A DNA stretch of 49,272 nt from an uncultured beta proteobacterium. Lineage in GTDB: Bacteria > Pseudomonadota > Gammaproteobacteria > Burkholderiales > Burkholderiaceae_B. The notes beneath the pieces are model-generated. The model was not told where the DNA came from and ran no database searches. It saw nothing but the letters and a program-made list of their open reading frames with translations. The position numbers and the translations under genes were made by a program. Below, piece by piece: positions 1 to 49,272 of this stretch (its first letter is position 1; every line of letters begins with the position of its first letter). The stretch spans positions 1-49,272 of the forward strand of contig CAITPF010000014.1 of assembly GCA_903894155.1 (NCBI GenBank), written 5' to 3'.

Positions 1-125
1 AGTGCGTCGATCTCGTCGAGCGTGATCTGGTCATTGCGGTAGACCCGCACGTCCTGGCCGAGTTCGCCAAAGTATTGCACCAGGTTGTAGGTGAAGGAGT
101 CGTAGTTGTCGATCATCAGCAGCAT
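1..125 (-). CDS. trpG: Anthranilate synthase component II, N-terminal part (truncated by window edge)
   Basis: Only the first 41 codons are inside the window; the gene runs off the left edge. The reading begins [20 protein letters not shown], the classic N-terminus of the glutamine amidotransferase subunit (TrpG/PabA), with the N-Y-D-S-F-T-x-N signature. TrpG supplies ammonia from glutamine to TrpE for anthranilate synthesis in the cytoplasm. It starts 25 bases after the trpE stop on the same strand, so the two are surely co-transcribed under the trp attenuator near 1723-1753. The catalytic Cys and His lie outside the window. Because no PabB is visible, a shared role in folate synthesis cannot be judged here. 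Confidence 0.93.
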
Positions 126-150
126 GTCGTTTATCCGGTGTGTGGCAGCG

Positions 151-1677
151 TCAGATGGGATCGTCCAGGCCGCTCTGGACCTGTTCGGCCGCGCGCAGGA
201 CAGCACGCGCCTTGGCTTCGGTCTCGAGCCACTCTTTTTCGGGATCGGAATCGGCCACGATCCCGGCCGCGGCCTGCACATACAGCATGCCGTCCTTGAT
301 GATCCCGGTGCGGATGGCGATGGCAACGTCCATTTCACCGCCGTAGCTCAGGTAGCCGGCGGCGCCCCCGTAGATACCGCGGCGCATCGGCTCGAGCTCG
401 TCGATCAGCTCCATGCCGCGCACTTTGGGCGCGCCCGTCAGCGTGCCTGCGGGAAAGGCGGCGCGCAGGACGTCCATATTGCTCATGCCATGCTTGAGCG
501 TCCCGGCCACATTGGACACCAGATGCATGACGTGGGAGTAGCGCTCGATGACCATGGTGTCCGTCACCTCGACGGTACCGGTCTGGGCCACCCGCCCGAC
601 ATCGTTGCGGGCGAGATCGATCAGCATGACGTGCTCGGCGCGCTCCTTGGGATCGGCCAGCAGCTCGGCGGCGAGCGCCTGGTCCTCGTCGGGCGTCGCG
701 CCGCGCTTGCGGGTTCCGGCGAGCGGGCGGATCGTGATGCGCGACTCGGCGGCCTGGCCAGGCGCCGCGGGCAGCGCCTCCTGGCGCACCAGGATCTCGG
801 GTGAAGCGCCCACCACCTGAAAATCCCCGAAATTCCAGAAGTACATGTACGGCGACGGGTTGAGCGATCGCAGCGCCCGGTACAGCGAGAGCGGCGAGTC
901 GCTGTAGGGCTTGGCGATGACTTGCCCGATCTGGACCTGCATCAGGTCGCCTGCGGCGATGTACTCCTTGGCGCGCAGCACGGCGGCAAGGTAGTCCTGC
1001 TTGGGAAAGAAGCGCTCTTCTGCCGTCGCGACGCTGGCATGGCTGTAGGGGACTTCGACCGGTTTGCGCAGGCGGATGCGCAGATCCTTCAGGCGCTGCC
1101 TGGCGCGTGCGTAGGCGTCGGGCTCGGCCGGATCGGCGTAGACCATCAGGTAGATGCGCCCGGCCAGATTGTCGACGATCACCAGCTCGTCGGTCTGCAG
1201 CAGGAGAATATCCGGGGTGCCATCGCCCATCCCCGGGGGGAATGGCTTGACGGCAGGCCCGAGCCTGGGCTCGATGTGTCGTACGGTGTCGTAGCCGAAA
1301 TAGCCCGCCAGGCCGCCGGCGAACCGGGGCATCCCTGGCCGCAAGGCGACTTTGAAGCGCGCCTGGTACCGGGAAATGAACTCGAGCGGATCGCCGTCGA
1401 AGGTTTCGATCACCTGATCATCGCGCAGCAGCTCGGTACGCGTTCCCCGCGAGCGGATGACGTTGCGCGCCGGCAGGCCGATAAAGGAGTAGCGGCCAAA
1501 GCGCTCGCCGCCGACCACCGATTCGAGCAGGCATGTGTGGCGCCCCCCCTGAGGGCCGCTGTGCGCGAGTTTCAGGTAGATGGCGAGCGGCGTATCAAGA
1601 TCGGCATACGTTTCCGCGATCAGGGGGATGCGGTTGTATCCCTGGGCCGCCAGGGCCTTGAATTCAATTTCAGTCAT
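151..1677 (-). CDS. trpE: Anthranilate synthase component I
   Basis: TrpE (508 aa from this start) converts chorismate plus ammonia into anthranilate, the first step of tryptophan synthesis. An N-terminal regulatory domain carries LLES near residue 50, the tryptophan feedback site. The chorismate-binding domain fills about 230-495 with [11 protein letters not shown] (about 316-326), [12 protein letters not shown] (about 352-363) and [10 protein letters not shown] (409-418). Length matches the family. An in-frame ATG three codons upstream (1686) is possible, but an AGGT-type ribosome site sits directly against it, while the spacing suits 1677, and MTEIEFK is the expected family start. trpG follows after 25 bases. 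Upstream lie a tryptophan-rich leader peptide and an attenuator. Confidence 0.96.
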
Positions 1678-1722
1678 GTTTGGCATCTACCTGGCTGGTT
1701 GGACCGACCGGAACCTGTCAAC

Positions 1723-1753
1723 AAAAAAGCCCGGCCAGGATGCGGGCGGGCTT
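1723..1753 (-). terminator. trp attenuator (rho-independent terminator in front of trpE)
   Basis: On the minus strand AAGCCCG (1753-1747) pairs with CGGGCTT (1733-1727) around a 13-base loop, and six T residues follow (1728-1723). It lies 46 bases before the trpE start and 56 bases after the stop of the leader peptide. An upstream GCCAGG (about 1766-1771) can pair with CCTGGC inside the terminator loop, giving the alternative antiterminator; AGCGCC (about 1778-1783) can pair with GGCGCT over the Trp codons. This is the standard ribosome-mediated attenuation layout; pairing was judged by eye. Confidence 0.85.
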
Positions 1754-1808
1754 GGTTTGAACTACCTGGCTCCAGGGCGCTACCCTGTTGCCGGACTCAG
1801 ACGAACCG

Positions 1809-1880
1809 TCACCCGGAAGACAAACGCCACCAGCGCCACCAGGCGCCGGAAAGAGTTTGGATACGGGAAATGAGGTTCAT
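1809..1880 (-). CDS. trpL: trp operon leader peptide (23 aa, W-W-R-W-W)
   Basis: A 23-codon frame reads MNLISRIQTLSGAWWRWWRL followed by SSG and TGA. Four tryptophan codons in a run of five (TGG TGG CGC TGG TGG) make it an evident tryptophan sensor: a ribosome stalled there at low charged tRNA-Trp would free the antiterminator and let trpE be transcribed. Its ATG overlaps the gph stop by one base (TGATG), so translation may be fed by ribosomes finishing gph instead of by an independent site; no good Shine-Dalgarno sequence was seen. Leader peptides of this kind are standard for trpE operons in proteobacteria; the coupling to gph is inference. Confidence 0.88.
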   Translation of the reverse strand: MNLISRIQTLSGAWWRWWRLSSG

Positions 1881-2608
1881 CAATGGCTCTGTAAAGCTTG
1901 TTTGCCGTCGCCCAGAATCCAGCGGGCAGCCGCCTGTATGCTTTCAACTATAGCATCGACATCCAGGGTCTGCACACTGTTGCCGTGGTTGTACCCATAG
2001 GGAACCGCCAGCACGGCGCACCCCGCCGCGCGCGCCGACAGCGCATCGTTGACTGAATCGCCGACCGCGACCGAGCGGCCCGGCGCCACGCCGAGCAGCG
2101 CGCAGGCGTGCAGCATGGGCGCCGGGTCGGGTTTGCGCTCAGCGAGGGTATCCCCGCACACGACCGCATCCATGTAGGGAGAAAGCCCGGCGAGCTCGAG
2201 CAGGGGCAGCGTAAATTCCGTTGACTTGTTGGTGACTACGGCCATTTTCAAGCCGCCCGCGCGCATTAATTCCAGCCCTGCGATCACGCCATCAAAGAGC
2301 ACCGATCGTGTGCCGTTGATCCGGTGATAGGCCGGGTAGAAAGCCTGCTTGCCCCGCGCCAGCAACTCGGGGGTCAGGCTGGCCGGCGCGTGGTCGTGCG
2401 CCAGGCTGCGGCGGATGAGATTGTCGATGCCGTTGCCGACAAAGGTGGCAATCAGCGACTCGGGCAACGCGGCCAGGCCGAGCGACTCCCGCATGGCGTT
2501 GGCGGCATGCGCCAGATCGGGGATCGTATCCATGAGCGTGCCGTCCAGGTCGAGCAGCACGGCGTCGTATGCCGCGCCGGCACGATGCGCGATCGGGAGT
2601 TCAGGCAT
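1880..2608 (-). CDS. gph: Phosphoglycolate phosphatase (HAD superfamily)
   Basis: Gph (242 aa) removes phosphate from 2-phosphoglycolate, a salvage product of DNA end repair and oxygenase side reactions. HAD motif I DLDGTLMD lies at residues 20-27 with the nucleophile Asp20, motif II VVTNKS in the middle, and GDSVNDALSARAAG carries the Mg-binding acidic pair. The frame extends upstream to 2665, but that start would overlap the end of rpe; ATG 2608 (MPELPIAH) gives family length and leaves a 28-base gap after rpe. The gene lies between rpe and trpE, the usual Burkholderiales order, and its stop overlaps the start of the trp leader peptide. Confidence 0.93.
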   Translation of the reverse strand: MPELPIAHRAGAAYDAVLLDLDGTLMDTIPDLAHAANAMRESLGLAALPESLIATFVGNGIDNLIRRSLAHDHAPASLTPELLARGKQAFYPAYHRINGTRSVLFDGVIAGLELMRAGGLKMAVVTNKSTEFTLPLLELAGLSPYMDAVVCGDTLAERKPDPAPMLHACALLGVAPGRSVAVGDSVNDALSARAAGCAVLAVPYGYNHGNSVQTLDVDAIVESIQAAARWILGDGKQALQSH

Positions 2609-2636
2609 GGGGAACAGTCCTGTGTGGCAGGCGGCG

Positions 2637-3344
2637 CTAAGCCGCGCCCTGGTCGGCCAGGGCAATCTGGCTACGCATTTCGCGGATGACCGCGGCGTAA
2701 TCGGGCTTTCCGAAAATCGCCGAGCCCGCGACGAAGGTGTCGGCGCCCGCCTCGCGAATCAGGCGAATGTTGTCCGCCTTGACGCCGCCATCCACCTCAA
2801 GCGCGATGGGCTGGCCGCCATTGGCGACGTGCCGCGTGATGAGCGCGCGCGCCTGGCGCAACTTGACCAGCGTTTGCGCAATGAAGCTTTGCCCGCCGAA
2901 GCCGGGGTTGACCGACATCAGCAGGACGATGTCCAGGCGATCCATGACATGCGTCAGCCAATCGAGCGACGCCCCCGGGTTGAGCACCAGCCCGGCCTTG
3001 CAGCCGTTCTCGCGGATCAGCGCCAGGCTGCGGTCGATGTGTCGCGATGCTTCAGGGTGAAACGTAATGACGTTGGCACCGGCCTTGGCAAATGAAGGGA
3101 TGAGCGCATCGACCGGCTCGACCATCAGGTGGACATCGATGGGAACGTCGACGTGCGGGCGGATCGCCTCGCAGACGAGCGGGCCTATCGTGAGGTTCGG
3201 CACGTAATGGTTGTCCATCACGTCGAAATGGATCCAGTCGGCACCGGCGGCCACGACGTTGCGGACTTCTTCGCCGAGGCGCGCGAAATCCGCGGATAAA
3301 ATGCTCGGGGCAATCCGGGCTGGCAGTTGGGCGGAATCCGGCAT
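2637..3344 (-). CDS. rpe: Ribulose-phosphate 3-epimerase
   Basis: Rpe (235 aa) interconverts ribulose 5-phosphate and xylulose 5-phosphate in the pentose phosphate pathway. The TIM-barrel signatures are all present: [15 protein letters not shown] at 12-26, [12 protein letters not shown] at 39-50 with metal-binding His39 and catalytic Asp41, [15 protein letters not shown] at 145-154, and the second catalytic Asp in LEVDGG near 185. Length fits the family. It is the first gene of a minus-strand run rpe-gph-(trpL)-trpE-trpG and faces apaG divergently across about 105 bases. Confidence 0.96.
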
Positions 3345-3449
3345 GATCGAGGTTCACAGGGTCTTGGAGTCCCGCCATTATTGCAGTGAATCGTCTTGAT
3401 TGCGCGGCTACCGCAGATCGGCAACAATGGCTTTTTTCTGGATGCGCGC

Positions 3450-3824
3450 GTGAAACCATATGAACTGACCGTCGTGGTCGAGCCAAGGTTCGTTCCCGAA
3501 CAGTCCAATCCGGCCAAACACCAGTTCGTGTTTTCCTACACGGTACGGATCACCAATACCGGCGAAAACGCCGCGCAGCTCATTGCGCGGCACTGGATCA
3601 TCGTCGATGGCGACCAGGCGCAACAGGATGTGCGCGGTCTGGGCGTGGTCGGGCAACAGCCGCTGCTCGCACCCGGTGAAACCTTCGAATACACGAGCGG
3701 ATGCCCGCTGACGACCCCGGTGGGCACGATGCGCGGCAGTTATCACTGTGTCGGCGAGAACGGCATCCCCTTCGATGTCGAAATTGCCGAGTTTGTGCTG
3801 GCGATGCCCCGCACGCTGCACTAA
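3450..3824 (+). CDS. apaG: ApaG protein (Co2+/Mg2+ efflux-linked, FN3-like fold)
   Basis: A 124-aa protein starting VKPYELTVVVEPRFVPEQS, the conserved ApaG N-terminus, with the glycine-rich stretch GLGVVGQQP and the C-terminal MRGSYHCVGENGIPFDVEI. ApaG is a fibronectin-III-like beta sandwich, linked genetically to cobalt resistance and diadenosine tetraphosphate levels in enterobacteria; its biochemical role is not settled. I chose the GTG at 3450 because it gives the family length; the frame is open back to a TTG at 3396. No strong ribosome site is visible for GTG. mltA follows six bases later, the normal Burkholderiales arrangement. Confidence 0.9.
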   Translation: MKPYELTVVVEPRFVPEQSNPAKHQFVFSYTVRITNTGENAAQLIARHWIIVDGDQAQQDVRGLGVVGQQPLLAPGETFEYTSGCPLTTPVGTMRGSYHCVGENGIPFDVEIAEFVLAMPRTLH

Positions 3825-3830
3825 CCCGCG

Positions 3831-5144
3831 ATGATGAAACCTTACTCCGTGCTGCTGCGCCTGGTGCTGCCGCTGGCGGCTGCCGCGCTCGTTGCCGCTT
3901 GCACCACCCCCAAGGCGCCAACGACGGCCGAGACCGCCCCCGGGGCGGTCAGCGGGCCCACCGACGGGCCGCTCGTTGTTCCGTCGCTGTCGGCATTGCC
4001 TGAAACGCCGGCAAGGCCGCTCTCGGGCAAATTCGTGACGTCGGCCTGGTCTGACCTGCCCGGTTGGGGCAAGGATGATCTGCAAGGCGTCTGGACAGCC
4101 CTGGTGCGCAATTGCCGAGGCGTGGTGCGTCCTTCCTCGGGCAATCTTTCGGTGCCCGCACGGGCGGCGCCGCGGGCCTGGCAGCCTGTCTGCGCAGCCG
4201 TTGCCGATCCGGCGCGCGCGCCGGCGGCCGACAATACCGAAGCGGTGCGCGCGTTTCTCCAGACCTGGCTCGCGCCCTGGCGGCTGGCGGGCGCCGACGG
4301 CAAGCCGGCAAGCAACATCGTCACGGGCTACTACGAGCCGCTGGTGAAGGGTTCCCGCAAACAAGGCGGTAATTACCAGTGGCCGCTCTACACCGTTCCT
4401 GCCGATTTGCTGACGATCGACCTTGGCAAGATCTATCCCGAGCTGGCGGGCAAACGCGTGCGCGGCAAGCTCGATGGCAACCGGGTGGTTCCGTACGACA
4501 GCCGGGCCTCGCTGGAGACATCCGGGCGGCAGCCGCCGGCGATCGTCTGGGTGGATGACCCAGTCGACAATTTTTTCCTGCAGGTGCAGGGGTCCGGACG
4601 CGTGCTGCTCACGGACGGGCCGGGCGCCGGAACAACATTGCGTCTTGCGTATGCCGACCACAACGGCCACCCTTACGTGTCGATCGGCAAGTGGCTGGCC
4701 GATAAAGGAGAAATGCCGATTTCCCAGACTTCGATGCAGAACATCCGGGAATGGGCCAAGCGCAACCCCAAGCGCGTTACCGAGATGCTGAACGCCAACC
4801 CCGCTCTGGTGTTTTTCCGCGAGGAAACCATCACGGACCCCGAAATCGGGCCCCGCGGCGCCCTGGGCGTGGCGCTGATGGCGCAGCGATCGATTGCGGT
4901 GGATACGGCGTTTGTCCCGCTTGGGGCGCCGGTCTACCTGTCTACGACGATGCCGGCCTCGCCGCAGCCGCTGAATCGCCTGGTTTTCGCCCAGGATACC
5001 GGCACTGCCATCAGGGGCGCGGCCCGCGCCGATTATTATTGGGGCTTTGGTGACGACGCCGGTGCACTGGCGGGTCGCATGAAACAAAACGGAACCATGT
5101 GGATTTTGTGGCCCAAACAGGCCGGAGCACCCTCTGCGCGATGA
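3831..5144 (+). CDS. mltA: Membrane-bound lytic murein transglycosylase A (lipoprotein)
   Basis: MltA (437 aa) cleaves peptidoglycan glycan strands, forming 1,6-anhydromuramyl ends, from the inner face of the outer membrane. The first 24 residues are a lipoprotein signal with lipobox VAAC and the lipid-bearing Cys24, followed by a Pro/Thr-rich linker. The MltA core begins near 160 (GYYEPLVKGS). The C-terminal 3D domain holds VFAQDTGTAIRGAARADYYW with the catalytic Asp in the DTG context. It starts six bases after apaG, and its stop overlaps the next start in an ATGA junction, so the two are translationally linked. Confidence 0.94.
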   Translation: MMKPYSVLLRLVLPLAAAALVAACTTPKAPTTAETAPGAVSGPTDGPLVVPSLSALPETPARPLSGKFVTSAWSDLPGWGKDDLQGVWTALVRNCRGVVRPSSGNLSVPARAAPRAWQPVCAAVADPARAPAADNTEAVRAFLQTWLAPWRLAGADGKPASNIVTGYYEPLVKGSRKQGGNYQWPLYTVPADLLTIDLGKIYPELAGKRVRGKLDGNRVVPYDSRASLETSGRQPPAIVWVDDPVDNFFLQVQGSGRVLLTDGPGAGTTLRLAYADHNGHPYVSIGKWLADKGEMPISQTSMQNIREWAKRNPKRVTEMLNANPALVFFREETITDPEIGPRGALGVALMAQRSIAVDTAFVPLGAPVYLSTTMPASPQPLNRLVFAQDTGTAIRGAARADYYWGFGDDAGALAGRMKQNGTMWILWPKQAGAPSAR

Positions 5145-6307
5145 AAACCTCGATAGCCGTCTGCGGAACCGGAATCGCCGGCCTGGCATGCGCGCTTGCG
5201 CTTGCGCGGCGTGGCCAGCAGGCGCTGCTGCTCGGGCCCCGCCCCACCCTGCGTCCGGCGGATCCGGAAACCTACCACCCGCGGGTGTACGCGATCTCGT
5301 TGGCAAGCCAGCGCCTGCTCGCCTCGCTCGGCGCCTGGGATCTCATGCCGCCCGCGCGTCTGGCGCGGGTCGAGGCGATGGAAATCCGCGGCGACGCGGG
5401 CGGTCGCCTGAATTTGAGCGCCTGGCAGTCTGCGCAACAGGAACTCGCCTGGATCGTCGAGTCCGGCGAGATCGAGCGGGCCCTGATCCAGGCGTGCCAG
5501 GTGATGGGCATCCCCTGGGTCGCCGAAAAGTTCTCTTCGCTCGATCACGGTGTGCTGGTCACGGATCACGGCACGCGCATTGAGGCCGATCTCATGATCG
5601 CAGCCGATGGCGCGCAGTCATCGCTGCGCGCCGCGGCCGGTCTTGCGGCGGATGTCAGGCCCTATGGCGTGACCGGGCTGGTCGCCCATTTCACCTGCGC
5701 CTTGCCGCACCAGGGCGTCGCGCTGCAATGGTTTCGCGCGGATGGCGTGCTGGCGCTCCTGCCGATGCCCGATACCCGCGACGGGCCTCAGGTTTCGATG
5801 GTCTGGTCCATCAAGGAGCCTCTGGCCAACGAGCTCCTGGCAATGGCCCCCGAAGCGCTCGCCGCCGAACTGGCGCTGCGGCTGGCCGGCGCCACCGAGG
5901 GGCGCCTCGGGGCCCTCACCTTGCGCAGTCCCCTGCACGGCTTTGCGCTGACCCTGAGCCAGACGCCGATGATCGGCCCGCGCATCGCGCTGGTCGGGGA
6001 TGCCGCGCACCGGTTGCATCCGCTTGCCGGGCAGGGGTTGAATCTCGGGCTGGGCGATGTACAGGCGCTCGCCGAGATTATCGGCACGCGGGAACCTTTC
6101 CGGTCCGCGGGTGATCCACTCGTATTGCGCCGATATCGCCGCGCGCGCGCCGAGCCTGTCCTGGCGATGCGCCTGGTGACCGACGGCCTGCAACGGCTCT
6201 TCGACGTGCAGGCGACCCCCGTGGCCTGGTTGCGCAACATTGGCCTTGATCTCGTCGAGCGGCTGCCTTTCGTGAAGCGGCAACTGATCGACGGGGCATC
6301 CCGCTAG
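5141..6307 (+). CDS. UbiH/UbiF-type FAD-dependent monooxygenase
   Basis: A 388-aa flavoprotein of the UbiH/COQ6 class of aromatic hydroxylases. The dinucleotide fold GTGIAG is at residues 9-14, ADGAQSS marks the second FAD motif, and GDAAHRLHPLAGQGLNLGLG (from about 286) is the FAD ribityl-binding signature. Such enzymes hydroxylate ubiquinone precursors, so a role in quinone synthesis is likely, but which ring position cannot be told from sequence. The start at 5141 is fixed by the ATGA overlap with mltA; the upstream frame lies inside mltA. dsbC follows eight bases after the stop. Placement of a UbiH-like gene between mltA and dsbC is typical of Bordetella relatives. Confidence 0.88.
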   Translation: MKTSIAVCGTGIAGLACALALARRGQQALLLGPRPTLRPADPETYHPRVYAISLASQRLLASLGAWDLMPPARLARVEAMEIRGDAGGRLNLSAWQSAQQELAWIVESGEIERALIQACQVMGIPWVAEKFSSLDHGVLVTDHGTRIEADLMIAADGAQSSLRAAAGLAADVRPYGVTGLVAHFTCALPHQGVALQWFRADGVLALLPMPDTRDGPQVSMVWSIKEPLANELLAMAPEALAAELALRLAGATEGRLGALTLRSPLHGFALTLSQTPMIGPRIALVGDAAHRLHPLAGQGLNLGLGDVQALAEIIGTREPFRSAGDPLVLRRYRRARAEPVLAMRLVTDGLQRLFDVQATPVAWLRNIGLDLVERLPFVKRQLIDGASR

Positions 6308-6315
6308 GAGTCAAG

Positions 6316-7065
6316 ATGAACCGATCCATGAAGCATTTTCTCTGCGCAGCGCTGCTGGCGCTTGTCTCGGTCGCCGGCGTATCGCACGCGGCGCCCCCTG
6401 CGGCCGATGATCCGGCCGCCAGCGACCCGCGGGCGCAGGCCGTGCGCAAGCGGTTCGCCGAGCGCTTCGAGGCAACGCCGGTCACGGCTGTGCGCAGCAC
6501 GCCCTACGGTCTCTTCGAGGTGCAGATCGGCAGCGATATCGTCTATACCGACGAGAAGGTGAGCTTCGTGCTCGACGGGACGCTCATCGACGCGAAAACC
6601 CGCAGCGACGTGACCCGCGAGCGGCTCGAGGTCCTGTCCAAGTTGCCATTCGATCAACTGCCCTTCGAGCTGTCCTTCAAGCAGGTTCGCGGCGATGGGT
6701 CGCGCAAAATTGCGATTTTCGAGGATCCGAATTGCGGGTACTGCAAGCAGTTGCGCCAGGCGCTCAGGGGGATCGACAACCTCACGATTTATACCTTTCC
6801 TTTCCCCATCCTGACCGCTGATTCGACCATAAAAGTGCGCAATATCTGGTGTGCACCGGATCGCGGCGCGGCGTGGGATGCCTGGATGCTCGAGGGCAAG
6901 GTGCCGCCTGACGGCACGTGCGAAGTCCCGGTCGACCAGATGCTTGCGCTGGGTCATCGGCTGATGGTGCGCGGCACGCCAGGCATCTTTTTCGCCGATG
7001 GCAGCCGGGTCGGCGGGGCGATACCGGCGGAAGAAATCGAAAAACGCCTGAAACAATCGATGTGA
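6316..7065 (+). CDS. dsbC: Thiol:disulfide interchange protein DsbC (periplasmic isomerase)
   Basis: A 249-aa exported protein with a Sec signal ending near Ala25 (VSHA-AP). Residues 35-110 form the N-terminal dimerisation domain; the C-terminal thioredoxin fold carries the active site C140-G-Y-C143 in FEDPNCGYCKQL and the cis-Pro loop VRGTPGIFF. DsbC/DsbG proteins shuffle wrong disulfides in the periplasm and are kept reduced by DsbD. CGYC is the DsbC-type active site. It begins eight bases after the monooxygenase stop with AGGAG upstream, so it ends the apaG-mltA-monooxygenase-dsbC run. Confidence 0.93.
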   Translation: MNRSMKHFLCAALLALVSVAGVSHAAPPAADDPAASDPRAQAVRKRFAERFEATPVTAVRSTPYGLFEVQIGSDIVYTDEKVSFVLDGTLIDAKTRSDVTRERLEVLSKLPFDQLPFELSFKQVRGDGSRKIAIFEDPNCGYCKQLRQALRGIDNLTIYTFPFPILTADSTIKVRNIWCAPDRGAAWDAWMLEGKVPPDGTCEVPVDQMLALGHRLMVRGTPGIFFADGSRVGGAIPAEEIEKRLKQSM

Positions 7066-7162
7066 CCCGCCCAGACGGGGGCAATGCAGTGGATCGGCAG
7101 CCGGATCCGGCAGTGTGCGGTCAGGCTACGGTCATAATTGACACCACGAATAGGAGACAGCG

Positions 7163-8110
7163 ATGCGCGTAGCGGTGCTTGACGATTATCTCAACGTGGC
7201 CAAAGGCCTGGCGGACTGGAATTCGCTCGGTGCCGAGGTCGTCTTCTTCTCCGATTACATCAATCCGGATCAGTGCGCCAGCGTGCTGGCGCCGTTTGAC
7301 GTCGTGGTGGCGATGCGCGAGCGCACGGCGTTTCCGGCCAGCCTCATCAATGCTCTTCCGGCGCTGCGATTGCTGGTGACCACGGGGGCGCGCAACAATT
7401 CGATCGACCTCGATGCCTGCCGGCAAAAGGGCGTCGTGGTGTCAGGCGCTCCCGGCGATCCGCTGAGCGCGGGGGCGACGGCCGAACTGGCGTGGGCGCT
7501 GCTGCTGGGGCTGTTCAAGGGCATTCCCCGCGAGGCCGCCAACATGCAGCAAGGGCTATGGCAGACCTCGATGCCGAACACCCTGGCCGGCAAGCGACTC
7601 GGTCTGCTCGGCGTGGGCAACCTCGGGCAACGCGTTGGCCGTGTCGGCGCGGCCTTTGGCATGGATGTCGTCGCCTGGAGCTCCAACCTGACGGCCGAGC
7701 GCGCCAAGGAGGCGGGCGTGACGATGGTCGACAAGCAGGAGCTCTTTCGATCCTCCGACGCGATCAGCCTTCACCTTGTTCTTAGCGCGCGCACAAAAGG
7801 CATCGTCGATGCCGAATGCATCGCTGCGATGAAGCCCACGGCTTTCCTGGTCAATACGTCGCGTGCCGGCCTGGTGGACATGGCTGCGTTGCGCCAGGCG
7901 CTCGCGCGGGGCTTGATCGGTGGCGCCGGGCTCGACGTCTTTGAGCAGGAGCCGCTGCCCGCCGACGATCCATGGCGCACGCTGCCGCGCACGTTGCTCA
8001 CGCCGCATCTCGGCTACGCGACGCCGGAAAACTTCGCGGCGTTCTATCCCCATGTCGTTTCCGCGATTCAGGCATGGCGTGATGGCAACCCGATCCGGAA
8101 GCTCACCTGA
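7163..8110 (+). CDS. D-2-hydroxyacid dehydrogenase (NAD-dependent)
   Basis: A 315-aa member of the D-isomer specific 2-hydroxyacid dehydrogenases, the family of phosphoglycerate and glycerate dehydrogenases. The Rossmann motif LLGVGNLGQRVG lies near 149-160. The catalytic triad is visible: Arg in VNTSRAGLVD, Glu in GLDVFEQEPLP and His in LTPHLGY. The natural substrate cannot be read from the sequence; it lacks the ACT domain of full-length SerA. The ribosome site AGGAG (7151-7155) sits well before ATG. Its stop shares one base with the start of the next gene (TGATG), so the two are probably made together although no functional link is known. Confidence 0.9.
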   Translation: MRVAVLDDYLNVAKGLADWNSLGAEVVFFSDYINPDQCASVLAPFDVVVAMRERTAFPASLINALPALRLLVTTGARNNSIDLDACRQKGVVVSGAPGDPLSAGATAELAWALLLGLFKGIPREAANMQQGLWQTSMPNTLAGKRLGLLGVGNLGQRVGRVGAAFGMDVVAWSSNLTAERAKEAGVTMVDKQELFRSSDAISLHLVLSARTKGIVDAECIAAMKPTAFLVNTSRAGLVDMAALRQALARGLIGGAGLDVFEQEPLPADDPWRTLPRTLLTPHLGYATPENFAAFYPHVVSAIQAWRDGNPIRKLT

Positions 8111-9195
8111 TGCCGCCAATTCTGCCGGTCCATCTGGTCGTACGGTTCCTGCTGGTCCTGCTTCTGGCTGCGGTCGTCTATTTTTTCAGTGACTTCGTCG
8201 TCCCCGGGCTTGCGGCCCTGATCATCAGCTTCGCAAGCTGGCCGATCTACTCCCGGCTGGTGCGTCGTTGCCAGGGTCGCACGACCCTGGCGGCGAGCCT
8301 GGCCCTGGTTTTCATTATCGCGGTGCTCATCGTGCCGCTTTCCTTCGCGCTGTATTACTCGTTCAAGGAAGCGAGCAACCTGTTCGTGTGGTTGATGACG
8401 GCCAATCGTCACGGGGTTCCCACGCCGGACTGGATCGTCGCGCTGCCGCTTGTCGGGGATCGGCTCGGGCAATACTGGATGGATTACCTCAGCGAGCCCC
8501 ACACGCTGGGCGCCGCGATTGAAATGATCAGCGGCCAGCACATTGGCAACATCTACCGCATGGTTCTGTCGGCGACCGGCAACGTATTCCATATCGTCCT
8601 GACGACATTGTTCATGCTCATCATGTTGCTGTTCGTCTACAAGGACGGGCATCGGATGGTCGGCCAGCTCGACATCATCGGCGAACGCGTCCTGCCCAAG
8701 CGGTGGGAGCGCTTCTCCCGGGTCGTGCCCGCGACGATCAGCTCGACGGTGACGGGCATGGGCCTGATCGCCATCGGCGAGGGTGTCGTCCTGGGAACCG
8801 CGTACTGGATCGCCGGGGTGCCTTCGCATGTGCTGCTGGGCGTCGTCACGGGGTTCATGGCGCTGATTCCGGGCGGGGCGCCGCTTTGCTTTTCACTGGT
8901 TTCCCTTTACCTGATCGGCTCAGGCCATCATCTGGCTGGCCTGGGCCTCTGGTCCTGGGGAGCCATCGAGCTCTTCATCGTCGACAAGACGCTGCGACCG
9001 CGCCTGGTGGGCGGCCCCGTCAAGCTGCCTTTCCTGCCGACGTTCTTCGGGCTGGTGGGCGGCGTCAAGACCATGGGCGTGATCGGTCTTTTCGTGGGCC
9101 CCGTCATCATGGCGCTGGTCGTTGCCATCTGGCGCGAATGGCTGCTCGAAGAAGTCGATGGACCCACCACCCCGCCTTCGGACGGAATCGACTGA
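8110..9195 (+). CDS. AI-2E family transporter (YdiK/PerM-like)
   Basis: A 361-aa integral membrane protein. Helices at about 8-60 form the N-terminal pairs, a soluble stretch covers about 95-155, and further helices occupy 160-185 and 205-345, with the family's glycine-rich GFMALIPGGAPL and FVGPVIMALV segments. The family is named after TqsA (autoinducer-2 export), but most members, including YdiK, have no proven substrate and some act in Na+/H+ exchange. It starts on the last base of the dehydrogenase stop. A hairpin at 9201-9232 probably ends the transcript. Confidence 0.85.
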   Translation: MPPILPVHLVVRFLLVLLLAAVVYFFSDFVVPGLAALIISFASWPIYSRLVRRCQGRTTLAASLALVFIIAVLIVPLSFALYYSFKEASNLFVWLMTANRHGVPTPDWIVALPLVGDRLGQYWMDYLSEPHTLGAAIEMISGQHIGNIYRMVLSATGNVFHIVLTTLFMLIMLLFVYKDGHRMVGQLDIIGERVLPKRWERFSRVVPATISSTVTGMGLIAIGEGVVLGTAYWIAGVPSHVLLGVVTGFMALIPGGAPLCFSLVSLYLIGSGHHLAGLGLWSWGAIELFIVDKTLRPRLVGGPVKLPFLPTFFGLVGGVKTMGVIGLFVGPVIMALVVAIWREWLLEEVDGPTTPPSDGID

Positions 9196-9200
9196 TCGTT

Positions 9201-9232
9201 GCGCGCTGTGCCTGAGAGGGCACGACACGCGC
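9201..9232. terminator. Bidirectional hairpin between convergent genes
   Basis: GTGCC (9208-9212) pairs with GGCAC (9219-9223) around a six-base loop, extended by an outer helix GCGCG (9201-9205) with CGCGC (9228-9232) across a small internal loop. It sits exactly between the AI-2E gene on plus and phoD on minus, where a shared terminator is expected. There is no T-run on either side, so it may work weakly or with Rho. Confidence 0.45.
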
Positions 9233-10809
9233 TACGCGGGTTCGCGATGGACCGTGGGGTCGCCCGATTGCACGCTGAACTTCGCCAGCGTGTACACGCC
9301 GGAATTCGGGTCGACAGCATCGTTGACCGCGCGCAAGGTCGTCTCCAGGCGGCGTAGCGTGAATTCCGCGACGCCGTATCCGCGGCAAACGGAATTTGCG
9401 AAGATGAAGTGCGGGTTCACGGCGAGAAGCTTTTCCGTGCGCTCCTGAGATCGTCCCGACAGCGACGTGATCGACGTGCCGCAGAATTCGGCGGCGACCC
9501 GCTGGCTCTGAGGGTTTGCGTAGTCCTTGAGCACGTGCCCGACCCAATTCTCATGCGCGTCGCCACCGAAGATCACAGGGTTGTGCACCTTGGTGCGCAA
9601 CATCGCGTCGATCACGCGCTGGCGGGAGGCGGCGTATCCGTCCCAGTCATCATTGGATAGCCGCATGCCACCATCGGTGGAGTAGTTGCGCTGCCCAAAG
9701 AGGCAGGGACTGCCGATGGCGTTCCATTGAGTTGTCGCGCGCTCAAATTGCCGTTGCAACCAACCCTCCTGCTCCTCGCCCAGGTACGTTCGTTGCGGGT
9801 CGAGCCACTGCGGGCATTTGGCCGGGTTAACGATGGCACCACCGATCCGGTTGTTCGGCGTACATACCTGCGGCGTGCGGAATTGCCTGCCGTCCAGTGT
9901 ATAGATCGTTGCGAGCCGCCCGTACGGGGTTGCGCCGAACACCCTGGCGTTCTCGCCGGTTCCATCGATGATCGCCGCGAAACTGGCGCGCCTCACGGGC
10001 ATGTGCTCGTAATAGGCCTGGTAGGCCGCATGGCGACGCGCCATGAAGTTGGCCACCGGTGCCCCGGAGTTGCCTTCGCGCTCGCCCGCGTAGTCGTTCT
10101 GGACCTCGTGATCATCCCACGTCAGTATCCAGGGGCACGCCGCGTGGATTGCCTGGAGATCCGGATCTGACTTGTGTAGCGCGTAGCGGCTTCTGTAGCC
10201 CTCAAGGGTCGTGATCCATCCGCCCGTCGTGGGCCGCACGTCGGCCGGCTTGGAAGAGGGGTATTCATACATATAGTCGCCAAGGAACAGCACCACATCC
10301 AGCCGTTCACCGAGCATGTGCCGAAATGCGCTGTAGTAACCGTTACCCCATTGCTGGCACGAGGCGTAGGCGAGCCGAAGCCGGCCGGGCTCGGCATCCG
10401 GCGCGGGGAACGTTTTCGTGCGGCCGGTGACGCTTGCCGCGTTGCCCGCGATGAAGCGATAAAAGTAGTCGTGTCCGGGCTCCAGCGCCTCGACTTCGGC
10501 ATGGACGGAATGCGCGAGGCGTGGCGTCGCCGTGATCACCCCGCTGGCCGCCATCCGTGAAAAGCGCTCGTCGTGTGCGATCTGCCAGGTGACATCGACG
10601 TCGCGCCCACGCAGACCGGCGGCTTCAAGCGCCGCAGGCCCCAGCCGTGTCCACAGCACGATCCCGGTGGAGGTCGGCGAGCCGCTGGCCACGCCCATCG
10701 GGAACGGATCCGTTGCCCACGTCGCCTGCGACCAGCCTCTGGACGCAAGGGCGGACAGGCCGATCGAGGCGCCGGCCAGCTTGAGCAGATCCCGGCGCTT
10801 TAATGACAT
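9232..10809 (-). CDS. phoD: PhoD-type alkaline phosphatase (Tat-exported)
   Basis: A 525-aa phosphodiesterase/alkaline phosphatase of the PhoD family. The start at 10809 gives a Tat signal, K-R-R-D-L-L-K at 4-10 followed by a hydrophobic run to about Ala29; the frame continues upstream but without a better start. Family signatures: GVASGSPTSTGIVLWTRL (N-terminal PhoD domain), LGDYMYEY, LTWDDHEVQNDYAGE and FGGDAHENWVG, which hold the Fe/Ca ligands. It is folded in the cytoplasm and exported to hydrolyse organic phosphates and phosphodiesters in the periplasm. No Pho box was identified in the short upstream gap. The DUF4337 gene lies 43 bases upstream on the same strand. Confidence 0.92.
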   Translation of the reverse strand: MSLKRRDLLKLAGASIGLSALASRGWSQATWATDPFPMGVASGSPTSTGIVLWTRLGPAALEAAGLRGRDVDVTWQIAHDERFSRMAASGVITATPRLAHSVHAEVEALEPGHDYFYRFIAGNAASVTGRTKTFPAPDAEPGRLRLAYASCQQWGNGYYSAFRHMLGERLDVVLFLGDYMYEYPSSKPADVRPTTGGWITTLEGYRSRYALHKSDPDLQAIHAACPWILTWDDHEVQNDYAGEREGNSGAPVANFMARRHAAYQAYYEHMPVRRASFAAIIDGTGENARVFGATPYGRLATIYTLDGRQFRTPQVCTPNNRIGGAIVNPAKCPQWLDPQRTYLGEEQEGWLQRQFERATTQWNAIGSPCLFGQRNYSTDGGMRLSNDDWDGYAASRQRVIDAMLRTKVHNPVIFGGDAHENWVGHVLKDYANPQSQRVAAEFCGTSITSLSGRSQERTEKLLAVNPHFIFANSVCRGYGVAEFTLRRLETTLRAVNDAVDPNSGVYTLAKFSVQSGDPTVHREPA

Positions 10810-10852
10810 GGTGATCGGCGCAGCAACGTGAGAGAACGATCCTTGCCCGGTG

Positions 10853-11395
10853 TCATCCGACCAGCACGGCACCCATGATGGCAAAAATGCCAAAGCCAAT
10901 GGCGACGAGGCCGAGCGCGCCCGACAGCCAGGCAAGCAGCATGACGTTGGTGATGATCGAGGCCGAGGCCAGCACGATCGCAACCTGGAGCATTCCCGAC
11001 GAAATCTCGAGGTTGTGATATTTGTGATTCACGATGTCGCGCTGGTGTTCGGCCTTCTTGGCACGCGCGGCAAGCTCCTTTCGGCCCTCGCCCGTTTCCG
11101 GCTCGGAGTCGTAGCGCTTGACGTTGTTCTTCCACTTGGCGATGGTGTCGGCGGCCTTGGGGTCGTCTGCCAATCCGTTTGCCTGCGCGGTTTCCAGCGC
11201 GAGAGTCGTGGCCGTCGAACGGATCGATTTCGCCTGGAAGAAAGCCCAGAGATCGGAAGACTCGACCTGCTTGGTGATGACTTCCGTCTGGTAGGCTTTG
11301 CTCAGCGTTTCGCTGACGGCAAGAACAAGCGCCAGCACCGCGATCAGCAATGCGATTTTCTTGTTCGACGGATCGATATGGCCGTGTTCCGACAT
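10853..11395 (-). CDS. DUF4337 family membrane protein
   Basis: A 180-aa protein of unknown function matching the DUF4337 pattern: a short soluble start (MSEHGHIDPSNKK), one membrane helix at about 14-30, a charged predicted coiled region at about 35-120 rich in Lys, Glu and Ala, and two closing helices at about 128-150 and 155-178. The start at 11395 is the conserved one; upstream codons are not protein-like. DUF4337 proteins occur widely in proteobacteria and have no assigned role. Its position between phoD and an alpha-hydroxyacid dehydrogenase gives no clear hint. Confidence 0.75.
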   Translation of the reverse strand: MSEHGHIDPSNKKIALLIAVLALVLAVSETLSKAYQTEVITKQVESSDLWAFFQAKSIRSTATTLALETAQANGLADDPKAADTIAKWKNNVKRYDSEPETGEGRKELAARAKKAEHQRDIVNHKYHNLEISSGMLQVAIVLASASIITNVMLLAWLSGALGLVAIGFGIFAIMGAVLVG

Positions 11396-11447
11396 GGTTT
11401 TCCTTTTTGGTGTTTCAGGGGGGTCAATGACAGCATCGTCCCGATGG

Positions 11448-12602
11448 TCACGTGGGGTAGGTTCCCGGTAGCAGGATGCTCTTGTCAACTGTTTCGATGT
11501 TGGTGTGGCCGCAAAAGGCCATCGTCAGGTCGAGTTCGTTGCGAATCAGCTGCAGCGCCTTGCTGACGCCAGCCTCGCCCATCGCGCCGAGCCCATAGAG
11601 GAACGCTCGGCCGATGTAGCAACCGCGTGCGCCCAGGGCGCGGGCCTTCAGGGCATCCTGGCCGCTGCGCACGCCTCCGTCCATGTGGATTTCGATATCC
11701 TTGCCCACGGCATCGACGATCGCGGGCAGGGCATGGATGCTGGACTGTGCGCCATCGAGCTGCCGCCCGCCGTGGTTGCTGACAATCAGTGCATCGGCGC
11801 CGCTGTTCGCCGCGAGACGGGCATCCTCGACATCCTGGATGCCCTTGAGGATTAGCTTGCCGCCCCACAGTTTCTTGACCCATTCGACGTCTCCCCAGTT
11901 CAGCGTGGGGTCGAACTGCGACGCTGTCCATTCGCTCAGGCGCGACATGTCGGTCACACCCTGGACGTGCCCGACGATATTGCCGAACTGGCGGCGTTTC
12001 GTGCCGAGCATGCCGAGCGCCCAGCGCGGCTTGGTCGCGATGTTGATCATGTTGGCAATCGTCAGCTTTGGCGGGGCGCTCAGGCCGTTGCGGATATCCT
12101 TGTGGCGCTGGCCCAGGATCTGCAGGTCGAGCGTCAGTACGAGCGCCGAGCACTGTGCCGCCTTGGCGCGTTCGATGAGCCGTTCGATGAAGCCGCGGTC
12201 TTTCATGACGTACAACTGAAACCAGAACGGATGGCCACCCGTTTCCATCGCGACGTCCTCGATGGAGCAGATGCTCATGGTCGACAGGGTGAAAGGGATG
12301 CCGAACTTCTTGGCGGCGCGCGCAGCCAGAATCTCGCCGTCGGCGTGCTGCATTCCGGTCAGGCCTGTGGGTGCGATCGCCACGGGCATCGCGACCTTCT
12401 GGCCGATCATGGTGGTTTCGGTCGAGCGGTGCTCCATGTTGACCAGGATGCGCTGGCGCAGCTTGATCTTCTGGAAATCGCTTTCATTGGCCCGATAGGT
12501 GCTTTCTGTCCACGAACCTGAGTCGGCGTAGTCATAGAACATGCGGGGCACACGTCGCTTGGCCAGCAGACGCAGGTCTTCGATGTTGGTGATGGTAGGC
12601 AT
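11448..12602 (-). CDS. lldD: FMN-dependent alpha-hydroxyacid dehydrogenase (LldD-like)
   Basis: A 384-aa TIM-barrel flavoenzyme of the L-lactate dehydrogenase/glycolate oxidase/mandelate dehydrogenase family. MFYDYADSGSWTE near 18-30 holds the conserved Tyr, PVAIAPTGLTGM binds FMN, SNHGGRQLDGAQSS contains the catalytic His and Arg, and HMDGGVRSGQD and GRAFLYGLGA bind FMN phosphate. These enzymes oxidise an L-2-hydroxy acid and pass electrons to quinone or oxygen. L-lactate is the default guess; the sequence cannot exclude mandelate or another 2-hydroxy acid. The start at 12602 (MPTITNIEDLR) is the family start; twelve more codons upstream are open but unlikely. Confidence 0.88.
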   Translation of the reverse strand: MPTITNIEDLRLLAKRRVPRMFYDYADSGSWTESTYRANESDFQKIKLRQRILVNMEHRSTETTMIGQKVAMPVAIAPTGLTGMQHADGEILAARAAKKFGIPFTLSTMSICSIEDVAMETGGHPFWFQLYVMKDRGFIERLIERAKAAQCSALVLTLDLQILGQRHKDIRNGLSAPPKLTIANMINIATKPRWALGMLGTKRRQFGNIVGHVQGVTDMSRLSEWTASQFDPTLNWGDVEWVKKLWGGKLILKGIQDVEDARLAANSGADALIVSNHGGRQLDGAQSSIHALPAIVDAVGKDIEIHMDGGVRSGQDALKARALGARGCYIGRAFLYGLGAMGEAGVSKALQLIRNELDLTMAFCGHTNIETVDKSILLPGTYPT

Positions 12603-12685
12603 CTGCCGGGATCTCCGTTTTTTGGGCGCCGGCAACACATCTGGCCGGCGCGTCGTTCTTGAGTGGGGAGTTTAACGGCGGCAGC

Positions 12686-12715
12686 TTGTTTATGCTTGCC
12701 GTTTCGGCTTAGACT
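12686..12715 (+). promoter_or_regulatory. Possible sigma-70 promoter for the HupE/UreJ gene
   Basis: TTGTTT (12686-12691) and TAGACT (12710-12715) are separated by 18 bases and lie about 70 bases before the ATG at 12785. The hexamers match the consensus at three and four or so positions, so this is a moderate candidate only. Confidence 0.33.
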
Positions 12716-12784
12716 TTGCTGACCGCGGACTCAGGCGCTCGCACCGCGGAACCCGGACGCACCGACCCATTTCCAGGATGACTC

Positions 12785-13363
12785 ATGAAGGCTCAACGCA
12801 CTATTCTTGCTCTGTTATTGGCGGCTGGTTGCTCGGCGGCGATGGCGCACCCGGGTCATCCCGAAGGGTTTCTCGCTGCGGTGGCGCACCCCTGGCTGGG
12901 CTGGGATCACCTGCTCGCCATGGTGCTCGTCGGCGTGCTCGCTGCCAGCTACAGCGGGTTGAAAGGACTCACGCTCCCGGTGGCTTTTGTCGCGAGCCTC
13001 ACGGCCGCGGCGGCCTGGGCGTCGCTGGGCGGGGGTGCGGCGTTCGTGCCCTATGTCGAGTCGGCCATTCTTGCCTCGCTGCTCGTGCTCGGCGGGCTGG
13101 TTGCCGCGCCTCGGCAATTTTCGTGGCCGTTGCTGGCCGCGCTCGTCGGGGTGCTGGGATTCAGCCACGGCTTTGCCCACGGCCTCGAGCTGTCGGCGGC
13201 CCAGGGCCTTGCCCTGGCAGGCATGGCCCTCTCGACGGCTGTGCTGCATGCGGCGGGGTTTGCACTTTCCCGGGGCCTGGGCGAGCGCTTTGCCTGGATC
13301 TTGCGGGCGCTGGGCCTGACGGTCGGGTTTGCCGGCATCGCGGCGCTGCTGTTGCGCGCCTGA
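12785..13363 (+). CDS. HupE/UreJ family membrane protein
   Basis: A 192-aa membrane protein with a cleavable-looking start ending at AMA and followed by the family signature HPGHPEGFLAAVAHPWLGWDHLLAM, with histidines fit for nickel. About six helices follow, including a second signature GVLGFSHGFAHGLEL. HupE and UreJ members are secondary nickel (or cobalt) permeases normally found in hydrogenase or urease operons. No hydrogenase or urease gene is in this window, so this is a stand-alone copy that may feed Ni2+ or Co2+ uptake. A GTTCCGGC hairpin closes the interval before the convergent hydrolase gene. Confidence 0.88.
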   Translation: MKAQRTILALLLAAGCSAAMAHPGHPEGFLAAVAHPWLGWDHLLAMVLVGVLAASYSGLKGLTLPVAFVASLTAAAAWASLGGGAAFVPYVESAILASLLVLGGLVAAPRQFSWPLLAALVGVLGFSHGFAHGLELSAAQGLALAGMALSTAVLHAAGFALSRGLGERFAWILRALGLTVGFAGIAALLLRA

Positions 13364-13380
13364 GTGCATCGCTTCACCGG

Positions 13381-13407
13381 GTTCCGGCAGCGCTCGGCCG
13401 CCGGAAC
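13381..13407. terminator. Hairpin between convergent genes
   Basis: GTTCCGGC (13381-13388) pairs perfectly with GCCGGAAC (13400-13407) around an 11-base loop, in the 63-base gap between the HupE gene and the convergent hydrolase. There is no T-run, so it may be a Rho-assisted or weak bidirectional terminator. Confidence 0.45.
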
Positions 13408-13426
13408 GCCAGGAGATGCGTGAGGG

Positions 13427-14683
13427 TCAGCGCGTCATCGCGCCGTAGACGAGATCCTGCACCTGCTCGCGATAGTATTTGCGAAGCTCGCCCGGGGCTG
13501 CCGTGCCGACCACGACGACCAGCTTTTGACTGGGGTCGGCAAAAAACGCCGTGCCGTAGGCGCCATTCCACGTGTATTCACCCACGCTGCCGGGGATCGC
13601 CGCCAGGCCAGGTTGCATGCGGACAGCGACACCCAGGCCAAAGCCATAACCCGCCCGATGCGGTTCGACCACGGCGACGCGGTTGAGAATTTCCGGCCCC
13701 AGGTGGTTTGACGTCATCCAGGCGACGACCTGTGGGCTGAGGATGCGCTTGCCATCCAGAACGCCGCCGTTTGCCAGCATCTGGCCAAACCGGAGGTAGT
13801 CGCCCATCGTTCCAAACGAGCATCCGCCGCCGCAGTCAAATTGCGGCGGGCGTGTCAGGAACGTGATCTCCTGCGGCTTTCCTGTCAGTGGGTCTTTGTC
13901 CAGCGGATGCGCAAGGCGGGCTTGCTTCTCCTTCGGGACGGCAAACGACGTGTCCTTCATGCCAAGCGGCTGCCAGACAGTCTTTTGCAGGTACTGCCCC
14001 AGTCGCTCCCCGGTGAGCTTTTCGACGACCGCGCCAAGCACATCGACGGAAAAGCTGTACTCGAAGACGGTTCCCGGCTGGTGCGCCAGCGGAAGCTTGG
14101 TGATGCGTTCGATGAACGCGTCGATCCCGCCTTCGAGCGGCGGCGTGGCGCCGGCCGGGTACAGCTTGGCGACCGGGTTGTCCCCGCGCCCGCCGTAGGT
14201 CAATCCGGAGGTATGGCGCATCAGGTCGTGGATCAGGATGGGGCGCTTCTGGTCCTCGAGCACGAGCGAACCGTCGGGCTGCGCGACGCCGACCTTCATC
14301 TGGCCAAAGGCGGGGAAGTAGTCCGAAAGCGGCGCACGCAGGGGCAGCTTGCCGTCTTCCGTCAGTTTGAGTGCGCCGACGGTTGCCATGATTTTCGTCA
14401 TCGACGCCAGCCCGAAAATCGTGTCGGTCGTCATCGGCAGTTTCGCGGATTTGTCCCGCAAGCCGTAGGCCTTGAAGTGGACCAGCTTGCCGTCCCGGGC
14501 GATGGCGATCACCGCGCCCGGAACGCGGTCTGCCTTGATTTCGCGCTCGAAGAAATTGTCGATGCGCGCAAGGCCGTCGGCCGAAAACCCTGCGGCTGCG
14601 GCGGTGGTGCTCGGCAAGGGTGTTTGAGCCGACGCCACGCCGGCAATGACCAGGCTCGCCGCAAGGGCTGCGATTCGCGACAT
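13427..14683 (-). CDS. Exported beta-lactamase-fold serine hydrolase (class C/EstB-like)
   Basis: A 418-aa secreted protein with a Sec signal (about 1-19, VASA-Q). The acylation motif S94-M-T-K97 follows in GLASMTKIM, the position and context of family VIII esterases and AmpC-like proteins. The Tyr of the second motif is probably in FEYSFSVDVLG, where YSF replaces the Y-x-N of true AmpC; the C-terminal segment ends WNGAYGTAFFADPS, as in EstB-type esterases, in place of a clear KTG. It is therefore more likely an esterase or D-aminopeptidase-like enzyme than a penicillinase. The substrate is unknown. It is transcribed away from the M20 peptidase gene across 187 bases. Confidence 0.82.
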   Translation of the reverse strand: MSRIAALAASLVIAGVASAQTPLPSTTAAAAGFSADGLARIDNFFEREIKADRVPGAVIAIARDGKLVHFKAYGLRDKSAKLPMTTDTIFGLASMTKIMATVGALKLTEDGKLPLRAPLSDYFPAFGQMKVGVAQPDGSLVLEDQKRPILIHDLMRHTSGLTYGGRGDNPVAKLYPAGATPPLEGGIDAFIERITKLPLAHQPGTVFEYSFSVDVLGAVVEKLTGERLGQYLQKTVWQPLGMKDTSFAVPKEKQARLAHPLDKDPLTGKPQEITFLTRPPQFDCGGGCSFGTMGDYLRFGQMLANGGVLDGKRILSPQVVAWMTSNHLGPEILNRVAVVEPHRAGYGFGLGVAVRMQPGLAAIPGSVGEYTWNGAYGTAFFADPSQKLVVVVGTAAPGELRKYYREQVQDLVYGAMTR

Positions 14684-14870
14684 GGTTGTCTCCAGAGGTC
14701 TGTTTTCATGGGCTCGCATGATGCGAACCCGCCAAGATTAGCCGCAAGTCCTCCCCACGGCAACGCCATTTCCAGGGCGTGCTCCGGGTCAATCGCGTCG
14801 AGCGTATCGGTTATGCTGATTATCCGCGCGTGGCACCGAGCCGCGTCGGTCCAATCCGGGAGGGAAATCC

Positions 14871-16112
14871 ATGAAGCGTTGGCTGGGAGTGATGCTCTTT
14901 TGCGCGAGCATGTTGGCCGCCGGTCAACCGTATGCCGAAGTCACCCGCGAAGCGATTCGAGCGCAGGCTGCCCTGCAGGAACCGCTCGCGCTGCAAACCC
15001 TGCAAAAGCTTGTTGAGGTCGAATCCGGTAGCCGCGACCTTGAAGGGCTGGCCAGGGTGCGTGCGGTGATCGAAGCCGAGCTGGCCGCAGCTGGCGTGCC
15101 TTTCGAAGTCATCGCAACCCCGCCAGACGATCGCACCGGCTCGATGCTCCTTGCGCGGATCAAGGGCAGCGGCACGTCGAAGATCGCGCTGATCGCGCAC
15201 ATGGACACGGTCTACAAGCGTGGCGACCTGGCGCGCCAGCCATTTCGGGTCGAAAACGGCAAGGCCTACGGTTTGGGCATCTCCGATGACAAGTCGGGGG
15301 TCGCAATGATTCTCCACACGCTGAGGATGATCTCGGCGCTGAAGGTGGACACGTTCGGTGAATTGACGGTGCTGATCAATGCCGACGAAGAAATCGGATC
15401 GCCGAGTTCGCGAGGCCGTATCACGCGCCTGGGCGAGGAAAACGATCTGGTGATCTCGTTCGAGGGCAGCGGCGTCAAGTCCGATTATGTGCGCCTCGCG
15501 ACGTCGAGCATCGCCCGGGCCACGCTCACGGTCAAGGGCCGCGCTTCGCACTCGGGCGCGAACCCCGACTTTGGACGCAATGCGCTGGTCGAGCTTTCCC
15601 ACCAGATCCTGCAGATGCGCGATCTGTCGGATCCAGCGACCGGGCTCAAGGTCAACTGGACGCTGGCCCAGGCCGGCAGCGTCGCCAACATGATTCCTTC
15701 AAAGGCGACGGCCACCGCAGATATGCGCGCCCAGCAGCTGGTCGACTTTGACGCCGTCGAGCGCGTCATGCAGCAGCGGATCAAGAACCATCTCGTGCCC
15801 GACACCGAAGTCAGCATTGAGGTCGTTCGCGGTCGTCCGCCGCTCAATCCCACGGACAAGGGGCGAGCCGTCGCACGACAGGTGCAGTCAATCGCGGGGG
15901 AGATCGGGTGGAAGCTCGATGTGCTCGAAACGCCGACTGGCGGCGGTACGGATGCCGCGTACGCATCCTTGAAGGCGCGAGGCGCGGTCATCGAGAGCTT
16001 CGGGCTGCAGGGCTTCGGTTCGCACTCCGACGACGCGGAATACGTGCTGCTGTCCTCGATCCAGCCGCGGCTTTACACCACGGTGCGCCTGATCCAGGAA
16101 GGACCACGCTAG
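14871..16112 (+). CDS. Exported M20 family metallopeptidase (glutamate carboxypeptidase-like)
   Basis: A 413-aa dizinc hydrolase close to carboxypeptidase G2. A signal peptide covers about 1-22 (PYA-E). Metal and catalytic residues follow the CPG2 pattern: H110 in AHMDTVYKRG, D140 in ISDDKSG, E173-E174 in NADEEIGS, and a late His in GFGSHSDDAEYV. The dimerisation domain lies at about 205-320. CPG2 relatives cut C-terminal glutamate from folates and peptides in the periplasm; the exact substrate here is not known. Ribosome site GGGAGGG precedes ATG closely. It ends twelve bases before the convergent yhhQ stop. Confidence 0.9.
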   Translation: MKRWLGVMLFCASMLAAGQPYAEVTREAIRAQAALQEPLALQTLQKLVEVESGSRDLEGLARVRAVIEAELAAAGVPFEVIATPPDDRTGSMLLARIKGSGTSKIALIAHMDTVYKRGDLARQPFRVENGKAYGLGISDDKSGVAMILHTLRMISALKVDTFGELTVLINADEEIGSPSSRGRITRLGEENDLVISFEGSGVKSDYVRLATSSIARATLTVKGRASHSGANPDFGRNALVELSHQILQMRDLSDPATGLKVNWTLAQAGSVANMIPSKATATADMRAQQLVDFDAVERVMQQRIKNHLVPDTEVSIEVVRGRPPLNPTDKGRAVARQVQSIAGEIGWKLDVLETPTGGGTDAAYASLKARGAVIESFGLQGFGSHSDDAEYVLLSSIQPRLYTTVRLIQEGPR

Positions 16113-16124
16113 CCGCAAGGCGGG

Positions 16125-16859
16125 TCAGACCCGCACGCGGAAAGGGTTGAAGTTGGTGCTCACGTCGTAGTAATCCTCCTGCTCGCGGCGCTTGAGGAAT
16201 CCGACGATGGCATAGGTCAGGGGCGTGGCCAGCACTTCCCAACTGGTTTTCAGGATGTATTGCGCGATGCCCACGCGGATGATCTGCTCGGTGGGCCAGA
16301 TCCCGTAGAAGGCGATGACGTAAAAGAGCGAAGAATCGACCAGTTCGCCGACCGCCGTCGACCCGATGGTGCGCATCCAGAGGTGGTTGCCCCTGGAAAA
16401 AATCTTCATCTTGGCCAGCACGTAGGCGTTGACCAGGCTGCCCGACCAGAACGCCAGCATCGCCGCCACGACGATGCGCCAGGTGTTGCCGAAGACTATT
16501 TCGAGCCCCTCCTGAAGGTGCGTGTTGTAATCCCCCGGGGCTGGCGGCAGCCCGATGACGATTGCCGACATCACGGTGGCGAACACCAGTGCCGCGAACC
16601 CGCACCAGACGGCCCTGCGGTCGTATGCGTAGCCGTAGACCTCGGTCAGGATGTCGCCGAACATGTAAGAAATCGGAAAGAACAGGATCCCGGCACCGAA
16701 AACCACCGTTCCGAGTACCGGAAGGGTGACTTGCGCCGCCTTTCCGGCCCCGATGAGGGCAGAGCACAGCAGGACAGTGACAAACGCGGCGACGATCAGG
16801 TCGTAGTAGCGGTGGTGGCGACGCACGCTGTGAGGCTGTTGTTGGAGGTTGTCTGGCAT
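16125..16859 (-). CDS. yhhQ: Queuosine precursor transporter YhhQ family
   Basis: A 244-aa inner membrane protein with about six helices and the family signature FFPISYMFGDILTEVYGYAY, with conserved Asp and Glu in helix 2-3. YhhQ (former DUF165) imports the queuosine precursors preQ0/preQ1 for tRNA modification. The stretch VGELVDSSLFYVIAFYG is also typical. No preQ1 riboswitch fold was recognised in the 98 bases upstream. The protein ends in a soluble tail DVSTNFNPFRVRV. It is divergent from the DUF1993 gene. Confidence 0.9.
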   Translation of the reverse strand: MPDNLQQQPHSVRRHHRYYDLIVAAFVTVLLCSALIGAGKAAQVTLPVLGTVVFGAGILFFPISYMFGDILTEVYGYAYDRRAVWCGFAALVFATVMSAIVIGLPPAPGDYNTHLQEGLEIVFGNTWRIVVAAMLAFWSGSLVNAYVLAKMKIFSRGNHLWMRTIGSTAVGELVDSSLFYVIAFYGIWPTEQIIRVGIAQYILKTSWEVLATPLTYAIVGFLKRREQEDYYDVSTNFNPFRVRV

Positions 16860-16957
16860 CGTGCTACCTTTGGCGATTGCTGGAAGGCGACTGACTCGGC
16901 GCGCTCGTCGGGGCGGTCGGCTGGCCCAGGCCCGTCACTGACTGCAGGGAGTACGAA

Positions 16958-17500
16958 ATGTCGATCTCAATTTACCAATCATCCGTTCCAATCATCAAGG
17001 CAATGCTCGGCAACCTGTCGGCAATCCTTGCCAAGGCAGAACTTTACGCGAAGAACAAGAAATTCGACGAAAAGAACCTCCTCGAGTCAAGGTTGTTTCC
17101 CGACATGTTCCCGCTCGTCAAGCAGATCCAGGTCGCCACTGACCAGGCCAAAGGCGGGTGTGCGCGGCTGGCCGGGATCGAGCCGCCCAAATTCGAGGAT
17201 GACGAAACGACGATGGCGCAGTTGCAGGACCGGATCGCAAAAACGATCGCCTTCATCGACGGGATCGATCCCGTTCAGATCGATGGCGCATCGCGCCCGA
17301 TCCAGTACACCATGCGCGACTTCAACTTCGAATTTTCGGCGCAACAGTACCTGACGAACTGGGTGCTGCCGAACTTCTACTTTCATGTCACCGCAGCCTA
17401 CAACCTGTTGCGCATGGGCGGCCTGGAGATCGGGAAGAGCGATTACCTCGGATCCCTCGTCGATTTCAATATCGATACCAAGCAGGTGCGGGCCCGCTGA
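16958..17500 (+). CDS. DUF1993 family protein
   Basis: A 180-aa cytosolic protein with the DUF1993 hallmark pattern: SIYQSSVPIIKAMLGNLSAIL at the start, LFPDMFPLVKQIQ, and the C-terminal NFYFHVTAAYNLLRMGG with Phe and His. It is predicted to be all helical and related to the DinB/YfiT four-helix bundle, in which His residues may hold a metal; that relation is from family knowledge, not seen directly. Function unknown. It ends five bases before the stop of the convergent EamA transporter. Confidence 0.85.
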   Translation: MSISIYQSSVPIIKAMLGNLSAILAKAELYAKNKKFDEKNLLESRLFPDMFPLVKQIQVATDQAKGGCARLAGIEPPKFEDDETTMAQLQDRIAKTIAFIDGIDPVQIDGASRPIQYTMRDFNFEFSAQQYLTNWVLPNFYFHVTAAYNLLRMGGLEIGKSDYLGSLVDFNIDTKQVRAR

Positions 17501-17505
17501 CCGGG

Positions 17506-18420
17506 TCAGTTGCCGCGAACGGCGCGTTGCAGCCAGCCAGGCATTGATGCCTGGTTGACGACCAGCACGCCGATCATCGTGACGAGCGTCCCGCCAAGGA
17601 TCATCGCGGTCAGGGGCTCGCCAAAGAGTATCCAGGCCATGATGGCGGTGGTCGGCGGCGTGAGGTACATCATGCTGCTCACCCGTGTGGCGCGCCCGTC
17701 GCGCAGCAGGATGAACCATAGAGTCATCGCGCCGATCGAGATCGGCCCGACGCCCCATGCCATGGCGCCGATCATCGGCGCAGTCCACTGAATTTCGCGC
17801 GTTTCGAACGCGAGCGCAAGGATCAGGCATAGCACCGCGCTGGTGGCGAACTGAACGACCGACCCGGTGCGCAAATCGAACGCGGGGCAGAATCGCTTCT
17901 GGTAGAGCGTGCCAAGTGTGATGGAAAACAGCCCCACGACGATGAAGGCGATGCTCACCGGCGTCAGCCCGTCGACGCTGATCTTTTCGAAGAGCACCAT
18001 CGCCACGCCGGCGATGCCCAGCAGCAGGCCCAACCACTGTCGCCGGGTGACGTGCTCGGCCACCAGCGAAGCCAGCACCGCAGTAAGGATCGGTTGCAGC
18101 CCGACGATCAGCGAGGACAGGCCCGCGGGCATGCCGAGCTTGATCGCTTCCCAAACGCCGCCGAGGTATCCGAACTGGAACAACGCGCCCGCGATCGCGA
18201 TGTGGCCTACCTGCCGCCACGAGGGCCATGGTGCCTTGAGCCAGATCACCACGGGCAGCATGCAGGCGACCACGGCAGCGAAGCGCAGGAAAAGGAACGT
18301 CATCGGTTCGGAATATGGCATGCCATAGCGCGCAATGATGAATCCCGTGCTCCAGATCAGGATGAAAATTGGCGCATAAAGTGCGGTATTGCCGTTATTC
18401 TTGCTGCTCATCCGCGGCAT
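17506..18420 (-). CDS. EamA/DMT superfamily transporter (RhaT-like)
   Basis: A 304-aa protein with ten predicted helices arranged as two EamA repeats (about 10-135 and 155-290), beginning ILIWSTGFIIARYGMPYSEP and ending LGGTLVTMIGVLVVNQ. Drug/metabolite transporters of this type export amino acids, purines or other metabolites; the substrate cannot be inferred. Two starts, ATG 18420 (MPRMSSKN) and ATG 18411, are equally plausible, and neither has a clear ribosome site. The gene is divergent from the MFS gene, with about 50 bases between starts that must hold both promoters. Confidence 0.85.
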   Translation of the reverse strand: MPRMSSKNNGNTALYAPIFILIWSTGFIIARYGMPYSEPMTFLFLRFAAVVACMLPVVIWLKAPWPSWRQVGHIAIAGALFQFGYLGGVWEAIKLGMPAGLSSLIVGLQPILTAVLASLVAEHVTRRQWLGLLLGIAGVAMVLFEKISVDGLTPVSIAFIVVGLFSITLGTLYQKRFCPAFDLRTGSVVQFATSAVLCLILALAFETREIQWTAPMIGAMAWGVGPISIGAMTLWFILLRDGRATRVSSMMYLTPPTTAIMAWILFGEPLTAMILGGTLVTMIGVLVVNQASMPGWLQRAVRGN

Positions 18421-18471
18421 GATATTACGGAAAGCCTGCGCTGACCTTTCATAACAATAAATCCGAGACCG

Positions 18472-19752
18472 ATGCACGCAGCCCATGCCCCCCAGGAACT
18501 GATCGATTCCCCCTACGCGTTGCGGCGGCTCATTGCGACGCTGCTGGTGATGACACTGGGCGCAACCGGAATGTATGTCGTTTCAGTGGTGTTGCCGCAG
18601 GTTCAGGCGGATTTCGGCGTGTCCCGCTCCGATGCTTCGTTGCCCTATACGCTGCTGATGGTGGGCTTTGGGGTCGGGGGTCTCTGGATGGGCCGAATTT
18701 CCGATCGCCACGGGGTCCACGTTGCGCTGATGCTCGGCGCCGCAGGCACGCTGGCCGGATTCGTCTGGGCTTCCAATGCGCAGGGGATCTGGAGCTTTGC
18801 GCTGGCACACGGGGTCATGCTCGGGTTTCTCGGTGCGGGCGCGACCTTCGCGCCGCTGGTTGCCGATACCTCCCTTTGGTGGAACCGCCGTCGGGGCATT
18901 GCCGTGGCGGTTTGCACCAGCGGCAACTACCTTGCCGGGGCCATCTGGCCACCGCTGGCACAGTTCGGTGTATCGACGGTGGGCTGGCGCCAGACGTACC
19001 TGATGATCGGCGTCGTTTGCGGCGCCGGGATGCTTCTGCTGGCGCTTGCCATGCGGCGGCGCCCGCCTATGGCTGTTGCTGCGAGCCACGGACGCATGCC
19101 GACACGGCAATCCGACCGGCCGTTCGGCCTGCGAATGGGCACCGCGCAGGCGCTGCTGTGCGCGGCCGCCGTTGGCTGTTGCCTCGCCATGGCCATGCCG
19201 CAGGTCCATATCGTCGCCTACTGTTCTGATCTCGGGTTCGGTCCGGCGCGTGGCGCCGAGATGCTGTCGCTGATGCTGGCATGCGGCATCGTGAGCCGTC
19301 TTGGCTCGGGGTTGATCTGCGACCGAATCGGCGGCGTGCGCACGCTTCTGCTCGGCTCGTTTCTGCAGGGGGTCGCCCTGCTGATGTTCATCCCTTTCAA
19401 CGGATTGGTCTCGCTTTACGTCATTTCCGCCATGTTCGGTCTTTTCCAGGGCGGCATCATCCCGGCCTACGCGATTATCGTTCGCGAGTATTTTCCGCCG
19501 CTCGAAGCCGGTCGACGGGTCGGCGCGGTGATGCTCGCCTCGCTGGGCGCGATGGCCCTGGGCGGCTGGGTTTCCGGCGCGATCTTCGACCTGACCGGTT
19601 CCTATCGCCTTGCAGTGCTCAACGGGGTTTTCTGGAACGCCGTCAACCTGGCCATCGCCTTTTGGCTGTATTTGCGTGCGCGGGCGCAGGAATCGGCGCA
19701 GTCAGCTTCGACGAACCCTATAATTCGGCAGAATTTTCCCCAACAATCCTGA
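18472..19752 (+). CDS. MFS transporter (oxalate/formate antiporter- or MCT-like)
   Basis: A 426-aa permease with twelve predicted helices. GLWMGRISDRHG in loop 2-3 is the MFS signature, and DTSLWWNRRRGIAVAVCTSGNYLAGAI around helix 4-5 is characteristic of the monocarboxylate/oxalate-formate antiporter branch. A central cytoplasmic loop covers about 200-225. Substrates of this branch are organic anions, so a carboxylate is a reasonable guess and no more. It stands 12 bases before a sodium/solute symporter on the same strand, so the two transporters are probably co-transcribed. Confidence 0.85.
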   Translation: MHAAHAPQELIDSPYALRRLIATLLVMTLGATGMYVVSVVLPQVQADFGVSRSDASLPYTLLMVGFGVGGLWMGRISDRHGVHVALMLGAAGTLAGFVWASNAQGIWSFALAHGVMLGFLGAGATFAPLVADTSLWWNRRRGIAVAVCTSGNYLAGAIWPPLAQFGVSTVGWRQTYLMIGVVCGAGMLLLALAMRRRPPMAVAASHGRMPTRQSDRPFGLRMGTAQALLCAAAVGCCLAMAMPQVHIVAYCSDLGFGPARGAEMLSLMLACGIVSRLGSGLICDRIGGVRTLLLGSFLQGVALLMFIPFNGLVSLYVISAMFGLFQGGIIPAYAIIVREYFPPLEAGRRVGAVMLASLGAMALGGWVSGAIFDLTGSYRLAVLNGVFWNAVNLAIAFWLYLRARAQESAQSASTNPIIRQNFPQQS

Positions 19753-19764
19753 ACTGTCTGCGCG

Positions 19765-21177
19765 ATGCTGCTCTGGTTTGTCATCCTCTATTGGGTAATT
19801 TCAGTCGGTATCGGGTTATGGGCAGCCCTCAGGGTGCGCAACACGGCTGATTTCGCTGCGGCGGGCCACAGCCTTCCGCTGCCGATCGTGACAGCCACGG
19901 TGTTTGCCACCTGGTTCGGATCGGAAACCGTGCTCGGGATTCCGGCCACGTTTCTCAAGGAAGGCCTTGGCGGCATCGTTGCGGATCCCTTCGGATCATC
20001 GCTGTGCCTCATCCTGGTCGGCCTGTTCTTCGCGCGTCACCTCTATAACCGCAAGATGCTGACCATCGGCGATTTCTTTCGCGAAAAGTATGGTCGAACA
20101 GTCGAGATCCTGATTACGCTTTGCATCGTGACGTCGTACCTCGGCTGGGTCGCGGCCCAGATCAAGGCGCTCGGCCTGGTCTTCAACGTGGTGTCTGAGG
20201 GTGCCCTTTCGCAAACGGCGGGGATGGTGATCGGCGCCTCGAGCGTGCTCATCTATACGTTGTTCGGCGGCATGTGGGCGGTTGCCATCACCGACTTTTT
20301 CCAGATGATCATTATCGTGGTCGGGATGCTCTACATCGGTGGTGAAATGGCCGGGCAGTCTGGCGGAATCGGCGTCGTGATCGAGCACGCGGCGGCGGCG
20401 GGCAAACTCAACTTCTTCCCGGACTTCAATCTGGCCGCGATCCTCGGCTTTGTCGCGGCACTCGTGACGATGATGCTGGGCTCCATCCCGCAGCAGGATG
20501 TCTTTCAGCGCATTACGTCATCACGCAACGCCAACATCGCCGTTCAGGCCGCCGTGCTCGGGGGCGTGCTTTACTTCATCTTTGCATTCGTGCCGTTGTT
20601 TCTGGCGTATTCGGCCACGATGATCAACCCGGATCTGGTGGCGCAGTACCTTGAATCCGATGCCCAGATGATCCTGCCCAAACTCATCATGGGCCATGCC
20701 CCGATGTTTGCGCAGATCATGTTTTTCGGCGCGCTGCTTTCCGCGATCAAGAGCTGTGCGAGCGCGACGCTGCTTGCGCCATCGGTCACCTTTGCCGAAA
20801 ATATCGTGCGAGGGTTGTTCCGGCACCTCACCGATCGGGCGCTGCTCAGGATCATGCGGATCACGGTGCTGGTCTTCACCGTCATCGTCACGCTCTTTGC
20901 GATGAATTCGCAGCTCTCAATTTTCAAGATGGTCGAGAGCGCCTATAAGGTCACGCTCGTGGCGGCATTCGTTCCGCTCGCGTTTGGCGTCTACTGGTCG
21001 CGCGCCAACTCGCTGGGGGGGCTGCTCGCCGTGCTGGGCGGCCTGGTGACCTGGATCAGTTGCGAGATGCTGGTGCCCGCCGCAATCCTTCCGCCGCAAC
21101 TGGCAGGCCTTATTGCGAGCGTGGCCGGTATGCTGCTCGGCGGGCTGGTGCCCCGCGCGCAATTGCGTTCAACCTGA
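19765..21177 (+). CDS. Sodium:solute symporter family protein (SSS)
   Basis: A 470-aa protein with about thirteen helices of the PutP/PanF/SGLT family. Typical segments are TVFATWFGSETVLGIPATF near 47-66, LTIGDFFREKYGRT in loop 3-4, YTLFGGMWAVAITDFFQMII (the SSS signature) near 165-185, and SIPQQDVFQRITSSRN. The family couples Na+ entry to uptake of amino acids, carboxylates or vitamins; the substrate here is unknown. It follows the MFS gene after 12 bases. A short GCTGGC/GCCAGC hairpin at 21224-21239 lies between it and the convergent DUF1330 gene. Confidence 0.88.
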   Translation: MLLWFVILYWVISVGIGLWAALRVRNTADFAAAGHSLPLPIVTATVFATWFGSETVLGIPATFLKEGLGGIVADPFGSSLCLILVGLFFARHLYNRKMLTIGDFFREKYGRTVEILITLCIVTSYLGWVAAQIKALGLVFNVVSEGALSQTAGMVIGASSVLIYTLFGGMWAVAITDFFQMIIIVVGMLYIGGEMAGQSGGIGVVIEHAAAAGKLNFFPDFNLAAILGFVAALVTMMLGSIPQQDVFQRITSSRNANIAVQAAVLGGVLYFIFAFVPLFLAYSATMINPDLVAQYLESDAQMILPKLIMGHAPMFAQIMFFGALLSAIKSCASATLLAPSVTFAENIVRGLFRHLTDRALLRIMRITVLVFTVIVTLFAMNSQLSIFKMVESAYKVTLVAAFVPLAFGVYWSRANSLGGLLAVLGGLVTWISCEMLVPAAILPPQLAGLIASVAGMLLGGLVPRAQLRST

Positions 21178-21223
21178 GTCCCGCCTGGCGCTTTCACGCG
21201 GTCGCGGCAAACGGATCCCGTTG

Positions 21224-21239
21224 GCTGGCGGCTGCCAGC
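21224..21239. terminator. Short hairpin between convergent genes
   Basis: GCTGGC (21224-21229) pairs with GCCAGC (21234-21239) around a four-base loop, just before the stop codon of the minus-strand DUF1330 gene and 47 bases past the symporter stop. Stem is short and no T-run follows, so termination is only a suggestion. Confidence 0.25.
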
Positions 21240-21529
21240 TAAATGCCCTCGACCACGATCGTCGATCGTCGGGCAGACATTTTGCTGATCTTGAGTACTT
21301 CCTGGTACTCGGGTGATTCGTAGAACCGGTTGGCGGTCGCGCTGTCCGGAAAACGCAGCAGCACGATGCGCGTCGGGGTCCAGAGGTCGGTTTCCAGCAA
21401 GGTCAGGTTTCCGCCCCGGGCGAGGTACTCGCCCCCCCATTGCTCCACGAGCGGCTTGGCCTTCAGCTTGTACTGCTCGTAAAGCTCCGGATTGTCGAGC
21501 AGGCAATCGACGATCATGTAGGCGGCCAT
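21239..21529 (-). CDS. DUF1330 domain protein
   Basis: A 96-aa protein with the ferredoxin-like (dimeric alpha-beta barrel) pattern of DUF1330: MAAYMIVDCLLDNPELYEQY, then YLARGGNLTLLETDLWTPTR and the conserved LLRFPDSATANRFYESPEYQ. Members are small cytosolic dimers related to EthD and ABM proteins, mostly without known reaction. The start at 21529 (MAAYM) has the expected length; the frame upstream to 21577 is unlikely to be translated. No catabolic partner is next to it. Confidence 0.88.
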   Translation of the reverse strand: MAAYMIVDCLLDNPELYEQYKLKAKPLVEQWGGEYLARGGNLTLLETDLWTPTRIVLLRFPDSATANRFYESPEYQEVLKISKMSARRSTIVVEGI

Positions 21530-21596
21530 GGAGACTCCATTCGTGAAAGATGAGGGATGGCCCGCGTGACGACTCACGCCTGGCCGCGCATCGGGC

Positions 21597-22067
21597 CTAT
21601 TCGACGGCCTTGGTCATTTGAACCAGATTCTGCATGAGCTTGTAGGTTTCGTCATCGACCACGTCGCGTTTGCGCACCTGGGCGACTTCGGTGATGCTGA
21701 CCGGGACGATGTAAAGCGCGTAGGTGCGCGCGACCACGCGCACCTCGCTGCCGCGGGGCAACAAGTCAAAGACGATCTGTTCCTTGATGTTGGAGGCATA
21801 TTCGTCGTTGACGACTCGGTTGAGCATCTCGTCGCGGTAGTAATCGTCGGTCGTGCGGGTACAAGTCACCGAGAACTCCGTCGTCTGGACACGCAAGCCC
21901 TTTTTCGAGCAGGCGGCCATCAGCTGGGTTTTGGCGTCGCCTGTGCTGGTCGCGTTGAACGTGGCGAGTAACGGGCGGGAAGGCGGCGCGGTGGGGGTAG
22001 ACGACCCGCAACCCGCCAGAACAACGGTGGCGAGGGCGGCACTCAACCATATTGGAAATTTGCACAT
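21597..22067 (-). CDS. Putative outer-membrane lipoprotein of unknown function
   Basis: A 156-aa protein with a lipoprotein signal (MCKFPIWLSAALATVVLAGC, lipobox LAGC, Cys20), a Ser/Thr/Pro linker, and a mature part with two Cys (about 60 and 76) that may form a disulfide. The mature part has alternating beta strands, such as EVRVVARTYALYIVPV, and no recognised catalytic motif. An ATG eight codons upstream (22091) is also in frame, but 22067 places the signal correctly. I do not recognise the family. It stands alone between DUF1330 and the SDR operon. Confidence 0.72.
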   Translation of the reverse strand: MCKFPIWLSAALATVVLAGCGSSTPTAPPSRPLLATFNATSTGDAKTQLMAACSKKGLRVQTTEFSVTCTRTTDDYYRDEMLNRVVNDEYASNIKEQIVFDLLPRGSEVRVVARTYALYIVPVSITEVAQVRKRDVVDDETYKLMQNLVQMTKAVE

Positions 22068-22202
22068 GAGCGATGGCACCAGGGGGAACACTGAGAGTCT
22101 ATACCAATGACGGATCGCAACTGTCGACGCGTGCCTCGCTCTGGACGACGGGGCTTGCCGTGTACCTGGTCACCTGGCCACCTTACGCTACCTGCAAGGA
22201 CA

Positions 22203-22976
22203 CTAGCCCATGACCTCGCCGCCGTTGACGTCCAGCGTCACGCCGGTAATGAAGGCCGCGTCGTCCGAGGCGAGAAAGGCGATCGCGCCGGCAACGTCTT
22301 CGGCCTCGGCATGGCGCCTGAGCGGAATGGATTGCAGCAGCCGCGCACGCTCCTCAGGCGTCTTTCGCGACTCCCACCGGGCTCGCGTGCGCGCAGTCAT
22401 GACCAGGCCCGGGCATACGCAATTGACGGTGATGCCGATCGGGCCGAACTCCATCGCCAACTGTCGGGTCATGGCGCTGATCGCGCCTTTGGACGCCGCG
22501 TAATTTGCCCCGGCGACCAGGCTGCCGAACCGGCCTGCCTTGGAGCCGACGTTGACGATGCGCCCGCCCCCGCCCGCGCGCATGTGGGCGATGGCCTTGC
22601 GGCATGCGCGTACAGTGCCCATGACATTGAGCTCCAGCAGGCGGTGCCAGTCCTCGTCGGATTCCTGTTCGAACTGATAGGGGGTCTGCAGCGATCCGCC
22701 CGCGTTGTTGACCAGGATGTCGAGGCGGCCATCGCTCGCCTGCGCGGTGTCGATGGCATCGCCCACAGCGTGCGCGTCGGCGGAATCGGCCTGCAGCTTT
22801 CGCAACGTGAGTCCGGCGCGGGCTGCCTCGGCCAGGGCTTCGTCCAGCGTGACGGCATCGCGACCGGTGATCCACACGCTCGCACCCTCCGCAGCAAGCC
22901 GGATGGCGCTGGCACGTCCTATCCCGCTCGCCCCGCCATTGATGAACGCAGTGCGTCCCGTGAGGCGTTGCGTCAC
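22203..22976 (-). CDS. Short-chain dehydrogenase/reductase
   Basis: A 257-aa classical SDR. The NAD(P)-binding motif N-G-G-A-S-G-I-G lies at 13-20, NNAG at 90-93, and the catalytic Ser145, Tyr159 and Lys163 (YAASK) are all present. R39-D40 after the second strand favours NADP, or a mixed preference. The C-terminus AAFITGVTLDVNGGEVMG is typical. The start lies only three bases after the stop of the molybdenum hydroxylase beta subunit, so it belongs to the iorA-iorB transcript and probably acts on the same substrate route. The substrate itself is unknown. Confidence 0.9.
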   Translation of the reverse strand: MTQRLTGRTAFINGGASGIGRASAIRLAAEGASVWITGRDAVTLDEALAEAARAGLTLRKLQADSADAHAVGDAIDTAQASDGRLDILVNNAGGSLQTPYQFEQESDEDWHRLLELNVMGTVRACRKAIAHMRAGGGGRIVNVGSKAGRFGSLVAGANYAASKGAISAMTRQLAMEFGPIGITVNCVCPGLVMTARTRARWESRKTPEERARLLQSIPLRRHAEAEDVAGAIAFLASDDAAFITGVTLDVNGGEVMG

Positions 22977-22979
22977 AGG

Positions 22980-25196
22980 CTATACCAGCGTCAGGCCGTG
23001 CTTGCGCAGCGGAAGTTCGCGACGCGGGATTCCGGTCGCGGCGAAAATCGCATTGATCACCGCGGGCCCGACGACGCAGATCGTCGGCTCGCCCACGCCG
23101 CCCCAGAAGTCGTACGTCGGCACGAGCACGCACTCCACCTTGGGAATATCCTTGAGCCTGGCGAGCGGGTAGGTATTGAAGTTTTGCTCCTTGACCGCGC
23201 CGTTCTCGATCGTGATGTCCTCGTTGAACGTGGCCGAAAGCGCCATGCCGACCGATCCCTCGATCTGCGCCTTGACCTGCGACGGGTTCACGAAGTGGCC
23301 CGAGTTCAGCGCAAAGACCATGCGGTGAACTTTGACTTCGCCGTTGGGCGAAACCGACACCTCGGCGGTCGCTGCGGAGTAACTGCCATAGCCCATGAAT
23401 TGCGCAATGCCGCGATGGCGTCCCGCGGGCAGCGGCTTGCCCCAGTCGCCTTTTGCAGCCACCGCGTCAAGGACGGCAAGATGCTTGGGGCGCTCCTTCA
23501 TCAGTGCCCGGCGGAATTCCAGCGAGTCCCGGCCCGCCGCCTTTGCGCACTCTTCGATGAAACACTCCATGTAGATGCCGTTCTGGTTCGTATTCACGCC
23601 GCGCCACGGTCCGACCGGAACGTGCGTATTGCGCATGACGTATTCCGTGAGGAGTGCAGGGAACGTATAGCCGAGCTGGGCGTCGCCGGGTTCGGCGTAG
23701 TAGCCCTGCAGCTGACGAACGTCTTTATTGTTCTTGATCGCCATCGGTGCGAGGAAGGCATTGATCGACTGGCCAGATACCCGGACCTGGAAGCCCGTGA
23801 CGTTGCCCTTGTCGTCAAGCCCGCATGCAAGCTTGGCCATGCCGATCGGGCGATAGAAGTCGTGCGTCATGTCCTCTTCACGGCTCCACACCATTTTGAT
23901 CGGCGTGTCCGGGAACTGTTTGGCGATCGCCACCGCCTGGTGCAGGTAATCCTGCGTGGCGCCTCGCCGGCCGAGACCGCCGCCCAGGTCCATCGTGTGG
24001 ACGTCGCAGTTAGCGAGCGGCTTGCCGCTGGCCTCGGACAGCACGGCAAGGGATGCCTCGGCGTTTTGCGTCGGCACCCATGCCTCGGCGCCATTGGCCG
24101 TGATCTTGACCGTGCAGTTCATCGGCTCCATCGTGGTGTGCGCCACGAACGGCGTGTAATAGACGGCTTCGACCTTCTTCGCGGCCGAGGCGATTGCCCC
24201 CGGCGCGTCGCCTTCCTTGCGCTGCCAGAAATCCCCGTCGGCATCGAGACCCTCGCGCAGTTGCGCGGCGATCGTGTTGCTCGAGACCTTGGCATTGGGC
24301 CCGAGATCCCAGTCGATGGGCAGGTTTTCGAGTGCGTTCTTGGCACGCCACCAGGTATCGGCCACGACGGCAACGGCGTTGTCGCTGACTTTCACCACGC
24401 CCTTGACGCCACGCGTGGATTTCACTTTCGATTCGTCGAAGCTGACCAGCTTGCCGCCGAAGACCGGGCAGCTTTTGATCGCCGCGCACAGCATGCCGGG
24501 CAGGCGCAGGTCAATGCTGTAGACCTTGGTGCCGTTGACCTTGTTTGCGGTATCAAGCCGCTTGACCGCGGTACCGGCGATGGTCCAATCCTGCGGCTTT
24601 TTCAGCGTAATTGACTTGGGATCCGGCGGGGTCAGCTTCGCCGCCGCGTCGGCTACCTTGCCGTAGGTCGTCTTGCGACCGGACGCGGCGTGGGTAATCG
24701 TGCCCTTGGAGACCTTCAGCTCACTGACGGGCACCTTCCATTGATCGGCTGCCGCTTGCAACAGCATCATGCGTGCCGCCGCGCCACCGCGCCGGATGTA
24801 GTCCTGCGATTCGCGGATACCCCGGCTGCCGCCTGTGGCCATGGCACCCCATGCCCGCTGACGCGCGAGGTTCTGGCCGGCGGTCGGCTGTTGCGTCGTG
24901 ACCTTGTTCCAGTCACATTCGAGCTCCTCGGCGACAAGCTGCGCGAGGCCGGTGCGGGTGCCCTGGCCCATTTCCGAGCGCACGGTACGGATCACGACGG
25001 TGTCGTCAGGTTTGACGACCACCCAGACGTTGACTTCATCAGGCACCTTGAGCGGCACGGTGCCCTGTGCGGCAGCTGAAAACGGCAATGCGATACCGAG
25101 GGAGAACCCTGCGCCCGCGCTTGCTGTGCCGACGATGAAGCGCCGGCGGGACTGGTTGACGGACTTGCGTGGTGTGCGGATGGAAGACTGGTTCAT
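22980..25196 (-). CDS. iorB: Isoquinoline 1-oxidoreductase-like beta subunit (Mo-binding, Tat-exported)
   Basis: A 738-aa molybdenum-cofactor subunit of the xanthine oxidase family, IorB branch. The N-terminus has a Tat signal, S-R-R-R-F-I at 16-21 followed by a hydrophobic stretch and AAA-Q near 43. Cofactor motifs include MGQGTRTGLAQLVAEELE, GGGLGRRGATQDYLHQAV and GPWRGVNTNQNGIYMECFIEE, with the C-terminal GGVGEPTICVVGPAVINAIF containing the catalytic Glu (GVGE). With the alpha subunit it would hydroxylate an N-heterocycle or oxidise an aldehyde in the periplasm. Substrate not assignable. It sits ten bases after iorA. No cytochrome c subunit or Mo-insertion chaperone is adjacent. Confidence 0.9.
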   Translation of the reverse strand: MNQSSIRTPRKSVNQSRRRFIVGTASAGAGFSLGIALPFSAAAQGTVPLKVPDEVNVWVVVKPDDTVVIRTVRSEMGQGTRTGLAQLVAEELECDWNKVTTQQPTAGQNLARQRAWGAMATGGSRGIRESQDYIRRGGAAARMMLLQAAADQWKVPVSELKVSKGTITHAASGRKTTYGKVADAAAKLTPPDPKSITLKKPQDWTIAGTAVKRLDTANKVNGTKVYSIDLRLPGMLCAAIKSCPVFGGKLVSFDESKVKSTRGVKGVVKVSDNAVAVVADTWWRAKNALENLPIDWDLGPNAKVSSNTIAAQLREGLDADGDFWQRKEGDAPGAIASAAKKVEAVYYTPFVAHTTMEPMNCTVKITANGAEAWVPTQNAEASLAVLSEASGKPLANCDVHTMDLGGGLGRRGATQDYLHQAVAIAKQFPDTPIKMVWSREEDMTHDFYRPIGMAKLACGLDDKGNVTGFQVRVSGQSINAFLAPMAIKNNKDVRQLQGYYAEPGDAQLGYTFPALLTEYVMRNTHVPVGPWRGVNTNQNGIYMECFIEECAKAAGRDSLEFRRALMKERPKHLAVLDAVAAKGDWGKPLPAGRHRGIAQFMGYGSYSAATAEVSVSPNGEVKVHRMVFALNSGHFVNPSQVKAQIEGSVGMALSATFNEDITIENGAVKEQNFNTYPLARLKDIPKVECVLVPTYDFWGGVGEPTICVVGPAVINAIFAATGIPRRELPLRKHGLTLV

Positions 25197-25206
25197 GATC
25201 GACCCC

Positions 25207-25710
25207 TTACGCTTTCGCCTTGGCCACGCCGGTGCTGGCGTATTCTTTCAGGACGTCGGCCAGTTGTTTCTGGCCGGCGGCAACGTGAATGCCATCGCGG
25301 ATGCGCTGGTACGTCCCGCAGCGGCAAATATTGGTCATGGCAGCGTCGATGTCGGCATCGGTTGGCTTGGGCACGCGCTTGAGCAAGGCGACTGCCGCCA
25401 TGATCTGCCCGGATTGGCAGTAGCCGCACTGGGGGATATCGAGGGCGAGCCAGGCCTTCTGGACCGCGTGGCTCGCATCCTTGGAGATACCCTCGATCGT
25501 CGTGACCTTCTGGCCTGCGGCGGCCGATACCGGTATTGAACAGGATCGCACGAGTTCGCCATTGAGCTGCACGGAGCACGCACCGCACTGGGCGACGCCG
25601 CAACCGTACTTGGTGCCAGTCAGGCCCACCATTTCCCGTAGCGCCCATAAGAGCGGCATGTCGGGTTCGACATCGACGGAGTACGCGACCCCATTCACGT
25701 TGAGTTCCAT
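25207..25710 (-). CDS. iorA: Isoquinoline 1-oxidoreductase-like alpha subunit ([2Fe-2S])
   Basis: A 167-aa small subunit with two [2Fe-2S] centres. Plant-ferredoxin-type ligands are Cys37, Cys42, Cys45 and Cys57 (CGVAQCGAC...C); the alpha-helical second domain has Cys95, Cys98, Cys129 and Cys131 (CGYCQSG and CRCGTY). It passes electrons from the molybdenum site of the beta subunit to an acceptor. It has no signal of its own, so it is presumably carried out with the Tat-tagged beta subunit. It heads the operon iorA-iorB-SDR; two 21-base tandem repeats lie 58-99 bases upstream. Confidence 0.93.
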
Positions 25711-25767
25711 CGTCCGGCTCCTGAGTGATGTGGAAACGGGTGCAGATTATCAGAGAGTCTTACAAAA

Positions 25768-25809
25768 TGACACATGTACGGGTGCATTTGACACATGTAC
25801 GGGCGCATT
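25768..25809. repeat. Two tandem 21-bp repeats in front of iorA (possible operator)
   Basis: Copies at 25768-25788 and 25789-25809 read TGACACATGTACGGG followed by TGCATT or CGCATT, with one mismatch. Each contains the palindrome ACATGT. The 21-base period is two helix turns, so two protein dimers would bind the same face. The repeats lie in the divergent interval between iorA and the YdcZ-like gene, a suitable place for a regulator of the hydroxylase operon; no regulator gene is next to it. Confidence 0.6.
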
Positions 25810-25896
25810 TCTGACCGCGCTGCATTGCACAAATACGCCCGTTATCTCCAGCGTGAATTACCATGCGCGCTGGCGACAACAGCAAGGGTGCTGAGA

Positions 25897-26352
25897 ATGA
25901 TTTCAATGAGATACGCATTGTGGTCGGCGGCGGCCGGGGCCCTGATACCGGTCATGGCGGTGCTCAACGCCCGCCTCGGACGCTCGCTCGGGGATCCGCT
26001 GCACGCGCCGGTGATTCTGTTTGGTGTCGGGCTGCTCGCGTGCGTTGCCGTGTCGCTGGCATTGACGGGCGCGCTGCCGACGCCTGCAAAGCTAGTCTCC
26101 GTGCAGCCTGCGGATCTTGCGGGCGGTCTGATCGTTGCCTTTTACGTGGTGAGTGCCACGCTGGTGGCGCCGCGATTCGGCGTGGGCAACCTGATCCTGT
26201 TTGCGATGGTCGCCCAAATCGTCTTTTCTGCGGCCATCGACCATTACGGACTTCTGGGGGTCCCTGTCCGGCCGGTCAGTGTCGTGCGGATTGGCGGCCT
26301 GCTGCTGATGACGGCCGGGCTTGTCATCACGCAGTTTGCCAATTCCAAATGA
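25897..26352 (+). CDS. DMT family transporter (YdcZ/DUF606-like)
   Basis: A 151-aa membrane protein with five predicted helices, reading ALIPVMAVLNARLGRSLGDP near 12-31, the DUF606/YdcZ pattern with conserved N-A and L-G. These half-size members of the drug/metabolite superfamily usually pair as dimers and have no proven substrate. The ATG at 25897 has AAGGGTG nine bases upstream and gives the family length, so the longer frame from 25795 through the tandem repeats is rejected. Divergent from iorA. Confidence 0.82.
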   Translation: MISMRYALWSAAAGALIPVMAVLNARLGRSLGDPLHAPVILFGVGLLACVAVSLALTGALPTPAKLVSVQPADLAGGLIVAFYVVSATLVAPRFGVGNLILFAMVAQIVFSAAIDHYGLLGVPVRPVSVVRIGGLLLMTAGLVITQFANSK

Positions 26353-26373
26353 GCGATCGGGGATGCGCCTCTG

Positions 26374-26907
26374 TTACTTCCGGCCGCAGGCCAGCATGCG
26401 GTTAAGGACATCGTCTTTCACCACGAAGTGATGCCACAGGGCCGATATCGCGTGCAGGGCGGCAAGAATCAGCAACCCGTTGGCGAGCCATTCATGTATT
26501 CCGACGACATTGCGTCGCAGCACTTTGTCGTCCGGCGCGATCGAGGCGATCTGTACCAGGTTGAACAGGTTGTCGCCGCGGATCCAGACTGCGGCAATCC
26601 CGACGACGACTGCTGCGGCGGTCAGGACATACAGCAGGTGGTGGACGCCCGTCGCGACGCGACCCATGGTGCCGTCGATCGCCGGGGGCAGGTGGTTCGC
26701 GCCGCTGCGGCGCCATTGCAGCCGTGCCACCAGCAGTACGGCCAGCAGGGCGCCGAGCGCGATGTGCGTGCTGCGTGCCATGATGCGCGGCGTATCCTTG
26801 GGGAACCAGTCGATGGTCTGGCCCAGCCCCCAAAGAACGATGATGAGCGCGGCGCACGCCCAGTGGAAGAAGATTGTCCTGGCGTCATGGATTGACGGGG
26901 TCGTCAT
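26374..26907 (-). CDS. Cytochrome b561 family protein
   Basis: A 177-aa inner-membrane dihaem cytochrome of the bacterial b561 type (YodB/CybB-like). Four helices are visible at about 11-30, 46-66, 86-108 and 138-162. Candidate haem ligands are His15 (FFHWACAAL), His48 (STHIALGA), and later His in GIHEWLANG and LHAISALWHH. Such proteins move electrons between quinone and periplasmic acceptors such as superoxide, or from thiosulfate or organic donors. No c-type or YceI partner is adjacent. A run of TATT/CATT-type hexamer repeats lies about 90-110 bases upstream. Confidence 0.9.
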   Translation of the reverse strand: MTTPSIHDARTIFFHWACAALIIVLWGLGQTIDWFPKDTPRIMARSTHIALGALLAVLLVARLQWRRSGANHLPPAIDGTMGRVATGVHHLLYVLTAAAVVVGIAAVWIRGDNLFNLVQIASIAPDDKVLRRNVVGIHEWLANGLLILAALHAISALWHHFVVKDDVLNRMLACGRK

Positions 26908-26994
26908 GATGGTTTCCGGATATGTCGTCGCTACGGCGGTCAGTCGTTGGAGTTACAGTCGAAATAGTAGTGCAATGGATGCTTGTAAATGAAT

Positions 26995-27018
26995 AGTATT
27001 CGTATTCGCATTCGTATT
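26995..27018. repeat. Four tandem hexamers (AGTATT, CGTATT, CGCATT, CGTATT), possible Fur-type site
   Basis: Four six-base units in a row lie in an AT-rich island between the divergent cytochrome b561 and GNAT genes, directly followed by ATATATAT-like sequence that could be a -10 region. On the minus strand the run reads as GAAT-containing hexamers, similar to the hexamer arrays that Fur binds in betaproteobacteria. Iron control of either gene is only a guess. Confidence 0.4.
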
Positions 27019-27072
27019 ATATATCGGTTGTGCCAGCATGAATAGCGGCCGGATCCCGGAGGGAGTATCTGC

Positions 27073-27579
27073 ATGAGTCACCGGATGACGCCACTGTTCG
27101 GGGCGCATGACGCCCCCGGACACTGGCAGGCTTTCGAGGAGCTTTTACGCGAGTACGCGGTGCGTGACCTTGCACAACCGCATCTGAGCACGATCTGGCG
27201 CGATCTCGAGAACCTGCCCGCGCGATACGCGGCACCGTCCGGGCGGGCCATATTGCTTCATATCGATGACGATCTCGCCGGCTGCATCGCCCTGGCCGGC
27301 ACGCGCGTCGCGGGGGCATGCGAAATCAAGCGACTCTATGTTCGTCACACCCATCGCGGCGAGGGTTGGGGTATGGTTTTGATGCGCGAAGCGTTGGGGC
27401 GTGCACGCGAGGCGGGTTACGGCGAGGCGGTCCTGAGCACCTGGCCCGACAATCCCAAGGCGCTGGCGCTTTATGCCTCGATGGGATTCGTCACGATTGC
27501 GCCCTTCAAGGACAGCCCTGACCAGGACCTGGTCTACCTCGGCTGCCCGCTTGGGCTTCAGGGCGCTGGCGCGCGCTGA
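27073..27579 (+). CDS. GNAT family N-acetyltransferase
   Basis: A 168-aa GNAT enzyme. The acetyl-CoA loop is EIKRLYVRHTHRGEGWGMVLM (motif A, R-G-E-G-W-G) at about 89-108, followed by YGEAVLSTWPDNPKALALYASMGF, the motif B region. Acceptor unknown. A strong ribosome site GGAGGGAG lies before the ATG. It is a relative of the second GNAT at 34560, sharing the pattern LRE..ENLP..YA and CEIKRLYVR, so the two may be old paralogues. The last 22 bases overlap the convergent SGNH gene. Confidence 0.86.
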   Translation: MSHRMTPLFGAHDAPGHWQAFEELLREYAVRDLAQPHLSTIWRDLENLPARYAAPSGRAILLHIDDDLAGCIALAGTRVAGACEIKRLYVRHTHRGEGWGMVLMREALGRAREAGYGEAVLSTWPDNPKALALYASMGFVTIAPFKDSPDQDLVYLGCPLGLQGAGAR

Positions 27580-28694
27580 TTGCGCAGCGCGTCGACGATT
27601 CCCTGGCGCTGCATTTCGTCAAACAAACGCGTGCCGAGCGCCTGCGCGCCGGCAGGCCCCATGTGAACGGCGTCATAAAAATCAGTCACCGGAAAAACGA
27701 CCGATCCCATGTCGAAGTAATAGCCTCCCGCTCTGGTGCATATTTCTTTCATCGCCGCGTTAATCGACAGGATCGATCGCTGGTAATCCAGACCGTTGAA
27801 TTTCCTTCCGTCGTAGGTGAATATCTCAGGCAGGCCCACACTGCGGCCGTCTCGCTCGATGGCGAACAGGTTCGGCTGCGATACGCAAATTGGCTTCGCG
27901 CCATAGCGCGTCGTGATCGTCGACACGATGGTATCGAGGCGTCGCGCAAACGCTGCGGTGTTCCTTTTCACCAGGTCGTCGATATCGGGCGCCGTTTGCG
28001 TGGCCGTGTATTGATCGGCTTTTGGCCTGTTCTGATTGTGCCAGGCAAACTGATTGCCCTGGTTGCCCTGGATCAGGCGCTTGAGGGTTCGACCGAGTCC
28101 GTACAGGGCTGAATGCTGGCTCAGGGCATAGCTCAGGGGCGCTTCGACAATCTTGCGGTTCAGGTCGAAGTCGAGTTGGGGCGAAAGGCGGATTCCGGCG
28201 TCGTTGATGCCGATGTACAACAGAAAGTACTTGGGTTTCAGGCCCGGGATGATTGGGAACCAGTGATCGAGCGCCTCGATGTGCGCGAATGTACTGTGCC
28301 CGTCGACCCCGGCGTTCGCCAGGCAGACGCGCCGTCCCAGGTCGTTTCCGAGCAGTCCCTGCAATACGTCCTGGAATGTTTGCCCGTCGGGGATGAATAG
28401 CTGGTCTGTGGTTGATCCGCCCACGCTCAGGATTTCGATCGAGCGCGGATCCTCGCACTGACCGCGCAGTCCGTAGGCGTCGCGTGTATAGGTGACGGTC
28501 GGCATCGCGCTGCCATAAAGCGCTTCGGAGTTGTATGTCCTGTGGACGTTTCGCTGCAGGTTGATGCGCTCGAGGCTGCGCCAGGGGTCATCAGAAAACC
28601 ACGATCCGAACATGAGCTCAAGCGCCGCGACGCCGATCAGCAGCGCGAGCATCGCGCCGATCAAAAGATACACGGTTGCTTTCATCCGGCGCAT
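27558..28694 (-). CDS. Membrane-anchored SGNH/GDSL-like hydrolase
   Basis: A 378-aa protein with one N-terminal helix (about 8-28) and a periplasmic SGNH domain. Block I is SVGGSTTDQ with Ser94, block II AGVDGHST near 128-135, block III LLYIGINDAG at 159-167, and block V DAVHMGPAGA near 345 with Asp and His. This fits exported esterases or acetyltransferase partners of the AlgJ/AlgX/DltD kind that modify surface polysaccharides. No polysaccharide genes are near, so its substrate is open. ATG 28685 is an alternative start. It is downstream of kup on the same strand but separated by 64 bases. Confidence 0.8.
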   Translation of the reverse strand: MRRMKATVYLLIGAMLALLIGVAALELMFGSWFSDDPWRSLERINLQRNVHRTYNSEALYGSAMPTVTYTRDAYGLRGQCEDPRSIEILSVGGSTTDQLFIPDGQTFQDVLQGLLGNDLGRRVCLANAGVDGHSTFAHIEALDHWFPIIPGLKPKYFLLYIGINDAGIRLSPQLDFDLNRKIVEAPLSYALSQHSALYGLGRTLKRLIQGNQGNQFAWHNQNRPKADQYTATQTAPDIDDLVKRNTAAFARRLDTIVSTITTRYGAKPICVSQPNLFAIERDGRSVGLPEIFTYDGRKFNGLDYQRSILSINAAMKEICTRAGGYYFDMGSVVFPVTDFYDAVHMGPAGAQALGTRLFDEMQRQGIVDALRNQRAPAP

Positions 28695-28758
28695 TCAATC
28701 CCCGCTCATTCAGCGAATCCAGGCCGGAAATAAAACGACGAGGTTCAGTTTCAGCAGT

Positions 28759-30645
28759 TCACAGCACAACCTGCGCACCAAGTTCGACGACGCGGTTGGA
28801 CGGAATCTTGAAGAACGCCGTTGCGCTTCCCGCGTTGCGGAATAGTGCGACGAAAATCAGCTCGCGCCAGTAGGCCATTTCGGACCCGAGTTTTGGAATG
28901 AGTGTCTCGCGTCCCAGGAAGAAGGAGGTGTCCATCAGGTCGAGCGTCGGCGCGTGGGGCAGACCAGCACACAGCGCGAGCGCGGCCGGAATGTCCGGGT
29001 CGTCCTTGAAGCCGTAATTGACCGTGACCTGATAAAAGGTATCTGCAAGTTCGCTGACCTGCAGCCGTTCTGCAAGCGGCACATAAGGCATTTCCGCCAC
29101 GGAAACGCTCAGGATGATGACCTGCTCGTGCATGACTTTGTAATGCTTCATGCTGTGCAGCATCGCGTGTGGAACGGTCGCCGGGTTTGACGTCATGAAG
29201 ACCGCGGTGCCCGGTATGCGGTCGATCCCACCTTGTGCGAGGCTCGTCACGAAAGGCTTGAGTTCCATGGCGTCGGACTCAAGTCGCTGGCCCAGCAATT
29301 CCCGGCCGCGCTTCCAGGTCGTGAGCAGGATGAACACGACCAGGCCGAAGGCGAGCGGAAACCAGCCGCCGTCGGGAATTTTCACCATATTGGCGAAAAA
29401 GAAGCCAAAGTCGATCACGAGAAAGGGTATCGCGCCGACAAAGGCGCGCAGCGGACTCCATTTCCAGAGTCGGACTGCGACGGCGACCGCCAGCACGTTG
29501 GTGATCAGCATCGTTCCCGTCACCGCGATACCGTACGCGGCGGCGAGGTTGGAGGAAGATCCGAAACCGATGACCAATCCGACGATGGAAATCAGCAGCA
29601 TCCAGTTGATCGCCGGCAGGTAGATTTGCCCGATTTCCTTGTCTGACGTGTGCTGAATGTCGAGCCGTGGCGTGTAGCCCAGCTGGATGGCCTGCTGCGT
29701 GATCGAAAAGGCTCCCGAGATGACTGCCTGGGATGCGATGATGGTCGCCACCGTGGCGAGGATCACCATCGGATAACGCGCCCAGTCCGGGGCGAGCAGA
29801 AAGAACGGGTTCTCTATGGCTGCCGGATCGGCCAGCAGCAGCGCGCCTTGTCCAAAATAATTGAGAACGAGCGCCGGCAGGACAAACCAAAGCCAGGCGT
29901 ACTGGATTGGCTTGGCGCCGAAGTGCCCCATGTCCGCATAGAGCGCTTCTGCCCCGGTAATGCACAGTACGACGGCACCGAGCGCGAAGAATCCCAGAAA
30001 CGAATTCGTGGCAAGAAAACGCATCGCGTAGAACGGATTGGCGGCAGCCAGGACCGAGGGGTGCTGGACGATCGCAATCGCGCCGAGCACGGCGATCACA
30101 GTGAACCAGACGATCATGATGGGCCCGAAGAGCGCGCCGATGCTGGCTGTCCCCCGCCGCTGGATCACGAAGAGCCCGATCAGCACCACCAGGGTGATGG
30201 GCAGGATGTACGGCTTGAACGCCGGGGTGATGATCTCAAGCCCTTCGACGGCGGAAAGGACCGAGATGGCCGGGGTGATCACGCCATCGCCATAGAACAG
30301 GGCGGCGCCGAACAGCCCGAGCGTGACCAGCAACTTTTGTTGCCATGATCCGACCTTGCCGTCCTGCAGGGCCAGGGTCATCAGGGCAATGATCCCGCCT
30401 TCGCCCTTGTTGTTCGCACGCATGATGAAACCGACGTACTTGATCGTGACGACGATGATCAATGACCAGAAGAAAAGCGAAAGGATGCCCAGGACGTTGT
30501 CCGGGGTGATCGGTACCGGATGATGCGAGCCGCCGAAAACTTCCTTGACGGAGTACAGGGGGCTTGTGCCGATGTCGCCATAGACGATTCCCAGCGCGGC
30601 CAGCGTCAGCGTTGCGAGGCGTTTTTTATCTACAGGTTGATGCAT
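28759..30645 (-). CDS. kup: Low-affinity K+:H+ symporter Kup
   Basis: A 628-aa KUP/HAK potassium transporter. The N-terminus has the K_trans signature LGIVYGDIGTSPLYSVKEVF near 15-35, followed by twelve helices and a C-terminal cytoplasmic domain (about 460-628). Kup takes up K+ with protons, mainly under acid or high osmolarity. ATG 30645 is the family start. It begins ten bases after the end of the KdpE-like regulator, in one operon with the sensor kinase, which suggests that its synthesis is controlled by potassium or turgor, unlike the constitutive E. coli gene. No kdpFABC is present in the window. Confidence 0.95.
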   Translation of the reverse strand: MHQPVDKKRLATLTLAALGIVYGDIGTSPLYSVKEVFGGSHHPVPITPDNVLGILSLFFWSLIIVVTIKYVGFIMRANNKGEGGIIALMTLALQDGKVGSWQQKLLVTLGLFGAALFYGDGVITPAISVLSAVEGLEIITPAFKPYILPITLVVLIGLFVIQRRGTASIGALFGPIMIVWFTVIAVLGAIAIVQHPSVLAAANPFYAMRFLATNSFLGFFALGAVVLCITGAEALYADMGHFGAKPIQYAWLWFVLPALVLNYFGQGALLLADPAAIENPFFLLAPDWARYPMVILATVATIIASQAVISGAFSITQQAIQLGYTPRLDIQHTSDKEIGQIYLPAINWMLLISIVGLVIGFGSSSNLAAAYGIAVTGTMLITNVLAVAVAVRLWKWSPLRAFVGAIPFLVIDFGFFFANMVKIPDGGWFPLAFGLVVFILLTTWKRGRELLGQRLESDAMELKPFVTSLAQGGIDRIPGTAVFMTSNPATVPHAMLHSMKHYKVMHEQVIILSVSVAEMPYVPLAERLQVSELADTFYQVTVNYGFKDDPDIPAALALCAGLPHAPTLDLMDTSFFLGRETLIPKLGSEMAYWRELIFVALFRNAGSATAFFKIPSNRVVELGAQVVL

Positions 30646-30655
30646 GCTAATTTCC

Positions 30656-31345
30656 TCAGGGCTGGAAACGGTAGCCGACACCGGTTTCCGTCAGCAGGTG
30701 TTGCGGTTGCGCGGGATCCCGCTCGAGCTTGTGGCGCAAGTGCCCGACGTAGACGCGCAGGTAATGGCTGCTTTCGATAAACGTGGGGCCCCAGATATCG
30801 CGCAGCAGGCTGCGCTGCGTCAGGACTTTTCCTGGATGCCCCAGCAGTGCGGATAGTAGCCGATACTCGGTGCGCGTCAGGTGAACCGGCGCCCCGGCGC
30901 GCAAGACCGTCCGAAGGGACAAATCCACTTCGATGTCGCCGAACCGGATGACGGGTGTTGCCTCGGCGGCATTGCGGCCCTGTCTGCGCAAGAGGGCGCG
31001 AACGCGCGCGCGAAGTTCGCCCACACTGAAAGGCTTGGTCAGGTAATCGTCGCCGCCCGCGTCCAATGCGTCGATTTTGTCGCTTTCCTGCGCGCGCGCT
31101 GAAAGGATCACGATCGGCGTGTCGGCCCACCCCCTGACATCGCGGATCAGATCCACGCCGTTGCCGTCCGGCAGCCCCAGATCCAGCACGATCAGGTCCG
31201 GCCTTTCGGCCCCGGCCAGGGCGAGGCCTTCGGCCATGGTCCCGGCCTCAATAACCCGACACCCCTCTTCCTCGAGCGCGACACGGACAAATCGTCTGAT
31301 CTGGCGCTCATCTTCGACGATGAGAACCTTGGCTGACAATGGCAT
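30656..31345 (-). CDS. kdpE: KdpE-like response regulator (OmpR family)
   Basis: A 229-aa two-domain regulator. The receiver holds Glu11-Asp12, phosphoacceptor Asp55 (LDLGLPDG) and Lys104 (TKPF). The C-terminal winged helix includes VHLTRTEYRLLSALLGHPG and YLRVYVGHLRHKLERDP, the KdpE/OmpR DNA-binding pattern. KdpE normally activates the high-affinity K+ ATPase operon. Here its start overlaps the kinase stop by one base (TAATG) and kup follows, so it probably regulates kup. Two direct repeats at 32960-32978 in front of the kinase gene are a plausible binding site. Confidence 0.92.
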   Translation of the reverse strand: MPLSAKVLIVEDERQIRRFVRVALEEEGCRVIEAGTMAEGLALAGAERPDLIVLDLGLPDGNGVDLIRDVRGWADTPIVILSARAQESDKIDALDAGGDDYLTKPFSVGELRARVRALLRRQGRNAAEATPVIRFGDIEVDLSLRTVLRAGAPVHLTRTEYRLLSALLGHPGKVLTQRSLLRDIWGPTFIESSHYLRVYVGHLRHKLERDPAQPQHLLTETGVGYRFQP

Positions 31346-32886
31346 TACGCAACTTCCTCTTCAATGGTTGGGGGGTCGCCGAGCTGGATGGTGAATCGCA
31401 CGCGCCCGCCAGCGCCTGCACAGTCCTCGGCGAAGATCGTCCCACCATGGGCATCGATGATCGACTTGCAGATCGCCAGGCCCAGGCCAGTGCCGGTTGC
31501 AGAGGATTCCGACCGTCCGCGCACGAACATCCGGAACAAATCGGCGGGGTTCGAGGACTTGAATCCCGACCCCCGGTCGGTGACTGAAATTTCGACGGCG
31601 TGATCGACACGACGCGCGGCGAGATCGATGACGGTGCCTTCAGGCGAATATTTGGCGGCGTTATCCAGCAGGTTGCACAGCACCCGCTCGATCAGGACTG
31701 CGTCGATATTCACCAGCGGAAGATCCTGCGCGAGCGACAGCTTTACCGGATGCTTGACGAGCGACGCGCCCATCAGCTTCAGGCTCGCCCCGATGACTTC
31801 TTCAACCGGCTGCCATTCGAGACGCAACTGGACTTCGCCAGCCCTGAGCCTGGCCATTTCCAGCAGATTGCTGACCATTGCCGAAAGGCGCTCGGCCTGT
31901 TCGCGCAAGGCCTGGGCCGTTTCAAGCGCAGAGGCGGGAAGCGGCGGCTTGTTCAGGAACAGTGAATCGGCAAGCCCCACCATCGCAGTCAGTGGGGTGC
32001 GTACATCGTGGGAAAGCGCCGAGAGGATCGAATTGCGCAGGCGCTCGGTCTGATTTTCGACTTCGGCGGCTTGCACAGCCTCTGCAAACTGGATCCGGTC
32101 GAGCACCACCGACACGAGCGATGCCGTCGTTCGGGCCAGTGCCAGCGCTTCGTCGGCGGCATCGTCGTCCACAGGATGATCGTCAAAGCGCAGTGCCAGT
32201 ACCCCGACCATCGCGTTCGGGGCACCTAAGGGCAGGTAGACCATTGCGAATCCAGTGCCCCGGTCCTCGACATCGCGAACGAATTCATGGCTTTTCATCG
32301 CAACCCGGGCCAGGATGCGGTCGATCCTGAGCGCTGAGCCCTCGGCCATTGCCCCGAACTCGCCGTCGGCATCGGCGCGCAGCATCAGCGATTGCGCCCC
32401 CAATTGCCGCTGCAGGAAGGACGTGACGTGTGCCTGGGCCTCTGCCCAGGTTGCCGCGCCCGCCAACGCGCGCGTCAGATCGTAGAGCGCGTAGGTGTTT
32501 GTTTCGCGGCGCTGCGCATCGTGCGCCTTTTCGCGCAGGCTTGCGGCCAGGTGCGCCGTGACAATGGCGGTCACCAGCATCACGGCCAGGGTGATGAGGT
32601 ACTGAAAATCGTTGATGACAAACGAGAAGCGCGGTGGCACGTAAAGGAAATCGAACGCGCCCACGCACAGGACGACAGCGAAGATCGCCGGGTTGCGTCC
32701 CAGGTTGACTGCCACCACGAGCACCGCCAGCAGGAAGATCATGGCAAGGTTCGCTGTCGCGATCTTGCTATAAAGTGCCTCGGTAATTAGCCAGGCGATG
32801 GCGCACACCAGGAGGGTGAGCTCATACCGCTTTGTCCGGGAAAACCGGTCAGTCGGCGAGGGCGGGCGGAAAGCGTTCAGAGGCAT
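31345..32886 (-). CDS. kdpD: KdpD-like sensor histidine kinase lacking the N-terminal KdpD/Usp half
   Basis: A 513-aa kinase equal to the C-terminal part of KdpD. Four helices of the DUF4118 module lie at about 22-118, a GAF-like domain at about 140-265, and the HisKA/HATPase core follows with phospho-His293 in LSALSHDVRTPLT, an N box in LLDNAAKYSPEG and G boxes in DRGSGF and GTGLGLAICK. Full KdpD is near 890 residues and starts with a KdpD and a universal-stress-protein domain; both are absent, and the upstream DNA belongs to a divergent MFS gene, so this is a true short form and not a window artefact. It heads the kdpD-kdpE-kup operon. Confidence 0.9.
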   Translation of the reverse strand: MPLNAFRPPSPTDRFSRTKRYELTLLVCAIAWLITEALYSKIATANLAMIFLLAVLVVAVNLGRNPAIFAVVLCVGAFDFLYVPPRFSFVINDFQYLITLAVMLVTAIVTAHLAASLREKAHDAQRRETNTYALYDLTRALAGAATWAEAQAHVTSFLQRQLGAQSLMLRADADGEFGAMAEGSALRIDRILARVAMKSHEFVRDVEDRGTGFAMVYLPLGAPNAMVGVLALRFDDHPVDDDAADEALALARTTASLVSVVLDRIQFAEAVQAAEVENQTERLRNSILSALSHDVRTPLTAMVGLADSLFLNKPPLPASALETAQALREQAERLSAMVSNLLEMARLRAGEVQLRLEWQPVEEVIGASLKLMGASLVKHPVKLSLAQDLPLVNIDAVLIERVLCNLLDNAAKYSPEGTVIDLAARRVDHAVEISVTDRGSGFKSSNPADLFRMFVRGRSESSATGTGLGLAICKSIIDAHGGTIFAEDCAGAGGRVRFTIQLGDPPTIEEEVA

Positions 32887-32959
32887 AGTGCTGCGGATCC
32901 TTGAAAGCGGAACGCCTGTGGCGCAGCCGCTTGTCAGGGTGAATCATTGTTGCGCGGCA

Positions 32960-32978
32960 GACGTAAAAATGTCGTAAA
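32960..32978. promoter_or_regulatory. Direct repeat GACGTAAA-3-GTCGTAAA, candidate KdpE-like binding site
   Basis: GACGTAAA (32960-32967) and GTCGTAAA (32971-32978) have an 11-base start-to-start spacing, the spacing used by tandem OmpR-family dimers. The site lies about 75 bases before the kinase start on minus and directly before a TTGACT (32981-32986) on plus. Autoregulation by the KdpE-like protein is an inference from position and spacing. Confidence 0.4.
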
Positions 32979-33006
32979 GATTGACTTGGTGTGTTCAAAT
33001 TCTTCA

Positions 33007-34167
33007 ATGGTAGAGCATCAAAGTACTCGACAAGGGTTCCTTCGTCTCATCACGTGTCTGGTCAGCCTTCATGCCTGCCTGATGACCTCGCGCGTGGCCT
33101 CCAGCCTCTGGGTGCTCAATGCCGGTCTGGGTGACTGGACAGTCGGTTTGCTGCTCAGTTTGTTTTCCGTAGGGCCGCTCATCCTTTCGCTCTGGTCTGG
33201 CCGTCTCGCCGACCGCTACGGATTTCACCTGCCGATGGGGTTAAGCGCGGCATTGGCGCTGGCCGGTACGGTGATTGCAGGTGTCTATCAAAGTCTCGAG
33301 ACACTGGCGGCCTGCGCCTTGCTCAATGGTGCGGCGGTGAGCATCGGCGAGGTGGCAATCCAGCGAACCGCCGGAAAGATGGCAGCGCATGGGGCCGACC
33401 TCAGGCGCGTTTTCAGCGCCATCGCGCTTTCTTCCTCAATGTCCAACGTGCTTGCGCCTGCCGTGGCGGGTCTGGTCATCGACTACGCCGGATACGCGCC
33501 GGCGTATCTGCTCGCTGCAGCGCTTCCCGCGCTTGCCTGGTGGATCGGGCGCCGCGTCGTTCGCGAAGACATGGCCACGGCGCGCAGGAATGTTCCGCTT
33601 GGCGAGGCATTGCAGTTGCTGTCAATCGAATCGGTGCGGAAATTATTGCTGATCAACCTGCTGCTCTCGGCGGCCTGGGATGTTCATTTTTTCGCCGTTC
33701 CGGTCATTGGACACGACCGGGGGATCAGTGCCTCGAGCGTCGGCGCAATCCTTTCCAGTTGTGCGATGGGCGCAACGCTGGTGCGCGTGTTGATTGCACG
33801 GTGGGCAGACCGCTTCGATGAGCGCCTCACGTTGCTTTCGGTGACGATCGTGACGATGGTCATGCTGATGGCGTATAACTGGTTGCCCGGCGTGCCCGGG
33901 ATGATGGCCGGTTCGGCCGTGCTTGGCATGGCAATCGGCTCGGTGCAGCCGATGATTCTGTCGGCGATGCATAAGGTCACCCCGCCGGCGCGCCATGGGC
34001 AGATACTCGGGCTGCGCATGCTCGCGACCAACGGAGCCACGGCGGGGATGCCCCTGATATTTGGCGCGCTCGCCACGCTGGGCGGCGCGGTGATCCCCAT
34101 GTGGATGATCGCCGGGGTGCTCGGGCTTTCGACAAAGCTGCTGCGCAAGCCCCGGCCAAGCGAATAG
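33007..34167 (+). CDS. MFS transporter
   Basis: A 386-aa permease with twelve predicted helices. The MFS signature WSGRLADRYGFHLPMG lies in loop 2-3, and its counterpart LIARWADRFDERL in loop 8-9, consistent with two homologous six-helix halves. I took ATG 33007 (MVEHQSTRQG); the frame is open to 32947, but those codons cross the regulatory repeats. There is no clear ribosome site, so the exact start is uncertain. Substrate unknown. It is divergent from the potassium operon and not evidently part of it. Confidence 0.82.
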   Translation: MVEHQSTRQGFLRLITCLVSLHACLMTSRVASSLWVLNAGLGDWTVGLLLSLFSVGPLILSLWSGRLADRYGFHLPMGLSAALALAGTVIAGVYQSLETLAACALLNGAAVSIGEVAIQRTAGKMAAHGADLRRVFSAIALSSSMSNVLAPAVAGLVIDYAGYAPAYLLAAALPALAWWIGRRVVREDMATARRNVPLGEALQLLSIESVRKLLLINLLLSAAWDVHFFAVPVIGHDRGISASSVGAILSSCAMGATLVRVLIARWADRFDERLTLLSVTIVTMVMLMAYNWLPGVPGMMAGSAVLGMAIGSVQPMILSAMHKVTPPARHGQILGLRMLATNGATAGMPLIFGALATLGGAVIPMWMIAGVLGLSTKLLRKPRPSE

Positions 34168-34257
34168 GCCCAGGCGCCTGGCCGCAACTCGCCTGCTGTG
34201 CACGAAAGACAAGTCGGGCTAGACTGAGAGGGTACCCTTATCCTTCAGGAAATCGTC

Positions 34258-34494
34258 ATGAACGGTCACGTTGCGCAGAAAACCCCCTATGGCGTCGAGG
34301 TCGAGGCAGGCAAGAGTTATTACTGGTGTGCCTGTGGCCTGAGCAAGAGCCAGCCTTTTTGCGACGGCTCGCACAAGGGCAGCGAATTTACGCCCGTCAA
34401 ATACGAGGCGTCGGACGCCAAGACTGTCTATTTTTGCGGCTGTAAGCAGACCGCTAACCAGCCGCTTTGCGACGGTGCCCACAAAAAGCTCTGA
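34258..34494 (+). CDS. Double CDGSH-type iron-sulfur protein
   Basis: A 78-aa protein with two CDGSH motifs. Motif one is C24-x-C26-x8-C35-D-G-S-H39; motif two is C60-x-C62-x8-C71-D-G-A-H75. Each three-Cys, one-His set holds one redox-active, pH-sensitive [2Fe-2S] cluster. Single-chain proteins with two such motifs belong to the mitoNEET-related class found in bacteria; roles in electron or cluster transfer are proposed, none proven for this type. The second motif has Ala for Ser, which does not remove a ligand. AGGA lies before ATG. Confidence 0.93.
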   Translation: MNGHVAQKTPYGVEVEAGKSYYWCACGLSKSQPFCDGSHKGSEFTPVKYEASDAKTVYFCGCKQTANQPLCDGAHKKL

Positions 34495-34559
34495 CCGCCC
34501 TGGCGCCGCTGCCGTTGCGCCTTGAGTGGTGAGCAAATCCTTCGCGCACGATTTCAGGC

Positions 34560-35057
34560 ATGAGCGCCATCGACATCCGGGAAGCGATTTTTCCAGCGCA
34601 GGCTGCGATCGTCCGCGAGATTTTTCGCGAGTATGCGGACGGGCTCGGCATCGATCTGTGTTTCCAGGGTTTTGAATCCGAATTGCGTGAGCTGCCCGGG
34701 AAGTATGCCCTGCCTCGCGGGCGGGTATTGCTTGCATTTGCACGCGGTGCCCTGATCGGGTGCGTGGCGATGAGGCCGGTCGATGACGCGGACTGCGAAA
34801 TGAAGCGGCTTTACGTGCGGCCCGAAGGGCGCGGGCTTGGCGCCGGCCGGCAGCTGGTACAGCGACTCTGCGGCATCGCTGAGTCAGCCGGGTATCGGCG
34901 AGTTTGCCTTGACACGCTGGCGACGATGCATGCGGCGCAATCGCTCTACGCTTCCCTGGGCTTTAAGCCGACTGCCCCGTACGTCTTCAATCCGACGGAG
35001 GGCGTCAAATTCTTTGCAAAGGATCTGTCGGTCACAACGGGATCCCTCGACGAATGA
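34560..35057 (+). CDS. GNAT family N-acetyltransferase
   Basis: A 165-aa GNAT enzyme. Acetyl-CoA binding motif A is EMKRLYVRPEGRGLGAGRQL at about 80-99, and motif B YRRVCLDTLATMHAAQSLYASLGF follows. It begins REAIFPAQAAIVREIFREYADGLGIDLCFQGFESEL, a pattern common among GNATs from Burkholderiales. The acceptor substrate is unknown. It follows the CDGSH gene on the same strand after 65 bases, but a shared role is not evident. Confidence 0.86.
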   Translation: MSAIDIREAIFPAQAAIVREIFREYADGLGIDLCFQGFESELRELPGKYALPRGRVLLAFARGALIGCVAMRPVDDADCEMKRLYVRPEGRGLGAGRQLVQRLCGIAESAGYRRVCLDTLATMHAAQSLYASLGFKPTAPYVFNPTEGVKFFAKDLSVTTGSLDE

Positions 35058-35144
35058 ATCCTGGTACGCTCGTCGCTTGATCGGGGCCCTGCATTGCCGG
35101 CGAAAGGCGGATGCCCTCATCGGGTGATCCGCCGCCGCGAGGCG

Positions 35145-35891
35145 CTACTGTGTCACGGTGACCTTGCGGCCGTTGAGCGGCTGCACCGGACGGGCATTCA
35201 TCGGGAAGATCTTCCGGAAGGCCTCGATCTGCGCCGCGGACATCGTGGAGGGCGTCTTCAATACCTGCCAGGCGACCCCCTCGCTGCACGGCGGCGTCGT
35301 CAGCGATCCCTCGAAGGCGAAGTAGGGAAGCGTCGCAGGCAGCAGCGCCGTCGTGTCGAATGGCTTGATCGGCTGTTCGCCTTCCTTGGCGGGCAGCGCG
35401 GCAAAAATTTCTTTGAGAGCCGCGTTTTCCGCTCCTTCGTTGAATAGCACGGCAATCACGGCCAGCTTGCCGGCATCGTTGCTGTGCACGATGTGTGCCA
35501 CCATCGGAAAGCTCTTGCCGTCGATCTTTTCTTCGCTGGGCGCGTGGAAATGAAACTGAACCGCCTTGTAGGTGCCCGACGGCACCGTCACCGAGCCACC
35601 GTCGGCGAGATGGACCACGATGGTATGACCGTTGTTGGCTAGCTTCGCCGGGGAAGACTTGTAAGCGGGTTTGATCGGTGCGCCCGCCACGCTTTCAACC
35701 TGCGCGGTCACGATATCGATAGGCGATTGTGTCTTGCCGATCTTGCAGACTTCAAAGGCTTTGTCGAGTTCGGACCAGTGATCCGCGCCGCCGTGCCCTT
35801 CGTAGCCCCAGTGCGGAACGCTGTCGGCCGCCTGGGCCCACGTGCAGGCAGAGAAGAGGGACACTGCGGCAATAGCCTTCCATCGAATCAT
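35145..35891 (-). CDS. Periplasmic alpha-type carbonic anhydrase
   Basis: A 248-aa exported enzyme that interconverts CO2 and bicarbonate. The signal peptide ends near Ala21 (AQA-AD). Zinc ligands are His114 and His116 in QFHFHAPSE and His133 in MVAHIVHS. Cys49 and the Cys of LTTPPCSEG form the usual disulfide, and QSPIDI is the conserved N-terminal motif; the Thr of LTTPP is the gatekeeper residue. Length fits bacterial alpha anhydrases. The start at 35891 places the signal correctly; the frame to 35918 is not needed. It stands alone, convergent with the GNAT gene and divergent from the next one. Confidence 0.95.
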   Translation of the reverse strand: MIRWKAIAAVSLFSACTWAQAADSVPHWGYEGHGGADHWSELDKAFEVCKIGKTQSPIDIVTAQVESVAGAPIKPAYKSSPAKLANNGHTIVVHLADGGSVTVPSGTYKAVQFHFHAPSEEKIDGKSFPMVAHIVHSNDAGKLAVIAVLFNEGAENAALKEIFAALPAKEGEQPIKPFDTTALLPATLPYFAFEGSLTTPPCSEGVAWQVLKTPSTMSAAQIEAFRKIFPMNARPVQPLNGRKVTVTQ

Positions 35892-36118
35892 GGATCTCGC
35901 TCCTGAGGTGCGCGGCATCGTTTTAAAATAGACAACGGAATCAATTGGTTACAGAACGGGTGAGTTTATGGACAGCAAGGTATGACGTCAAGCGTGGCCT
36001 GACCAGGGTTGTAGCGAGCCCTACGGTTCAGAGCGCGGAGGGTGCCTTCGGTATCATCCGGATTTAAGCGCCGGGCGCGCGCTGCTTCACAACGCGAGTG
36101 ATCTATGGGAGCCACACG

Positions 36119-36637
36119 ATGAATATCCGGGATGCAGTCGAGGCGGACGCGCAACGCATCATGGAGATCTACAACGATGCGGTTCTCAATACCACCGCGA
36201 TCTGGAACGAAGTGACCGTGGATGTCGAAAACAGGCGGCACTGGATGCGCGAGCGACAGCGCCTGGGGTATCCGGTGCTCGTCGCGGTGGATAGCTCGGA
36301 TCGAGTGCTCGGTTATGCGAGCTTTGGGGATTTTCGCGCGTTCGATGGCTACCGTCACACCATCGAGCATTCGGTGTATGTCCATCAGTCTGCCAGGCGA
36401 TCGGGCATCGCTTGCGCGTTGTTGGCCGGGCTGGTCGCCAGGGCCCGCGCGCTTGGCAAGCACGTGATGGTCGGCGCCATCGAGGCCGGCAACGAGGCAT
36501 CGATCGCCCTGCATCTCAAGGTGGGGTTTGAACACTGCGGCAATATGAAAGAGGTCGGCACGAAGTTTGGCCGATGGCTCGATCTGGCTTTGCTGCAACT
36601 GAAGCTTGATGATCGGGCGCCGGCCGCGGGCCGATAA
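36119..36637 (+). CDS. Phosphinothricin acetyltransferase-like GNAT
   Basis: A 172-aa GNAT of the Pat/YncA family. It opens MNIRDAVEADAQRIMEIYNDAVLNTTAIWNE, has the family segment SFGDFRAFDGYRHTIEHSVYV, the acetyl-CoA loop HQSARRSGIACALL, and closes GFEHCGNMKEVGTKFGRWLDL, all typical. Members acetylate L-methionine sulfoximine or sulfone and, in some cases, phosphinothricin; here this is a family expectation. ATG 36119 is preferred to the upstream GTG at 36098. Confidence 0.88.
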   Translation: MNIRDAVEADAQRIMEIYNDAVLNTTAIWNEVTVDVENRRHWMRERQRLGYPVLVAVDSSDRVLGYASFGDFRAFDGYRHTIEHSVYVHQSARRSGIACALLAGLVARARALGKHVMVGAIEAGNEASIALHLKVGFEHCGNMKEVGTKFGRWLDLALLQLKLDDRAPAAGR

Positions 36638-36666
36638 CCCAGCGCAGTTGGCTACAGCTGGCGGGA

Positions 36667-36696
36667 TGCCCTCAAAACGCCGCTGCGTTCAGGGCA
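36667..36696. terminator. Weak hairpin between convergent genes
   Basis: TGCCCT (36667-36672) can pair with AGGGCA (36691-36696) around an 18-base GC-rich loop between the convergent GNAT and TMEM165 genes. No T-run follows; the loop is long, so this is a weak candidate. Confidence 0.25.
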
Positions 36697-36703
36697 CGAA
36701 GCA

Positions 36704-37282
36704 CTAGATCCCGAGCGATGCGCCCGCGCCAAACAGCGTCGCCAATCCCAGGATGGCAAATATCGCAGCGGCGATGCCGTGGACAAGTTTCATCGGAATC
36801 TTTGTCGCCAGTTTGTCACCGATAAAAACCGCGGGCACGTCGGCGATCAGCATCCCGAGCGTCGTGCCTAACACGACCGTCATCGGCGTGGCATAGTGTG
36901 CCGCCATCGCGACAGTGGCGATCTGGGTTTTGTCACCCATCTCGGCAAGAAAAAACGTGATGAGCGTGGCGCCAAAGACGCCAAATCTTCCGGCGATCTT
37001 CGTTTCGTCGTCCTCGATTTCATCGGGGATCAGTGTCCAAACCGCCATGCCGATGAACGAAAGCCCAAGCACCCATCTCAGGATCCCGGGGCTGATGGCC
37101 GAGGTGATCCAGGCGCCGAGCGCGCCGGCCAGCCCGTGGTTGACGACCGTGGCCACCAGGATGCCCAGAATGATCGGCACAGGCTTCTTGAAGCGCGCGG
37201 CAAGGATGAATGCGAGCAGCTGGGTCTTGTCGCCGATTTCGGCAAGGGCGACGACGCCGGTTGATACGAGAAAGGATTCCAT
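36704..37282 (-). CDS. TMEM165/GDT1 (UPF0016) family cation exporter
   Basis: A 192-aa membrane protein with six predicted helices in two inverted repeats. The two family motifs are present: AEIGDKTQ at 14-21 and AEMGDKTQ in the second half, each with the metal-binding Glu and Asp. Bacterial members such as MneA/Mnx export Mn2+, and eukaryotic ones exchange Mn2+/Ca2+ for protons. The start at 37282 is fixed by the family; five bases separate it from the stop of the MFS gene upstream, so both are one transcript. No yybP-ykoY manganese riboswitch was recognised ahead of that transcript. Confidence 0.9.
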   Translation of the reverse strand: MESFLVSTGVVALAEIGDKTQLLAFILAARFKKPVPIILGILVATVVNHGLAGALGAWITSAISPGILRWVLGLSFIGMAVWTLIPDEIEDDETKIAGRFGVFGATLITFFLAEMGDKTQIATVAMAAHYATPMTVVLGTTLGMLIADVPAVFIGDKLATKIPMKLVHGIAAAIFAILGLATLFGAGASLGI

Positions 37283-37287
37283 GGCCG

Positions 37288-38493
37288 CTATTGTCCCCGA
37301 TCGCCGAGCCAAAGCCAAAAGGCCGATGCGGCGAGCAGTATCGTGGCGAGCGCATTCGTCCAGGCCAGCGCACCCCAGCCCCATTGGATGCCCGAGCCGA
37401 TGAATCTGACGCACAGCGGCCCCGCGATCTGGCCTGCGGCGAACGCCACCGTCATGCGCGCCAGTAGCGGCGTCGGGTTGTCCGGGGTCAGTTCGCGTGC
37501 GAGTTGCAGACCCGCCATGGTGCACACCATGAAGGTTCCTCCGACGAGCACCGCCGAGAGCGCCAGGGCCCACAGGGCATGCGTGAAGAGCGTCAGCGCG
37601 GTTCCCAGGGCCATGGCCCCCTGAGCGAGCGCCCAGACCTTCCTTCGCGGGGAGTCCGGGAGCCAGCGCGCCGCTGCGCCAACGGACAGCGCGGCAGCAA
37701 GCCCGAACAACGGCCAGGTCAATCCGAACACGAGCGGATCGGCAACCTGCTCTCGCGCCATCGTCGGAAGAAATGTGGCGAGCACGATATAGCCAAACCC
37801 GAACGTGCCGTAGCACAGGACGAATGCGCGAGTCCGGTTGCGATCGCCCGGTGCTTCGCGCGAGCGGCCAGCGCGTCGGATTGGCGCCGCGGGAACGTTG
37901 CCCGACAAGGGCTTGAGCCAGAACAGCACGGCACAGGCACCCGCGGCGGCGAGCAGGCCGAGTTCGACCCAAAGAAACGCAGCGGGCTGGCGCCCGCCCA
38001 GCCATGTCAGCGTGCCCGTCAGCGCGATGCCGGTTCCGACGCCGGTGTAGATCCACCCCCCGGCCTTTGCAGCGTGTCGCCGGGCGAGCTCCGCCAGACA
38101 GAGACTGCTCGCGCAGACGAGTACCCATGCGCTGAAGACACCGGCGATCGCGCGCAGCAACATTCCGGGAAGGGCGCTGGCGCCTGGATCCAGCAGGGCC
38201 ACGGCAGGGGTCACTGCCGCCACGCCGAACAAGGCCACGAGCAATCCTAGCCTCGGATTGTGGGAGAACCGGGCCGAAGTGAGGGCGCCTATAAGGTAGC
38301 CGGCATAGTTGGCTGCCGCCCACTCGGCGCCGGTGGCCGCTGTGATCGTGCCATCGCGCAGCATCAGGGGCAGCATCGGGGTGAAGGCAAAGCGCCCGAC
38401 GCCCATCGCAACCGCGAGGGCAACAATGCCCGCGCCCACGATGAGCCAGCTGCTGTGCGCGGCATTGTCGCCGGGCGGGTTCAGGGACGTCAC
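37288..38493 (-). CDS. YbfB/YjiJ family MFS transporter
   Basis: A 401-aa permease with twelve helices, starting from GTG. The first helix reads VAMGVGRFAFTPMLPLML, the unmistakable YbfB/YjiJ signature, and ANYAGYLIGAL follows in helix 2. Members have no firm substrate; several are thought to export small acids or drugs. A 45-residue charged central loop (about 195-225) separates the halves. It is followed after five bases by the TMEM165-like exporter. Confidence 0.88.
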   Translation of the reverse strand: MTSLNPPGDNAAHSSWLIVGAGIVALAVAMGVGRFAFTPMLPLMLRDGTITAATGAEWAAANYAGYLIGALTSARFSHNPRLGLLVALFGVAAVTPAVALLDPGASALPGMLLRAIAGVFSAWVLVCASSLCLAELARRHAAKAGGWIYTGVGTGIALTGTLTWLGGRQPAAFLWVELGLLAAAGACAVLFWLKPLSGNVPAAPIRRAGRSREAPGDRNRTRAFVLCYGTFGFGYIVLATFLPTMAREQVADPLVFGLTWPLFGLAAALSVGAAARWLPDSPRRKVWALAQGAMALGTALTLFTHALWALALSAVLVGGTFMVCTMAGLQLARELTPDNPTPLLARMTVAFAAGQIAGPLCVRFIGSGIQWGWGALAWTNALATILLAASAFWLWLGDRGQ

Positions 38494-38586
38494 GCTCGAT
38501 TCATTCTTCAGGCCGGGGTCAGCCTGTCAATATAGGGGATGTGAGCGAAGCCTGCGTATGTCGACACGTGACGCCCTCGGGGTGCG

Positions 38587-38865
38587 CTACTTTGCGCTCG
38601 AACCGCTTTGGCTTTTGCCTTGTTTGCCGCTAGCGGGGTTGCGACCGTTCCCACCGTTGCCCTTGGTCGTCGCATGTGATTTTTGCTTGTCCTGAGCGTT
38701 GCCGGCACCCTTGCCGGCGCTGTTTTGCCCGGGGTCAGTGGTCTTTGCAGATTGCCCCGATCCGTTTTGCTGGCCAGAGGGGCCAGCGTTGGTTCCCTGC
38801 GCGCCGCAGACGCAGGCAAAGGCGGCCAGAATGCCTGCGACGGCGAGTTTGAGCGAAGTGTTCAT
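38587..38865 (-). CDS. Small secreted low-complexity protein
   Basis: A 92-aa protein with a good Sec signal (MNTSLKLAVAGILAAFACVC then GAQG), probably cut after Ala22. The mature 70 residues are only Gly, Ser, Asn, Gln, Lys, Ala, Thr and a few others, with no hydrophobic core, so it is likely disordered and basic. I do not recognise a family. Frame-wide absence of stops and a clean signal argue for a real gene. A different frame (38508-38819) is open on the same strand but lacks protein-like character. Function unknown. Confidence 0.6.
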   Translation of the reverse strand: MNTSLKLAVAGILAAFACVCGAQGTNAGPSGQQNGSGQSAKTTDPGQNSAGKGAGNAQDKQKSHATTKGNGGNGRNPASGKQGKSQSGSSAK

Positions 38866-39043
38866 GACGATCTCCCGGAAGTAAGGTGCGCTTCGACTTC
38901 TTGACGCCTTCCTGCCCACGAACCCCTGCAGGTGTCAGCGTCACCCATGATAAACGTCCTATTGCACTGGTTCAATGCCTTCGTCATCGCCCGAGTCATT
39001 CGCAAGGGACGGATGATTGTCGTCGTGATCGGCTTTGTTGGCA

Positions 39044-40222
39044 TCAGAGCCTGGCGAGCAGCAGCGAGCCTTTTTCCAGCGGGTTAAGGTCGATCCGCTC
39101 GACGCTCGAGAATCCCGCTGTGGCCAGCCACCCGCGATATTCCTGCTCGCTGTAGGTACGTGTGCCGGTTTCATAGAGCAGCGTCAGCCGGAACGCGGCG
39201 TGAAACGCATTGAGCGGATCAGTCGCGAGATAGTCGTGAATGACGAGCATGCCGCCCGGCCTGAGCGCGCGCGCAATCTGGCCGATGACGCGCGCGTTGT
39301 CCTCTGCGTTCTGGTTGTGGGCCACGCAGAGGTAGAGCGCGAGGTCAAACCTGTCGTCGTCGGCACGCGATTCGAGTGCACGATCCGCAGACGCACCAAG
39401 GCCCTTGCCTGTTTGCGGATCGGCCCAGGCGAGATCCAGAAGGTTGCCGGGTCGCAGCGCAATACGATCCTGCATGCCGGCTTGCGCGATCGTGGCCGGC
39501 GTATCCGTCAGGGCCACAGGCAGATCCACGATCACTGCATTCAACTGCGGATGTGCACGACAAAACCCGATCGAGTGCAGTCCGTGCGATCCGCCCAGGT
39601 CCAACAGCCTCGTCTGGTGGGGTGCTACAGGCACGCATGCCGTCAGGTCAGGGCCAACATGCTGTGCAAATGCATTCATGTACCGCGAAAACAGCGGCCC
39701 AAGGCCGGGTTCTTCTCGCATCCGCTCCCATAGCGTCTTGCCCGGGGTGCCGTCGCGCACGGCCTTGTCCAGTTCGCCCATCATGGGCCATGCCTCAAAG
39801 GTCCATAAGGCACCCGCGCTGTAATCGACCTGGCCGCGGCTGGTAAACCATCTCTGCGTGCTCGCGGCGTTTTCATATCGTCTGACACGGCTGGTCGATT
39901 CAGCCCGGGCGACGGGTTCCCCGGCGTGGCACCCGGACCCGTCTGGCGCGGTCTCGAGGTAGCCGATCGCGACCAGAAAATCGGCCAGCGCGCGCACGCC
40001 CGGCTCGTGCGCGCCGGCCTTTGCCGCTAGCGTCGCGGCATCAAGCGGCCCCTGCGCCAGCGCTTCGAAAAGGCCGAGCCGCACGGCCGCGACGATTGCC
40101 GACGATTTCATCATCGGCATGTAGACGTCCAGCATTGGCAGATCCTGCGTGCCATTGGGGACGCAGACGTCGGGCTTTTTAGGCGATTCTGTGCTGGTGG
40201 GCGTGGGTTCTTGAGATTTCAT
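39044..40222 (-). CDS. SAM-dependent O-methyltransferase family 2 protein
   Basis: A 392-aa methyltransferase of the plant-COMT/hydroxyneurosporene type. A winged-helix dimerisation domain (about 35-110) with AAVRLGLFEALAQGPLDAATLA precedes the Rossmann domain, which has the SAM motif LLDLGGSHGLHS at 206-217, acidic VIVDLP, and LRPGGMLVIHDYLA. The catalytic His of COMT-type enzymes could be the His in LCVAHNQNAEDN, a different context from the classic motif, so the acceptor is uncertain. The first 25 residues are Pro/Thr-rich and may be over-called. No biosynthetic partner genes are adjacent. Confidence 0.84.
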   Translation of the reverse strand: MKSQEPTPTSTESPKKPDVCVPNGTQDLPMLDVYMPMMKSSAIVAAVRLGLFEALAQGPLDAATLAAKAGAHEPGVRALADFLVAIGYLETAPDGSGCHAGEPVARAESTSRVRRYENAASTQRWFTSRGQVDYSAGALWTFEAWPMMGELDKAVRDGTPGKTLWERMREEPGLGPLFSRYMNAFAQHVGPDLTACVPVAPHQTRLLDLGGSHGLHSIGFCRAHPQLNAVIVDLPVALTDTPATIAQAGMQDRIALRPGNLLDLAWADPQTGKGLGASADRALESRADDDRFDLALYLCVAHNQNAEDNARVIGQIARALRPGGMLVIHDYLATDPLNAFHAAFRLTLLYETGTRTYSEQEYRGWLATAGFSSVERIDLNPLEKGSLLLARL

Positions 40223-40576
40223 TGGGCGATTATAGGAATGCCCGGCTGGGCGGCCGAAGCAGGCGGGAAAAAAGAATTACCGTGCGTCCCGCGCAAAAAT
40301 CAATTAGAATGCAAGGGTTACCGCGAAATGCTTACCTGCGCGGCACCTGTTGTCTGACATGCGATCGGCTGAATTACAAAGCTAATAACATCCAAGCCAC
40401 CATCTCACTGGTCCACTTGGCCGTCAAACTCCCCTCAAGCGGCGAGCTTCACCAAGCCTGTACTGTCAGGCGAAATACCCGGAGCGGCACATGCCGCAGC
40501 GTTAAATCAGCCTCGCTGGATGCGCGATCCGTTACACATTGCACGCCATGTGGCCTGCACAAAAATAACAATATAT
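40223..40576 (+). other. 354-base gene-free leader region before the cold-shock-like block
   Basis: No frame in this stretch looks coding. TTAGAAT (about 40305-40311) and an AATAAC-containing segment (about 40381-40389) are possible -10 elements, so the transcript of the next gene could have a leader of 190-270 bases. A weak hairpin GCCTG-6-CAGGC is near 40456-40471. Long structured leaders are known for cold-shock genes, which the next three genes resemble; this is inference. Confidence 0.35.
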
Positions 40577-40798
40577 ATGATGATGCTAGAAAAACCATTC
40601 GCGGTGGGCAAGTTCGTTGTCTCACCACTTTCCCGGCTTGAATCGTCGGGCCAATACAGTTCCTCGGTGTCGATTCGCCGTGGAATGCATGATCGCCTCT
40701 TCCGCTTCGTGCCGCGTTTCGCGACCCGTGACGGTGCATTGCTCTACGCAATCGCCGAAGGCCGGACCTGGCTGCACGAGCAAGTCGGTAACGCCTGA
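40577..40798 (+). CDS. Small conserved basic protein next to infA
   Basis: A 73-aa protein from ATG 40577; ATG 40580 or 40583 are also in frame, and the longer frame from 40520 is not protein-like. It reads FAVGKFVVSPLSRLESSGQY, then SVSIRRGMHDRLFRFVPRF and ALLYAIAEGRTWL. I recall similar 70-90-aa proteins beside cspA or infA in Burkholderiales, where the role is unknown; that is memory and not shown here. It is basic, with no membrane segment. Together with IF-1 and the RRM protein downstream it forms a translation/RNA block. Confidence 0.75.
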   Translation: MMMLEKPFAVGKFVVSPLSRLESSGQYSSSVSIRRGMHDRLFRFVPRFATRDGALLYAIAEGRTWLHEQVGNA

Positions 40799-40840
40799 TC
40801 CCGGGCAGATCCATCACTACCACTCAACCAAGGAGCCATA

Positions 40841-41107
40841 TTGGCTAAGGAAGAACTGATCGAGATGCAAGGCAAGGTCGACGAAGTGCTGCCCGACTCC
40901 CGCTTTCGCGTAACGCTGGATAATGGCCATAAGCTTGTGGCGTATACCGGCGGCAAAATGCGGAAACACCAGATTCGCATTCTGGCGGGTGACAAGGTGT
41001 CGCTAGAGTTGTCTCCCTATGACCTGGGCAAGGGCCGCATCACTTTCCGCCATCTGGATCCTCGCCCCAACGGTATGCCAGCTCCTGTGCGGCGCAGAAC
41101 GCGCTAA
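40841..41107 (+). CDS. infA: Translation initiation factor IF-1 (second, beta-proteobacterial copy)
   Basis: An 88-aa S1/OB-fold protein starting from TTG with AGGAG (40831-40835) five bases before it. It reads [20 protein letters not shown], then [20 protein letters not shown] and [15 protein letters not shown], the IF-1 signature. IF-1 binds the ribosomal A site with IF-2 and IF-3 during initiation. The C-terminal extension [15 protein letters not shown] marks the longer paralogue that Burkholderiales carry besides the IF-1 of the ribosomal protein operon. That it is a second copy is inferred, since the other is outside the window. Its neighbours suggest a role under cold or stress. Confidence 0.93.
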
Positions 41108-41173
41108 GCGGGTTTTTACGTATTTTCAATTTCCCGGTCATGCTGACCGGACTATTTTCTACAGGATTTCACG

Positions 41174-41551
41174 ATGGGTACTAAACTTTACGTTGGCAAT
41201 CTCGCTTATTCAATTCGCGATGAAGACCTTCAGACGCAGTTTTCGGAATTCGGCGCTGTCAGCTCCGCCAAAGTCATGACGGATCGCGACAGCGGCCGGT
41301 CGAAAGGCTTCGGTTTCGTCGAAATGACGACTGATAGCGAGGCGCAGGCCGCGATCAATGGCATGAATGGCAAGACCATCGACGGTCGGGCTCTCGTGGT
41401 CAATGAAGCACGCCCGATGGAAGCCCGTGCTCCGCGTAGCGGTGGCGGCGGCGGCGGCTTCGGCGGTGGTCGGGGTGCAGGCGGCGGCGGCGGTGGCGGC
41501 GGTCGTCGCGATGGCGGCGGCGGCGGCTTTGGTGGCGGCAACCGCTACTGA
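41174..41551 (+). CDS. Glycine-rich RNA-binding protein (RRM)
   Basis: A 125-aa protein with one RRM at about 3-80: RNP2 LYVGNL at 5-10 and RNP1 KGFGFVEM at 44-51, both with the aromatic RNA-contact residues. The tail (about 90-125) is almost all Gly with Arg, Phe and one closing Tyr, an RGG-like, low-complexity segment. Similar Rbp proteins of cyanobacteria and proteobacteria are often cold-induced RNA chaperones. It follows IF-1 after 66 bases, and a strong ten-base-pair hairpin lies just after its stop. Confidence 0.93.
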   Translation: MGTKLYVGNLAYSIRDEDLQTQFSEFGAVSSAKVMTDRDSGRSKGFGFVEMTTDSEAQAAINGMNGKTIDGRALVVNEARPMEARAPRSGGGGGGFGGGRGAGGGGGGGGRRDGGGGGFGGGNRY

Positions 41552-41561
41552 TCCACCGAGT

Positions 41562-41585
41562 CCTGGCTCACCTGCGTGAGCCAGG
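41562..41585 (+). terminator. Ten-base-pair hairpin after the RRM gene
   Basis: CCTGGCTCAC (41562-41571) pairs perfectly with GTGAGCCAGG (41576-41585) around the loop CTGC, eleven bases after the RRM stop codon. No T-run follows, so it is either a factor-assisted terminator or a 3' stabilising stem. Confidence 0.6.
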
Positions 41586-41637
41586 CAATGCACTCGCGCG
41601 GCACTAGCCCGCGGTGCATTGTTTGAGGTCGCCCGAT

Positions 41638-42528
41638 ATGCTCGACAACCTGGCCGCGAGGGCAGCGTACGCTGTTTTCAGAATGCTCGGCCATTTTCCG
41701 CTTGCCCTCCTGCAAAGCCTTGGCTTGTTGTTTGGTTGGGCGGGCTGGCTGGCGCCCGGCAGTTATAAGCGGCGCGCGCAGGAAAACTTTTCGATTGCCT
41801 TCCCCGGCCTGGGTCGCTCAATGCAGCGGCAGGCCATGGAACAACTGTTGCAGATGTTCTTCGAGCTTCCCTATCTGTGGGCACGTCAAAACGACGCACA
41901 GATGGATGCGCTCGTGCATTGCGACCAATGGCCCCTGTTCGAATCCCTGCTGGCCGAGGGGAAGGGGATGATCCTGATCACCCCCCACGTTGGCTGCTTC
42001 GAAGTGCTTGGGCCTTTGTTCAGCCGCAAGTACAAGTCCACCGTTATCTTCAAGGAGCCCAAGATGCGGTGGCTCAAGGAGTTGATTAATCGCGTCCGTG
42101 TTTCCTCGAACCTTTCGATGGTTCCAGCGACCCATGGCGGAGTCAAGGCGCTGATCAAGACGCTGCGGCGGGGCCATACGGTCGGGATGTTGCCTGATCA
42201 GGTGCCCAATGAAGGCGACGGGGTCTACGCGCCGTTTTTTGGTCGCCCTGCCTACACCATGACGCTCGTCCAGAAGCTTCAGCACTACAGTGGCGCCCCG
42301 GTTGTCACGGTAGGCATCGAGCGCCTGGGACTAGGGCGTGGCTACCGCTTTCACGCAACGCGCATGCCCGAGGCAATGTCCGCGGATCCGGTCATCGCCG
42401 CCACACAAATGAACCAGGCACTTGAGGACATGATTCGCAAGATGCCCCTCCAGTATCTATGGGGATACAACCGGTATCGGAAACCTCGTCCGGCACATCC
42501 CGCCGACAGGCCGGCTGCCGGTCATTGA
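41638..42528 (+). CDS. Lipid A biosynthesis acyltransferase (LpxL/HtrB family)
   Basis: A 296-aa inner-membrane enzyme of the LPLAT superfamily that adds a secondary acyl chain to lipid A. One helix lies at about 18-38. The catalytic motif is H-V-G-C-F-E in LITPHVGCFEVLGPLF, matching the H-x4-D/E rule; KEPKMRW, the substrate-binding region, and GMLPDQVPNEGDG, the conserved DQ motif, follow. Which chain it adds (LpxL or LpxM role) cannot be said. ATG 41638 is the family start. pdxH follows after 133 bases with its own promoter candidate. Confidence 0.88.
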   Translation: MLDNLAARAAYAVFRMLGHFPLALLQSLGLLFGWAGWLAPGSYKRRAQENFSIAFPGLGRSMQRQAMEQLLQMFFELPYLWARQNDAQMDALVHCDQWPLFESLLAEGKGMILITPHVGCFEVLGPLFSRKYKSTVIFKEPKMRWLKELINRVRVSSNLSMVPATHGGVKALIKTLRRGHTVGMLPDQVPNEGDGVYAPFFGRPAYTMTLVQKLQHYSGAPVVTVGIERLGLGRGYRFHATRMPEAMSADPVIAATQMNQALEDMIRKMPLQYLWGYNRYRKPRPAHPADRPAAGH

Positions 42529-42580
42529 CCAGGTGCATGGCAAACCAGTTCGCTCAGGGCAGGGGCGCCAGTGGCGCGCA

Positions 42581-42611
42581 TTGAACGTCGGGCGGGTGTC
42601 GGTGCTATAAC
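42581..42611 (+). promoter_or_regulatory. Candidate sigma-70 promoter for pdxH
   Basis: TTGAAC (42581-42586) and TATAAC (42606-42611) are separated by 19 bases, two more than the optimum. Both hexamers differ from consensus at one or two positions. The ATG of pdxH lies 50 bases beyond the -10 element. Confidence 0.45.
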
Positions 42612-42661
42612 CAACGCATGAGCGACGGAAGATTCCGTTCTGTGCGCGATGGGAATTCACG

Positions 42662-43309
42662 ATGACCGACCGAATACCGCTCTCTGATCTTCGCAAGAGT
42701 TACGAACTCGGTTCGCTAGACGAGCACGAGACCGCCAACGAACCCATGCTGCAGTTCCGGGAATGGTTCGAGCAGGCGCTCGCGCGCGATGTCCTTGAGC
42801 CCAATGCGATGACATTGTCTACGGTGGACGGCGACAACCGGCCATCGAGTCGTCCGGTGCTGATCAAGGATTTCGACGCGCGCGGAATCGTCTGGTATTC
42901 CAACTACAGCAGCCGCAAGGGACGCGAGCTTGAGAGCAGGCCCTATGCTGCGCTCCAGTTCCATTGGGTTTCGATCGAGCGCGTGGTGCGTATCGAGGGG
43001 AGCGTGGAAAAGGTTTCGGACGAGGAGTCGGATGCCTATTTCAAGACCCGGCCGCTCGCATCCCGAATCGGCGCTTGGGCTTCCCCCCAAAGCGAAGTCA
43101 TCCCGGGGCGCGGCACGATCATTGCGCGCGCGAGCGAATATGGACTGAAATTCGGCTTGCATCCGCCTCGTCCGCCGCACTGGGGTGGTTATCGCCTGAA
43201 GCCGGACTACTGGGAGTTCTGGCAAGGCCGGGCTTCCCGACTGCATGATCGCATCGCCTATCTTCTTCAAGCCGACGGCCAGTGGATTCGGGAGCGGCTT
43301 GCGCCCTGA
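42662..43309 (+). CDS. pdxH: Pyridoxamine/pyridoxine 5'-phosphate oxidase
   Basis: PdxH (215 aa) oxidises PNP or PMP to pyridoxal 5'-phosphate with FMN and O2, the last step of vitamin B6 synthesis and salvage. FMN- and substrate-binding segments are [32 protein letters not shown], and the C-terminal [20 protein letters not shown] with RLHDR, the PROSITE-type signature. Length is normal. It is the last gene of the plus-strand block. Confidence 0.96.
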
Positions 43310-43363
43310 CGGGCTCAGGGTCGGTTGCGCAATCGCGCGTTTCGCTTTCGAACGAAGTCCCGG

Positions 43364-43600
43364 CTAGTCGTCGTGACCAAACCAGGCAATGGCCGCTCTT
43401 GCCGAGGCGACAGCCTGCTCTTCGGTGTCGAATGTTTGCGTGCCGGAGTCGGCCATCAAAAACCAGCCAGCCAGGTCCTCGGGTTCGCGGCGCCATTCCT
43501 GGAACCGGAACCGCCCGCTGGTCGACCTGACGATATCAACACAGCGGCTGCGCTCCGCATTCTCAAAGCTGTTGGTCAGTTGATCCCCGTCGCCCGTCAT
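43364..43600 (-). CDS. Small conserved-looking hypothetical protein
   Basis: A 78-aa protein. The C-terminal half, WFLMADSGTQTFDTEEQAVAS plus ARAAIAWFG, looks like a folded alpha-beta segment, whereas the N-terminal 30 residues are polar. No family is recognised and no motif is seen. It stands between pdxH (convergent) and the Bug gene (same strand). The initiation codon is uncertain, since no good ribosome site precedes it. Confidence 0.55.
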   Translation of the reverse strand: MTGDGDQLTNSFENAERSRCVDIVRSTSGRFRFQEWRREPEDLAGWFLMADSGTQTFDTEEQAVASARAAIAWFGHDD

Positions 43601-43663
43601 GCCCGATCCAGCTTTCCAGGGGCTATCCGAAGATGTGTGATGCGATACACCGATTTCTGTTTC

Positions 43664-44638
43664 CTAATCAGCGACAAATCCCGACGCCCTGACGACGGGT
43701 TGCCATATGGCGAACTCCTTCCGGAGACGAGCCAGGCATTCGGCCGGGCCGGCAATCGTTGGTTCAAGCATGATCTTACGGAGCGCCAGGACGAATTCAG
43801 GTTGCTTGTGCACTTCTGTGACGAGTGCATTGATCGAGTCAATCGCAGCCTGTGGCGTTCCCGGGGGGGCGAATACGCCAATCCAGTCGGACAGCGTGAC
43901 CTCCGGTACGCCCGATTCGGCCATGGTCGGAACATCCGGCAAGAAGGGACTGCGCGTTGCACTCATGATGGCAAGCGCACGAATGCGCCGTATATTGTGC
44001 GCCTGGATCAGCGGCGTGCTGACAGAGCCGATGCCGCTGGGAACGTGACCGCCAATGACCCCAAGAAGCGCCGGCCCGCCTCCCTGGAAAGGGATATCCT
44101 GCATGCTGAGCTTGGTCACGCCAGCAAACATCAGACCCAAAAAGTGCGTGATATTGCCGAGCGCGGATGTGCTGTAAAAGCCAAAAGACGAGTCCTTCTT
44201 TACCAATTGCAAATATTCACTGACGTTGTTGGCGGGTACGGAAGGATTCACATAAAGCGCAAAATCCAGAACGCTTAACGCACTGACTGGAAGAAATGTC
44301 GTGAAGTTGCGGTCTGCGGGTTCCCTGTTCGTATGAGGCACCAGCGTGTAATTGGAGGCCACGTTCACAATCAGCGTGCGGCCATCGGGATTGGCCGCCA
44401 GTGCAAGCTCGCTTGCCACCCTGCCTGCGCCGCCTGGCTTATTGTCGACAACATAAGTCTGGCCAGTGAGGCGACGCAACTGTTCGGCAAGTTCGCGGGC
44501 GAGGATGTCTGTTGAACCGCCCACCGCAAAGGGAACGATGAGTCGCGTCGCCCTGCTCTGTGCAAATGAGAATGAATGGATTCCAAGCAGTGTCGCTGCA
44601 CCGGTCCCACATTGCTTCAGCATTGTTCTGCGCTTCAA
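43664..44638 (-). CDS. Bug family tripartite tricarboxylate receptor protein
   Basis: A 324-aa periplasmic solute-binding protein of the Bordetella Bug/TctC family. The TTG at 44638 has an ideal AAGGAG six bases ahead and gives K-R-R-T-M-L-K near the N-terminus, a Tat-like or Sec signal ending at FAQ-S about residue 24. Hallmarks are LIVPFAVGGSTDILAREL, VVDNKPGGAG, IPFQGGGPALLGVIGGHV and the late GVFAPPGTPQ. Bug proteins bind carboxylates or similar acids; most, like this one, have no TctAB membrane partners beside them. It is divergent from the MaoC gene across 240 bases. Confidence 0.92.
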   Translation of the reverse strand: MKRRTMLKQCGTGAATLLGIHSFSFAQSRATRLIVPFAVGGSTDILARELAEQLRRLTGQTYVVDNKPGGAGRVASELALAANPDGRTLIVNVASNYTLVPHTNREPADRNFTTFLPVSALSVLDFALYVNPSVPANNVSEYLQLVKKDSSFGFYSTSALGNITHFLGLMFAGVTKLSMQDIPFQGGGPALLGVIGGHVPSGIGSVSTPLIQAHNIRRIRALAIMSATRSPFLPDVPTMAESGVPEVTLSDWIGVFAPPGTPQAAIDSINALVTEVHKQPEFVLALRKIMLEPTIAGPAECLARLRKEFAIWQPVVRASGFVAD

Positions 44639-44707
44639 CGTTGTCTCCTTGCGCTCGTGAATTATTTTATTGGTTGCTAGTATGAGCCTGTGCACGATTT
44701 CGTCAAT

Positions 44708-44734
44708 ATGGAAATCCGCGAGGCGGAAAAGCAT
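44708..44734. promoter_or_regulatory. 27-bp imperfect palindrome in the Bug/MaoC divergent region
   Basis: The sequence from ATGGAAATCCGC (44708-44719) to GCGGAAAAGCAT (44723-44734) matches its reverse complement at eight of twelve positions per arm, with a perfect TCCGC-3-GCGGA core. It lies between the divergent Bug and MaoC genes, where an operator shared by both would be expected. No regulator gene is adjacent, so the protein that might bind is unknown. Confidence 0.3.
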
Positions 44735-44878
44735 TGCTTAGTGGCAATTGCATCTTTTCGCCCGATTGCTGACAATGGCTCGGGCAGGCTTGCTTACAAG
44801 AAGAAATCACACAGACAGTCCTGGTCAGTTTGACGATTTAGCGAATTGGCAAAGAACAAACACAACAAGGAGCGAACG

Positions 44879-45316
44879 ATGGAAAAGAAGATTGAGCTGA
44901 ACGGCAAATATGAAGATGTCCCGGTCGGGGCCGAAGTTACGTTTTCCCGCACGGTCGACGGCTCGGCAATCGACGGCTTTGCCAACGCGGTGCAAAGTTT
45001 CCACCCGCTGCACATGGACGCGGACTGGGCTCGGGCAAATTCGCCGTTTAGCGATCGGGTTGCGCACGGATTATTCACCTCGGCGCTGTTGTCACGGCCC
45101 ATCGTGAATTTCATCGACCGTTACAAGATCAACACCCTGCTGATTTCGACCACCTCAAAATACGTACGTCCAGTCGTTCTGGGCGACACGATTACGACGC
45201 GCCTGAAACTGGTCGAAAAAATCGAAGCCCGCAAGCGGCTTCGTTTTGAGGTGGAGTCAACCAATCAGCGCGGCGAGGTCGTCCTGGTCGGCGAGGCTGT
45301 CGAGCAGTTCGTCTAG
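44879..45316 (+). CDS. MaoC-like (R)-enoyl-CoA hydratase, atypical active site
   Basis: A 145-aa hot-dog protein of the PhaJ/MaoC type. The start at 44879 has AAGGAG ahead; the frame to 44846 is rejected. The hydratase-2 motif reads SFHPLHMDADWA, with catalytic His45 kept. The usual partner Asp (D-F-N-P-L-H in PhaJ) is Ser40 here, and the Asn is His42. Downstream VAHGLFTSALLS and VRPVVLGDTIT fit the fold. It would hydrate an enoyl-CoA or act as a thioesterase or acyl-binding protein. It lies 21 bases before an acyl-CoA dehydrogenase, so the pair probably handles one CoA ester. Confidence 0.85.
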   Translation: MEKKIELNGKYEDVPVGAEVTFSRTVDGSAIDGFANAVQSFHPLHMDADWARANSPFSDRVAHGLFTSALLSRPIVNFIDRYKINTLLISTTSKYVRPVVLGDTITTRLKLVEKIEARKRLRFEVESTNQRGEVVLVGEAVEQFV

Positions 45317-45337
45317 CCAGACCAGGGGACAAACCGA

Positions 45338-46510
45338 ATGGACTTCACCCTGACGCATGAACAGGAATCCATGCGCGACTCGGGCCGCCGACTCGCGGAG
45401 CGGGAAATCTACCCACGAATGGATTCACACCCAAAGCACCTGCCCTTACCCAAGGAAGTGCTGGGCGACCTTTTGCATAAACTGGCACATCTCGGGTTGA
45501 CAGGTGCCCGACTGCCCGCTGAGGCTGGGGGATCCGGTATCGGCATGCTGGATTACGGAATTTTCTTTGAGCAGTTGCCCCCGATCGTCGCGTTGGCATC
45601 GATGGCGCATGAGGGGTCCACCGCGCGGCTCTTTGCCGATGGTAACGAAGAGCAGCGTGCACGCCTCGTGCCTGATTTTGTGTCGGGGAAACAGATTTTT
45701 TGTACTGGCTCCACAGAGCCGGATACGGGTTCAGACCCGCGTGGCGTCCGGACACGGTTGCGCAAGCAGGGCGACAAGTTGGTGCTGGAAGGGCGCAAGA
45801 TGTGGATCTCCAACGTGACGGTCTGCGACGCCATATTGGTGACATGTCTTGACTGTCGGGATGGAGGTTCGGGCAAGCGTGTCGTCAAGGTGGTCGTTGA
45901 GCGTGACAGGACTCCTTTTCATTCCGCCCCCATCGATACGCTGGGGTATCGACAGGGCTGGTTCGGCGAAGCGGTCTTTGATGAGGTCGAGGTATTTGCC
46001 GAGAACGTCGTCGAATCCGAGCGGGAGGGCACCGCGATCCTGAAGGCCAGTTGGAGCGTCAATCGGCCGCTGTTTAGCTTGTCCGCCGTGCACCTCGCCC
46101 AGCGTGCCTATGACCTGGCAGTCGAGTATGCCGGCCATCGACGACAGTTTGGGCAACCCATCGCTGCGCGTCAGTTGGTACAAAAAGAGCTATCAGATAT
46201 TGCCACCGCGATCGCAACCAGTCGCCTGATTTGCTACCAGGCACTTTCGGCAGTTGATGCCGGAACGGGAACCGAAGGCATGGCCGCGATGGCGAAAAGA
46301 TATACCCAGAATGCGTGCCGTGATGCAATCTGGAAAGCGATGAACCTGTTCGGAGCGATGGGCCTTTCGGCTGATGCAAAACTGGAAGGCATGTATCGCG
46401 ATGTCAATATGATCGCAGTTGGCGATGGCACCAACGAAATCCTTGCCTTGATCCACGGAAGGGAAATTACAGGCATCGAGGCGTTGCGCGGTGCACCGAA
46501 GGGCGTCTGA
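45338..46510 (+). CDS. Acyl-CoA dehydrogenase family protein
   Basis: A 390-aa flavoenzyme with the N-terminal helical, middle beta and C-terminal helical domains. FCTGSTEPDTGSDPRGVRT is the first ACAD signature, KMWISN the FAD loop, and YAGHRRQFGQPIAARQLVQ the second. Near the C-terminus the catalytic position reads G-D363-G-T, where medium-chain enzymes have Y-E-G-T; no Glu is found at the alternative isovaleryl-type site either (NRPLFSL). It may use Asp, a different substrate, or a different reaction. It follows the MaoC gene by 21 bases, and a strong terminator comes after it. Confidence 0.9.
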   Translation: MDFTLTHEQESMRDSGRRLAEREIYPRMDSHPKHLPLPKEVLGDLLHKLAHLGLTGARLPAEAGGSGIGMLDYGIFFEQLPPIVALASMAHEGSTARLFADGNEEQRARLVPDFVSGKQIFCTGSTEPDTGSDPRGVRTRLRKQGDKLVLEGRKMWISNVTVCDAILVTCLDCRDGGSGKRVVKVVVERDRTPFHSAPIDTLGYRQGWFGEAVFDEVEVFAENVVESEREGTAILKASWSVNRPLFSLSAVHLAQRAYDLAVEYAGHRRQFGQPIAARQLVQKELSDIATAIATSRLICYQALSAVDAGTGTEGMAAMAKRYTQNACRDAIWKAMNLFGAMGLSADAKLEGMYRDVNMIAVGDGTNEILALIHGREITGIEALRGAPKGV

Positions 46511-46513
46511 GGG

Positions 46514-46555
46514 CAAAGCCCGGGTGCAGTTCACGAGTACCCGGGCTTTGTGTTT
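46514..46555 (+). terminator. Strong rho-independent terminator after the acyl-CoA dehydrogenase
   Basis: CAAAGCCCGGGT (46514-46525) pairs over all twelve bases with ACCCGGGCTTTG (46539-46550) around a 13-base loop, followed by TGTTT. It begins three bases after the stop codon and ends the MaoC/dehydrogenase transcript. Confidence 0.85.
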
Positions 46556-46653
46556 ATGACCCCGTCGAACATCAAGACAAATTTCTTGCCGACAGCGCCA
46601 GCATGAATCCAGCAATCACCGACCCGCTTGCGTAACACGGCAGAATCCTGATC

Positions 46654-46681
46654 ACTGAGCACTGAGCACTGAGCACTGATC
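46654..46681. repeat. Four tandem heptamers ACTGAGC
   Basis: ACTGAGC occurs three times in a row (46654-46674), followed by ACTGATC, in the gap between the dehydrogenase terminator and the racemase-like stop. Seven bases is not a multiple of three, and copy number could vary by slippage, but no gene is read through it, so it may only be a chance or decayed repeat. Confidence 0.7.
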
Positions 46682-46697
46682 ACGTTAGCGCCCTGCA

Positions 46698-47396
46698 TCA
46701 TGTCCGACACATAAAGTCCACAATCCGCGCCACATGCAACCTGGTTGTGTCGAGCAACGGTAGACCGTGGTGTGTGGGGCTGGTCAGGATCAATGGCAAC
46801 TCAGTGCCGCCCAGAATCATACCGTCGATTGCGTCCCGATTCCGCATGGTGTCGATCAGGGCCAGGAGCGCTTCGCGGGTTTCGGGCAACAGGATTCCCT
46901 TTACCAGTTCACCCATGTACTTGGCATGGACGAAATCCTGCTCCGCTGCCTGGGGGGCAACGATTGCAATCCCTGCGTTTTCGAATTCAGCCGGGTAGAC
47001 CGTGCCCTGCATGGTGAATCGGGTTCCAAGAATGCCTAGCCGCTTTAGTCCTCGCTCTTTTGCGGCAATGCATGCGGTTTCAATGATGCTGATAAGCGGA
47101 ATCGGCGAGCGCTGTTGCAACTCGTCAAAAACGACATGCGGCGTGTTGGATGCCAGAACGGCGAAATCGGCACCAGCCTGATACAGTTTTTCGATTTCAC
47201 GCGATAAGTATTCGATCAGCTCCGGGAATTGCCCCTGGGCGATCAAATCGAGCATCCTGGTCATGTGGATGCTGTTAATGATGATCGAGGGGTACTCGGT
47301 GTCACTTGTCCGCGCCTGGTACGCAAGGACAGACTGACGGTAGTATTGAATGGTTGACTCAGGCGCTATGCCGCCAATGATTCCTGCAGTTTTCAT
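46698..47396 (-). CDS. Asp/Glu racemase-fold protein lacking both catalytic cysteines
   Basis: A 232-aa protein of the aspartate/glutamate racemase (YgeA-like) family. It starts MKTAGIIGGIAPESTIQYYR, the family N-terminus. The first cysteine position, ACNT in racemases, is Ser83 in LASNTPH; the second, GCTE, is Gly197 in LGGTELP. Both changes are clear in DNA (TCC and GGC). Without either thiol the two-base racemase mechanism is not possible, so it may be a lyase, an isomerase of another kind, or a binding protein. It overlaps the ABM gene by four bases (ATGA), so the two form an operon. Confidence 0.86.
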   Translation of the reverse strand: MKTAGIIGGIAPESTIQYYRQSVLAYQARTSDTEYPSIIINSIHMTRMLDLIAQGQFPELIEYLSREIEKLYQAGADFAVLASNTPHVVFDELQQRSPIPLISIIETACIAAKERGLKRLGILGTRFTMQGTVYPAEFENAGIAIVAPQAAEQDFVHAKYMGELVKGILLPETREALLALIDTMRNRDAIDGMILGGTELPLILTSPTHHGLPLLDTTRLHVARIVDFMCRT

Positions 47397-47698
47397 TCGC
47401 TTACCCCAGACGGAAACCGGTACTGACGCCGGATTTCGCAAATCTGCACGGTATACGACTCGTACCAGCGTTCGCGGCCAAGCTCCTGGGCGATGACGTG
47501 TTCTGCTTGCCGCTTCCAGGCGTGAATGGATTCTTCGTCACGCCAGTAAGACAAGGCAATTTCGTTCGTGCCTTGCGTGACCGCGTCGAACTCGACGCAA
47601 CCAAATTCAGCCAGGGCAAGTCGTCGCATCCTTTGAGCGACTTGGGCGTATTCATCGTCCAGCTGATTTGCCTTGGCTCGAAAAATTACGACAAACAT
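47393..47698 (-). CDS. Antibiotic biosynthesis monooxygenase (ABM) domain protein
   Basis: A 101-aa protein of the dimeric alpha-beta barrel type. FVVIFRAKANQLDDEYAQVA and the central FGCVEFDAVTQGTNEIALSYW, with WRDEESIHAWKRQAEH, are ABM/YgiN-like. Such proteins are cofactor-free oxygenases, haem-degrading enzymes or plain small-molecule binders; a choice cannot be made. Its stop overlaps the racemase-like start in ATGA, so both are co-translated and probably work in one route. Confidence 0.86.
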   Translation of the reverse strand: MFVVIFRAKANQLDDEYAQVAQRMRRLALAEFGCVEFDAVTQGTNEIALSYWRDEESIHAWKRQAEHVIAQELGRERWYESYTVQICEIRRQYRFPSGVSE

Positions 47699-47811
47699 GG
47701 AATTGGCGCCCTATGAAATAGAGGATTGCATTGTCCGGGATAGCACATGCAGGCCGACGTCAGATTGGAATCGCGCGCGTTTGGTCGATACCGTGTGGCT
47801 CGCGCCCCTGC

Positions 47812-48513
47812 CTATTGGCTTTCTGGCGGCCGCGTTTGTTTGCTTTGCGCCAGGTTGATGAAAAGCGAAACGACGACCGCCATGTAGAAGGCGCCAAAGA
47901 GCGCGGCAAACAGGCTTAACGTCGTGGCGGGGGCTGTAACCGGAGTGACGTCCGCGTATCCGATCGAAACAACCTGCGTGAAGGCGTAATAGGTGAAAAG
48001 AGCCGTGCGCGCATGCCAGCCGGGAAGTTGGCTCATGATCGCGGGATCAATGTTGTAGGCCGTGGGCACCAGCAGATAGGCGATGGCGTTCAAGCTCGCC
48101 CAGACGTTGCCTGCGATGAGGTAGCCACAGAGCGCGCCAAGAATGTTCTCGGTGCCTCTGCTGGGGTCTCGCAACAAATCGCGCAAGATCACGTAGACGG
48201 CAACAGCCTCGAAGATGGACCGCGCCGCCTGCTCGGCAATCGTCAATGCGTAGTCAAGGCGCGCTTCGGTCAGCAGTTGAAGCCAGAATATGATGAGCGC
48301 CACGCACAGCAATGCCCCCATCCGCACGCGATCGCGGGGCTGATCAAATACGACAGCCCAGATCGCGATAATCAATACGGTACCGAATGCGGCAGAAAAG
48401 AGTAACCAGCCACCTCTCGCGTTAAACGTTTCAACGACGAGCGAGACGAGCAGCAAGGTCAGCAGGACGGTATATTTCCTCGTCTTTAATATGGTTGTGT
48501 CAACGCGCGGCAC
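47812..48513 (-). CDS. Two-pore-loop-type K+ channel family protein
   Basis: A 233-aa membrane protein with four N-terminal helices (about 14-110), then a pore domain: helix 122-148, a pore loop FTYYAFTQVVSIGYADVTP with the filter-like SIGYADVTP at 183-191, and the last helix 195-220. It belongs to the Ion_trans_2 fold, but the filter has GYAD where K+ channels have GYGD. This could alter selectivity or conductance. No RCK/TrkA-N domain is present. It is alone, with MAPEG upstream on the same strand at 54 bases. Confidence 0.83.
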   Translation of the reverse strand: MPRVDTTILKTRKYTVLLTLLLVSLVVETFNARGGWLLFSAAFGTVLIIAIWAVVFDQPRDRVRMGALLCVALIIFWLQLLTEARLDYALTIAEQAARSIFEAVAVYVILRDLLRDPSRGTENILGALCGYLIAGNVWASLNAIAYLLVPTAYNIDPAIMSQLPGWHARTALFTYYAFTQVVSIGYADVTPVTAPATTLSLFAALFGAFYMAVVVSLFINLAQSKQTRPPESQ

Positions 48514-48566
48514 GCATCAGCCTCCTGAAAGAATCCATCAACCTTTGACGAAGAAATTATTCCAGT

Positions 48567-48968
48567 TCACAGGGCCGCGAACCTGGCCAGCGACCAGCCC
48601 AAGTTAAGAACAATCAAAGCCATGAGCGTCACGAAGGTAAATTTCATCCCCAGGATGCGTTTGCTAAAGTCAGGTGGTGGTACGTTGATGCCTTTGGCGT
48701 GAATCAGGCGACCGATAATGAGAGTGATCCCCGGCAACGCAACCAGCCACCATGGGGCGCCATTGAGCTCCAGACAAGCAATCAGGATAATGCCGAAGGG
48801 AACGTATTCAGCGAAATTGCCATGAGCGCGAATGGCGCGTTCAAGATCTTCGTGGCCACCGCTACCCAGGCCAACCTTATTCTTTTTCCGGAGACCGATC
48901 ACGGCAAAAGAGAGTCTGATAAATATTGCGGTTAGCACCGCGGCGATGATTGAAGTGACGAGCAACAT
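48567..48968 (-). CDS. MAPEG family membrane protein
   Basis: A 133-aa protein with four predicted helices at about 1-25, 53-71, 73-90 and 105-128. The MAPEG signature R-A-x-x-N-x-x-E reads here RAIRAHGNFAEYVPFGIIL. MAPEG members include microsomal glutathione transferases and eicosanoid enzymes; bacterial ones mostly lack proven function. ATG 48968 is the family start; the frame to 49010 reaches into the presumed end of an insertion element, whose boundary lies 36 bases before the ATG, so the element sits in this gene's promoter region. Confidence 0.88.
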   Translation of the reverse strand: MLLVTSIIAAVLTAIFIRLSFAVIGLRKKNKVGLGSGGHEDLERAIRAHGNFAEYVPFGIILIACLELNGAPWWLVALPGITLIIGRLIHAKGINVPPPDFSKRILGMKFTFVTLMALIVLNLGWSLARFAAL

Positions 48969-49003
48969 GGAAGACTCCCAAGAGGTTTTCCAAAATCTTA
49001 CCC

Positions 49004-49070
49004 TTGACATCCACTCCCACCTTGGCCTTCGGCCACCGCTTGCGCGGGAAGGAGGGAGATTCCTACGGCG
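49004..49070 (-). ncRNA. Candidate omega-RNA / right end of an IS200/IS605-type element
   Basis: On the minus strand, right after the tnpB stop, the RNA would fold as CCGC-TTGC-complement loop-GCGG (49047-49036) and TGGCC-3-GGCCA (49035-49023), with GGGAG (about 49014-49018 complement) able to pair with CTCCC (49054-49058 complement) in a long-range helix. It ends in TCAA (49007-49004), a tetranucleotide that IS608-type elements use at the right cleavage site. This layout, structured scaffold overlapping the 3' end of tnpB followed by a guide from flanking DNA, is that of TnpB omega-RNAs. Boundary and folding were judged by eye. Confidence 0.62.
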
Positions 49071-49271
49071 CTATGCAAGAGAAGCCTCTAGCATAGTCGC
49101 TTCGGTGGGTTCCTGCTTCGCAGAGGCTGGGTGCGTCGTCGTCTTGCGACTGCGGCCAGAGCCGTCCTCTCCACAGGCAAACAAGCGCTGCCCGCGCTCT
49201 AAAACATTGATCGCGCCAACCAGATCCGCATGGGCGGTATGTTCGCACGCGACACACAGGAATTGGGCTTG
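49071..49271 (-). CDS. tnpB: TnpB (IS200/IS605 OrfB) C-terminal part, truncated by window edge
   Basis: The last 66 codons of an RNA-guided nuclease-type transposon protein. It reads QAQFLCVACEHTAHADLVGA, then INVLERG, then a variable polar tail ending EATMLEASLA. F-x-C-x-x-C is the second half of the TnpB zinc ribbon, and the Asp of HADLVGAINVL is the third RuvC residue (D-x-N-A-x-N-I in relatives). It ends at TAG 49073-49071, and the omega-RNA-like right end follows at once. The rest lies beyond the window, so whether the nuclease is intact, and whether a tnpA exists, cannot be seen. Confidence 0.85.
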   Translation of the reverse strand, partial: QAQFLCVACEHTAHADLVGAINVLERGQRLFACGEDGSGRSRKTTTHPASAKQEPTEATMLEASLA

Positions 49272-49272
49272 C

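What the first reader, a model, noticed from the sequence alone, without database searches (positions are those of the whole stretch)
48982..49272. TnpB with an omega-RNA-like right end whose guide would target the MAPEG promoter region
The edge of the window holds the RuvC-III/zinc end of TnpB, an immediate structured RE with two hairpins plus a long-range GGGAG/CTCCC helix, and a TCAA end. The next bases on minus, read from 49003 down to about 48984 (GGGTAAGATTTTGG and onward), would be the guide, lying 15-35 bases before the MAPEG ATG. The tnpB transcript runs into the MAPEG gene in the same direction. This may be an ordinary transposon copy, or a TnpB kept for silencing or control of a host locus.
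Basis: partly seen in the sequence, partly recalled or inferred. Interest (0 to 1): 0.72.

Follow-up and report, generated by a model that had tools for sequence, protein, structure and literature searches.

The report
Ordinary TnpB transposon beside MAPEG
The window ends inside one of many copies of a small bacterial transposon whose RNA-guided nuclease takes its guide from the DNA next to each landing site, so a match to the start of the MAPEG gene is expected and does not suggest gene control.

Summary
49071-49271 (minus) is the C-terminal end of a TnpB, 49004-49108 a covarying omega-RNA scaffold, and the element ends at TCAA at 49004. The guide is simply the flank (49003 down), 16-35 bases before the MAPEG ATG at 48968.

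The reading as a MAPEG-directed regulator is not supported. The window is a whole contig cut at a repeat. The same right end occurs on 9 contigs of this genome, all stopping at TCAA, with 9 different flanks. Eleven long left ends follow TTGAT (10) or CTGAT (1); the seven that reach that far lead into tnpB after about 190 bp, with no tnpA. So this is a multicopy, tnpB-only (IS1341-type) IS200/IS605 element. RuvC acidic residues, each read in a different copy, are intact, so there is no sign of a nuclease-dead TldR.

The guide has no TTGAT-bearing target in the assembled genome: at its own locus it follows GTCAA. Its target would be the empty site, as in the published transposon-retention model.

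New details are modest: a forked 3' stem in the omega-RNA and, in passing, over 100 short IS-end-like hairpin repeats, roughly half of those examined lying exactly on stop codons.

The parts
49071..49272 (-). 3' end of tnpB (RuvC-III HADLVGAIN, last zinc-finger pair CVAC, C-terminal tail), cut by the contig end; stop codon at 49071-49073
   Evidence: Open frame of 66 aa; 75% identical to the end of a 413-aa TnpB in G101; relatives on C30/C33 pass Pfam PF07282
49004..49108 (-). Right end = omega-RNA (reRNA) scaffold, overlapping the tnpB 3' end; ends at TCAA (49004-49007)
   Evidence: Boundary shared by 9 contigs with 9 flanks; covariation on 32 relatives; fold
49068..49100 (-). Helix 1 of the scaffold (GCG-A-CTATGC / GCATAGCGC)
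   Evidence: 9 of 9 pairs have changes on both sides among 32 relatives, 90.3% of cells paired
49014..49058 (-). Terminal forked stem (CTCCC...GGGAG) enclosing two hairpins at 49036-49047 and 49023-49035
   Evidence: Helices 2, 3 and 4 (93.7, 96.1 and 85.3% of cells paired); 19 of 32 relatives have the fork, 13 a plain hairpin
48984..49003 (-). Predicted 20-nt guide = right flanking DNA of this insertion
   Evidence: Position rule from ISDra2 (PMC8612924, passages read; about 16 nt there); no TTGAT+guide site in own genome
48567..48968 (-). MAPEG-family gene downstream of the insertion (host gene, not part of the element)
   Evidence: Pfam PF01124 E 2.9e-21; in 8 of 8 relatives the protein match starts at residue 1 (80.8-88.9% identity, one of them a 63-residue and one a 30-residue stub)

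Best explanation
The window ends inside a copy of a multicopy, about 1.4-kb, tnpB-only (IS1341-type) IS200/IS605 insertion sequence that most likely landed 3' of a TTGAT motif, with 35 bases between its end and the MAPEG start codon. [quoted passage not shown] When the single-stranded element is excised, TnpB would recognise TTGAT joined to that flank (the empty site) and cut it, so that repair from the copy that still holds the element restores it. Shown here: the ends, the TAM-like motif at other copies, the lack of tnpA, the covarying scaffold, and RuvC acidic residues in the copies where they can be seen. Inferred from published ISDra2 and related work: cleavage, retention, and mobilisation in trans by a Y1 transposase. 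The left end of the window copy itself is not assembled.
For: Right end on 9 contigs with 9 flanks, all ending at TCAA, 97-100% identical over the 55-313 bases matched. Left ends in 11 places (116 bp or more), TTGAT in 10 and CTGAT in 1, then CCGATGCGCGGC...; 7 of the 11 run past the tnpB start, about 190 bp further, with no tnpA between. One Y1 transposase match in the genome, in another element on C375. C135 carries tnpB residues 2-260 with RuvC-I GIDVGI; C240 shows RuvC-II CIEDLQVRN; the window has RuvC-III HAD. Complete tnpB-only relatives: Comamonas antarctica plasmid (409-aa TnpB, OrfB_IS605 E 1.9e-31) and MAG Bin_27 L146/L147 (1,430 bp each). For L147 the flanks join in frame: the right flank is TctC profile positions 180-274 (E 4.4e-15) and the last 22 residues of the left flank resemble a tripartite tricarboxylate transporter binding protein just before that point (weak, E about 1). 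The unoccupied Polaromonas plasmid allele has TTGAT exactly where the Comamonas left end begins. Covariation. TTGAT as TAM and the guide from the right flank are published for ISDra2 (PMC8612924, passages).
Against: No full-length copy is assembled in this genome: TnpB residues about 261-288 are seen only on C240, an internally deleted copy, and 289-331 on no contig. Integrity is thus shown piecewise and not for the window copy itself. No empty MAPEG site was found in 31 genus relatives, and DNA similarity around MAPEG does not reach further than 22 bases before the ATG. Of three complete relatives examined only L147 is consistent with a clean insertion, and that on short evidence (other frames are open across its junction too). 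In the Comamonas plasmid 474 bp of target are missing beside the right end, and in L146 the left flank holds TctC positions 90-273 while the right flank starts at a start codon, so the front of the gene is missing. One of 11 left ends follows CTGAT rather than TTGAT.
Confidence: 0.9

Rival explanations
1. A TnpB-derived RNA-guided repressor (TldR-like) domesticated to control MAPEG.
For: Same direction as MAPEG and guide within its 5' region (sequence). TldRs exist (PMC13418256, passages read). In one of 8 relatives with a MAPEG match (G008, contig C109) a related tnpB lies about 3.2 kb from MAPEG on the opposite strand.
Against: RuvC-I D, RuvC-II E and RuvC-III D are kept in the copies where they can be seen; multicopy with a different guide at each site; the guide's locus lacks a TAM and no other TTGAT+guide site is assembled; I saw no right end of this type in the 220 bases before MAPEG in 8 relatives.
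Confidence: 0.03
2. A dead or truncated copy: the contig break marks a real deletion, so the locus holds only a solo right end.
For: Deletion relics exist in this genome (C210 solo right end; C240 internal deletion), and the window copy cannot be seen beyond 49272.
Against: The right-end contigs break at scattered points inside the repeat: the window after 269 bp of element, C30 and C33 after about 320 bp, the other six after 55-150 bp. This is typical of assembly collapse at a repeat; left-half contigs break likewise.
Confidence: 0.12
3. The insertion matters to the host in cis: it cut MAPEG off from its own promoter and the gene is now read from tnpB.
For: Only 35 bases lie between the element end and the ATG, and tnpB reads toward MAPEG. 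No sigma-70-like site was found on the minus strand in 48500-49272 (1 hit, on the plus strand).
Against: No expression data; a consensus scan is weak evidence; the native upstream DNA is unknown.
Confidence: 0.25

Closest known systems
ISDra2 TnpB / reRNA (Deinococcus radiodurans)
   Same: TTGAT at the left end, reRNA from the tnpB 3' end plus right end, guide from the right flank (PMC8612924, passages read)
   Different: ISDra2 has its own TnpA (same passages); here there is none, and the terminal stem is forked
IS1341-type elements (tnpB only)
   Same: One tnpB between left and right ends, about 1.4 kb (PMC9956272, passages read: 10 of 18 elements 1,252-1,393 bp, 8 longer, 1,512-2,382 bp)
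   Different: The 11 long left ends here exceed the one to four IS1341 copies per genome given in those passages, which cover other species
Comamonas antarctica plasmid element, NZ_CP054842.1
   Same: 84.4% DNA identity over 97% of the right end, same forked stem, left end after TTGAT
   Different: Different host and insertion site; the target there lacks 474 bp relative to the unoccupied allele
C375 element of the same genome
   Same: TnpB 60% identical to the G101 relative of the window's TnpB; similar scaffold
   Different: Has a Y1 transposase domain on the opposite strand and a plain right-end hairpin

Membership tests
IS200/IS605 family, IS1341 group | tnpB with OrfB_IS605 and Cas12f1-like_TNB domains | tested here: met
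   Comamonas relative E 1.9e-31 and 7.6e-21; C135 left half OrfB_IS605 E 1.2e-23; C33 right half TNB E 2.3e-8. Window fragment alone E 7.8e-4, below cut-off
IS200/IS605 family, IS1341 group | Conserved left and right ends with subterminal hairpins, fixed boundaries | tested here: met
   9 right ends and 11 long left ends, right ends all stopping at TCAA
IS200/IS605 family, IS1341 group | Insertion without target duplication | tested here: inconclusive
   Three complete relatives: L147 consistent with a clean junction; L146 and the Comamonas copy lack target DNA beside the right end
IS200/IS605 family, IS1341 group | No tnpA in the element | tested here: met
   About 190 bp from left end to tnpB in the seven left ends that reach it; one Y1_Tnp match in the genome, on C375
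TnpB / OMEGA nuclease | RuvC acidic residues | tested here: met
   D (C135), E (C240), D (window), each read from a different copy; not shown for one single copy
TnpB / OMEGA nuclease | omega-RNA scaffold at the 3' end, guide from the flank | tested here: met
   Scaffold covariation and end position; RNA itself not observed
TnpB / OMEGA nuclease | RNA-guided, TAM-dependent DNA cleavage | not testable with these tools
   Needs biochemistry
TldR (TnpB-like nuclease-dead repressor) | Inactivated RuvC and stable association with a non-transposon gene | tested here: not met
   RuvC residues kept where visible; each copy has a different flank

The most novel reading that the evidence does not exclude
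The ends of this tnpB element family, perhaps acted on by the single Y1 transposase on C375, have seeded a large population (more than 100) of about 50-nt single-hairpin mini-elements that begin like the left end (TTGAC/T) and end like the right end (GTCAA). Roughly half of those examined sit exactly on the stop codons of host genes. That would be a REP-like population derived from the ends of a TnpB-carrying transposon rather than from a dedicated RAYT, and possibly a 3'-end mRNA element.
Probability: 0.35. Interest if true: 0.55.

Novelty: new member of a known kind. Interest (0 to 1): 0.27.

Why it matters
It settles that a guide matching the 5' region of a neighbouring gene follows from how these elements make guides, and is no sign of gene control. 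It also adds a tnpB-only family with a well-supported forked omega-RNA stem and points to a population of short repeats in the same genome that could be studied as end-derived mini-elements.

Tried and rejected
Regulation of MAPEG: rejected for lack of a TAM-bearing target, multicopy spread and kept RuvC residues. Empty MAPEG site in relatives: not found; 8 of 31 genus relatives have a DNA match to the MAPEG region, and it ends at most 22 bases before the ATG. TTGAT+guide (19 nt, up to 3 mismatches) gave matches in 24 of 32 genomes, none listed with fewer than 2 mismatches; the reversed control pattern gave 3 matches in all, far fewer, an excess I did not explain beyond the same sites recurring in several relatives. 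Pairing left and right halves within the genome by continuity of reading frames: I found no pair by eye. Rfam: one sub-threshold match (E 0.29) on the other strand, taken as chance. Promoter and terminator scan: one of each against shuffle means of 0.5 and 1.0. Short repeats as conserved RNAs: no covariation in 14 sequences; weak and ambiguous in 34 (score reached by 2 of 500 shuffles, but the +3 slid control had more double changes, 8 against 6). Of the protein libraries only Pfam was used; no structure prediction or fold search was run, and no viral contigs were searched. For the covariation test, sequences were chosen by a regex for GTAGGAATC...GGANGTCAA, so those motifs are invariant by construction; 2 sequences without the 5' anchor (L047, L061) were dropped, as were those seen that lack the full GTAGGAATC motif; the structure was drawn after looking at these sequences, and many rows are close relatives of each other.

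Full report
What is in the window. The window is contig C14 of the assembly G000 in full (49,272 bases; 502 contigs, 5.15 Mb), so its right edge is an assembly break. On the minus strand 49271-49071 reads the end of a TnpB (66 aa): QAQFLCVACEHTAHADLVGAINVLERG..., with the RuvC-III acidic residue. MAPEG (Pfam E 2.9e-21) starts at 48968 and reads the same way; 35 bases lie between it and the element end.

The end is real. Searching the own genome with 48960-49272 gave 10 matches. Nine, on C14, C33, C30, C255, C224, C495, C262, C155 and C339, are 97-100% identical over 55 to 313 bases, and in all nine homology stops at GGATGTCAA with nine different flanks. The tenth, C210, is a solo right end of about 55 bp with a different upstream sequence.

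The left end. With the full TnpB of a relative (G101, 413 aa, 75% identical over the window's stretch) the own genome gave N-terminal pieces on other contigs. These begin TTGAT|CCGATGCGCGGCAAACCC... (one CTGAT) and reach the tnpB start after about 190 bp, with no tnpA. A search with this left end gave 11 long matches (116 bp or more), preceded by TTGAT in 10 and CTGAT in 1, plus many short ones; 7 of the 11 run past the tnpB start. The genome holds one Y1 transposase match, on C375, in another element. The element is thus tnpB-only. Visible RuvC residues are acidic: GIDVGI on C135, CIEDLQVRN on C240, HADLV in the window. TnpB residues about 289-331 are on no contig.

Complete relatives. A conjugative plasmid of Comamonas antarctica carries an 84%-identical right end and a complete element: TTGAT, left end, 409-aa TnpB, forked right end, GGATGTCAA. 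Two copies in MAG Bin_27 are 1,430 bp each. In L147 the joined flanks read ...YLKSGKLTALAL/MSDKRSALIADVPTMREAG...; the right part is TctC positions 180-274 and the 22 residues before the junction resemble a transporter protein of that family, weakly (the 48-residue left piece had no Pfam match). That fits a clean insertion without target duplication, although other frames are open there too. The other two are not clean. In L146 the left flank holds TctC positions 90-273 and the right flank starts at an ATG, so the front of the gene is missing. The unoccupied Polaromonas pPNAP01 allele shows TTGAT exactly at the Comamonas left boundary, but the Comamonas right flank begins 474 bp further on. 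In both, target DNA is lost beside the right end.

The RNA. The 105-nt scaffold folds alone into two main parts: a bulged helix, and a terminal stem enclosing two hairpins (z -2.87). A longer stretch folded differently. On 32 distinct right ends the drawn structure pairs 91.5% of 745 cells; slid controls pair 37-56%. Both-side changes number 99 against 31 in shuffles, 0 of 500 reaching it. RNAalifold finds the two main helices on the same alignment (19 pairs, 12 with double changes). The fork is present in 19 of 32; 13 have a plain hairpin. Caveats on selection are in Tried and rejected. Nety et al. (PMC10278001, abstract and sections 13-14 read) report a hairpin within 10 nt of the 3' end of the scaffold in almost all orthologues, which fits.

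Does it act on MAPEG? In ISDra2 the guide is the right flank, the TAM is the TTGAT at the left end, and the donor joint left after excision is the target (PMC8612924, passages read). A preprint reports TnpB acting as a gene drive against plasmids without the element (PMC11870625, abstract read). So at an occupied locus the guide is preceded by the element's own GTCAA and is not a TAM-bearing target. In 32 genomes of the genus, TTGAT+GGGTAAGATTTTGG with up to 3 mismatches occurs in the own genome only at the donor locus, with GTCAA in place of TTGAT; no relative has a listed match with fewer than 2 mismatches. In 8 relatives with MAPEG the DNA similarity ends at most 22 bases before the ATG. 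A guide against MAPEG is a by-product of where the element landed. An effect in cis on MAPEG transcription is possible and untested.

In passing. Many short left-end hits proved to be about 50-nt repeats of the form [T/C]TGACCNGGTGCGCGRCAAGCCCCGYCGTTCAGGGCGGGGAGGANGTCAA: a left-end-like start and a right-end-like finish around one hairpin. A covariance model (R1, 14 sequences) matched 125 places in this genome at E 0.01 or better (150 of 7,099 candidates scored, so a lower bound; about 15 are left ends of the long elements) and 0 to 28 per genome in 31 relatives. In the first set of 35 rows (34 places, as one was listed twice), 30 places have TGA at letters 2-4, and in 19 of these 30 that TGA ends a frame open for at least 60 codons, against 8 and 7 in the other two frames (recounted without the double). 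In 40 further listed copies, 36 have a stop there; 21 of 36 end a frame open for at least 60 codons, against 8 and 11, and 15 of 36 for at least 150 codons, against 0 and 2. Two TAA in the second set, and one TAA and one TAG in the first, suggest that the stop belongs to the host gene. REPs downstream of genes are known, and CGTC-tagged REPs are said to lack a dedicated transposase (PMC3733652: abstract, section 6 and passages read). Whether these repeats belong there, and whether they truly derive from this element, was not tested beyond the sequence likeness.

Verdict. A correct observation of an ordinary element, with an over-reading of the guide. New member of a known kind.

Noticed in passing
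G000, 125 model matches; examples L131-L145, L183-L242; window 22123-22173(-), 42525-42572(+), 35999-36046(+): About 50-nt single-hairpin repeats with a left-end-like start and right-end-like finish of the same IS family; 40 of 74 places examined have a stop at letters 2-4 that ends a host frame open for 60 codons or more (19 of 34 counting TGA only, 21 of 40). Abundant in this genome, 0-28 matches per genome in 31 relatives.
   Followed up: partly
L171:2834 and 4262 (Comamonas antarctica plasmid); L146:1430 and 2861: In two of three complete relatives target DNA is missing beside the right end: 474 bp of a DUF932 gene, and the front of a TctC gene. Unexplained; it may be recurrent.
   Followed up: partly
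L014:1500-1552 (G000:C210:5558-5609): A solo right end without tnpB, ending at GGATGTCAA, lying between a TctC-like gene and an RraA-like gene (names from recall); its terminal stem has a standard pair where the full copies have a T-T mismatch.
   Followed up: no
G000:C240:155-374 and 6511-6648: Contig C240 carries element left ends near both of its ends; one belongs to an internally deleted tnpB (start joined to the RuvC-II region).
   Followed up: no
window 48969-49010(-): The ATG inside the element's GGATGTCAA end is in frame with MAPEG and extends its ORF by 14 codons. Orthologue matches start at the inner ATG, so this is probably chance, but right ends of the form GGAGGATG can donate a start codon to the flank.
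   Followed up: no
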